DNA of 38,212 nt. Source: an uncultured Alphaproteobacteria bacterium. Lineage in GTDB: Bacteria; Pseudomonadota; Alphaproteobacteria; Rs-D84. Location: assembly GCA_944389515.1 (NCBI GenBank), contig CALXMQ010000009.1, forward strand, positions 1-38,212, given 5' to 3'. The notes under the pieces were generated by a model. That model searched no databases, had not been told where the DNA came from, and saw only the letters and a program-made list of their open reading frames with translations. A program made the position numbers and the translations under genes. Within the stretch, counting starts at the first letter, position 1; each line of letters starts with the position of its first letter. Of this stretch, positions 1 through 38,212 are shown piece after piece.

Positions 1-181
1 CGCACCTGGCGGTGCTGCTCACCACTCGTTCGCACTCGACTGCGCTGCGCTTGTCTTGCTGACTCGTATGCAAGACCATCGCAATCGACCGCGGCTCTCA
101 CCCATCCTAAACTTTTTCCGACGGTCTTTCAACCTGTGGTTTTGTTCGATGTTCACATCTGAGTGTTGATGAACGTCGCGT
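1..181 (-). ncRNA. Leader of a leftward stable-RNA transcript, truncated at the window edge
   Basis: This segment lies downstream, on the minus strand, of a consensus promoter at 182-210. It looks GC-richer than the rest of the window and can form hairpins, for example GCACC/GGTGC at 3-16. A short minus frame ending near 19-21 is open, but it is Arg/Ser-rich, lacks a convincing ribosome binding site and resembles no protein I know. The strong promoter plus GC-rich structured sequence suits the leader of an rRNA or other stable-RNA operon. No 16S, 23S or tRNA sequence is visible inside the window, so the identity is inferred. Confidence 0.35.
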
Positions 182-210
182 ATTATACAGTACCAACATC
201 GCGTTGTCAA
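182..210 (-). promoter_or_regulatory. Consensus sigma-70 promoter (TTGACA-17-TATAAT), leftward
   Basis: On the minus strand TTGACA (205-210) is followed by a 17-nt spacer and TATAAT (182-187). Both hexamers are perfect and the spacing is ideal. It fires leftward, away from the dTDP-glucose dehydratase gene, with a predicted start near 175. Confidence 0.75.
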
Positions 211-318
211 TTTATCTGTTTATTTATATTATTATTCTTGCATGCGTATGCGACCATGTTATCATTACCATCAGTAAAAATACGGACATATAAAAAATAA
301 ATAAAGGTGATAAAAATT

Positions 319-1332
319 ATGGATAAATCTATTTTAATCACTGGGGGCGCCGGTTTTATCGGTTCAAATTTTGTTCCATACTTTGCAAAAAAGTATCCTG
401 GATACCGCATATTTAATCTGGACAAGTTGACATATGCGGCAAATCTGGACAATCTGGCAGAATGCAAAAACATGCGAAATTACGAATTTATCAAAGGCGA
501 TATTTGTGATGCAAATTTAATTGACGCAATTTTTCATGACTGTGATATCCGTGGCGTAATTCATTTTGCAGCAGAAAGTCACGTTGATAATTCTATTACC
601 GGGCCACGTGCATTTATAAACACAAACATTATTGGCACATCAAATTTATTAGAATCTGCACGTAAATATTGGATGGATGCACCACATCGTACAAAGCCAG
701 GCCATGAATCTGACAGATTTCATCATATATCAACTGATGAAGTATATGGCGCATTGGGGGCAAATGGATATTTTACAGAAACCACCCCGTATGACCCCAG
801 CAGTCCATATTCTGCATCCAAGGCCGCATCTGATCATTTGGTCAGTGCATGGCATCGTACATTTGGATTAAATACAACCATATCAAATTGTTCAAACAAT
901 TATGGACCAAAGCAGCACCCAGAAAAACTGATTCCAAAAATTATTCAGAACTGTGTAAATTGGCAACCTATTCCGATTTATGGTCGTGGTGAAAATGTAC
1001 GTGACTGGTTATATGTTATGGATCATGCACGTGCGATTGATTTGATATTCCATAATGGACGCGTGGGGCAAACATATAATATTGGTGGCAACAATGAACA
1101 TACTAATATGGAAATTGTAAATACCATTTGCGAAATAATGGACAAGCGCATACCACGTGCAAATGCCAAATATTCTGATTTAATTACATTTGTCACAGAT
1201 CGCCCAGGGCATGATTTGCGATATGCGATTGACGCAACAAAATTGAAACGTGAACTGGGGTGGCAAGCCCAAGAAACATTTAATCGTGGCATAATAAAAA
1301 CGATTGATTGGTATCTGCAAAAAATACGCTGA
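319..1332 (+). CDS. rfbB: dTDP-glucose 4,6-dehydratase
   Basis: Converts dTDP-glucose to dTDP-4-keto-6-deoxyglucose, an entry step to rhamnose and other deoxysugars of surface polysaccharides. The 337-residue protein is a typical extended short-chain dehydrogenase: a GGAGFIG NAD-binding loop at residues 9-15, the STDEVYG segment at 138-144 that supplies the Thr-Asp-Glu catalytic residues of this family, and YSASK at 164-168 with the catalytic Tyr and Lys. I chose ATG 319 because AAGGTG lies about 9 nt upstream. A GTG at 307 is in frame but has no better signal. No other rhamnose-pathway gene is adjacent, so the final sugar is unknown. A terminator follows directly. Confidence 0.92.
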   Translation: MDKSILITGGAGFIGSNFVPYFAKKYPGYRIFNLDKLTYAANLDNLAECKNMRNYEFIKGDICDANLIDAIFHDCDIRGVIHFAAESHVDNSITGPRAFINTNIIGTSNLLESARKYWMDAPHRTKPGHESDRFHHISTDEVYGALGANGYFTETTPYDPSSPYSASKAASDHLVSAWHRTFGLNTTISNCSNNYGPKQHPEKLIPKIIQNCVNWQPIPIYGRGENVRDWLYVMDHARAIDLIFHNGRVGQTYNIGGNNEHTNMEIVNTICEIMDKRIPRANAKYSDLITFVTDRPGHDLRYAIDATKLKRELGWQAQETFNRGIIKTIDWYLQKIR

Positions 1333-1336
1333 TAAC

Positions 1337-1364
1337 AAAAGCACCGGCAAATGCCGGTGTTTTT
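1337..1364. terminator. Bidirectional intrinsic terminator between rfbB and lgt
   Basis: The hairpin CACCGGC/GCCGGTG (1342-1359) has A/T runs on both sides, so it can end both the rightward rfbB and the leftward lgt transcripts. The same 18-nt hairpin recurs near 31420 and, reverse-complemented, near 32595. Confidence 0.8.
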
Positions 1365-2208
1365 ATTTATCATTTTTGTGAAAAGAAATCGCAAGAATCA
1401 CGGCACCTGCAACAAACATTATGCTGGATAATAATTGTCCCATGGTCAACCCCCAATCTGTTAAAAAGCCCAACTGAATATCAGGCGCCCGGAATTGTTC
1501 ACAAAATATTCTGAATACCGCATACAACATTGCCAATACCCCAGACAATGCGCCAGGGCGACGACGCAATCCAGTAAAACGATACAGACAATACATTATT
1601 ATAAATAACAAGATGCCTTCGGTGGCGGCTTCATACAACGGGCTGGGGTGACGTGGAATATCAGTTTGTCCAACAAACACAACCCCCCATGGAACATCAG
1701 TGGGACGCCCCATAACTTCTGTATTTATAAAATTAGCGATGCGGCCAAAAAATAATCCAATGGGGGTTATCACAGACAAAATATCCAGTATCCTGAACCC
1801 ATTATTATACAAATTTCCGGATAACAAGCCGCGTCGTTTTTGTGCCCATGCGAATAAAAACACTGCGACAATTACCCCGACCAGTCCGCCATGAAAACTC
1901 ATCCCCCCGTGCCATACAGCAAATATTTCCAATGGATGTGCCAAGAAAAAAGGCAGATTATATAATAACACATAGCCCAATCGGCCACCAATTATAACCC
2001 CCAGTATGATTGCCGTCAGCAAATCATCCAACTGCTTTTTATCCAGTTTTATTTGACTGGTGTCACGGCATGTAAACGCGCGTAACATAAAAAATCCGAT
2101 TACAAACGCCGCAACGTATGCCAGCGCGTACCAGCGCACATCTAAACCAAACACAGAAAATGCAACTGGTGAAATCGGATTTATTGTTATCGCCATAATA
2201 TATCCCAT
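1363..2208 (-). CDS. lgt: Prolipoprotein diacylglyceryl transferase
   Basis: Transfers diacylglycerol from phosphatidylglycerol to the lipobox cysteine of prelipoproteins in the inner membrane. The roughly 281-residue protein has the multi-spanning pattern of the family and its signatures: GRLGYV near residue 75, HGGMSFHGG near 100-108, GRIANFINTEVMGRPTD near 155-171 (the Lgt signature) and RHPSPLYEA near 186. The start is uncertain. ATG 2208 overlaps the upstream stop as TGATG, suggesting translational coupling, while ATG 2196 would also give a normal N-terminus. It is convergent with rfbB and shares its terminator. Confidence 0.93.
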   Translation of the reverse strand: MGYIMAITINPISPVAFSVFGLDVRWYALAYVAAFVIGFFMLRAFTCRDTSQIKLDKKQLDDLLTAIILGVIIGGRLGYVLLYNLPFFLAHPLEIFAVWHGGMSFHGGLVGVIVAVFLFAWAQKRRGLLSGNLYNNGFRILDILSVITPIGLFFGRIANFINTEVMGRPTDVPWGVVFVGQTDIPRHPSPLYEAATEGILLFIIMYCLYRFTGLRRRPGALSGVLAMLYAVFRIFCEQFRAPDIQLGFLTDWGLTMGQLLSSIMFVAGAVILAISFHKNDK

Positions 2209-2432
2209 CAACGGTCAAGTGTTGATTGTAAATTTTCAATTATCGTTGTCAAACGTTTAACAGCAGCAGTATCATTTTCAGCCTGCTTTTCTAATAACAA
2301 CTGGCGTGCATTGTTTAATTTTTCTGTGATTTGCGCCATTGTTTCTGCCTTATTTGGTACAGATATACTGCCAGGCTTTTGCCCAATCATTTGTGTTCTG
2401 ATATGACGTTGTCTGTTATATTTTGTTGGCAT
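2208..2432 (-). CDS. Small conserved-looking protein upstream of lgt, function unknown
   Basis: A 74-residue polar protein with a basic N-terminus and a helix-rich C-terminal half (roughly residues 30-74, heptad-like Leu/Ile spacing) that could form a coiled coil. I do not recognise it. It is supported by a good ribosome binding site (AGGGGA about 6 nt before ATG 2432) and by the TGATG overlap with lgt, which indicates a two-gene operon. No signal peptide or membrane span is visible. It is transcribed divergently from the Bax-inhibitor-1 gene. Confidence 0.7.
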   Translation of the reverse strand: MPTKYNRQRHIRTQMIGQKPGSISVPNKAETMAQITEKLNNARQLLLEKQAENDTAAVKRLTTIIENLQSTLDR

Positions 2433-2454
2433 ATTATTTCCCCTGTTGTTTTTC

Positions 2455-2485
2455 TTGAATTACGCAATGTATTGTATTATATAAT
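2455..2485 (+). promoter_or_regulatory. Likely promoter of the Bax-inhibitor-1 gene
   Basis: TATAAT at 2480-2485 is a perfect -10 box. The best -35 candidate, TTGAAT at 2455-2460, is 19 nt away, which is longer than usual, so the -35 assignment is weak. Confidence 0.45.
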
Positions 2486-2509
2486 ATGATAACTAACAAG
2501 GAGAAAAAA

Positions 2510-3250
2510 ATGGCGATAAAAAATGTTGCAATTAAAACAAAACCTGATGCGATCAACCGTGTACAGTCAGGTGGCGGCGTTGAAACATATCTGCGTCGTA
2601 TTTTTGCATTGATGTTTGGCGCCGTGGCGGTAACAGCACTGGCATCATATATCACAATGGCAACACCACTGTGGACAATATTATTCACACAAACAGGTTT
2701 ATCAGCAGTATATTATATACTGTTATTTGGCGGTTTGGCGTTGGCCATCTGGGCCCAGGTTCGCGCATTTAGTTTCAAGCCAACAACCGGCGCATTGATG
2801 TTATTTCTGTATTCTGTATTGACGGGTATTGTAATGACACCATTGTTATTGGTTGCGGTAACCAGTAATCCATACACAATTTTATCTGCATTTGCCATTG
2901 CGGCTGTGATGTTTGGATGCATGGCATTGTTTGGATATAAAACGGTCAAAGATTTATCTTTTATGGGTGTATTCTTGTTTATCGGCATGATTGGTTTAAT
3001 CTTGGTCGGTTTGGCGTCACTGATATGGCCGGCAATTATGGGCGGCACATTTGGTACAATTGTATGCTTTATCGGTGTATTAGTATTTGCATTATTCACC
3101 GCATATGATATGCAGAATTTGAAACGTGCATACGCAGTGTTGGGCGATGGCACACAGAAAAATCAACTGGCTGTGTTGGGTGCGTTGCATCTGTACATAT
3201 CCTTTGTCGCGATGTTCCAATATCTGTTGAGTTTACTGAACAGAAATTAA
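2510..3250 (+). CDS. Bax inhibitor-1 (BI-1/YccA) family membrane protein
   Basis: A 246-residue integral membrane protein with about seven hydrophobic spans and a short hydrophilic N-terminus, as in the BI-1/YccA/YbhL family. The late AYDMQNLK segment corresponds to the family's conserved acidic loop before the last helix. Bacterial members have been linked to calcium or proton leak and to membrane-protease regulation, but the precise role is not established. AAGGAG at 2498-2503 fixes the start at ATG 2510. A ferredoxin gene follows after a 28-nt gap, probably in the same transcript. The only CAATTG found in the window (3057-3062) lies inside this gene. Confidence 0.88.
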   Translation: MAIKNVAIKTKPDAINRVQSGGGVETYLRRIFALMFGAVAVTALASYITMATPLWTILFTQTGLSAVYYILLFGGLALAIWAQVRAFSFKPTTGALMLFLYSVLTGIVMTPLLLVAVTSNPYTILSAFAIAAVMFGCMALFGYKTVKDLSFMGVFLFIGMIGLILVGLASLIWPAIMGGTFGTIVCFIGVLVFALFTAYDMQNLKRAYAVLGDGTQKNQLAVLGALHLYISFVAMFQYLLSLLNRN

Positions 3251-3278
3251 ACACAAACCAAAAATGGAGTAGTAAAAA

Positions 3279-3461
3279 ATGGCTTATAAAATAGATCCAA
3301 CAAAATGCATTGGGTGTCATACTTGCATGGGTGCATGCCCAGTTGGTGCAATTTCTGTTGGTGCCGATGGCAAATGTGTTATTGACCCGGCAAAATGTGT
3401 ATCATGTGGCACATGTGCGGCGGTTTGCCCTGTATCGGCGATTGCCCCAGATGCAAAATAA
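3279..3461 (+). CDS. 2[4Fe-4S] ferredoxin
   Basis: A 60-residue clostridial-type ferredoxin, an electron carrier for low-potential redox enzymes. Two CxxCxxCxxxCP motifs are plain, the first starting at Cys10 and the second about 30 residues later, with the internal symmetry typical of the family. GGAG lies about 9 nt upstream of the ATG. The partner enzyme (for example a pyruvate:ferredoxin oxidoreductase or hydrogenase) is not in this window. Such small ferredoxins usually indicate anaerobic or micro-oxic metabolism. A strong terminator follows. Confidence 0.93.
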   Translation: MAYKIDPTKCIGCHTCMGACPVGAISVGADGKCVIDPAKCVSCGTCAAVCPVSAIAPDAK

Positions 3462-3478
3462 CAAATGCACAAAAAAAT

Positions 3479-3508
3479 AACAGGGGGTCAAACACCCCCT
3501 GTTTTTAT
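3479..3508 (+). terminator. Intrinsic terminator after ferredoxin
   Basis: Stem CAGGGGGT/ACCCCCTG (3481-3501) with a 5-nt loop is followed by a T-rich run. Confidence 0.85.
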
Positions 3509-3575
3509 TGCAAAAACAGTTGCAAATATACAAATTCTGTATAACAATAAATCGGTAAAATTTTAGGGGATAAAA

Positions 3576-4946
3576 ATGCCAGCAAAAACAGTAAATGATA
3601 TTGTCGCATTGTGCAAGCGGCGTGGATTTATTTTCACAGGTTCTGATATATATGGTGGTATGGGCGGTACATACGATTATGGCCCGTACGGGGTGGAATT
3701 GATGAAAAACATCCGCAATGCATGGTGGAACGCCATGATATATTCCCGTAATGATATCGAAGGTTTAGATGCCGCAGTTATTACCAACCGTTTAATGTGG
3801 AAATATTCTGGACACGAATCCAGTTTTTCAGATCCATTGGTTGAATGTAAAAAATGTGGTGCCCGTATGCGCCAAGATAAAATGCGCGACCAAACAAAAT
3901 GCGATAATTGCGGCAGTACTGATTTAACACCGCCCCGTGCGTACCAGTTGATGATGGGGCTGTCTATTGGTGCAACCGCAGACGGCGCGATAAATGCATA
4001 CTTGCGCCCAGAAACAGCAACCACAACATATACGAATTTCAAAAATGTTTTAGATGCACGCCCACACAAATTGCCGTTTGGGATTGCCCAAATTGGCAAG
4101 GCTTTTCGTAATGAAATTTCACCGCGTGGTTTCGTTTTCCGTATGCGCGAATTTGAACAGGCGGAAATGCAATACTTTGTAAATCCATCGGATGACGAAA
4201 AATATTTTGAAATGTGGAAACAAATCCGCATGGCATGGTGGATTGATGTTTTGGGCATCCCGGCGGAAAAATTGCGCTTTACACCACATGAAAAATTAGC
4301 CCATTATGCCAAGGCCGCCGGTGACATCGAATACGAATTCCCAGATGGTTTTGATGAAGTCGAAGGTATACACAATCGCCAAGATTTTGATTTGGGTTCA
4401 CATACCAAGGGTCAAAATGAATTCAAAATAAATGCACATGTTATGGAAAATCATGACAGTACTGTGAAATTAGCGTACAGTGATCCACAAACCGGCGCCA
4501 GTTTTATTCCATACGTAATTGAAACTGCAATGGGTGTAAATCGTGCGATGTTTGCGGTTATGTTGGATGCGTATACCGAAGAAGAATTACCAGACGGTAA
4601 ATCACGCGTGGTGTTAAAGTTAAAACCAGCACTGGCACCGGTCAAAGCCGCAGTTATACCATTGGCACGCAATGTCCCAGAACTGGTAACAATCGCAAAT
4701 AATATTGAAAATGATTTGCGCAAATTAAATATTGGCCGCATTGAATTGGAAAATTCTGGTAATATTGGTAAAAATTATCGTCGTCATGACGAAATTGGAA
4801 CCCCAGTATGCATAACGGTTGACCATCAAACGATGGAAGATAACACCGTAACATTGCGTTATCGCGATACTATGCACCAAGAACGCATTGATGTGGCAGA
4901 TGTGCCGACCAAAATTATGGAAATAATCAATAAAAATGAAAAATAA
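3576..4946 (+). CDS. glyS: Glycine--tRNA ligase, single-chain (alpha2) type
   Basis: Charges tRNA-Gly in the cytoplasm. The 456-residue protein is the homodimeric class II enzyme found in eukaryotes, archaea and some bacteria, not the two-subunit GlyQ/GlyS enzyme. Visible features are the N-terminal YGGMGGTYDYGP segment (residues 25-38), a CxxC pair at 91-94 and another at 109-112 that could bind zinc, YLRPETA at 142-148, the motif-2 stretch GKAFRNEISPR at 174-184, REFEQAEMQYF at 191-201 and a C-terminal anticodon-binding domain. AGGGGA precedes the ATG. The type is unusual for this class (see findings). Confidence 0.95.
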   Translation: MPAKTVNDIVALCKRRGFIFTGSDIYGGMGGTYDYGPYGVELMKNIRNAWWNAMIYSRNDIEGLDAAVITNRLMWKYSGHESSFSDPLVECKKCGARMRQDKMRDQTKCDNCGSTDLTPPRAYQLMMGLSIGATADGAINAYLRPETATTTYTNFKNVLDARPHKLPFGIAQIGKAFRNEISPRGFVFRMREFEQAEMQYFVNPSDDEKYFEMWKQIRMAWWIDVLGIPAEKLRFTPHEKLAHYAKAAGDIEYEFPDGFDEVEGIHNRQDFDLGSHTKGQNEFKINAHVMENHDSTVKLAYSDPQTGASFIPYVIETAMGVNRAMFAVMLDAYTEEELPDGKSRVVLKLKPALAPVKAAVIPLARNVPELVTIANNIENDLRKLNIGRIELENSGNIGKNYRRHDEIGTPVCITVDHQTMEDNTVTLRYRDTMHQERIDVADVPTKIMEIINKNEK

Positions 4947-4970
4947 AAACGGGGCAACGCCCCGTTTTTA
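4945..4970. terminator. Bidirectional terminator between glyS and the Cys-rich gene
   Basis: The hairpin CGGGGC-AAC-GCCCCG (4950-4964) is flanked by A and T runs, so it works in both directions. It also overlaps the stop codon of the leftward gene. A near-identical inverted copy sits at 6068-6091. Confidence 0.85.
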
Positions 4971-5990
4971 ATACATGCAATTTTGGTCCACAATTTCAAA
5001 TGTTCCTTCATCCCCAGTTAGTTCCTTTCCATAGCCAATATAGCACCCAGATAAAGATGTATTATTTGACATACGTCTTATTTCACCAGCCATCCCATAC
5101 GTGCCATATTTATTCTGGTATAATGGACATCTGTAACAACTGGTTGGTCCATTAGGTGTCACAACATTTCCGTTATAATACCCATTATTTGGGTCGCATG
5201 AATATACTGGTTTACATTTACCGTCTTCACATTTCTCGTTATATTTTAGTCCCGGTTTGCCAGATACATCTGTTCCACCGACAACCCACCCCGGACAATC
5301 CCTGTTTGAATTGCATCCTGACTCGCATTGTGTCACAGTAAACGTACCTGTTGCACTGGTACACCCAGGAATTTTTACAGTCGCCGTCTTTTCCAAATAT
5401 CCAGATTGACAACCACCCGTACAATCTTCTACGGGTCCCAGTAAACCATCCAAATCCGTACCAATATATGTACGGGTGCCCCTGGCACAACCATTTTGGT
5501 TGGTAAATGTTTCTTCCACATAACCAAGCATTTCTAAACATTCTACTTCCTCAGGATTTGTTTCTTTTACACATTCCCAATAATACAAATCGCCACAATT
5601 TTGACCAGTAAGCGGGGTTGTAACTCTTCGTCGTACATAACCCCACGTACATGCGGAACATTCACGGTATGCAATGGTTGGTTTATTTCGTGCCGTACCA
5701 AAACAACGGCGAACTACTTCTATATCATATCCATTATTACCATTATCTATCAATGCGCAATGTTCTGGTTCCAGTGGTCCAATCGTTCCAACAGATGTCG
5801 TACATGAATCACCCACCAAGCCTTCCACACACATCAGCGCATTTGCATTATTTGTCATACATAAATACAACGTCGTCGTCAACAACCCACCGATTTTTTT
5901 CGGCAAAAAAGGGGGAATAAAAAATGCAGAAAATGGGGATTTTTTCAAAAATAAAAACGCCGATTTTAATCGGTGGTTTATTTTCGGCAT
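4968..5990 (-). CDS. Cys-rich secreted/surface protein (paralogue of the gene at 32782)
   Basis: A 340-residue protein with about two dozen cysteines spread through the mature region, which suggests a disulfide-rich extracellular or periplasmic protein. The N-terminus is basic and then hydrophobic, ending TNNANA before the first mature cysteine, consistent with a long signal peptide. The C-terminal pattern (a CPLY..YGTYG block, then CYIG, then GTFEI, then a last Cys-x-Tyr) matches the protein at 32782-33618, so they form a family. The ATG at 5990 has no Shine-Dalgarno sequence but lies about 13 nt from the -10 box of a promoter (6003-6032), predicting a nearly leaderless mRNA. I do not know its function. 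Confidence 0.75.
   Translation of the reverse strand: MPKINHRLKSAFLFLKKSPFSAFFIPPFLPKKIGGLLTTTLYLCMTNNANALMCVEGLVGDSCTTSVGTIGPLEPEHCALIDNGNNGYDIEVVRRCFGTARNKPTIAYRECSACTWGYVRRRVTTPLTGQNCGDLYYWECVKETNPEEVECLEMLGYVEETFTNQNGCARGTRTYIGTDLDGLLGPVEDCTGGCQSGYLEKTATVKIPGCTSATGTFTVTQCESGCNSNRDCPGWVVGGTDVSGKPGLKYNEKCEDGKCKPVYSCDPNNGYYNGNVVTPNGPTSCYRCPLYQNKYGTYGMAGEIRRMSNNTSLSGCYIGYGKELTGDEGTFEIVDQNCMY
5959..5974 (-). terminator. Terminator-like hairpin inside the 5' end of the Cys-rich gene
   Basis: On the minus strand CCGAT/ATCGG (5960-5973) is followed by a T-rich run while still within the first dozen codons. It could attenuate transcription. The companion module near 32650 also has a hairpin plus U-run directly after its start codon. 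Confidence 0.4.
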
Positions 5991-6044
5991 TTATTTATGT
6001 TTATTTTACCCCAAAATCCGCCCACACGTCAATATCATTTTGAC
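5975..6044 (-). repeat. Promoter/start-codon module, copy 1
   Basis: This ~70-bp block is nearly identical to 32667-32737. On the minus strand it carries TTGACG (6027-6032), an 18-nt spacer and TAAAAT (6003-6008), followed by ATGCCGAAAATAAACC. The ATG is the first codon of the Cys-rich gene at 4968-5990. Confidence 0.8.
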
Positions 6045-6067
6045 AATAAATGAATATAAATTTGAAA

Positions 6068-6091
6068 TTAAAACGGGGCGTTGCCCCGTTT
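6068..6091 (-). terminator. Terminator of the glycine-zipper secreted protein gene
   Basis: Stem CGGGGC/GCCCCG with a GTT loop (6074-6088) is flanked by A and T runs. It follows the stop codon at 6094 on the minus strand and is the inverted twin of the hairpin at 4945-4970. Confidence 0.8.
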
Positions 6092-6093
6092 GT

Positions 6094-7797
6094 TTATTCT
6101 GATGTTACCGATGTCATTGCAGGTATAAACACCATATCATTATATGAACTAAGATATCTGTTACCGGTGGCACAATATACCTTTTGCAGGGAATCTTCGT
6201 ATTCACGAACCGCGGTCACCCAACGATTTTGTACATCCATTTGTGCGCCTTGGTATCCAGACAAACCGCCCAACGCACCGCCAACTGCGCCACCAACCAA
6301 TGTACTTTTCAGGCGTGCTTTATTTCCAAAGTCAATCAAACTGCCATCGGCGGCATCAACCAACATCGGATAAAAATTCTGGATATCCGCATTTGTTGAT
6401 TCTGGTAATGTATATGATGTGCCATTACCACTGCGTCCATAAATTGGAATTGCATTGCTGTTATTACGTTTCCATTGACGCCAATCAGATTGATTCATAC
6501 CAAATGCCTTGTCACGCATTTCAATCATTGCCGGTATTTGTCGGTCGATTGTACCAGCCGCAGAAATTTTGGCATAAATACCATTGCCAGCGCCGGGCTT
6601 TATTACATTGACACCATTTTCTGTTTCCATATGATATTGCTTGCTGGCATCAGAACGTACATTTTCAAAGTATTCATCAATTTCTTCGATATTTATGTTT
6701 GGATACGCTTCTAATTCAATGGAAACCAACTGTTCTGATTTACAGTTTTTCATATCTTTATCGCATACATACGTATCGCCATTTTCAATATTATAAAACG
6801 CTGTTTGGGCACCAGATAAATCCAAAGGTGAACTGGCCACCAATGCGCCCCACAGACACGTTGTTTCCCGTTCCACCCCGTTTTCAGTAATACGACAATC
6901 TTCGATACGCAATACAGAATCACCAGTCCCAGACATATTGCCAATTACACTGCCGGCGGCGGCATTTACACCAGTTGATAATATTGTATCACCAGCAACC
7001 TTGCCGGCATATGCGTTACCAGCCATCAATGCAGCACCAGATAATGCACCAATAACCGTACCCTGGATTTTATTTTTATCAGTACCCAATAAACTGTCAC
7101 TGCCAACATCATTGGCACCAGCCATATTTCCACCCAATCCACCAATCAATGCCCCCGCAGCAATTTTAATCCCAGCATTTTGCTTTTGTTCTTGATTCAT
7201 TTGGGCAATAACATCATCCATTGTGGGCGCCGCATCCGCAGGAAACATAAAACTTTCCACCGCTGATACGTTCATTGTCGCTTCGGGAAATTCAGAAATA
7301 TTACACCGTATCGTGTCACCGGCCGCCAATGTCGCACGCGCCAAAACAACATCACTGCCATCTGCGCCAGTCTGGTACCCACGCAATTCAACAACCGCGG
7401 CACATGTATCTGCGCCCCCAACACCGGCACCCAATGTCGGACTGGCCCATACGAATTCACCATTTGGATAAATCATGGAACATTGTTCCAACTGGTTAAA
7501 TGCCACACTGTCATTGTTCCCATTGGCAATTTGTTGTGCCAAATCAGAATCTGCAACACGCACCGGCAAATTATTTTCAACATCTGTGGATGGCGTAACA
7601 ACCAATGGTTGTTGTGTTGCAACATTTGTCCCAGGCGTCGTCGCCGTTTGATTGCGCATCGCATTTACTTGTTGATATGCCGCGGCATAACTGCGCGAAT
7701 GATTACCAACACGCATGGCAGAATATGCCAACGTTGGCGCCAAACCAATCAATGTTGCAAATACAGAATAATGAATAATTGAACGTTTTGATTTCAT
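6094..7797 (-). CDS. Exported glycine-zipper protein, function unknown
   Basis: A 567-residue protein with a signal peptide (basic start, hydrophobic core, LAYSA near residue 26). It contains two glycine/alanine-rich stretches of glycine-zipper type, one in the middle (GGLGGNMAG, then GALSGAALMAG) and one near the C-terminus (VGGAVGGALGGLSG). Such segments occur in surface antigens and pore or membrane-associated proteins. The middle region has a few cysteines. The last part (roughly residues 470-567) ends in a Tyr/Asn-rich tail. I do not recognise a named family beyond the glycine-zipper resemblance. It sits among outer-membrane protein genes, which favours an envelope role. Confidence 0.7.
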   Translation of the reverse strand: MKSKRSIIHYSVFATLIGLAPTLAYSAMRVGNHSRSYAAAYQQVNAMRNQTATTPGTNVATQQPLVVTPSTDVENNLPVRVADSDLAQQIANGNNDSVAFNQLEQCSMIYPNGEFVWASPTLGAGVGGADTCAAVVELRGYQTGADGSDVVLARATLAAGDTIRCNISEFPEATMNVSAVESFMFPADAAPTMDDVIAQMNQEQKQNAGIKIAAGALIGGLGGNMAGANDVGSDSLLGTDKNKIQGTVIGALSGAALMAGNAYAGKVAGDTILSTGVNAAAGSVIGNMSGTGDSVLRIEDCRITENGVERETTCLWGALVASSPLDLSGAQTAFYNIENGDTYVCDKDMKNCKSEQLVSIELEAYPNINIEEIDEYFENVRSDASKQYHMETENGVNVIKPGAGNGIYAKISAAGTIDRQIPAMIEMRDKAFGMNQSDWRQWKRNNSNAIPIYGRSGNGTSYTLPESTNADIQNFYPMLVDAADGSLIDFGNKARLKSTLVGGAVGGALGGLSGYQGAQMDVQNRWVTAVREYEDSLQKVYCATGNRYLSSYNDMVFIPAMTSVTSE

Positions 7798-7861
7798 TTA
7801 TTCTCTCGCCCCAGCCAGTTGCACCAATATCCTGGTGCACCCCATATGCAAAATGCATTTA
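7798..7861 (-). other. Short intergenic leader with a 7-bp hairpin
   Basis: The inverted repeat TGCACCA/TGGTGCA lies near 7821-7841 between two leftward genes. It has no T-run on the minus strand, so it is not a convincing terminator. It could instead be a processing or leader structure. Confidence 0.3.
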
Positions 7862-8947
7862 TCAGAATTGCAATCTTAATCTGACCCCCAGGTCAATAGT
7901 GCTAAGTCTGCCACTTTCATACCAATTTGTATAGTGATACACACTGTCATACGGGGCAGGATATTCCCCCCCAGCACCATCACCCAACCATTCTGTTTGG
8001 GATAAAATAATACTGCCAGATGTTCTGACCTTGCCCAGGTTGGTATATCTGACAAAGAAATCAATTTTTATGCCGCCGTCCATTTCGGTTGTTAAACCAC
8101 CTTCGAACATGAACGCCAACTGTTCCGACGTACCACCGTTATGATATGCATAAACATCCGAAATCCCGGTTAAATCACCCGGTCCGGCAACACTGGGTTC
8201 CATTTCAGAATAAAACGTATTATCGTATACAACATAATCAGCAATCGTGTTTAATGAAATACCAACACCCACACCGACATATGGACGCAACATACCGCCG
8301 GCCAGATATCCTGTATACGAATCGATATTATAATATAAATTTAACATCGTTGCGTTTGATGTAATTGCGCCACCGTCAACTGTGGCCTCTACATACCCAC
8401 CGACGCCGTCCGCAGATTGGACAACACTGGGGTATGCCATACCGGAATAACGCAAATATGAAAAATCAACGCGCAAATCATTATTGATAGACGCACCAAC
8501 AGATATTTGTAATGGAATAACTGTATCGGTATCAAAATCAGCCTCTTGAAACGCGCCAGGAACAAATTGTCCCTTTTCTTCGTTCATATAATCAGACAAT
8601 ATGGTTCCACTGATACTGGCAGAATATCCAGCCGACAATCCAACGTACAGACCACTGTCTGCCAACCGGTCAAAATCAGCCGGCTGGTAATATTGCCGCC
8701 CGGCCACGGTTGTTGTGATTGCATTTGAACCAACACGCGGCAACGTGCCAGTAACACGCGTAGGCGTGGCCACATTAGGATTTGTTGTCGGCATAATCGT
8801 GCCGCCCGCAGTAGGTAACATTACCACCTGGCCTGCGGCATTTGTGCCCTGGTAACCAGTATAAACCGGGTATGTTGTGGCGCGCGCCACGTGTTGTGCG
8901 CCGAACAAAATCCCCGTCATCGCCGCAAGAAAGCCGACTTTTTTCAT
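7862..8947 (-). CDS. Outer-membrane beta-barrel protein
   Basis: A 361-residue protein beginning MKKVGFLAAMTG, with a signal peptide ending near HVARA. After a roughly 85-residue Thr/Pro-rich linker comes a barrel-like region of alternating hydrophobic strands (LYVGLSAGYSAS, LRVDFSYLRYSG, LRPYVGVGVGISL, IKIDFFVRYTNLG). It ends in LGVRLRLQF, the terminal Phe being the usual BAM recognition signal. The pattern resembles small Opa/OmpA-like or rickettsial surface-antigen barrels, but I cannot assign a family. I chose ATG 8947 because AAGG lies just upstream and a signal peptide follows. A longer in-frame start at 9070 would bury that signal. Confidence 0.8.
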   Translation of the reverse strand: MKKVGFLAAMTGILFGAQHVARATTYPVYTGYQGTNAAGQVVMLPTAGGTIMPTTNPNVATPTRVTGTLPRVGSNAITTTVAGRQYYQPADFDRLADSGLYVGLSAGYSASISGTILSDYMNEEKGQFVPGAFQEADFDTDTVIPLQISVGASINNDLRVDFSYLRYSGMAYPSVVQSADGVGGYVEATVDGGAITSNATMLNLYYNIDSYTGYLAGGMLRPYVGVGVGISLNTIADYVVYDNTFYSEMEPSVAGPGDLTGISDVYAYHNGGTSEQLAFMFEGGLTTEMDGGIKIDFFVRYTNLGKVRTSGSIILSQTEWLGDGAGGEYPAPYDSVYHYTNWYESGRLSTIDLGVRLRLQF

Positions 8948-9030
8948 TGCCTTTCCATTTTCCTTTGACGATATTATATCATAAAAATTAGCCTGATAAA
9001 AGTATTTAGTTATCGGATTACACAACATGG

Positions 9031-9060
9031 TAAAAAACGCCCCACGGAAATACGTGGGGC
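9031..9060 (-). terminator. Terminator after the porin-like gene
   Basis: Stem GCCCCACG/CGTGGGGC (9039-9060) with a 6-nt loop is followed on the minus strand by a U-run (complement of 9031-9037). Confidence 0.85.
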
Positions 9061-9100
9061 ATTTGTCCAATATAAGTTAAATTTACTGTTATGTTCAATC

Positions 9101-10126
9101 TTAGAACGCCAAGTTCAAACGAACACCCACTTCGGCTTTGACATCTGTGCCGTTCTGAGAATTCGCATGCGCGTCGTCAAATGTGTATTCACCGTACAAC
9201 GCAACCTGGACATTATCTGTTATCTGGTTTGCAACAGACAATGTAACGATATATTCGTCAAATCCGTCGTTCATGTCAGACAACTGGCTGATTAAACCAT
9301 TTGCAATAACAGACGCCATTGGATTGGCATTTTCTGGTAATTCAGTTGCCAAACCTTTGACCCCATTATCTGCATGATGATTATATTTGAACCCTGCACC
9401 CATTGACCAACTGTCATTGAACTGATAAAACGCGTTCAAACCAAAGTTGATTTCAGTTGTAGATTTCAAATCAACAGAAATTTCACCCGGTATACCCAGT
9501 TGTGTAATAGCAGTGTTACCCATACCTGGTATATTCATACTTAAACCAGCAACGTCAATAACGTTATTGCTGTTGCCAAATGTTTTCAGAACTTCTACGA
9601 ACGCACTGGTTGTGAATTTTTCGTTCCATGTTTTACCAAAACGAACCCCAGCATCAAATCCCCAACGACCGTTGGAATAATTATCATACTGGAAACCACG
9701 TTCCAATGTGTATGCACCACGCATTTTGTTTATACCACCCAAATGCGCATCTGCATAGATATCTAATATAATATCATCAGATGTTTCAACCGCACGCCAA
9801 ATCAAACCCAAACGGCCGTGATTCATGCCCTTGCGATCAATATCGGCATCGTGCGTATACGCGAATGCGCCACGGATTGCAAAGTTATCCGTGATACCGA
9901 TACCCAAATCTTCTTGGATACGCCAAATCGGGAATTCTGTTTCACCGTCATGGCCTTTTTGAATATGTGCGTCCGAACTGTCCGCAACCTTTAACATCAA
10001 TCCGCCCGATGTTTTGGAATAAAATTCCCCAGCCGTCGGCATATATAACGGATTTTCCAAATTAGCCGCCATTGCAGGTGTTGCTAAAACAGATGCAGCA
10101 ACCGCTAATTTCAAACTTTTTTTCAT
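9101..10126 (-). CDS. Outer-membrane porin-like beta-barrel protein
   Basis: A 341-residue protein with a classic signal peptide (MKKSLKLAVAASVLATPAMA, then ANLEN). The mature part is a run of amphipathic strands such as WRIQEDLGIGITDNFAIRG, GFDAGVRFGKTW, TEINFGLNAFYQF and AEVGVRLNLAF, ending in Phe as expected of outer-membrane barrels. It is probably an abundant porin or adhesin-like barrel, but substrate and family are not clear to me. A strong AAGGAG precedes the ATG. Upstream are a good promoter and a duplicated operator-like repeat (10172-10229), suggesting high or regulated expression. Confidence 0.82.
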   Translation of the reverse strand: MKKSLKLAVAASVLATPAMAANLENPLYMPTAGEFYSKTSGGLMLKVADSSDAHIQKGHDGETEFPIWRIQEDLGIGITDNFAIRGAFAYTHDADIDRKGMNHGRLGLIWRAVETSDDIILDIYADAHLGGINKMRGAYTLERGFQYDNYSNGRWGFDAGVRFGKTWNEKFTTSAFVEVLKTFGNSNNVIDVAGLSMNIPGMGNTAITQLGIPGEISVDLKSTTEINFGLNAFYQFNDSWSMGAGFKYNHHADNGVKGLATELPENANPMASVIANGLISQLSDMNDGFDEYIVTLSVANQITDNVQVALYGEYTFDDAHANSQNGTDVKAEVGVRLNLAF

Positions 10127-10171
10127 CTTTTAACTCCTTACGTTTTTGCGATGAAATGAATTATCACAGCC

Positions 10172-10229
10172 CCCATTATTGGCAAGACTGCGGATTATAT
10201 CCACACCACCCATTATTGGCAACAGTGCG
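10172..10229 (-). repeat. Tandem promoter-proximal direct repeats upstream of the porin gene
   Basis: Two copies of a 21-nt element starting CCCATTATTGGCAA and ending TGCG lie at 10172-10192 and 10209-10229, 37 bp apart. They differ only in a short internal stretch. On the minus strand each contains TTGCCAATAATGGG, so the -35 box is duplicated. A second short element (TTTTTGCGAT) also recurs beside each copy. Confidence 0.7.
10194..10222 (-). promoter_or_regulatory. Promoter of the porin gene (TTGCCA-17-TATAAT)
   Basis: On the minus strand TTGCCA (10217-10222) lies 17 nt from a perfect TATAAT (10194-10199). The second repeat copy offers a weaker downstream promoter (TTGCCA at 10180-10185 with TAATTC near 10158). 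Confidence 0.7.
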
Positions 10230-10300
10230 TTTTTGCGATATAACCGTTATTTAGGGTGCTATATTCTGTGAATAAAGTCAAAGGCATTTTTATTTATACT

Positions 10301-10327
10301 AAAAAAACGGGATACGACCCGTTTTTT
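10301..10327 (-). terminator. Terminator after the U32-family gene
   Basis: Stem AAAAAACGGG/CCCGTTTTTT (10302-10327) with a 6-nt loop; on the minus strand it ends in a U-run. Confidence 0.8.
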
Positions 10328-10332
10328 ACCTT

Positions 10333-11574
10333 TTATTTTTTCTTGTACGCCAATGTGTACGGCACCAACGTATTTGATGCACATTGAATCCATTTACGCG
10401 GTATAACCAAACTGTTATGCTGACCAGCCGACATTTTTGGTAATACGTCATTATTTTTTGCATTTATAATTTGTGGCAATGTGACAGATATGCCGGATAT
10501 ATCATGCGGAACAATGAACGTTATTGTATCACCTTGCTTTATTTCATTACGCAATTCCAATGTAATTTTTTCGTCATCCACCGATGTTATCACACCTGCG
10601 GCATGATAATCAGATGTTGAACGCGCGGTTTCATAATTCTGGGCATCGGGGGTCACCGGTCCATCAAAGAACGCCGTCGTATAACCACGGGTTTCCAGAC
10701 GTTCCAATTCTGCCATAAATAGCATAGGGTCAAATTCGTCTGGGTTATGCGCATATGCATCCAATGCAGCACGATACGCATGTGTAACCGCACCAACATA
10801 ATATTCACTGCGATTGCGACCTTCTATCTTCAAAGAATCTGGACGCGATTCAATAACTTCGCGCAGGCGCGGCATTAAACACAAATCGCGCGCGTTCATA
10901 ATATATGCGCCGCGGTCATCTTCGTCAATCGGCATTTCAATACCAGTATCATGTTCACGTAAAATTACATCATATTTCCACCGACATAATTGTGCACATG
11001 CACCACGATTAGACGGACGACCAGTAATAAAATTCGATAACAAACAACGACCAGAATAACTCATACACATGGCACCATGGATAAATATTTCTAAGCCGAC
11101 ATCTGGGCATTTTTCACGAATTATTTTGAATTCATCATGGGATACTTCGCGTGCCAAAACACACAGACGCGCACCAGCACGTTGCCAAAACTTCACAGAC
11201 GCCGCCGAACAAATATTTGCCTGGGTCGATATATGTATCGGCATATCAGGATGATGTTCACGTACCCACATCAGCACCCCAGCATCTGCAACAATCAATG
11301 CATCAGGGCGTAAATAATTTATTACATCACTGACGCGTGACATATTTTCAAAATCACGTTCGTGCGCAAACAAATTGAACGCCAAGTATACTTTTCGCCC
11401 TGCGGCATGTGCCAATTCAATACCAGTGCGAACTTCGTCAACAGTAATTTTTGCCCGTGCCCGCATAGAAAAACCGGGCAATCCGGCATAAATTGCATCT
11501 GCGCCATATAAAATCGCGGTTTTGAACGCATCCAGCGTGCCTGCTGGGGCCAATAATTCAGGTAATTTAATCAT
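10333..11574 (-). CDS. trhP: Peptidase U32 family protein, TrhP (YegQ)-like tRNA hydroxylase
   Basis: The 413-residue protein matches the U32 family closely: LLAPAGTLDAFKTAILYGADAIYAG near residues 7-31 and a SYSGRCLLS block. Four cysteines at about 170, 177, 193 and 197 have the spacing expected for an iron-sulfur site. Despite the name, YegQ/TrhP members hydroxylate U34 of certain tRNAs using prephenate-derived chemistry, while the related RlhA acts on 23S rRNA. Length and the internal pattern look closer to YegQ. I chose ATG 11574 since the N-terminal MIKLPELLAPAG matches the family start. The ribosome binding site is weak. It is divergent from tRNA-Thr. Confidence 0.82.
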   Translation of the reverse strand: MIKLPELLAPAGTLDAFKTAILYGADAIYAGLPGFSMRARAKITVDEVRTGIELAHAAGRKVYLAFNLFAHERDFENMSRVSDVINYLRPDALIVADAGVLMWVREHHPDMPIHISTQANICSAASVKFWQRAGARLCVLAREVSHDEFKIIREKCPDVGLEIFIHGAMCMSYSGRCLLSNFITGRPSNRGACAQLCRWKYDVILREHDTGIEMPIDEDDRGAYIMNARDLCLMPRLREVIESRPDSLKIEGRNRSEYYVGAVTHAYRAALDAYAHNPDEFDPMLFMAELERLETRGYTTAFFDGPVTPDAQNYETARSTSDYHAAGVITSVDDEKITLELRNEIKQGDTITFIVPHDISGISVTLPQIINAKNNDVLPKMSAGQHNSLVIPRKWIQCASNTLVPYTLAYKKK

Positions 11575-11632
11575 AATATTTATATTTTCCGCACAAAATT
11601 TCACTTTGCAAGTAAATTATGAATTTTTTAAC

Positions 11633-11661
11633 TTGAAATATGAATATCAACACGATATAGT
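11633..11661 (+). promoter_or_regulatory. Promoter of tRNA-Thr
   Basis: TTGAAA (11633-11638), a 17-nt spacer and TATAGT (11656-11661) lie directly upstream of the tRNA. Confidence 0.65.
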
Positions 11662-11671
11662 AAATCACATT

Positions 11672-11747
11672 GCCGGATTAGCTCAGCTGGTAGAGCATCT
11701 GATTTGTAATCAGAGGGTCGTTGGTTCAAGTCCGACATCCGGCACCA
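11672..11747 (+). tRNA. tRNA-Thr (anticodon TGT)
   Basis: A 76-nt cloverleaf with acceptor stem GCCGGAT/ATCCGGC, anticodon stem TCTGA/TCAGA around the loop TTTGTAA, a T-arm with GGTTCAAGTCC and an encoded CCA end. The anticodon TGT reads Thr ACA and related codons. Confidence 0.96.
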
Positions 11748-11752
11748 GAATA

Positions 11753-11785
11753 AAAACACACCGCCCAATGGGCGGTGTGTTTTTT
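11753..11785. terminator. Terminator after tRNA-Thr, probably bidirectional
   Basis: Long stem AAAACACACCGCCC/GGGCGGTGTGTTTT with an AAT loop and T-rich ends. It also lies downstream of the leftward gene ending at 11813. Confidence 0.85.
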
Positions 11786-11812
11786 GGGCTGTCGAAACAT
11801 CAGGGAATTTTT

Positions 11813-12355
11813 TTATTTTTTCTTTTTGGTATTCTTTGACTGGGACTGGCGCGACTTGGTGGTATTGTGGTTGTCGGCGCCATATTCATATTCGTCGTCC
11901 ATGTCTTCATCGTATTCATCATATTCAACGTCCACATCGCCATAACGACCATCTGTGATTTCTTCTAAGAACTGGCGCGCACGGGGATTACGGTTTGAAT
12001 ATTTTTTCAGGCCGATTATCAATGCGGCTGTTATCATTTTTTCCATATCACCAGACGATACAGATTCAGATACACGGTCGCGAATATTTGATGCCATATG
12101 TTTGACAGCATGCTTGGCCTTGTAAAACAAAGAACGACGACGGCGCACACGACGAATTATGTCCATAATCCACATCACAATTAAAAATACTAATAATGGT
12201 ACCGCCACACACCAAACAAAGTACTTTAATACCGAATCCGCACAGAACGACAATCCAAACATTGCATTACATGTATTTGGACAATGCAGTAATAATACCG
12301 CCGCAATTTCATATAATGATAAAACGGTTAAACCGATTTTTGATTTTAGAAACAT
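11813..12355 (-). CDS. Membrane protein with basic and acidic cytoplasmic tail, function unknown
   Basis: A 180-residue protein. Two hydrophobic segments (about residues 8-30 and 45-68) flank a short Cys-containing loop, followed by an Arg-rich stretch (RRVRRRRS), an amphipathic region, a strongly acidic Asp/Glu/Tyr run (about 135-160) and a Lys-rich end. I do not recognise the family. AAGGAGA upstream of ATG 12355 supports translation. The order suggests two membrane spans with a charged cytoplasmic tail that could bind nucleic acid or protein, but this is only inference. Confidence 0.65.
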   Translation of the reverse strand: MFLKSKIGLTVLSLYEIAAVLLLHCPNTCNAMFGLSFCADSVLKYFVWCVAVPLLVFLIVMWIMDIIRRVRRRRSLFYKAKHAVKHMASNIRDRVSESVSSGDMEKMITAALIIGLKKYSNRNPRARQFLEEITDGRYGDVDVEYDEYDEDMDDEYEYGADNHNTTKSRQSQSKNTKKKK

Positions 12356-12392
12356 TTTCTCTCTCCTTTTTTTTGTTTATGTTATATTGCGA

Positions 12393-13130
12393 TTAAAATC
12401 GCATAAACCGGATGCCCATCATCACCATCCAATCATTGCGGCGCCAATTTCCACCCAGTCTGTGTCCGGCACGAATCCATACACCTGTTGTTTTATTTAG
12501 CATCGTGCCCAGTTCCAGCTCTGCGGCAAATTCTTGGTGACCTGTTTCAAAATTCACCCATACTTGGGGGTCAGCCAACGCCCACCAACCATTGCCAGAT
12601 ATGTATCCCAATAATATTCTGTATTGTCCTTGGTTTATATCTGGTGCAATATCAGGATCTGTGTTATGCAAAGATATAAATTGTTTTGCAACCAATGCCC
12701 CAAATATATTATGACCAAACGAATAAACATATCCTAAAATCGGGTCAAATGTATATTGTTGCTCGCCCAGGGTATCTTCGGTTGCGGTTGGAAATAAAAA
12801 TTCTGTTGCGCCAATCAATGTGTGGCGCCCCCACGTATGTTGCGCACGACCACGTAATGTTAAATCACCAATACCATTATCAGATGTACCATGGCCACTG
12901 TACCGCAATAATGGCAATTCTGCATTTACACCAAATACCCCACGAATTGCGTGGTCATATTTTAATGTCAATGAAGTAATAGAAGAATCCCCAAATGCGC
13001 GCAGTTGTGGTAAAAATTCTATTTTAGTTAAATTATCAGCAGGATTTACACCGCGTGCAGTATCATCAGCGGCATACACATTTGGCACAACCATAAATAC
13101 ACACAATAAAAAGCCGTATATTTTTTTCAT
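12393..13130 (-). CDS. Outer-membrane protein, possibly MetA-pathway-of-phenol-degradation-like
   Basis: A 245-residue protein with a signal peptide (MKKIYGFLLCVFMVVPNVYA) and a predicted barrel of alternating strands (SITSLTLKYDHAIRG, VFGVNAELPLLRY, HTLIGATEFLFPT, VNFETGHQEFAAELELGT) ending in MGIRFMRF. The overall layout (NLPLL-like strand, PILGYVYSFGHNIF, QGQYRILLGY) resembles the Phenol_MetA_deg outer-membrane family, whose members are presumed transport barrels. That match is by memory and moderate. GGGGGA upstream of ATG 13130 supports the start. Confidence 0.7.
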   Translation of the reverse strand: MKKIYGFLLCVFMVVPNVYAADDTARGVNPADNLTKIEFLPQLRAFGDSSITSLTLKYDHAIRGVFGVNAELPLLRYSGHGTSDNGIGDLTLRGRAQHTWGRHTLIGATEFLFPTATEDTLGEQQYTFDPILGYVYSFGHNIFGALVAKQFISLHNTDPDIAPDINQGQYRILLGYISGNGWWALADPQVWVNFETGHQEFAAELELGTMLNKTTGVWIRAGHRLGGNWRRNDWMVMMGIRFMRF

Positions 13131-13187
13131 TATTTCCCCCTGTTAAATACATTGTGACATACGGGGGCATATAAAATCACCAGGAAC

Positions 13188-13214
13188 AAAAACCCGTCGC
13201 ACGTGCGCGACGGG
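13188..13214 (-). terminator. Terminator after the CvpA-like gene
   Basis: Stem CCCGTCGC/GCGACGGG (13193-13214), followed on the minus strand by a five-base U-run. Confidence 0.85.
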
Positions 13215-13241
13215 ATAAATTATTAGAAAAGCATATGGAAA

Positions 13242-14099
13242 TCAATCTGACGTAACTGGGGCAGATTCACTGCCATATTGTGGACTGGCGGTATCGGGTT
13301 CAAAATCATCAGCCGCATTTTCAATCGCCGCAGTTGCGGCCGCATCAGAATCAGATGCATCCATTGTCGCATCATCTGCGGCATCCGCCGCCGCGCGATT
13401 TTCTTCGGCACGTGCCGCATTTTCAATTTGTAATAATTGTTTTTCCAACGCGGTACGTTCAGATGACTTGTACCCTGTTTCTGATTCTGTATCCGTTTCT
13501 GATGTACCAGAATCAGATACAGCTGGATTTATCAAATTTTCAAATATTTCTTGGGCTTCTTGGGAACCTTTGACATCGCGCGCCAATAACTTGCTGCCAG
13601 GGCCAGGAAAGAACCATTCATCTAGTTTAATTGCCGTCAGTTGCATAATCGGACGGGTACGCGCATTTTCAACCCATGGTGCTGGGCGTGGGGCATCTGA
13701 ATAATACCACAGCGCACACCAATACACGACACCCATAACAACAATTCCACGAATAATACCAAATATTATGCCCAATGTACGGTCAGTAACCTTCATAATA
13801 CTGTTTTGTATTTTTTCGCGCAGACGCTGGTTAAAGAAACCAATCAACATCAATATCACAAAAAATACAATAAAGTATGACGCAACCAATGTACCAACCG
13901 TTGACGCCGACAAATCAAACCAACTTTGCAGTAATTTATCCAGCAACGGTGAAATAAATCTGGCCGCAAATGCAGCAATTACCCATGACAAAGTCGCCAC
14001 GGTTTCAAATATTCCACCACGAATAGTTGCCCAAATTGTGGACGCCACCAAGACGCCCACATAAATATAATCCAAAGTAGTTAAATCAAACATCGGCAT
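13242..14099 (-). CDS. cvpA: CvpA family membrane protein with long acidic tail
   Basis: The N-terminal ~165 residues match the CvpA (colicin V production) family: four hydrophobic spans, with DYIYVGVLVASTIWATIRGGIFE at the start and GIIFGIIRGIVVMGVVYW near residue 110-130. The family is needed for envelope homeostasis and colicin V export in E. coli, but its biochemical role is unsettled. The remaining ~115 residues are a low-complexity Asp/Ala/Glu/Ser tail with a short coiled coil, unusual for the family and probably cytoplasmic or periplasmic and flexible. Two starts (14099 and 14093) are possible. It lies 34 nt downstream of an exported thioredoxin-fold gene, likely in one operon. Confidence 0.82.
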   Translation of the reverse strand: MPMFDLTTLDYIYVGVLVASTIWATIRGGIFETVATLSWVIAAFAARFISPLLDKLLQSWFDLSASTVGTLVASYFIVFFVILMLIGFFNQRLREKIQNSIMKVTDRTLGIIFGIIRGIVVMGVVYWCALWYYSDAPRPAPWVENARTRPIMQLTAIKLDEWFFPGPGSKLLARDVKGSQEAQEIFENLINPAVSDSGTSETDTESETGYKSSERTALEKQLLQIENAARAEENRAAADAADDATMDASDSDAAATAAIENAADDFEPDTASPQYGSESAPVTSD

Positions 14100-14133
14100 A
14101 TTCCGTATTATTCAGTTTGCATATCAAGAAATA

Positions 14134-14724
14134 TTATTTTTTCTTTTTATCCTTGCGCACCAATACGAACGCCAACGCAGCAATCAAAACAATCAACAGT
14201 GCATAAAAATATACTGGTGATGCAGCGCTATTTTTTTTTTCGTTTTCTGCCGCAGCGGCCGCAGCAGCATCCGCCGCGTTATATTCTGTTATTGCATTTT
14301 GACGGTCAGGATGTTTGGCCTTGAAATCATCTGGATTTTCTTCCAATGCTTTTTTATTTTCAGCCGCAGTTTCCTTTTGACTGTCGGACATATCAACTTC
14401 GACCGCATCACGCAATTCTTGATCCATGAATTCGGCGTAACCCTGAAAACATTTATCACCAACAACAATTACAGGCACACCACCACTGTCATAATTACAT
14501 TTTTGTAATACTTCTTGGAATTTTGGCAGATTTGTTTCATCCATGACATTTACCTGGACCACGCGAATATCTGGATATTCATACACCATTTTATTTACAA
14601 AGAAATCACGCGCATGGTGGCAATGTGGGCAATACGGCGAATAATACAACGTGATATCGGCCGCAGATGCCGCACCAAAAAATAAAAATCCAAATACAGC
14701 GGATAACAGTGATAATTTTTTCAT
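14134..14724 (-). CDS. Exported, membrane-anchored thioredoxin-fold protein (CPHC motif)
   Basis: A 196-residue protein with a signal peptide ending near GAASA (residue ~20). A glutaredoxin/thioredoxin fold follows: strand DITLYYS, then the CPHC active site at residues 32-35 and a cis-proline loop GVPVIVVGD with Pro84. CPHC is the DsbA dipeptide, so an oxidising or disulfide-exchange role outside the cytoplasm is plausible. An Ala-rich linker (about 145-165) leads to a C-terminal transmembrane segment and a KDKKKK tail, which would anchor it in the inner membrane. AAGGAG precedes ATG 14724. An upstream in-frame start at 14769 would give an unlikely extension. Confidence 0.82.
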   Translation of the reverse strand: MKKLSLLSAVFGFLFFGAASAADITLYYSPYCPHCHHARDFFVNKMVYEYPDIRVVQVNVMDETNLPKFQEVLQKCNYDSGGVPVIVVGDKCFQGYAEFMDQELRDAVEVDMSDSQKETAAENKKALEENPDDFKAKHPDRQNAITEYNAADAAAAAAAENEKKNSAASPVYFYALLIVLIAALAFVLVRKDKKKK

Positions 14725-14840
14725 ATTTTCTCCTTTGTCTTGGTTTGAATTATAGAAATCTGGCCGCAATGGTGCAAGCCATTTTTACAGCCAACATCGG
14801 AAAATTTTTCTGTTGTGTTTTTTACCATCAAATGCAAAAT

Positions 14841-14870
14841 TTGATACATATAAATAAAATATATTATAAA
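14841..14870 (+). promoter_or_regulatory. Promoter of sodB
   Basis: TTGATA (14841-14846), an 18-nt spacer and TATAAA (14865-14870). AGGGGGA follows about 7 nt before the start codon. Confidence 0.6.
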
Positions 14871-14886
14871 AAAGGGGGAATAAAAC

Positions 14887-15474
14887 ATGTTTTCGTTGAC
14901 GCAATTTCCATTACATTTCAGCGAATCGGCATTGGCGCCATATATGTCATCTGACACATTAAACTGTCATCATGGACGGCATTTGGCAACATATATAAAA
15001 AATCTGAACGATTTATCCGATGGCACAGAATATGCAGATATGCCACTGATTGAAATTATAAAAAAATCTGCCAATGATACTGGTGCGAAAAAAATATTCA
15101 ATAATGCCGCCCAGGTGTTTAACCATGATTTCTTTTTCAGATGCATAATGCCAAATGGTGGCGGCAATGTGCCAGATGAAATTGCAAATCCGTTTGGGGG
15201 CGCAGATAAATTTATTGCTGAATTTTCATCTGTCGCATCTGGTGTATTCGGCAGTGGTTGGGTATGGTTGGTACGCGATGGCGATGAAATAAAAATTATG
15301 GCAACGGCAAACGCTGATACACCGATTGCACATGGCATAACGCCACTGATGACATTGGACGTGTGGGAACATGCGTACTATTTAGATTATCAAAATCGTC
15401 GTGCAGATTTTATAAATGCATTTTTAAGTCACTTGGTAAATTGGGATTTTGTACGTGAAAATATGAAAAATTAA
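14887..15474 (+). CDS. sodB: Superoxide dismutase, Fe type
   Basis: Converts superoxide to hydrogen peroxide and oxygen in the cytoplasm. The 195-residue protein has the Fe/Mn family layout. Metal ligands read as His28 (CHHGRH), His80 (FNHDFF), Asp158 and His162 (DVWEHAYYLD). The NAAQ tetrad with Gln76 and FGSGWVWLV (Trp125) indicate the iron form. Around the second ligand the usual Tyr-Trp pair of E. coli SodB is replaced (FNHDFFFRC), an unusual change near the active-site funnel. It has its own promoter and terminator, so it is probably monocistronic. Confidence 0.93.
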   Translation: MFSLTQFPLHFSESALAPYMSSDTLNCHHGRHLATYIKNLNDLSDGTEYADMPLIEIIKKSANDTGAKKIFNNAAQVFNHDFFFRCIMPNGGGNVPDEIANPFGGADKFIAEFSSVASGVFGSGWVWLVRDGDEIKIMATANADTPIAHGITPLMTLDVWEHAYYLDYQNRRADFINAFLSHLVNWDFVRENMKN

Positions 15475-15497
15475 AAACCGGGATTATCCCGGTTTTT
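15473..15497. terminator. Bidirectional terminator after sodB
   Basis: Stem AAAAACCGGGA/TCCCGGTTTTT with a TTA loop. It also follows the leftward regulator frame at 15498. Confidence 0.85.
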
Positions 15498-15742
15498 TTA
15501 TTCTTGTTCCATAAAACTAAGCAGTAATAATAAATCATACACAGGAATTTTTTGTGCCCCATTTTCATATCCATATAAATCATCTGTTTTGATTCCAGTG
15601 GCATAACAAACCTGGGGGATTGTCAAACCTTGTTTAATACGCATTTCATATAAAACGCCCCTAATTTTTTATAATAGATATCTTCAGATGGAATTAAATC
15701 TGTTCCAATGGTCAATGTAGTGTAAAAATCTTGGTTTGTCAT
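15498..15742 (-). pseudogene. Cro/CI-type helix-turn-helix regulator, frameshifted
   Basis: ATG 15742 has AGGAG just upstream and opens a frame MTNQDFYTTLTIG...EDIYYKK that runs out at an early stop. A one-base shift within the six-A run (plus-strand T run at 15665-15670) restores IRGVLYEMRIKQGLTIPQV, CYATGIKTDDLYGYENGAQ and KIPVYDLLLLLSFMEQE, then stop at 15498. This is a typical XRE helix-turn-helix (Gly-Leu-Thr, then the recognition helix before YE.G). The tract does not form a standard -1 slippery heptamer, so a homopolymer mutation or assembly error is likelier than programmed frameshifting. It lies downstream of the structured element at 15771-15960. Confidence 0.6.
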
Positions 15743-15770
15743 GGGGGCATCTCCTGTAAATATTGTAATA

Positions 15771-15960
15771 TAAAAATACCACCAGAAAAATTCAGGTGGT
15801 TGGAGGTTTACAACAATCAGCAAGAATTGCGTCGTTTATTCAATTTATTCACGACCCTCCAACCACATGGATTGGAGATTTTTTATGCCGTCACCGGCAC
15901 TTGCTGCAAGAGGTTGTAAAGCCTCGCACTGGGAACACCCCAATGCAATGGGGATTATAT
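15771..15960 (-). ncRNA. Candidate structured RNA/attenuator upstream of the broken regulator
   Basis: On the minus strand a -10 box TATAAT (15954-15959) is followed by a CCCCA/TGGGG hairpin, the tight hairpin TGCCG-GTGA-CGGCA (15886-15899, a GNRA loop), an 11-bp long-range pairing GTGGTTGGAGG/CCTCCAACCAC (15856-15866 with 15796-15806) and an ACCACC/GGTGGT hairpin (15778-15800) with a U-run. On the plus strand the same arms give a competing CTCCAA/TTGGAG hairpin followed by six Ts (15857-15884). Mutually exclusive hairpins of this kind are typical of attenuators and phage immunity RNAs. No protein in this stretch is convincing. Which strand is transcribed is not certain. Confidence 0.4.
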
Positions 15961-15997
15961 ACCATCGTTTTTATAATTTCCACAAGATAAAATTCAT

Positions 15998-16025
15998 AAA
16001 AAAAAGCGCCCGTATAAATGGGCGC
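15998..16025 (-). terminator. Terminator after the spermidine-synthase-like gene
   Basis: Stem GCGCCC/GGGCGC (16006-16025), followed on the minus strand by a run of eight Us. Confidence 0.85.
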
Positions 16026-16030
16026 GATAA

Positions 16031-17422
16031 TTATTTTACATATCTGTCGTAAATCACAGGCGTTTTATTTATCGTATATATACGTTCATCAGAATCACGA
16101 TTATACCAAACATACAATACATTTGCGACGTCGCTTTCTGAATACGGATTAGCATATCCAATAACCTGGCGCGTGGTATTTGTTGGAAAGACAGTATGAA
16201 ATGTATTATCAAATACTTGGGAATATTTATCACGAAAAGATTGGCTGGCAATCACGTTCATTATCAATATTCCATCAGGTGCAATGTGTGATTTTACACG
16301 TTGCATAAATTCAGCGGTTATAAAACCTTCGGGTACTTGGAAAGAATTGGAATAAACGTCCAATATAATCATATCATATTGTTCAGTGCTGTTTTTCAAA
16401 TACTGGCTGGCATCTTGGACAATGAATTTTTTATTGTCTGGCAATTCATGACCCAAGAAATATTTTTCAGACACTTCGCGCAATGTGTGTTCAATGTCAA
16501 CAAACGTATAATCATTATACTTGTCATCTAACCCAGCCGTAAATCCGCCAGCCCCCAGAACTAATATCTTGCGCGGTCTGTCCATGGGCATGTTGTATAT
16601 AAAATGCTGGTTCAAATAATCTATGTATTCTGCGTTTTTACCAGTACGTGGATTATACAATGACATTGGTAATCCGTTCATATATAAAACACGCATACCA
16701 TCTGCAAACTGGGATACAGATATTGTTGAATTCGCATTATTTACCAAAATACCAAAACGACTGCGTTGGACATAATCACTGTTTATCAAAATTGTCGGCA
16801 CCAATACAGAAACACCTAATAATATAACCCACCATTTTGTACGGGTTATAATCGCCGCAAATGCCGCCAACGCAACAATCAACATCACAGTATAATTCAC
16901 ACCAATAAATGGCATCAATATCAATGTTGTCAGCAACGATCCCAATACAGACCCAATCGTATCCCACGCCATTATGTTACCAGTATAATTTGTATTGTAT
17001 TTATGCAAACAACGCGACAGCAATGTTGTGTTAAATCCGAATAAAAATGGCCCGATTGATAAAAACACAAATGAAAAAATAAAAGTCTGTAATACACTGG
17101 ATGTTATGCCCCAACGATACAGGCGCATAAAATATTCCATAACCAGTGGAAAACTGGATGCCAATAATGCAAACATTGCGATTATAATAAAACTGGTTGC
17201 CAATATTGTTCTGATTCGTTTATGCGCGATGCGTTCAGATGACCCCAAGAAATACCCCAGTGACATAAATCCTAAGAATATTCCCATAATAATACTGGTA
17301 ATAACTGCACTGGAACCAACCCAAAAAGATAACTGGCGCAATACCACTAATTCAAAAGATAAACTGACGTACCCGTTCAAAAATATTAAAAATATCAACC
17401 AAATACGTAATTTGCGCGACAT
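16031..17422 (-). CDS. Membrane-fused spermidine-synthase-like protein
   Basis: A 463-residue protein. Roughly the first 215 residues form about seven hydrophobic spans. The C-terminal half is a Rossmann-type domain like polyamine aminopropyltransferases, with KILVLGAGGFTAG (GAGG about residues 290-293) for the aminopropyl donor, FVDIEH and then LDVYSNSFQVPEGFIT, where the first Asp occupies the place of the catalytic residue. Such fused proteins are widespread, but the true substrate is usually unproven. No S-adenosylmethionine decarboxylase gene is in view. ATG 17422 has AAGGGA upstream. The longer frame from 17467 lacks a signal. Confidence 0.78.
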   Translation of the reverse strand: MSRKLRIWLIFLIFLNGYVSLSFELVVLRQLSFWVGSSAVITSIIMGIFLGFMSLGYFLGSSERIAHKRIRTILATSFIIIAMFALLASSFPLVMEYFMRLYRWGITSSVLQTFIFSFVFLSIGPFLFGFNTTLLSRCLHKYNTNYTGNIMAWDTIGSVLGSLLTTLILMPFIGVNYTVMLIVALAAFAAIITRTKWWVILLGVSVLVPTILINSDYVQRSRFGILVNNANSTISVSQFADGMRVLYMNGLPMSLYNPRTGKNAEYIDYLNQHFIYNMPMDRPRKILVLGAGGFTAGLDDKYNDYTFVDIEHTLREVSEKYFLGHELPDNKKFIVQDASQYLKNSTEQYDMIILDVYSNSFQVPEGFITAEFMQRVKSHIAPDGILIMNVIASQSFRDKYSQVFDNTFHTVFPTNTTRQVIGYANPYSESDVANVLYVWYNRDSDERIYTINKTPVIYDRYVK

Positions 17423-17491
17423 AACAAATCCCTTTTTTCCTGTGGGAAATGCTAATAAAAAATGCAATTCGGTTCAAGTGGGAAAATAAAT

Positions 17492-17794
17492 TTATCGTGT
17501 ATGCAAAAATCGAACATCGTCAAATTCAGAATATCGACTGAACATTGCGGTGGCAAAAGGACACAATGTAATAACCTTGCGATGTTGTTTGCGTGCCAAA
17601 TCCGCAGCACACCGAACCAGATTTAATCCAACTGCACCACTTCTGTATTTTTCAGATACGGCCGTATAATCAATTATCATTTTATCTGAACCAACACGAA
17701 CAAATGTTATTTCGCCAATATGCTGACCATCACAATTCGCATAAAAACCGGCACCGTTTGGAAAAATATCATATGTGATTTTTTCATCTGCCAT
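17492..17794 (-). CDS. Small GNAT-type N-acetyltransferase (YjdJ/Acetyltransf_CG-like)
   Basis: A 100-residue protein with the short GNAT pattern: an N-terminal beta meander (FYANCDGQHIGEITFVRVGSDKMIIDYTAVSEKYRSGAVGLNLV) carrying the acetyl-CoA-binding turn, then a helix and the KVITLCPFATAMFSRYSEF end. This resembles the minimal GNAT family that includes human GNAT-like and E. coli YjdJ. The substrate is unknown. GGGGGC lies upstream of ATG 17794, itself one arm of an inverted repeat (17802-17831), with an extended -10 promoter in the loop. Confidence 0.75.
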   Translation of the reverse strand: MADEKITYDIFPNGAGFYANCDGQHIGEITFVRVGSDKMIIDYTAVSEKYRSGAVGLNLVRCAADLARKQHRKVITLCPFATAMFSRYSEFDDVRFLHTR

Positions 17795-17801
17795 ATTAAA
17801 T

Positions 17802-17831
17802 GCCCCCGTATTGTAATTATAACACGGGGGC
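17802..17831 (-). promoter_or_regulatory. Promoter inside an inverted repeat that covers the acetyltransferase SD
   Basis: GCCCCCGT (17802-17809) and ACGGGGGC (17824-17831) form an 8-bp inverted repeat. The loop holds an extended -10 box TGTTATAAT on the minus strand (TATAAT at 17816-17821). A transcript from this promoter keeps only one arm, whereas read-through from ldh would carry both and hide the Shine-Dalgarno sequence. Confidence 0.45.
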
Positions 17832-17863
17832 AATAATGTTTTAATCGGATTGAAATCGTATGA

Positions 17864-18796
17864 TTACTTTATTGCATCATAATTTTTACGGACAATTTTC
17901 ATACTGCGACGCAACCCAGATGATTCAGATGCCGATAACTTTGGACGCAATGTTGCAATGACACCAGACGCCCCAACAATTCGCGGCAAAGATACCGCCA
18001 CAGAATCAGCGCCGGCACCAGATACTGTGCTGACCGTTAAAATTCTGCGTTCATCATTTATTATACAGCGCAACAAATCAGCCGCCGCAGACCCAATGCC
18101 ATCCCACGTTGCACCACGACCACGAATTATATCGTATGCAGCATTGCGAACACGATGTTCTATTGTATTACGTGTTGTTTGCGGCATTGGCATTTTCATC
18201 TGTTTACAAAAATCATCCAATGCCAATCCCCCCACAGACACAGACGTCCAATCAATAACACTGCTGTCACCATGTTCACCAACAACATCTGCATTTATTG
18301 ATTGGGTCGACACACCAAATTGACGTGATAATATTGTGCGCAACCGTGCAGAATCTAACATTGTGCCAGTTCCAATAACACGACCGGCCGGTAATTTAGA
18401 TAATTTCTGGGTCAACATAACCATTACATCCAGTGGATTTGTCAGAACGATTATTTTAACAGATTTTGCATCAACATTGGCCATTACACGTGGAACGATA
18501 TCTGCGATGGTGGATGCATTTTTATTTAATAAATCCATACGCGTTTCACCAGGACGCTGATTTGCACCTGCTGCGATTATTACGATATCACTGCCACGGA
18601 TGGCGCGATAATTACTGACTGCGGTGATTTTTACATCAAATCCAAAGCATACAGCATGCCCCAAATCATCCGCCGCCGCACGTGCACGTAAACCATCACG
18701 ATCATATAAAACAATTTCATGCACAAACCCAGTATTTTTTACCGCAGTCGCAACCGCAGAACCAACCGTGCCAACACCAATAATTGCAATTTTCAT
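17864..18796 (-). CDS. ldh: L-lactate dehydrogenase
   Basis: Interconverts pyruvate and L-lactate with NAD(H) in the cytoplasm, a fermentation end step. The 310-residue protein has GVGTVGS at 7-13 and the substrate loop GANQRPGETR, where Gln80 (rather than Arg) favours lactate over malate dehydrogenase. Further residues are Arg86, Asp148, Arg151 and the catalytic His175 in VVGEHGDS. GGGGGA precedes the ATG. It lies upstream of the small acetyltransferase on the same strand with a roughly 70-nt gap. Confidence 0.9.
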   Translation of the reverse strand: MKIAIIGVGTVGSAVATAVKNTGFVHEIVLYDRDGLRARAAADDLGHAVCFGFDVKITAVSNYRAIRGSDIVIIAAGANQRPGETRMDLLNKNASTIADIVPRVMANVDAKSVKIIVLTNPLDVMVMLTQKLSKLPAGRVIGTGTMLDSARLRTILSRQFGVSTQSINADVVGEHGDSSVIDWTSVSVGGLALDDFCKQMKMPMPQTTRNTIEHRVRNAAYDIIRGRGATWDGIGSAAADLLRCIINDERRILTVSTVSGAGADSVAVSLPRIVGASGVIATLRPKLSASESSGLRRSMKIVRKNYDAIK

Positions 18797-18834
18797 ACTT
18801 ATAATCCCCCATAAAATTTACAATATATTATATC

Positions 18835-18860
18835 ACAAAAAACGGGGACATGCCCCGTTT
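18835..18860 (-). terminator. Terminator after ihfA
   Basis: Stem ACGGGG/CCCCGT (18842-18858) with a U-run on the minus strand. Confidence 0.8.
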
Positions 18861-18879
18861 GTTTTTACATTTTATAAAA

Positions 18880-19167
18880 TTATTGTTTCGCAACACGTTT
18901 TCTGAATTCGTTACTGGGGCGGAAAGACACCACACGACGCGCAGATATTATCGCAGGTGCACCAGTTTTCGGGTTGCGTCCCATGCGTTGTGATTTGGTT
19001 AAAATCTTGAAACTACCAAATCCAGCAAATTTAACTTCTTCGCCATGAATCAAAGATTCGCGAATTTCATTAAATACGATATCAACCAACTTGAACGCGT
19101 CTGCTGTTGTCAATCCAAAACGTTCACGTAAACGATTTGCAAAATCACTTCTGGTTATTGTTGCCAT
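18880..19167 (-). CDS. ihfA: Integration host factor alpha-type DNA-binding protein
   Basis: A 95-residue HU/IHF-family protein that bends DNA. The beta-arm region reads MGRNPKTGAPAIISARRVVSFRPS, close to IHF-alpha (GRNPKTG, ISARRVV), and the start ITRSDFANRLRERFGLT is also IHF-alpha-like. It begins 3 nt after the fabH stop, and its Shine-Dalgarno AGGGTG lies within the last codons of fabH, so the two genes are translationally linked. The fabH-ihfA pairing is common in alphaproteobacteria. Confidence 0.9.
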   Translation of the reverse strand: MATITRSDFANRLRERFGLTTADAFKLVDIVFNEIRESLIHGEEVKFAGFGSFKILTKSQRMGRNPKTGAPAIISARRVVSFRPSNEFRKRVAKQ

Positions 19168-19170
19168 TTT

Positions 19171-20109
19171 TTACACCCTGATTAGTGCCGCACCCCATGT
19201 CAGGCCACTGCCAAACGCGGGATACAGAACAAGTTGTCCATGTTTTATTATATTATTATCAAATGCGTATGATAATGCAAGTACACCTGATGCACCACTG
19301 GTATTTGCATGTTTATCCACCGTCACCAATATTTTTTCTAATGGAAATCCCAAACGTTCCGCGCCACTTTGTATAATACGCAAATTCGCCTGGTGTGGAA
19401 CAATCCAATCAACATTATCCGCAGTAATCCCCGCATGATCCATGATATACTGGGCCGCTTCGGGCATCAATGTTACGGCCTTTTTATACGTTTCTGGACC
19501 GTTCATTATGATATGATGATCTGGCGTTCCGTGCAACATATCAAATTCAGCACCGTCTGACATTACAACAGTATCAATAATCCCAGAATAACTGGACGTA
19601 GAATGTTCAAAAATCAATACCCCTGCGCCATCACCGAATAATACCGCCGTACTGCGATCAGACCAATCAATAAAACGAGACATTTTTTCTGCACCGATAA
19701 CCATTATACGCTTGTGCATACCGGCAGAAAAAAATGCGCGCGCGCAATGCAGCGCATAAATATATCCCGTACATGCACCACGCACATCAAATGCCGGCGC
19801 ATTATTGGTCGAATTCAATCGCCCCAGTACCTGAACCCCAACAGACGGAAAATCCAGTTCTGGTGTTGTTGTTGCAACAATTACCATATCAATATCGTTT
19901 ATAGATATCCCGGCATTGTCCAATGCACGTTGTGCCGCGATTGTTGCCATATCAACAACAGTTTCATCATCACGTGCGAAATGGCGTTCACGCATACCAG
20001 TACGCTGAACAATCCATTGGTCGGATGTATCCATTATTTTTTCAAAATCTTGATTGGTCATCACCCGTTCAGGTAAATATGATCCATATCCAATCAACCT
20101 GCTTCCCAT
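19171..20109 (-). CDS. fabH: Beta-ketoacyl-ACP synthase III
   Basis: Starts fatty-acid synthesis by condensing acetyl-CoA with malonyl-ACP. The 312-residue protein carries the catalytic Cys113 in GACTGY, His239 in PHQANLRI and Asn269 in HANTSGAS, the Cys-His-Asn triad of the family. AAGGAAGGG precedes ATG 20109. It leads an operon with ihfA. In many alphaproteobacteria plsX precedes fabH, but here the upstream neighbour is a divergent tRNA and fabH has its own promoter. Confidence 0.95.
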   Translation of the reverse strand: MGSRLIGYGSYLPERVMTNQDFEKIMDTSDQWIVQRTGMRERHFARDDETVVDMATIAAQRALDNAGISINDIDMVIVATTTPELDFPSVGVQVLGRLNSTNNAPAFDVRGACTGYIYALHCARAFFSAGMHKRIMVIGAEKMSRFIDWSDRSTAVLFGDGAGVLIFEHSTSSYSGIIDTVVMSDGAEFDMLHGTPDHHIIMNGPETYKKAVTLMPEAAQYIMDHAGITADNVDWIVPHQANLRIIQSGAERLGFPLEKILVTVDKHANTSGASGVLALSYAFDNNIIKHGQLVLYPAFGSGLTWGAALIRV

Positions 20110-20135
20110 ATACCCTTCCTTTTTTTGTCCGGGGT

Positions 20136-20186
20136 ATTATACAAGTCGTGAATACAACTTGCAATATTAAAATCTGTGAATAAAAT
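20136..20186. promoter_or_regulatory. Divergent fabH / tRNA-Arg promoters sharing one -35 hexamer
   Basis: The palindrome TTGCAA (20159-20164) serves both strands. Leftward it is 17 nt from TATAAT (20136-20141) for fabH. Rightward it is 16 nt from TAAAAT (20181-20186) for tRNA-Arg. RNA polymerase could occupy only one direction at a time. Confidence 0.6.
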
Positions 20187-20196
20187 ATAGTGCACT

Positions 20197-20272
20197 GTCC
20201 CCATAGTTCAACTGGATAGAACGGGGGTTTCCTAAACCCTTGATACAGGTTCGATTCCTGTTGGGGATACCA
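20197..20272 (+). tRNA. tRNA-Arg (anticodon CCT)
   Basis: A 76-nt cloverleaf with acceptor stem GTCCCCA/TGGGGAT (one G-T pair), anticodon loop TTCCTAA closed by GGGGT/ACCCT, T-arm ACAGG/CCTGT and an encoded CCA end. It decodes the AGG codon. Confidence 0.95.
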
Positions 20273-20288
20273 ACAAAGGATTTATATA

Positions 20289-20618
20289 ATGAAAAACAAG
20301 GCCATCAAAATTGGAATTATTGCCAGTATTTTACCACACTTGTTTTGTTGCGTGTTGCCAATCACATTATCAATAATCAGTTTGTTTGCCCCAGAATTTG
20401 CGCATGCAGAATTTATACCGCATTGGGTTGAACCGTGGCTGTTTGTGTTTTCAGGCGTAATGTTGATATTTTCGTGGTATTTGGTTATCCGTGATTGCCA
20501 TTGTGATTGTGACCATTGTCATGGCACCCACAATCATCGTACACAAAAAATTATTATGGGCGTTATTACAATAATATTTATAATCAGTATTATTTTACAT
20601 ATAATCGCACATCATTAA
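20289..20618 (+). CDS. Small membrane protein with Cys/His-rich metal-binding segment
   Basis: A 109-residue protein with three hydrophobic segments. A CC pair sits in the first (HLFCCVLPI) and a CHCDCDHCHGTHNH cluster in the loop before the last. Vicinal cysteines in a first helix recall MerT/MerC-type mercuric or other heavy-metal transport proteins, but I cannot assign a family or a metal. AAAGGA precedes the ATG, and the gene starts 17 nt after tRNA-Arg, so it may be co-transcribed with it. Its last codons and stop lie within the left copy of the 14-bp repeat flanking the restriction-modification cassette. Confidence 0.7.
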   Translation: MKNKAIKIGIIASILPHLFCCVLPITLSIISLFAPEFAHAEFIPHWVEPWLFVFSGVMLIFSWYLVIRDCHCDCDHCHGTHNHRTQKIIMGVITIIFIISIILHIIAHH

Positions 20619-20620
20619 AA
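20607..20620. repeat. Left copy of 14-bp direct repeat (GCACATCATTAAAA)
   Basis: Identical to 22319-22332. It spans the last three codons and the stop of the Cys/His-rich membrane protein. Confidence 0.8.
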
Positions 20621-20632
20621 GCATTAGTTTTT

Positions 20633-21319
20633 TTATAACTCAGACCCAGATTGTATTTGAACTTTTGTTTCTGGAATTTCTAACCCCCAGTTATCCCAAC
20701 CAACATAGTTCTTTCTTGCAAACAATTCTATTTTTGCTTGATTCGGGAACATTTTAGTAATCCCTTCTATAACAAGCTCTGGTTTCTCGCTATGTTTGCC
20801 TCTATGCCAAGATACAAACTGTTTAACATTTCTTGCGCCTCTTGGTGAAGGAAAAACACCCTTTCTAAAAGCTAACACAAATTCTGTTTGGGAAAGAGTA
20901 TACCTGCCGGGATTATGAACTTTTTTATCCCAAACGAAAGCAACCGTTTTATATTCAAACCCCCACGCACGCCCAAGTTCTATAGAGTTTTCTAATTGCG
21001 GCCCGGTTGTCCACATAAAAAGTATGCAATTATCAGCAGCTATTGAATTCACATTTAATAATTTTAACTCTTTTAATTTCATAGTTGGATAATTAAAATC
21101 AGCAGAGCTAATAAAAATATTCTTCTTAAACCCGATATTTTCAGTCTTTATACTGGATTTATCATATTGCATTTTTCCACCATAATCCCAAGGTGGGTCT
21201 GCATAAATCACATCATACTTTTTATTAGGTAGTTCTGGAAATAATGTGTTCAGTGGATTTATTTTCTTTCGTTTTTTTGCTTCCACATTATACTTAGAAT
21301 ATCCAGAAATGTATTCCAT
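20633..21319 (-). CDS. MT-A70-type DNA adenine methyltransferase (MunI-like system)
   Basis: A roughly 228-residue methyltransferase of the MT-A70 fold. The catalytic DPPW motif lies at about residues 41-44 (DVIYADPPWDYGG). Downstream blocks LFMWTTGPQ and RGKHSEKPELVIE are typical of the family. It is expected to methylate adenine in the cognate target, predicted as CAATTG from the adjacent nuclease. AAAGGAAG precedes ATG 21319. It is divergent from the controller and nuclease genes, an arrangement known for type II systems with a C protein. Confidence 0.85.
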   Translation of the reverse strand: MEYISGYSKYNVEAKKRKKINPLNTLFPELPNKKYDVIYADPPWDYGGKMQYDKSSIKTENIGFKKNIFISSADFNYPTMKLKELKLLNVNSIAADNCILFMWTTGPQLENSIELGRAWGFEYKTVAFVWDKKVHNPGRYTLSQTEFVLAFRKGVFPSPRGARNVKQFVSWHRGKHSEKPELVIEGITKMFPNQAKIELFARKNYVGWDNWGLEIPETKVQIQSGSEL

Positions 21320-21342
21320 AGCTAAACTTCCTTTCTTAAGCA

Positions 21343-21371
21343 TGATAAAATAAAATTATGCCATATGTCAA
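21343..21371 (-). promoter_or_regulatory. Methyltransferase promoter
   Basis: TTGACA (21366-21371), a 17-nt spacer and TTATCA (21343-21348) on the minus strand. The -35 lies close to the C-box at 21382-21392, so the controller may affect it. Confidence 0.5.
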
Positions 21372-21381
21372 ATCAATATGT

Positions 21382-21424
21382 TACTTATAGTCCGTTGATT
21401 TTATTACTACACACATTGTATCAT
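21382..21424 (+). promoter_or_regulatory. C-box operator and controller-gene promoter
   Basis: TACTTATAGTC (21382-21392) matches the core of known C-boxes, and a related half-site GATTTTATTAC (21397-21407) is centred 15 bp away. TTGATT (21395-21400) and TATCAT (21419-21424) form a promoter whose start point would lie at about the ATG, giving a leaderless controller mRNA. Confidence 0.65.
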
Positions 21425-21432
21425 TTAAGTTG

Positions 21433-21693
21433 ATGACAGATTTAAAATGCTTTTTTGGTGAAACTGTTAAATTTTATAGAAATCGCATTGGATTGAGCCA
21501 GGAAAAATTTGCTTTAAAAATCAATATTGATAGAACATATTTAGCATCCGTTGAAAAGGGAAAAAGAAACATTTCTATTGAAAATATTCACAAAATTATC
21601 AGGGGCTTAAATATATCTTTTTCGGATTTTTTTCAAAAGATGGAAGAATTAGAGGTCGCAAATGGCAACAAAGGAATTAAGAAAAAGGGCTAA
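21433..21693 (+). CDS. Controller (C) protein of the restriction-modification system
   Basis: An 86-residue XRE helix-turn-helix protein (IGLSQEKFALKINIDRTYLASVEKGKRNISIENI) of the size of C proteins that regulate restriction genes. ATG 21433 lies where the promoter predicts the transcript start, so a leaderless message is likely. The coding region overlaps the nuclease start by 32 nt, linking their translation. A C-box lies just upstream, consistent with autoregulation. Confidence 0.85.
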   Translation: MTDLKCFFGETVKFYRNRIGLSQEKFALKINIDRTYLASVEKGKRNISIENIHKIIRGLNISFSDFFQKMEELEVANGNKGIKKKG

Positions 21694-22294
21694 TTGGCAA
21701 ACAATAAGTGGAAAAAATGCATTAAAAATAGAAGAACTATTTCAACGATCATTGCAAACAGCATTAGATTCTGCATATCCAAATAAGTTCATAGTAGATA
21801 GACACCCAAAAGAATTTGGTGATATATATTCCAATTTTTCTTTATCAGAAGATATTTTGAACAAAATTTATAATGTTGATACTACGGAATTAAACTCAAA
21901 AGGCAAACCAAAATATTGCTGGGGCATAAGTATGGATTTTGCTATAAGAAACATAGATAATGGGAAAATTTTATTTGGAGAAATAAAAAGGCAAGATGGG
22001 TGGATAGAAACGACAAATATGCAAGCAGGACGGGGAAACGCGCATGAGAGAAGCTGTAAATACTTTACACCAGGTTTACTAAAAATTATACGAGAAAAAA
22101 GTAAAATAAGTAACGATATTTTACCTTTTTGGATAGTTTTTGTTGGGGATATAACTAGAGATCCACGCAGAAATAGAGAAATAGCATATTGGTTTCAAGA
22201 ATATACCAATAATTATTATATGTGGAGAGATACATCTGATATTGAAGATATGTTAGATTTTTTTAAAACTAATCTATTGCCTTACTTATTATAA
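21662..22294 (+). CDS. MunI-like type II restriction endonuclease (predicted CAATTG)
   Basis: A 210-residue nuclease that closely resembles MunI. Conserved stretches include GISMDFAIRN, KILFGEIKRQDGWIE, GRGNAHERSCKYFTPGLLK, LPFWIVF and GDITRDPRR. The catalytic triad reads Asp92, Glu107 and Lys109, with the same spacing as Asp83, Glu98 and Lys100 of MunI, and the GNAxERS block is shared with EcoRI-type DNA contacts. MunI cuts C^AATTG, and I infer the same target here. GAGG precedes ATG 21662. Confidence 0.9.
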   Translation: MATKELRKRANWQTISGKNALKIEELFQRSLQTALDSAYPNKFIVDRHPKEFGDIYSNFSLSEDILNKIYNVDTTELNSKGKPKYCWGISMDFAIRNIDNGKILFGEIKRQDGWIETTNMQAGRGNAHERSCKYFTPGLLKIIREKSKISNDILPFWIVFVGDITRDPRRNREIAYWFQEYTNNYYMWRDTSDIEDMLDFFKTNLLPYLL

Positions 22295-22318
22295 ATAATA
22301 TTTTTAATGTGTTTTTGT

Positions 22319-22332
22319 GCACATCATTAAAA
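22319..22332. repeat. Right copy of 14-bp direct repeat (GCACATCATTAAAA)
   Basis: Identical to 20607-20620. It merges into the terminator at 22329-22357. Confidence 0.8.
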
Positions 22333-22357
22333 AATCCCACAAATGTGGGATTTTTTT
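22329..22357. terminator. Terminator after proS
   Basis: Stem AATCCCACA/TGTGGGATT flanked by long A and T runs. It works for the leftward proS and was probably also the terminator of the Cys/His-rich gene before the insertion. Confidence 0.85.
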
Positions 22358-23792
22358 AATATGATTTCGCAACATATACAAACGATGAATCATTATCATC
22401 TAAACATCTGCGCGATATTTTGTATTTTTCCATCAATTCATCAAATTCTGAATTTTGGGTTAAATCATATTTTATTCTGAAAAATCCAATTTTTCCAGAT
22501 TCCAGCGCACTGGTCAATTCTGATAAATCAGCAACATCATGTATCATCGTTTTGTTGCGCGCGACCACAGCATCATACATATCTGTTTGCATTTGATTTA
22601 ACATGTTTTTAACATCTGCAACAAATGCGTCTGATGAAATCGTCTGTTTGGATGATTTTCCTAAATCACGACGGGTAACAGTCACATTGTTTTCATCGGC
22701 TTCGCGTGCACCAATTTCTATACGTAATGGCACACCCCGTTTAATCCATTTCCACATTTTATCTGCACTGCGCATATCAGATGTATCAACAAACACACGT
22801 ACACCAGTATCACGCAGACGTTCACCTAAATCCGCGGCATATGCGTTCAAACGGTCAACCGTATCGTCACGGGTAATAGGAATAATCACAACCTGGTATG
22901 GCGCCACCGCAGGCGGCAAAACCAATCCATCATCATCAGAATGCGTCATAAACAAACTGCCCATCATACGCGTTGATACACCCCACGATGTTGTCCAGGC
23001 ATGCTTTAACACACCATCTGTATCCAAAAATTGAATATTAAATGATTTAGAAAAATGTTGTCCTAAATCATGTGAAGTCCCAGCCTGTAATGCCTTGCCA
23101 TCTTGCATAATATGTTCCAATGTATATGTGTGGTCTGCACCGGCAAAGCGTTCTTCGGGTGTTTTTTCACCCATGATTGATGGGATTGCCAAAACTTCGC
23201 GCATATAATCACCATATACACGATGCATTTTACGCGCATCGGCGTTGGCTTCGTCATGTGTGGCAAAAACATTATGACCTTCTTGCCAATAAAATTCAGA
23301 TGTACGCAAGAATAAACGTGGGCGCATTTCCCATCGCATAACATTTACCCATTGATTCAATTTCATTGGTAAATCACGATATGATTGTACCCAACGCGAC
23401 ATCGCATCACCAATAATGGTTTCTGATGTTGGACGTATAATATACGGTTCTGTCAATTTAGAATCTGGATCAGGCTGTAACGTGCCATCAATCATTTTCA
23501 GACGATAATGTGTGACCACTGCCGCTTCTTTGGCGAATCCAGCGACATGTTCCGCTTCGCGATTAAAAAAGTTGATTGGTATCAGTAATGGAAATTGTGC
23601 ATTTTGCACACCACAAGCCTTGATACGTTTATCCATTTCATCACGCATCAATTCCCAAATTGCCCAACCATATGGCTTTATCGTCATGCATCCACGCACA
23701 GGTGCGTTTTCTGCCAAATCAGCCGCCACTATTAAATTTTGATACCAACCACTGAAATCTTCGGCACGGGTTGGCGTAATTGCTGTTTTCAT
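22356..23792 (-). CDS. proS: Proline--tRNA ligase, archaeal/eukaryotic type
   Basis: Charges tRNA-Pro. The 478-residue protein lacks the large INS editing insertion of the classic bacterial enzyme and has the archaeal/eukaryotic-type (type 3) organisation. Visible blocks are EPYIIRPTSETII, FYWQEGHNVF, GTSHDLGQHFSKSF and TTSWGVSTRMMG, with an anticodon-binding domain and a C-terminal extension ending in KSY, the tyrosine end typical of this type. It begins 13 nt after the acyltransferase stop, probably in the olsB-olsA-proS transcript. Confidence 0.93.
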   Translation of the reverse strand: MKTAITPTRAEDFSGWYQNLIVAADLAENAPVRGCMTIKPYGWAIWELMRDEMDKRIKACGVQNAQFPLLIPINFFNREAEHVAGFAKEAAVVTHYRLKMIDGTLQPDPDSKLTEPYIIRPTSETIIGDAMSRWVQSYRDLPMKLNQWVNVMRWEMRPRLFLRTSEFYWQEGHNVFATHDEANADARKMHRVYGDYMREVLAIPSIMGEKTPEERFAGADHTYTLEHIMQDGKALQAGTSHDLGQHFSKSFNIQFLDTDGVLKHAWTTSWGVSTRMMGSLFMTHSDDDGLVLPPAVAPYQVVIIPITRDDTVDRLNAYAADLGERLRDTGVRVFVDTSDMRSADKMWKWIKRGVPLRIEIGAREADENNVTVTRRDLGKSSKQTISSDAFVADVKNMLNQMQTDMYDAVVARNKTMIHDVADLSELTSALESGKIGFFRIKYDLTQNSEFDELMEKYKISRRCLDDNDSSFVYVAKSY

Positions 23793-23805
23793 TTCTTAAA
23801 TCTCT

Positions 23806-24633
23806 TTATTTTGCATGTTTATTTTTTAATTCCATATATTTATCAGAAACTGTTTTTTGCAGTGTTTCTGCAATCTGCTTTCTATCCAACCCCACCAGGG
23901 GTGGTGGTGGCAACACGGTCAATTCAACCATAAATCCACCCAACATCATGATATGAAATACCTGGCCAAATGCGCTGCGTTCGCGCGAACATGTTGGCCC
24001 CATATCTTGGTTTGAATTATTAAAATACGCAAAGTGTTCTGCCATGTCCGCATCACTAATCGGGGTGCCATCGCGAAAACGATAATTCATAACCATTGGT
24101 TGAACAACAACATTTGAATTTTCAACAAAGTTAAACAATGTGCTTTTGAACGGTTTTACATATGCACCATTTGTTGTTGTACCTTCGGGAAATAAAAATA
24201 TTGGATATGACACATTTGCCAGTGTTTGTTGCACCTGGGTCAATGCATCAACCGCATGTGATGGCCGACGGTCAATAAACACAACACCAAATTTTCGCGC
24301 CACCCATCCAACCAATGGCCAAGATTCCATTTCTTTTTTGGCAATAAAACTGCCCCCAAAGGCAACAGGAAATGTCGCAATTTCAAATATAGATATATGA
24401 TTTGATATCACCAATAATGGACGATGAGACGATATTTTGCCGTGTATGCGAATTTTTATCCCGGCCAGCACCAATAATATACGCATAAAAAATGACATAT
24501 ATCGGACAGATACGGCGCCACGTGGCAATATAAAAATTATCGGCAACTGAATTACAACCATAATCCAAAAAGTTATAAACTTTAATGCCGCACCAAATGT
24601 GTTAAAAAAATTCTGGCGTCTGACGCGTCCCAT
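23806..24633 (-). CDS. olsA: 1-acyl-glycerol-phosphate acyltransferase family, OlsA-like
   Basis: A 275-residue membrane-associated acyltransferase. It has the family motifs NH-x4-acid at residues 78-84 (NHISIFE, where Glu replaces the usual Asp) and FPEGTTTNG at 148-156. Its start overlaps the upstream stop as TAATG, so it is coupled to the OlsB-like gene. That pairing points to the second acylation step of ornithine-lipid synthesis rather than ordinary PlsC. I infer this from context, since PlsC and OlsA are hard to separate by sequence alone. Confidence 0.78.
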   Translation of the reverse strand: MGRVRRQNFFNTFGAALKFITFWIMVVIQLPIIFILPRGAVSVRYMSFFMRILLVLAGIKIRIHGKISSHRPLLVISNHISIFEIATFPVAFGGSFIAKKEMESWPLVGWVARKFGVVFIDRRPSHAVDALTQVQQTLANVSYPIFLFPEGTTTNGAYVKPFKSTLFNFVENSNVVVQPMVMNYRFRDGTPISDADMAEHFAYFNNSNQDMGPTCSRERSAFGQVFHIMMLGGFMVELTVLPPPPLVGLDRKQIAETLQKTVSDKYMELKNKHAK

Positions 24634-25592
24634 TATTCTTTATCCCCATCATTATCATGTTCATCATCAATATATTCGGCATCGGCCGCATCTTCGCGTA
24701 ACAAGAATTCAAAAAATGCGCGTACCATTTTGAATGACCCAGTTACAGGCAATAACATGATTTTTCCCACAGTCTTTAACGCACCATCTTTGACATCTAA
24801 ATCCGCCAATGCATTTGCGCGACCCAAGAAATGTTTTTGATATGCCGCATCAATTTTGCGTGTTTCCATCATTACAAAAACATCGTATGAATTAAACGGT
24901 TTATCAATAAATACCCCGCGACCAAATGTTGCCCCCAAACGCAGATATCCCTTTATCAACGGGGTCATTTGACGACGTGCATCTGATTCATCAACAAATT
25001 CAGGCGGTAAAATATTCATCCGCGATAATTTTGGATTTACACCGTCTGCGAAATTTTCACTTAGCACCGTTGCGCGCAACCGCAATGGCGATAAATGGTT
25101 ATAATACAGATATGATATTGCCTGGGCTGATTCCACAGGTTTTGTACCCACCCATGATGCAACACCAAATAAAATTGCAATTTTACGCCGGACAATATAT
25201 TCACCCAACCCAGCCCACAGCATGCGCATCACCAATGCATTATCACGATATTCGCGATCGACACATGCACGCGACATTTCTGCGATATTACCAACTGTCT
25301 TTTTTATTTTTGAAATATTAAATTCAGATTCTGTATAAAAACCGCCCATCTTTTCTGCGGCGTTGCGGTCGATAATACGATATGTACCAACAATTTTGCC
25401 ATTATGAAAAACCGCTAGATATTCCGCATATCGGTCATATTCATCATATTCTTCACGCAGATTTTTTTGCTCTTCGGTGACAGATGCCCCCTCTTCTTCT
25501 ACAAAAACATCATAACGCAGTTGGCGCACCTGGCGACGTTCATCTTTGTTGCGCGTCAATCGTACTTCGTAATCGCGAACCTTGATAGCCAT
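24633..25592 (-). CDS. olsB: OlsB-like ornithine N-acyltransferase
   Basis: A 319-residue protein of the GNAT-like OlsB family, which joins a 3-hydroxyacyl chain from ACP to the alpha-amino group of ornithine. Typical pieces are QLRYDVFVEEEG, EYDEYDRYAEYLAVF, GTYRIIDR, GGFYTESEFNI, MSRACVDREYR and LFGVASWVGTKP. It overlaps the OlsA-like gene, which together would produce ornithine lipid. AAAGGA precedes ATG 25592. In several alphaproteobacteria these genes respond to phosphate limitation, but no Pho box is visible here. Confidence 0.85.
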   Translation of the reverse strand: MAIKVRDYEVRLTRNKDERRQVRQLRYDVFVEEEGASVTEEQKNLREEYDEYDRYAEYLAVFHNGKIVGTYRIIDRNAAEKMGGFYTESEFNISKIKKTVGNIAEMSRACVDREYRDNALVMRMLWAGLGEYIVRRKIAILFGVASWVGTKPVESAQAISYLYYNHLSPLRLRATVLSENFADGVNPKLSRMNILPPEFVDESDARRQMTPLIKGYLRLGATFGRGVFIDKPFNSYDVFVMMETRKIDAAYQKHFLGRANALADLDVKDGALKTVGKIMLLPVTGSFKMVRAFFEFLLREDAADAEYIDDEHDNDGDKE

Positions 25593-25658
25593 AAATAATA
25601 TCCTTTAATACATTTACCCTATCAAGAATATCAAAGTAATCCGCTGTTTTCAATTATT

Positions 25659-26756
25659 TTATTGCTTTAATTCATCTGCCAACGTGGCAATCGCAATCGC
25701 GTACCAATTTGAACTGTTCCACTTTTTAATGCGATAAAAGTTTGGATATGTCAAATATGCGTAAATAACAGGCATTGGTGCAACATCTGTATCAACCGCA
25801 TTTGGGTCACCAGCCCCATATGTCGCAGTCGCCGCAGCCGCAGCAATCGCATCAGCACGCTGTTGCTGAATTAAATTTATATCTGCAACCAAACCAGCCG
25901 TCATATCCACCAATGGTATTGGCAAACCGTCTGGATTTGTAACGCCCATCATTGCCCAATCTGTCAATGGGCGACGTGTTTTGCCGTCTAATAACGATAT
26001 ATCAAAATTGCCAGGCAACATTACACGACGCACAATACGTTCGTTTGGATTCCACCCCAGTTTATGCAAGTAATTTCCAGCACTGAACATCGCGTCACCA
26101 ACACTGTGTATTATATCTATCTTGCCATCACCATTGCCATCAGCACCATATTGTTGCAACGTTGTTGGAATAAATTGAAAATGTCCCATTGCGCCAGCCC
26201 AACTGCCCCGAATATCATTTATATCCAGGTTATTATCATCTGCAATTTTCATCAATGCCAATAATTGATTACCAAAGAACGTTTCACGACGCCCTTCGTA
26301 CATCAATGTCAAAAACGCGTCTGTCAATTTATGGGCAGCGCGATATGAACCATAATTTGACTCTAAACCCCAAAACGCCAAAATCACATGCGGCTGAACA
26401 TTATATTTTTGTTCCACACGCGACAGCATCGTTGGATATGTCGCACGCATTTCAATACCATTTTTTATGCGACGCGAATTTACAGTGCGCGCCAAATATT
26501 CGTCCAACGTCAGTGTAAATTCTGCCTGGTTCCGGTCACTTTTTACAATACTGGGTATAAACACAGGATATTTTAATGTGGCATCAATCGTATCACGACC
26601 AATACCATTTGCCGCCGCACGTGTACGAACATTATCCAAAATTCCATACCAACGTTCAACGTCAAACGCACCACGTTCCGCCATTACCACCGAACATGGT
26701 AAATAAAAAAACATCGCAGCACCCACCAGGCGTGCGATAACCCCCCGCGCTGTCAT
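25659..26756 (-). CDS. mltB: Lytic murein transglycosylase, MltB-type
   Basis: Cleaves the peptidoglycan glycan strand to form 1,6-anhydro ends, in the periplasm. The 365-residue protein has a signal peptide, then the MltB-type domain with the catalytic Glu in FWGLESNYGSY (about residue 132) and WAGAMGHFQFIPTT. The C-terminal part carries an alanine-rich segment and ends in an alpha/beta tail. ATG 26756 has AAGGGG upstream. A longer frame from 26816 has no such signal. Confidence 0.85.
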   Translation of the reverse strand: MTARGVIARLVGAAMFFYLPCSVVMAERGAFDVERWYGILDNVRTRAAANGIGRDTIDATLKYPVFIPSIVKSDRNQAEFTLTLDEYLARTVNSRRIKNGIEMRATYPTMLSRVEQKYNVQPHVILAFWGLESNYGSYRAAHKLTDAFLTLMYEGRRETFFGNQLLALMKIADDNNLDINDIRGSWAGAMGHFQFIPTTLQQYGADGNGDGKIDIIHSVGDAMFSAGNYLHKLGWNPNERIVRRVMLPGNFDISLLDGKTRRPLTDWAMMGVTNPDGLPIPLVDMTAGLVADINLIQQQRADAIAAAAATATYGAGDPNAVDTDVAPMPVIYAYLTYPNFYRIKKWNSSNWYAIAIATLADELKQ

Positions 26757-26770
26757 TATGCACCCCTTGT

Positions 26771-28246
26771 TCAGAAAGAATATTTCAAACCAATATGCAA
26801 TCCAAATGATTGCCAATTCGCATGATCCAACTGGTCACTGATGTATTCTGTACTGGCCGGAACAGTTTCCAAAATAGGCAAACCATTTTCATCTAAGATA
26901 TAATACCCATTTTCATCAACCAACCATTGGGTATATTCAGCCAAGTATAATTCACCGCCAATGGCACCAACATGGAAATAATTTGTATCAACCTTTATCG
27001 CCAACTGCATACGATCGGAAATACGATAATTATATTCCATTTCTGCGGCATACGAGTATGCACCATTGCTGCCTTCGTCAATAAAGCTGGGGTTTTGTTG
27101 CCAATCAGTACGGTTTGGCCATGTACCTTCGGATGAATATTTTGGCAATCCAACCTGGAAATAAAAACGCAATTTATCAGACAATGTCATTTGCTTTTCA
27201 ATTTCCAAACCAATATAAAACCCAGACCACGTTGTGTTGTAAATATGCGTTGTCCCTTCGACCACCACAGGTCCATCACCACCAATAATTACGCATTCAC
27301 CGGAATCAACCCCCCACGGGATATATCCCATATCAGGATTATAATCGCCCGTTACCAGTGTGGTGCCCAAATCCATAATTGCCCCAGCATTGGTTGTTTG
27401 AACCAATTTAATATCTTCGGGGGACATACACACCTGGTACCAATCATCAGGCGCCGCAATATTGATTGGCACAGAATAATAATTGCCATCCACGTCACCA
27501 TATACATAATCACCATTACTGGTCATCAAAGGCAAGAATATGCCCGGATTCGGATAAAAATGGTCGGACATTTCTAGGTTATGATTAAATATTTCATATC
27601 CAAACGATGGTGATAATTTCCATCCACCGATATCCCATATATGATGTGCACCAATGCCAATTTTGAAATGATTTGTACGCCCAGTTTGATCACCCACAGA
27701 AATAGTAAATATACCATACCCAGGGTCAGACCAATCATATGGTTCCAAGTCATAATCCATTGACATCCCACCATGCGACATGAAACCCATGCTGTATTCC
27801 GCAGTGGCGAACATATCAAAACTACGTACACTGAAATTGTGGCGCAAACCAAACCCAATTTCATCAAAAACCATATCATCCCATTCCAGGACAGAATTTA
27901 CCCCAGTTTTGAATTCAAAATCTGCAAACCGGCGCGTATACGTTGCATAAACAGTCGTTCTGTCATCTGTCGGCATTGCGATACCATTTGCGGTCATCGT
28001 ACCAACCGTGGTTGGCATTGTTGGGCGTGGAACCTGGTACGAAGTGGTTTGACTGCCCACAACTTGCTTATTCCCAGATTGCCCAACGTATTTGGTATAT
28101 CCCTGGTTTGCATATTGACCATATGCCGCCTGGTTCGCATTTAATGAATCATTTGATTGATAATATGAAGGCACCCCTTCGTTCGACGCCATCGCCGCCA
28201 AAGGCACAAAAATTCCGCATAAAAACGATAACCTTCCTGTATTCAT
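26771..28246 (-). CDS. Large outer-membrane beta-barrel protein
   Basis: A 491-residue protein with a signal peptide ending near AAMA, a polar Gln/Asn/Tyr-rich N-terminal linker (about residues 25-95) and then a beta-barrel-like region with alternating strands such as TTVYATYTRRFADFEFKTG, EMEYNYRISDRMQLAIKV and FGLHIGLKYSF at the end. The terminal Phe fits BAM targeting. It shares its general plan (linker, barrel, aromatic end) with the barrels at 7862 and 9101, but no close homology is evident. The ribosome binding site is weak. Confidence 0.8.
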   Translation of the reverse strand: MNTGRLSFLCGIFVPLAAMASNEGVPSYYQSNDSLNANQAAYGQYANQGYTKYVGQSGNKQVVGSQTTSYQVPRPTMPTTVGTMTANGIAMPTDDRTTVYATYTRRFADFEFKTGVNSVLEWDDMVFDEIGFGLRHNFSVRSFDMFATAEYSMGFMSHGGMSMDYDLEPYDWSDPGYGIFTISVGDQTGRTNHFKIGIGAHHIWDIGGWKLSPSFGYEIFNHNLEMSDHFYPNPGIFLPLMTSNGDYVYGDVDGNYYSVPINIAAPDDWYQVCMSPEDIKLVQTTNAGAIMDLGTTLVTGDYNPDMGYIPWGVDSGECVIIGGDGPVVVEGTTHIYNTTWSGFYIGLEIEKQMTLSDKLRFYFQVGLPKYSSEGTWPNRTDWQQNPSFIDEGSNGAYSYAAEMEYNYRISDRMQLAIKVDTNYFHVGAIGGELYLAEYTQWLVDENGYYILDENGLPILETVPASTEYISDQLDHANWQSFGLHIGLKYSF

Positions 28247-28264
28247 ACCTACATTGTTAAATGT

Positions 28265-28273
28265 ATTCTAACA
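28265..28273 (-). promoter_or_regulatory. Extended -10 promoter of the large outer-membrane protein gene
   Basis: TGTTAGAAT on the minus strand (TAGAAT at 28265-28270) precedes the gene. The -35 is poor. Confidence 0.45.
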
Positions 28274-28357
28274 TAAATTTTATTTGTATGAAAAGCACTT
28301 TTTTTGAACAACGAATCAAAAACTGGATTTCTGGACTTTTTGGTTTAGAATACACGC

Positions 28358-29416
28358 ATGCAATTACCACATAATATATATGTTCATGTTCCTTTTTGTA
28401 TGTCTAAATGCAATTATTGTGCGTTTTTTTCACGCGCATGCATCAATCCAGATTGGGATACGTATGCAAATAATATAATTTCAGAACTGGAACATTGGGG
28501 CGCATTGATGGGACGAATATCTGTGCCAACTATATTTTTCGGGGGTGGCACACCATCACTGATGCCAGCGCATATTTTTGCACGAATAATAGATAAAATA
28601 AATTCTGAATTTAATATTGATACAGACTGTGAAATAACATTGGAATCAAACCCTGGGACCATTGATAAAAATAAATTAAACGAATTTATAAATATTGGCG
28701 TAAACAGATTGTCTGTTGGGGTTCAGTCTTTTGATGATGAAAAACTAAAATTTCTGGGGCGCCGCCATAGCGTATGCGACGCGATGAATTTAATCAATGT
28801 GGCCGGTGGCGCAAAAATTCGTGTATCGGCGGACTTTATTTACGGATTACCAGGCGATAATGTTACAGATATTATACAAATGTGTAACCAGATAAATAAT
28901 CTGGGTATAACACACTGTTCAATGTATGAATTGACCATAGAACCATCAACGCCGTTCGGAAAAATGAATTTAGACATGCCGTCAAACGACACAATGGCGG
29001 ATATGTACAATGCGATTGACGATACGTTAAAATTACATCGATACGAAGTATCAAATTACGCCACACCAGGCACCCAATGCCGCCATAATGTAAATGTTTG
29101 GGATGGCGCACCATATATTGGCATCGGTCGTGGTGCCGCAGGCCGCGTAATAATTGACGGTCAATGGTACGAACAAATGGGAAACGGTGAAAAATTTGTT
29201 CCGATATCAAATGCCACACGTGCGATTGAACGTGTAATCACAGGGTTGCGCACGACACGTGGGGTTTATCTTGACACAGATGTGCAAAAAATAATAAATA
29301 TGGATTATGTGCGCGCAAATCCAGATTTATTTGTGCAAAATCCAGACAATCGTATCGCTGTGACAAAACGTGGTATGTTGATTTTGGATGACATCGTATT
29401 AAATACAGTGGGGTAA
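28358..29416 (+). CDS. hemW: HemW-like radical SAM protein
   Basis: A 352-residue radical S-adenosylmethionine protein of the coproporphyrinogen-oxidase-like group. The [4Fe-4S] cysteines are at residues 14, 18 and 21 (CMSKCNYCAF), with FFGGGTPSL, TLESNPG and LSVGVQSF blocks. HemW is now viewed as a heme chaperone. The CxxxCxYC motif and length fit HemW. No Shine-Dalgarno sequence is visible, but TAGAAT at 28346-28351 lies 7 nt before the ATG, so the message may be leaderless. The M13 peptidase gene begins 2 nt after its stop codon. Confidence 0.88.
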   Translation: MQLPHNIYVHVPFCMSKCNYCAFFSRACINPDWDTYANNIISELEHWGALMGRISVPTIFFGGGTPSLMPAHIFARIIDKINSEFNIDTDCEITLESNPGTIDKNKLNEFINIGVNRLSVGVQSFDDEKLKFLGRRHSVCDAMNLINVAGGAKIRVSADFIYGLPGDNVTDIIQMCNQINNLGITHCSMYELTIEPSTPFGKMNLDMPSNDTMADMYNAIDDTLKLHRYEVSNYATPGTQCRHNVNVWDGAPYIGIGRGAAGRVIIDGQWYEQMGNGEKFVPISNATRAIERVITGLRTTRGVYLDTDVQKIINMDYVRANPDLFVQNPDNRIAVTKRGMLILDDIVLNTVG

Positions 29417-29418
29417 AA

Positions 29419-31416
29419 ATGCAACATAAAATTTTGAATATTATCGGCATAATTGCCGTTGCAATCGCAATAATTATGGCATATATATTTACGCAACCAA
29501 AGGGGGAAATTACCATGAACACTGGGATAAAAATTGAAAACATGGATTTATCTGTTAAACCAGGTGACGATTTCTATGACTATGTTACATTGGGTTGGCA
29601 ACGCGCAAATCCGATTCCAGATGACTATACACGATATGGTGCGTTTGATATTTTGCACGATACGAATTTAACACGCGTTCGTGAAATTGCTGAAAATGAT
29701 AATGGAAAAATTGGCACACTGTATAAAATAGCAATGAACACAGACAAATTAAATGCTGATGGCACGCGCCCATTAAAACCATATCTGGATGCAGTTGATG
29801 AAATAAAATCTGTTGATGATTTGCCAAAATATCTGGGAAAAATGTATCATTTTTCATCTGCATTTTGGGGCGACGGTGTGGGCTTAGATGAAAAAAACAG
29901 CGAATATTATCTGTATAATATTGGCCAGGGCGGAATTGGTCTGGCACGTGATTATTATTTTGATACAGATGAAAAATCCGTTGAAATTCGCAATAAATAC
30001 CGTGAATATATTGCCAAGCAATTACATAATTTCGGTATTGATGCAGATGCAAATAAAATATATGAACTGGAAGAACGTATGGCGCGTGCATTTTATCCAA
30101 AAGAAAAACTGCGCGATCCATCGGCAAATTATCATAAAATGTCTGTATCAGATGTAAAAAAACAATTTCCAAACTTTGATTGGGATGTGTATTTAACCGA
30201 ACGCGGCGCAAATGCAGCCACAGAAATAAATATAAATCAACCAGAGGCGATTGCAGAATCAATCGCAATTATGAACGACACTGATTTAGGTTTAATTCGC
30301 GATTATTTGAAATATCGCATTATCAGTTCTGCCACAGGTGTTTTAGACGACACCACATATGAAATAGCCTTTGATTTTTACAACCGCACAATGGCCGGCC
30401 AAATTCAACAAAAACCACGTTGGAAACGTGCGGTTGCGTTATTGGATGGGTCGCTGGGCGAAGAAATTGGTCGTCTGTATGTTGAAAAATATTTCCCAGC
30501 CGCAGCAAAAGAACGTATGCAAGAATTAGTAAAAAATCTGCAACGCGCATTGGCAATGCGTATTGAAAACTTAGATTGGATGTCAGATGAAACAAAATCC
30601 CATGCAATGAAAAAATTAAATTCTTTTACTGCAAAAATTGGATATCCGGATAAATGGCGCGATTATTCAAAACTGAATATCAGTGCAGATGAATCACTGT
30701 GGGAAAACATGGTGCGTGTATCTGAATTCGAAGATGCGTTTTGGATTGAAAAAATCGGCCAGAAAAAAGACCCGACAATATGGTATATGAACGCACACGA
30801 AGCAAACGCGTATTACGATCCATCAACAAATGAAATTTGCTTTCCAGCCGGAATTTTACAATATCCGTTATTTGATATGAACGCAGATGATGCGTTTAAT
30901 TATGGCGCGATTGGTTCTGTAATCGGGCATGAAATGACACACGGATTTGATGATTCTGGTCGTCAATTTGATGCAAATGGCAATATGCACGATTGGTGGA
31001 CACCGGCGGACGCAGATAATTTTACAAAACGTGCAAACGTAATGCGTGATTTCTTTGATAATATAGAAATAGCCCCAGGAACACATGCCAATGGTCAATT
31101 CACATTGGGTGAAAATTTGGCTGATTACGGTGGAATAACCGTCGCATACACGGCATATAAAAATTTTGGCGTCCCCAGTCCTGAATATAACGGGATGACA
31201 TCTGATATGCGATTCTTTATCGCCCAGGCCGGTGTATGGGCACAAAACATCCGTGATGCCGAAGCGTTGCGTTTAACCAAAATAGACGAACATTCGTTGC
31301 CACGTTGGCGTGTAAATGGAATATTACCCCATATCGACGCATGGTATGATGCATTTGGTATTACACCTGATGACAAATTGTATCTGGCCCCAGAAAAACG
31401 TGTAAAAATATGGTAA
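29419..31416 (+). CDS. pepO: M13-family (neprilysin/PepO-like) zinc metallopeptidase
   Basis: A 665-residue protein with a hydrophobic N-terminal segment (residues 5-27), consistent with a signal peptide or membrane anchor. The zinc motif HEMTH is at about 504-508 (GHEMTHGFDDSGRQFD), and ENLADYGG at about 565-572 supplies the third zinc ligand. This is a secreted or periplasmic peptidase that degrades peptides. It follows hemW with a 2-nt gap, so both are probably one transcript, although a functional link is not obvious. A terminator follows. Confidence 0.93.
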   Translation: MQHKILNIIGIIAVAIAIIMAYIFTQPKGEITMNTGIKIENMDLSVKPGDDFYDYVTLGWQRANPIPDDYTRYGAFDILHDTNLTRVREIAENDNGKIGTLYKIAMNTDKLNADGTRPLKPYLDAVDEIKSVDDLPKYLGKMYHFSSAFWGDGVGLDEKNSEYYLYNIGQGGIGLARDYYFDTDEKSVEIRNKYREYIAKQLHNFGIDADANKIYELEERMARAFYPKEKLRDPSANYHKMSVSDVKKQFPNFDWDVYLTERGANAATEININQPEAIAESIAIMNDTDLGLIRDYLKYRIISSATGVLDDTTYEIAFDFYNRTMAGQIQQKPRWKRAVALLDGSLGEEIGRLYVEKYFPAAAKERMQELVKNLQRALAMRIENLDWMSDETKSHAMKKLNSFTAKIGYPDKWRDYSKLNISADESLWENMVRVSEFEDAFWIEKIGQKKDPTIWYMNAHEANAYYDPSTNEICFPAGILQYPLFDMNADDAFNYGAIGSVIGHEMTHGFDDSGRQFDANGNMHDWWTPADADNFTKRANVMRDFFDNIEIAPGTHANGQFTLGENLADYGGITVAYTAYKNFGVPSPEYNGMTSDMRFFIAQAGVWAQNIRDAEALRLTKIDEHSLPRWRVNGILPHIDAWYDAFGITPDDKLYLAPEKRVKIW

Positions 31417-31445
31417 AAACACCGGCAAATGCCGGTGTTTTTTTA
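31414..31445 (+). terminator. Terminator after the M13 peptidase
   Basis: Stem ACACCGGC/GCCGGTGT extended by A and T runs. The hairpin core (31420-31437) equals the one at 1342-1359. Confidence 0.85.
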
Positions 31446-31502
31446 TTATTGCACGCAAAATATTTCAGTAATAATATAAATTGTAAAACAAAGGAATTCG
31501 AA

Positions 31503-32588
31503 ATGAAAATCTATGAACAAACAGAACTGGATTTCAAAGATGTTCTGGTAAAACCAAAACGTTCTTTTATCAATTCGCGGTCCGAAGTGGAAATTACACG
31601 TGAATATAAATTCAAATGGTGTCCACGTCGCATCGTGGGTACTGGGATTATTTCTGCGAATATGGCAACCGTTGGAACGTTCGAAGTGGCAAAACACATG
31701 ATGCAAAATAAAATGTTTTGTTGTTTGCACAAACATTACCCAGTGGACGATTTAATTAAATTTATCACAGAAAATGATTGCCGCGATTACGTATTTTTAT
31801 CAATGGGATTGCGTGACGAAGATTATGAAAAAATCGAAAAAATATTGACTGAATATCCTGACAAATGCCGTAATATTTGCATTGATGTACCAAACGCGTA
31901 TATCCCACGCGTCAAAGAATTAGTTATAAAAATGCGCAATAAATTTCCAGATATTTTGCTGATGGTTGGCAACGCTGTTACCGCAGAATTGGTCGAAGAT
32001 TTAATTTTATCAGGCGCCGATATTGTAAAATGCGGCATCGGCAGTGGCAGTGCATGCATAACACGCCGAATCACTGGTGTTGGCCGGCCACAATTATCCA
32101 CAATATTTGAATGCGCAGATACCGCACACGGTATTGGCGGCATGATTTGCAGTGATGGCGGCGTCGTATATATTGGCGATATATGCAAAGCATTTGGTGC
32201 CGGCGCAGATTTTGTCATGATGGGCGGATTTTATGCTGGATGCACCGAAGCCGCCGGTGACATCATTGAAAAACAATTTATTACCGGCCAAATCGATGAA
32301 AAAACCGGCCAACGCATTATCGAAACAAAACAATTCAAAGTATTTTACGGTATGTCATCAGAATATGCACAAAACAAGCATTATCACGGCATGCCCAAAT
32401 ATCGCGCCAGCGAAGGTCGCGTTGTCGAAGTCCCACTGCGTGGTTCGATTGATAAAATGAATCAAGATATTTTGGGCGGTCTGCGGTCATACATGACATA
32501 TATCGGTGCACGCCGGTTAAAAGACGTATCAAAATGCACAACATTTTATCGTGTAAATACACAATTAAATACTGTGTTCGGTGACTGA
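31503..32588 (+). CDS. guaC: GMP reductase
   Basis: Converts GMP to IMP and ammonia with NADPH, recycling guanine nucleotides. The 361-residue protein belongs to the IMPDH/GMPR family. The catalytic Cys185 lies in GIGSGSACITRR, and no CBS domains are present, which separates GMP reductase from IMP dehydrogenase. AAAGGA precedes ATG 31503. An earlier in-frame start reads through the upstream terminator and is unlikely. Confidence 0.92.
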   Translation: MKIYEQTELDFKDVLVKPKRSFINSRSEVEITREYKFKWCPRRIVGTGIISANMATVGTFEVAKHMMQNKMFCCLHKHYPVDDLIKFITENDCRDYVFLSMGLRDEDYEKIEKILTEYPDKCRNICIDVPNAYIPRVKELVIKMRNKFPDILLMVGNAVTAELVEDLILSGADIVKCGIGSGSACITRRITGVGRPQLSTIFECADTAHGIGGMICSDGGVVYIGDICKAFGAGADFVMMGGFYAGCTEAAGDIIEKQFITGQIDEKTGQRIIETKQFKVFYGMSSEYAQNKHYHGMPKYRASEGRVVEVPLRGSIDKMNQDILGGLRSYMTYIGARRLKDVSKCTTFYRVNTQLNTVFGD

Positions 32589-32591
32589 TAT

Positions 32592-32620
32592 CAACACCGG
32601 CATTTGCCGGTGTTTTTTTT
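32592..32620 (+). terminator. Terminator after guaC
   Basis: CACCGGC/GCCGGTG hairpin (32595-32612) followed by eight Ts. It is the reverse-complement loop version of the hairpins at 1342 and 31420. Confidence 0.85.
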
Positions 32621-32628
32621 ATATATTT

Positions 32629-32682
32629 TTATTCTGTGCAAATAAAAAAATGCCACAATAAACGTTGGTTTATTTTCGGCAT
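32629..32682 (-). pseudogene. Orphan start fragment of the Cys-rich family (17 codons)
   Basis: ATG 32682 opens MPKINQRLLWHFFICTE and then stops. The first codons match MPKINHRL of the Cys-rich gene at 4968-5990, and the promoter upstream is the same module. A hairpin (32651-32681) plus U-run lies inside, so a roughly 45-nt RNA would result. It may be a gene remnant or a deliberate short RNA. Confidence 0.45.
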
Positions 32683-32737
32683 TTATTTGAAACTATTTTA
32701 CCCTAAAAAACGCCCCCACGTCAATATCATTTTTGAC
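32667..32737 (-). repeat. Promoter/start-codon module, copy 2
   Basis: A ~71-bp near-copy of 5975-6044. On the minus strand it carries TTGACG (32719-32724), an 18-nt spacer and TAAAAT (32695-32700), followed by the same start. It faces away from the Cys-rich gene at 32782. Confidence 0.8.
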
Positions 32738-32781
32738 GTTTTTTACCCAACGTTTGTTTTCGGCACAATATGGGGGAAAAT

Positions 32782-33618
32782 ATGCGTAAAATAATACCTG
32801 TAATAATCGGAACAACGTTTACGATGCCGACATTTGCCATATCTGTTGCGCCTGTTTCTGGGGCCAGTGTAACAGACGCTGGGCAATATTCGGGATATAC
32901 ATGTGTCAAAGTGACTGGCAGCGGTCTGCCCGTAAATGATACATCTTTGCCAACAACGGATACATCGAACTGTTCTGCGACGGCTGCAATCGCATATCAG
33001 TCAAATTTTTCTGGTGGGGGCGTGGGGTCCACCGTATATCAAAAAAGGTACTGTACAGCATGTAAATCGGGGTATTCGCTGGAAACCAAAAGTGCGGTTT
33101 CAACACTTGCGCGCGACTGTAAAGTTACGTGGCAAGAATGCGAAGTAATATCCACTTTGATATGTGATGGTTTAGAATGCGAAGGCATCGCATCGTGGCA
33201 AAATTCTTCAACCACTGGAAATGAAACGCGTTGTAACGCAGATACCAATAAATGCGAATATCGGTGTCGCAGTGGATATTATGATGCTGGCGGCATGACA
33301 ATAATTGGCGGCGCAAATAATTGTAAAGCATGTCCAACAAATGCCACCTGTACCGGCGGCAACGCACTGCCATGTTGTAATGTCGGTTATTACATGTATG
33401 ATAACAACTATAACCCATCCATTAGTGGCGCACAGGCTGATTATGAATGCTTGCGTTGTCCGGCTTTATACGGCGTATATGGAACAACGCTTCCTATTTG
33501 TCCTCTCGTGGCACCAACACCATCGGATATAACACGGTGCTTTATACCACCAAATACAGATATCGATGTTACTGAGGGCACATTTCAATTCACAATGAAT
33601 TGTAATTATTCTGAATAA
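32782..33618 (+). CDS. Cys-rich secreted/surface protein (paralogue of 4968-5990)
   Basis: A 278-residue protein with a signal peptide (MRKIIPVIIGTTFTMPTFA) and about 21 cysteines in CxxC, CC and short-spaced patterns, implying a disulfide-rich exported protein. The C-terminal part (CPALYGVYGTT, then CFIPPN, GTFQF and a final Cys-Asn-Tyr) parallels the protein at 4968-5990. GGGGGA immediately before ATG 32782 sets the start. An ATG at 32770 overlaps that signal. The function is unknown; a surface-exposed role is inferred from export and the disulfide-rich composition. Confidence 0.78.
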   Translation: MRKIIPVIIGTTFTMPTFAISVAPVSGASVTDAGQYSGYTCVKVTGSGLPVNDTSLPTTDTSNCSATAAIAYQSNFSGGGVGSTVYQKRYCTACKSGYSLETKSAVSTLARDCKVTWQECEVISTLICDGLECEGIASWQNSSTTGNETRCNADTNKCEYRCRSGYYDAGGMTIIGGANNCKACPTNATCTGGNALPCCNVGYYMYDNNYNPSISGAQADYECLRCPALYGVYGTTLPICPLVAPTPSDITRCFIPPNTDIDVTEGTFQFTMNCNYSE

Positions 33619-33692
33619 ACCAGTACAATAAATGGGTGGGACGCCTGCTGTCAAAATTAAAAAATGTTCCGCCCACCAATTTTATTTCTAAA

Positions 33693-33721
33693 TAAAATCC
33701 CCCGATATCGGGGGATTTTTA
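33693..33721. terminator. Bidirectional terminator between the Cys-rich and phospholipase-D-family genes
   Basis: A perfect palindromic stem TCCCCCGA/TCGGGGGA flanked by A and T runs, able to end both convergent transcripts. Confidence 0.85.
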
Positions 33722-33743
33722 TATAGTGCACATACCAATAATA

Positions 33744-35333
33744 TTAAACAAATTTTTCTGGAACCAAATTTGTAATTATCTTTAACGCACGGCGGAATAT
33801 TGATGTGTCCGGACTGTAATTATACACACGTGGTTTTTTATCGCCGGGGCGACTGCCGGTCCAAACGGGGTCACCATTGTCATCCAATGTTACATGCCAT
33901 GATGTTTTGGTATCGCGTATTATCATTTCACGCAATTTATCTGCAAAATCACGACTTTCAAAAATCGCGACATTTTCTGTATTATAATACGCACTGCGCG
34001 GATCTAAATTAAAACTGCCAATCCATGAAATATCGTCATCAAAAACAATGGTTTTACTGTGCAGTACAGAAAAACTGGATTGTTTGCGTTCGCGATCATG
34101 TTGCTGGCCACGTAAATTTTCTGCAGACAACATGAATTCATAAACATCCGCGCCAGATTCAATCAACTGTTTACGATATTTTTCCCACTTGGCATATACC
34201 GTTGGCGCATTTGTCGATGCCAAAGAATTTGTAACAATCGTCATATGTACACCAGATTTTTCTTCGCGTAACATGTGTTCCAAACCGCCTTGACCTGGGA
34301 CAAAATATGCCGCCGACAAATACACAGAATCTTTGGTTCGTGTCCATAAATGTTGTAATGCCTGGATAATATCACCACGATAATTTTCTTTTTCTGACAT
34401 AGACATTTCAACCTTGGCCGGTGGGTCAGCTAAAAATTTACCGTACCCCCAACTGAAATCAAATTTTTTCTGTTTATATTCGTTCTGGGCCAATGTTATG
34501 ATTTTGTTGTATTCATGAATTGCATCTGCACTGGTTTGTTGCAATTCATCAAACTTTTTTTCCAATTTGCGTAATGCACGTTGCGATTTTGCCTTTGGAA
34601 AAACAGATGCAGGAATTGATAAATGATAATTCCAATATTCATCAAAACTGGCCGTGGCATACTTTGTCATATCGCCAATAAATAAAACATCTGTGTCTGA
34701 AAAATTAGATGCTGTTTCTGGATAGAAATAATTACTGCCGACATTACGACCGCCGGTTATGTATGCAATATTGTCAACAATAAATAATTTGTTATGCATA
34801 CGGGAATTTAATCGATTAAAGTCTAATAAAAATTGTGGGTAATACAACAATTTTGAACGATTGGCCACAGGATTAAAAACCTTGACCTCTATATTCGGAT
34901 GCTGGTTCAACAACATTACGTCAACAATATCAGATTTGGTACCATAATCATCCAGTAAAATACGTACCTTGACCCCACGGTCGGCCGCACGTTTTAATTC
35001 GCCAATTAAAACCTTGGACGAAAAATCATTACTGTAAATATACGTTTGTAAATCAATCGTCTTGGTCGCCATACGCGCAAATGCCGCACGAATTACAAAT
35101 GCAGACAGACCGTCTTCTATCAAAGTGGCACCACTGATATCATCGCCACGCGCCAGTTCATTGGCATAACACTGGGCGATTGGGGTTTGCATTGGGTTAT
35201 ATTCAAAATCAGATGCAGTAACCTTTGGTATATAATCTGATAAACGTTCATCTGTTGTTGACGTTGGGATGGTTGTACATCCCATAAACGGCAATGTGAA
35301 TATAAATAAAGAAACTTTCTTTAAGATTGACAA
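33744..35333 (-). CDS. Phospholipase D superfamily protein, ClsC (cardiolipin synthase)-like
   Basis: A 529-residue protein with two HKD motifs. HNKLFIVD is at about 180-187 followed by GGRN. HSKTIVFDD is at about 425-433 followed by GSFNLDPRS. This two-motif, unfused layout and the MSILKKVSLFIFTLPFMGCTT N-terminus, which could be a lipoprotein or signal sequence (non-standard Phe at lipobox -3), resemble ClsC-type cardiolipin synthases. The start is a TTG at 35333, since no ATG fits the N-terminal signal. AAAGGG lies about 11 nt upstream. Substrate identity is not proven by sequence. Confidence 0.8.
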   Translation of the reverse strand: MSILKKVSLFIFTLPFMGCTTIPTSTTDERLSDYIPKVTASDFEYNPMQTPIAQCYANELARGDDISGATLIEDGLSAFVIRAAFARMATKTIDLQTYIYSNDFSSKVLIGELKRAADRGVKVRILLDDYGTKSDIVDVMLLNQHPNIEVKVFNPVANRSKLLYYPQFLLDFNRLNSRMHNKLFIVDNIAYITGGRNVGSNYFYPETASNFSDTDVLFIGDMTKYATASFDEYWNYHLSIPASVFPKAKSQRALRKLEKKFDELQQTSADAIHEYNKIITLAQNEYKQKKFDFSWGYGKFLADPPAKVEMSMSEKENYRGDIIQALQHLWTRTKDSVYLSAAYFVPGQGGLEHMLREEKSGVHMTIVTNSLASTNAPTVYAKWEKYRKQLIESGADVYEFMLSAENLRGQQHDRERKQSSFSVLHSKTIVFDDDISWIGSFNLDPRSAYYNTENVAIFESRDFADKLREMIIRDTKTSWHVTLDDNGDPVWTGSRPGDKKPRVYNYSPDTSIFRRALKIITNLVPEKFV

Positions 35334-35425
35334 TTTTTATCAAACCCTTTTTTGTTGTGTATAATATAACATAATCGCAACGCATGTCAAATTCATTAAA
35401 AAATTTAATAATCCGAAAAAATACC

Positions 35426-35453
35426 TTTGATTTTAACAACGGCAATGTATAAT
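35426..35453 (+). promoter_or_regulatory. Likely galE promoter
   Basis: TTTGAT (35426-35431), a 16-nt spacer and a perfect TATAAT (35448-35453). Confidence 0.5.
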
Positions 35454-35481
35454 TTGGATAAAAATCGTAAAGGAACAGGAT

Positions 35482-36498
35482 ATGCAAAAGATTATTGTCA
35501 CAGGCGGATGTGGATATATCGGTTCACATACCACGGTTGCATTGCAAAATGCTGGGTACAATGTTGTTATATTTGACAACCTGGCAAATTCACGTATTGA
35601 TACATTGGACAGAATTGCTGAAATAACTGGAACCCGTCCAGATTTTGAACATGTTGATTGCACTGATACAAACGCGATACAAAATGCGTTTGCTAAAAAC
35701 TCAGATGCCATTGGGGTTATTCACTTTGCTGCATTAAAGGCTGTGGGGGAATCTGTTCAAAAACCAATCGAATATTACAAAAACAATTTGATATCATTGC
35801 TGAATATTTTAGAACAAATGTCTGCATTTGATATTAAAAATATTGTATTTTCTTCGTCTGCAACAGTATACGGAACACCTGATACATTACCCGTAACAGA
35901 ACAAACACCGTTACAGCCGGCGACATCACCATATGGACAAACCAAGGTTATGGCTGAAACAATTATTCGTGATGCTGTGGCGGCAAATTCAAACTTGCGC
36001 GCAGTGTTATTGCGGTACTTTAATCCGATTGGCGCACATCCGTCTGGTAAAATTGGCGAATTACCAAACGGTGTACCAAACAATCTGATGCCATATATTA
36101 CCCAGGTTGCCGCCGGTATTCGTGAAAAACTGAATATATTCGGAAACGATTACGAAACACGTGATGGTTTTTGTATTCGCGACTATATCGATGTCAACGA
36201 TTTGGCTGATGCACATGTTGCTGCGATGCGATATATGGAACAAATGCAAAATGGTACGGCAATATTTAATCTGGGCACAGGACGCGGATTATCTGTGATG
36301 GAATTGGTCAACGCATTTGAACATGCCACTGGGGTAAAAATTAAATACGAAATTACATCACGCCGTCCTGGCGATGTCCCAGCAATCTGGGCATGTGCAG
36401 ATTTAGCCAAAGAAAAATTAGGATGGGTTGCAAAAACTGATTTATCAGACACTATGAAATCTGCATGGCGGTGGCAACAAAATATATCTGAAAAATAA
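35482..36498 (+). CDS. galE: UDP-glucose 4-epimerase
   Basis: Interconverts UDP-glucose and UDP-galactose, supplying galactose for polysaccharide or glycolipid. The 338-residue protein has the NAD loop GGCGYIGS at 8-15, SSSATVYG at 124-131 and the catalytic YGQTK at 151-155, and RRPGDVP near the C-terminus. AAAGGA precedes the ATG. It lies far from rfbB in the window and shares only the broad sugar-nucleotide theme. Confidence 0.95.
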   Translation: MQKIIVTGGCGYIGSHTTVALQNAGYNVVIFDNLANSRIDTLDRIAEITGTRPDFEHVDCTDTNAIQNAFAKNSDAIGVIHFAALKAVGESVQKPIEYYKNNLISLLNILEQMSAFDIKNIVFSSSATVYGTPDTLPVTEQTPLQPATSPYGQTKVMAETIIRDAVAANSNLRAVLLRYFNPIGAHPSGKIGELPNGVPNNLMPYITQVAAGIREKLNIFGNDYETRDGFCIRDYIDVNDLADAHVAAMRYMEQMQNGTAIFNLGTGRGLSVMELVNAFEHATGVKIKYEITSRRPGDVPAIWACADLAKEKLGWVAKTDLSDTMKSAWRWQQNISEK

Positions 36499-36542
36499 TG
36501 CGAAAAAATTCAGGAAAATCGTCTGAAAATTCTATTTTTTGT

Positions 36543-36571
36543 TTGCACGGGGTTGCGTATTATGATAAAAT
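36543..36571 (+). promoter_or_regulatory. Promoter of the repeat-rich secreted protein gene
   Basis: TTGCAC (36543-36548), a 17-nt spacer and TAAAAT (36566-36571), followed by AGAAGGGAAG near the start codon. Confidence 0.65.
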
Positions 36572-36598
36572 TATACGTAATAGAAGGGAAGTTTTCGC

Positions 36599-38212
36599 AT
36601 GAAAAGATTGATTGCTGTACTTAGTGGATTGCTTGTTTTGCCTGCGTTTGCAGAAATTGCGCCTGCGTATTATTACGAAGAATTGATGGCACAATATGAA
36701 AGCGAAATGCCGGATGTCGAATTTGTCGACGACGAAATAAATGTGCAATCTGAAACAACAACGGAACAGGATGAACCTGTTGTACCAGTTGCACCCACAG
36801 CGGTCAGTCCACGTAATCAAAACGGTCGTGCGGCGGCATCACGCGCAATGGCCAGTGGTAATACAACAACAACGCGCGGCACGGCGGCCCGTAATGTAAC
36901 AAATGCAACAACTGCGCGCGTGGTAACATCACGTCCGACGGTTGTGGCGCGTCCGACAACATCTGGACGTGCGGCGGCAACTGCAAATGCATCACGCACT
37001 GCAACGGCGTCACGCACGGGAACATCACGCGCAAATGCAACAAACACTGTGACCAGTCGGCCAACAACATCTGTGCGTTCAACTGGCAGTGCCGCAACCC
37101 AGGGATTGACAACACGCAATTCTACCAGAACCAGTGGTAATACCGCACGTGCATCAATCGTTCAAACAGATACTGTAAATACACCTTTGTATATCAGCAG
37201 TCGTGTCGGCGTCAACAATACATCCAATGTAACAACACGTGTACCAACAATTCGTGTTGGCACTGCGGCGGTATCAACAAACGCAACGTCAACATCGGCA
37301 ACGTCTGAAACAACATCAGCAACAACGTCTATTGACGAATTAGCGCAACTGACAGATTATTGCAAGGCGCAATATGTCGCATGTATGGATAATTTCTGTA
37401 ACGTTCTGGATGATAACCAGGGTCGTTGCAGTTGCAGTGCAAACCTGGATAATTATGCCGAAACCGAAGCGGCATTGAAACAGGCAACCGAAGATTTACA
37501 AGACGTCGCATTACAAATTCAATATATTGGTCTGACTGCGGACGAAGTGGAAACATTGTTCACCCAGACCGAGGCTGAATTAGAAATGCAAACGTCCAGC
37601 GATAACAGCCAACTGAAAAACGATTTGGATAAAATCAAAAACATGATTATTGATGTTAAATCTGGTACACCAGAAGTATCAAGCGGCATGAGCTTTGATT
37701 TATCTGGATTGTTGGACTTTACAATCGACAGCACTGGATTCGATTTAAGTTCACTGTTAGGCAGTATGAGTGGTAATAACGACAGTATCAGCAACCAACG
37801 CGGTAAACAGTTATATGAAACTGCCGCAGCACGGTGCAAGGCAGCAGTTTTGAACAGTTGCTCTGCCCAGGGTGTTGATACAACAATTATTACAAATTCA
37901 TATGATTTGGAAATTGACAAGGCGTGTATCCAATACGAACGCGCATTGACGGATTCGAACGAACAAATGTCTTCGACCGTGCGTAACGCAAAAAGCGTTC
38001 TGCAACGCGCGCGTTTGTTGGTGGCACAACAAAAGAATCAATATGACCTGCGTGGGTGTGTAAATGCATTGGATACATGTATGCAGGACGATTTCGTATG
38101 CGGCGATGATTATGAAAACTGTCTGGATCCAACCGGCAAATACATAGTCAATGGGGAAGTAGTAGTAGGCAGCGAGCCTGGTGCGCCAGGGTATGACGAC
38201 GCGGCGATATAC
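36599..38212 (+). CDS. Long exported low-complexity protein, 3' end beyond the window
   Basis: The frame from ATG 36599 stays open to the last base (538 codons), so the gene is truncated by the window. A signal peptide (MKRLIAVLSGLLVLPAFA) is followed by an acidic stretch, then a long Thr/Ala/Ser/Arg-rich low-complexity region (about residues 65-235, with recurring TSRPTT, ASRTATASR and NATT-like units). A cysteine-containing region follows (YVACMDNFCNVLDD and, later, GCVNALDTCMQDDFVCGDDY), with heptad-like helical stretches between. The composition suggests a surface or envelope protein with a flexible stalk. I do not recognise the family. Confidence 0.75.
   Translation, partial: MKRLIAVLSGLLVLPAFAEIAPAYYYEELMAQYESEMPDVEFVDDEINVQSETTTEQDEPVVPVAPTAVSPRNQNGRAAASRAMASGNTTTTRGTAARNVTNATTARVVTSRPTVVARPTTSGRAAATANASRTATASRTGTSRANATNTVTSRPTTSVRSTGSAATQGLTTRNSTRTSGNTARASIVQTDTVNTPLYISSRVGVNNTSNVTTRVPTIRVGTAAVSTNATSTSATSETTSATTSIDELAQLTDYCKAQYVACMDNFCNVLDDNQGRCSCSANLDNYAETEAALKQATEDLQDVALQIQYIGLTADEVETLFTQTEAELEMQTSSDNSQLKNDLDKIKNMIIDVKSGTPEVSSGMSFDLSGLLDFTIDSTGFDLSSLLGSMSGNNDSISNQRGKQLYETAAARCKAAVLNSCSAQGVDTTIITNSYDLEIDKACIQYERALTDSNEQMSSTVRNAKSVLQRARLLVAQQKNQYDLRGCVNALDTCMQDDFVCGDDYENCLDPTGKYIVNGEVVVGSEPGAPGYDDAAIY

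What the first reader, a model, noticed from the sequence alone, without database searches (positions are those of the whole stretch)
32629..32737. Copy 2 of the module drives only a 17-codon frame or ~45-nt RNA
Copy 2 keeps the promoter and MPKINxRL start but then meets a strong hairpin (AATAAAC/GTTTATT inside TGCC/GGCA, 32651-32681) with a seven-U run and a stop codon. It faces away from a Cys-rich paralogue on the opposite strand. It could be a gene remnant left by recombination, a promoter cassette awaiting a coding region, or a small RNA that shares sequence with the copy-1 mRNA start.
Basis: inference. Interest (0 to 1): 0.6.

Follow-up and report, generated by a model that had tools for sequence, protein, structure and literature searches.

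The report
Invertible promoter switch, caught OFF
The odd "promoter that leads nowhere" is most likely one of a set of very short DNA segments that a recombinase flips back and forth in a gut bacterium (Candidatus Enterousia), here pointing away from the secreted-protein gene it would otherwise switch on.

Summary
The "hairpin" is a 32-bp DNA palindrome (consensus TGCCGAAAATAAAC-nnnn-GTTTATTTTCGGCA). A second copy lies 84 bp away, and the promoter sits between them. Such pairs recur across the genome and in at least 10 Enterousia relatives. Spacing is nearly always 84-85 bp (8 helical turns), sometimes 94-96 (9 turns). In 44 of 47 pairs the central dinucleotides match in inverted orientation. 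Promoter geometry between the sites is nearly invariant. Paralogous or orthologous loci carry the segment in opposite orientations, with half-sites exchanged about the palindrome centre. All site-bearing genomes checked encode an orthologue of the Mpi family of serine DNA invertases. A second segment type carries a Shine-Dalgarno and start codon instead of a promoter; "copy 1" in this window has one.
[quoted passage not shown] The 17-codon frame and ~45-nt RNA are by-products of reading the palindrome. The case rests on sequence only: inversion within one strain has not been shown, as no reads were available. Known kind (Mpi-type phase variation), but an unusual variant: minimal fixed-pitch switches, some flipping start codons.

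The parts
   Evidence: consensus palindrome across 12 genomes
32734..32765 (.). partner palindromic site (gene side): TGACGTTTTTTACC-CAAC-GTTTGTTTTCGGCA; core dinucleotide AA at 32749-32750, inverted match to TT of the other site
   Evidence: spacing 84 bp
32666..32749 (.). predicted invertible segment (core to core, 84 bp), carrying the promoter and the two inner half-sites
   Evidence: inference; in-silico flip
32695..32724 (-). promoter TTGACG-18-TAAAAT, pointing away from the Cys-rich gene (OFF)
   Evidence: geometry identical to other loci (9 bp and 13 bp from the sites)
32629..32682 (-). 17-codon frame MPKINQRLLWHFFICTE*: palindrome read through, probably not a gene
   Evidence: same frame closed early in 15 of 18 related loci
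32644..32650 (-). T run after the palindrome on the OFF side: terminator-like end of the dead-end transcript
32782..33618 (+). switched gene: Cys-rich exported protein (MRKIIPVIIGTTFTMPTFA...), Shine-Dalgarno GGGGGA at 32772-32777; no Pfam or NCBIfam family
   Evidence: homologues behind the same switch in both orientations
6003..6032 (-). copy 1 promoter TTGACG-18-TAAAAT, toward its gene; its upstream (-35 side) site is degenerate, so probably locked
5958..5989 (.). copy 1 site B, centre CACC on the gene strand (GGTG on +)
5874..5905 (.). copy 1 site C, 84 bp from site B, centre GGTG on the gene strand
5906..5957 (+). copy 1 start-codon cassette: GGGGGAATAAAAAATG on the + strand, opposite to its gene (OFF); a flip gives MQKMGIFSKIKTPILIGGLLTTTLYLCMTNNANA- in frame with the gene
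4968..5990 (-). copy 1 Cys-rich exported-protein gene as an open frame from site B; the true start is probably in the cassette when flipped

Best explanation
Copy 2 is an invertible promoter switch (inverton). Two 32-bp palindromic sites, 84 bp apart, flank a strong sigma-70-type promoter. A serine DNA invertase of the Mpi family, encoded elsewhere in the genome (G000:C1:60547-61188), recombines the two inverted sites at their central dinucleotide and flips the promoter. In the assembled orientation the promoter faces guaC and gives only a short transcript that ends at the palindrome plus T run, so the Cys-rich exported-protein gene at 32782 is OFF. Flipped, the promoter reads through the other palindrome to Shine-Dalgarno GGGGGA and an ATG 61 bp downstream of the -10: ON. 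Shown by sequence: the paired sites, core identity, geometry, opposite orientations between homologous loci, exchange of half-sites, and the presence of the invertase. Inferred: that Mpi is the enzyme acting on these sites, that inversion still happens at this locus, and that the protein is a surface or secreted factor.
For: (1) Sites recur with fixed pitch: in a single-motif scan of the own genome, not biased to any spacing, the near-exact motifs pair at 84-85 bp; a scan allowing gaps of 70-86 found the real pairs only at 84/85, with 0 matches to the reversed control. Across loci: 84 (42x), 85 (15x), 168 (7x); two P-type loci lie one turn further, at 95-96, and L018 at about 94 (read). (2) Central dinucleotides match in inverted orientation in 44 of 47 pairs; shuffled partners give mean 16.9, maximum 28; 8 of 10 pairs outside the AC/GT class also match (AA/TT, TA/TA, GA/TC, GC/GC, CC/GG). 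(3) Same genome, opposite states: in G078, L096 (OFF) and L097 (ON) align poorly as they are (110/212 identical, score -2) and better after an in-silico flip (139/211, score 57), outer half-sites staying and inner half-sites swapping. G126 L093/L095 and the pilin locus of G057/G000 behave the same for start-codon cassettes (140 to 155 of 210; 128 of 212 to 146 of 213). (4) Start-codon cassettes: in the ON configuration the Shine-Dalgarno-ATG frame runs on past the far site in 21 credible loci, 18 assembled OFF and 3 ON. (5) Homologues of this very gene sit behind the same promoter module, some pointing toward and some away. (6) Promoter geometry: -35 begins 8-11 bp inside one site and -10 ends 11-15 bp before the other (24 bp in the 95/96-bp loci). 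(7) Invertase: NCBIfam NF009949 'master DNA invertase Mpi family', 307.9 bits against cut-off 272. An orthologue of 300 bits or more exists in 48 of 156 genus genomes, including all 11 with real site pairs (hypergeometric 1e-6, ignoring relatedness). Apart from these, only two XerC/XerD-like tyrosine recombinases are common to all 12 genomes.
Against: No reads or second strain: both orientations have not been seen in one population. The segment is very short for DNA inversion. Start-codon cassettes are assembled mostly OFF, which may mean strong bias or locked sites. L094 has two promoters sharing a middle site, which is not a simple two-state switch. The link between Mpi and these sites is correlation only, and many genomes with an Mpi orthologue lack this site consensus (some, such as G025, use a variant, TGCCTAAT...). 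Most loci of relatives were harvested with a fixed-gap pattern, so the spacing statistic is unbiased only for the own genome.
Confidence: 0.84

Rival explanations
1. Looping operators: a dimeric or tetrameric repressor binds the two palindromes on the same helical face and loops the promoter between them; orientations differ only because genes were rearranged during evolution.
For: 8-turn pitch and fixed promoter geometry; one site overlaps the expected transcription start region; L094 has two promoters sharing a middle site.
Against: Does not explain inverted identity of the core dinucleotide, half-site exchange about the core, or cassettes that carry a start codon usable only after a flip.
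Confidence: 0.08
2. Former switch, now frozen: the unit arose as an inverton but no longer flips at this locus; the gene is silent or read from another promoter. This is a variant of the best explanation (same anatomy, no present activity), so its probability overlaps with it.
For: Several sister copies have lost the upstream site; the gene-side inner arm of copy 2 (TGACGTTTTTTACC) is weak.
Against: That weak inner arm is constant in copies that are oriented both ways relative to their genes; core dinucleotides of copy 2 still match (AA/TT).
Confidence: 0.2
3. Small RNA or attenuator: the promoter makes a functional ~45-nt RNA ending at the hairpin.
For: Promoter, stable hairpin (z -4.19) and T run.
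Against: The palindrome is a site present in many contexts, also upstream of promoters; no Rfam hit here; the unit is absent at this place in related species.
Confidence: 0.03
4. Gene remnant: the MPKINxRL start is left over from a coding gene removed by recombination.
For: Three own-genome copies have an open MPKIN frame into a gene.
Against: The frame stops within 31 codons in 15 of 18 comparable loci, while the opposite-orientation Shine-Dalgarno-ATG frame stays open.
Confidence: 0.03

Closest known systems
Mpi-controlled invertible promoters of Bacteroides fragilis (13 regions, PMC4747536)
   Same: One Mpi-family serine invertase acting in trans on many dispersed promoters of surface-related genes; ON/OFF states.
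   Different: Here in a reduced-genome alphaproteobacterium; sites are long palindromes at a fixed 84-85-bp pitch; genes encode small Cys-rich exported proteins and a VirB2/TrbC-like protein rather than capsule operons; some cassettes carry the start codon instead of a promoter. The action of the enzyme on the sites is not shown here.
Salmonella Hin flagellar switch
   Same: Serine invertase with a 2-bp core (general knowledge); in the divergent-gene loci (e.g. L099) one promoter lies between two alternatives.
   Different: The invertase gene is not inside the segment; segment 84 bp core to core against about 1 kb (general knowledge); no enhancer was looked for.
cwpV switch of Clostridium difficile (PMC2784873)
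   Same: In the cassettes lying downstream of a promoter, inversion of a leader segment without promoter would control expression; terminator-like hairpins occur in some leaders.
   Different: cwpV inverts 195 bp between 21-bp repeats with no part of the ORF; here the segment carries Shine-Dalgarno and start codon.
Mycoplasma surface-protein inversion families (e.g. Vpma of M. agalactiae, PMC2268961)
   Same: Paralogous exported proteins under site-specific inversion.
   Different: There, by general knowledge, a tyrosine (Xer1-type) recombinase moves one promoter among genes; here each locus has its own mini-segment and the candidate enzyme is a serine invertase.

Membership tests
Invertible promoter (inverton) | promoter flanked by inverted recombination-type sites | tested here: met
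Invertible promoter (inverton) | matching crossover sequence in the two sites | tested here: met
   AA/TT at this locus; 44 of 47 pairs overall
Invertible promoter (inverton) | both orientations found at homologous loci | tested here: met
   between paralogues and between species
Invertible promoter (inverton) | both orientations within one strain or population | not testable with these tools
   no reads or strain genomes available
Mpi-type master invertase system | Mpi-family serine recombinase encoded | tested here: met
   NF009949 above cut-off; orthologue in all 12 site-bearing genomes
Mpi-type master invertase system | that recombinase inverts these sites in trans | not testable with these tools
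   co-occurrence only
Regulatory small RNA | known RNA family or a conserved RNA at this locus | tested here: not met
   no Rfam hit in this region; unit not conserved at this place
Looped operator pair | palindromic sites in helical phase around a promoter | tested here: met
   but this does not account for core matching or flips

The most novel reading that the evidence does not exclude
One Mpi-family invertase runs a genome-wide, two-key phase-variation system in Candidatus Enterousia. Minimal promoter cassettes and start-codon cassettes (about 52 bp between sites), locked to an 8- or 9-turn pitch and often sharing a middle site in series, flip independently, so that an exported Cys-rich protein (and a VirB2/TrbC-like protein) needs promoter and start codon both turned the right way.
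Probability: 0.5. Interest if true: 0.85.

Novelty: new variant of a known kind. Interest (0 to 1): 0.72.

Why it matters
If it flips, a sub-1-Mb gut bacterium keeps a large combinatorial switch system for its exported proteins, which argues that surface variation is under strong selection even during genome reduction. The 84-bp core-to-core length and strict helical phase would bear on the lower size limit for serine-invertase inversion. Start-codon cassettes would be a distinct way to phase-vary translation, and gene callers will misplace starts (MPKIN...) at such loci. I found no description of this in the papers I could search, which is not proof that none exists.

Tried and rejected
Small RNA or attenuator with compensatory hairpins: dropped once the same palindrome was found upstream of promoters. 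Conserved leader peptide MPKINHRL...: rejected by stops in other species. Operator looping alone: kept as a rival. Mobile element with terminal repeats: rejected because the interior sequence differs between loci while pitch and core matching are kept. Tyrosine recombinase as the enzyme: only two, XerC/XerD-like, are common to all 12 genomes. A palindrome pattern search was wasted by a 2-bp length error of mine. Searches for the module in viral contigs gave nothing, and relatives of the invertase found there were at most 73% identical. The Cys-rich protein had no relatives in the genome-contig scan.

Full report
What is there. The copy-2 module is real: it matches 5939-6041 at 77% and other places in the same 947-kb genome at 79-87%. 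It holds a minus-strand promoter TTGACG-18-TAAAAT, a stable hairpin, a T run and a 17-codon frame. The Cys-rich exported-protein gene starts on the other side at 32782 with its own Shine-Dalgarno.

The hairpin is a DNA site. The motif TGCCGAAAATAAAC recurs in the genome (12 exact, 15 with one mismatch), and most of these pair with another at 84-85 bp. In a scan allowing gaps of 70-86 the real pairs occur only at 84 or 85, and the reversed control gives none. Copies from relatives show the full form, a 32-bp palindrome TGCCGAAAATAAAC-nnnn-GTTTATTTTCGGCA. Copy 2 has two: 32650-32681 (centre GTTG) and 32734-32765 (centre CAAC).

The two sites of a pair are inverted copies at their core. In 44 of 47 pairs at 84/85 bp the central dinucleotides are reverse complements. 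This holds for different cores (AC/GT, AA/TT, TA/TA, GA/TC, GC/GC, CC/GG), as expected if recombination needs an identical 2-bp crossover. Of the three exceptions, two look like alignment-register effects (L016, L095) and the third is the L094 double promoter. A few loci have 94-96 bp, one helical turn more, with the extra bases between the -10 and the downstream site in the two that were measured.

The segments occur in both orientations. In G078, two paralogous loci (L096, L097) carry the same promoter segment in opposite directions; outer half-sites stay and inner half-sites swap, and identity rises from 110/212 to 139/211 after an in-silico flip. In G126 and in the G057/G000 pilin locus the flipped segment carries a Shine-Dalgarno and ATG instead. 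In 21 credible loci of this second type the start codon is in frame with the exported-protein frame in the ON configuration; 18 are assembled OFF, 3 ON (a fourth ON call, L074, is on the wrong strand for its gene and is not counted). The opposite MPKIN frame is broken within 31 codons in 15 of 18. Homologues of the copy-2 gene sit behind the same module, with promoter toward or away. In G122 one promoter lies between two divergent genes whose starts mirror each other (L099).

The enzyme. The only tyrosine recombinases common to all 12 genomes are two, XerC/XerD-like (the Xer naming is my reading of their universality). All 12 encode a small serine recombinase; the own one matches NCBIfam NF009949, master DNA invertase Mpi family, above the curated cut-off and has the serine-recombinase N-terminal motif GYIRVST. 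An orthologue of 300 bits or more is in 48 of 156 genus genomes and in all 11 genomes with real site pairs; relatedness is not corrected for. The serine class fits the 2-bp core. No experiment links this enzyme to these sites.

How copy 2 works (inferred). As assembled, the promoter faces guaC and its transcript ends at the palindrome, which is followed there by seven T; on the gene side the palindrome is followed by CAATATGGGGGA, not T. After a flip the -10 lies 61 bp before ATG 32782. So the 17-codon frame and the short RNA are by-products of the OFF state. Copy 1 in this window has its promoter apparently fixed toward its gene (upstream site decayed) and its start-codon cassette in OFF; a flip would give MQKMGIFSKIKTPILIGGLLTTTLYLCMTNNANA in frame.

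Organism and locus history. The genus is very probably Candidatus Enterousia: relative G018 coincides with Ca. E. excrementavium contig JADINE010000030.1 in contig length and gene position. That genus has reduced genomes and belongs to GTDB order Rs-D84 (PMC12306168). Between guaC and the PLD-family gene, G025 and G126 have no Cys-rich gene at all; G057 has a lone site. The unit is therefore accessory.

Known and new. Promoter inversion by Mpi is known in Bacteroides fragilis (13 regions; PMC4747536), and leader inversion in C. difficile cwpV (PMC2784873). I file copy 2 as a probable inverton by sequence criteria; the within-strain criterion could not be tested. New to my knowledge: the strict 8/9-turn pitch, the 84-bp core-to-core size, start-codon cassettes, and promoter and start cassettes in series sharing a site. 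The literature search was limited to open papers.

Limits. Loci of relatives were largely collected by a fixed-gap pattern; orientation calls rest on consensus promoters and Shine-Dalgarno patterns; assemblies show one orientation each.

Noticed in passing
window 5874-5989, gene 4968-5990 (-): Copy 1 carries a start-codon cassette in the OFF orientation; the annotated-looking start MPKINHRL... is probably not the true start.
   Followed up: yes
G000:C2:106358-106389 (L019) and L070 (G057): A VirB2/TrbC-like pilin gene (weak PF04956 hit, below cut-off) has a start-codon cassette, ON in G000 and OFF in G057.
   Followed up: partly
L094 (G126:C10:31054-31252): Two promoters back to back share a perfect middle palindrome; the right-hand pair has cores in direct, not inverted, orientation (CACC/CACC).
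   Followed up: no
L010, L012, L009, L015 (G000): Some leader segments between sites have lost the start codon and instead hold a strong terminator-like hairpin (ATCCCAGTTTTCTGGGATTTTTTT; the L010 leader folds at -37.1 kcal/mol); the gene then has its own Shine-Dalgarno downstream.
   Followed up: partly
L317, L321, L326, L331, L333 (G025): G025 uses a variant palindrome (TGCCTAAT..AAAC-nnnn-..ATTAGGCA) with the same promoter module.
   Followed up: no
G000:C3:84771-85397 (L146): A second small serine recombinase about 53% identical to the Mpi orthologue; role unknown, missing in some site-bearing genomes.
   Followed up: no
window 26771-28246 (-): Protein with a Protochlamydia outer membrane protein (Pom, PF17251) hit, 39.9 bits over cut-off 22.4, in an alphaproteobacterium.
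   Followed up: no
G060:C1:204396-204486 and G000:C1:155304-155394: The same promoter segment looks identical in two species over the stretch shown and points away from its gene in G000; possible recent transfer or strong constraint.
   Followed up: no
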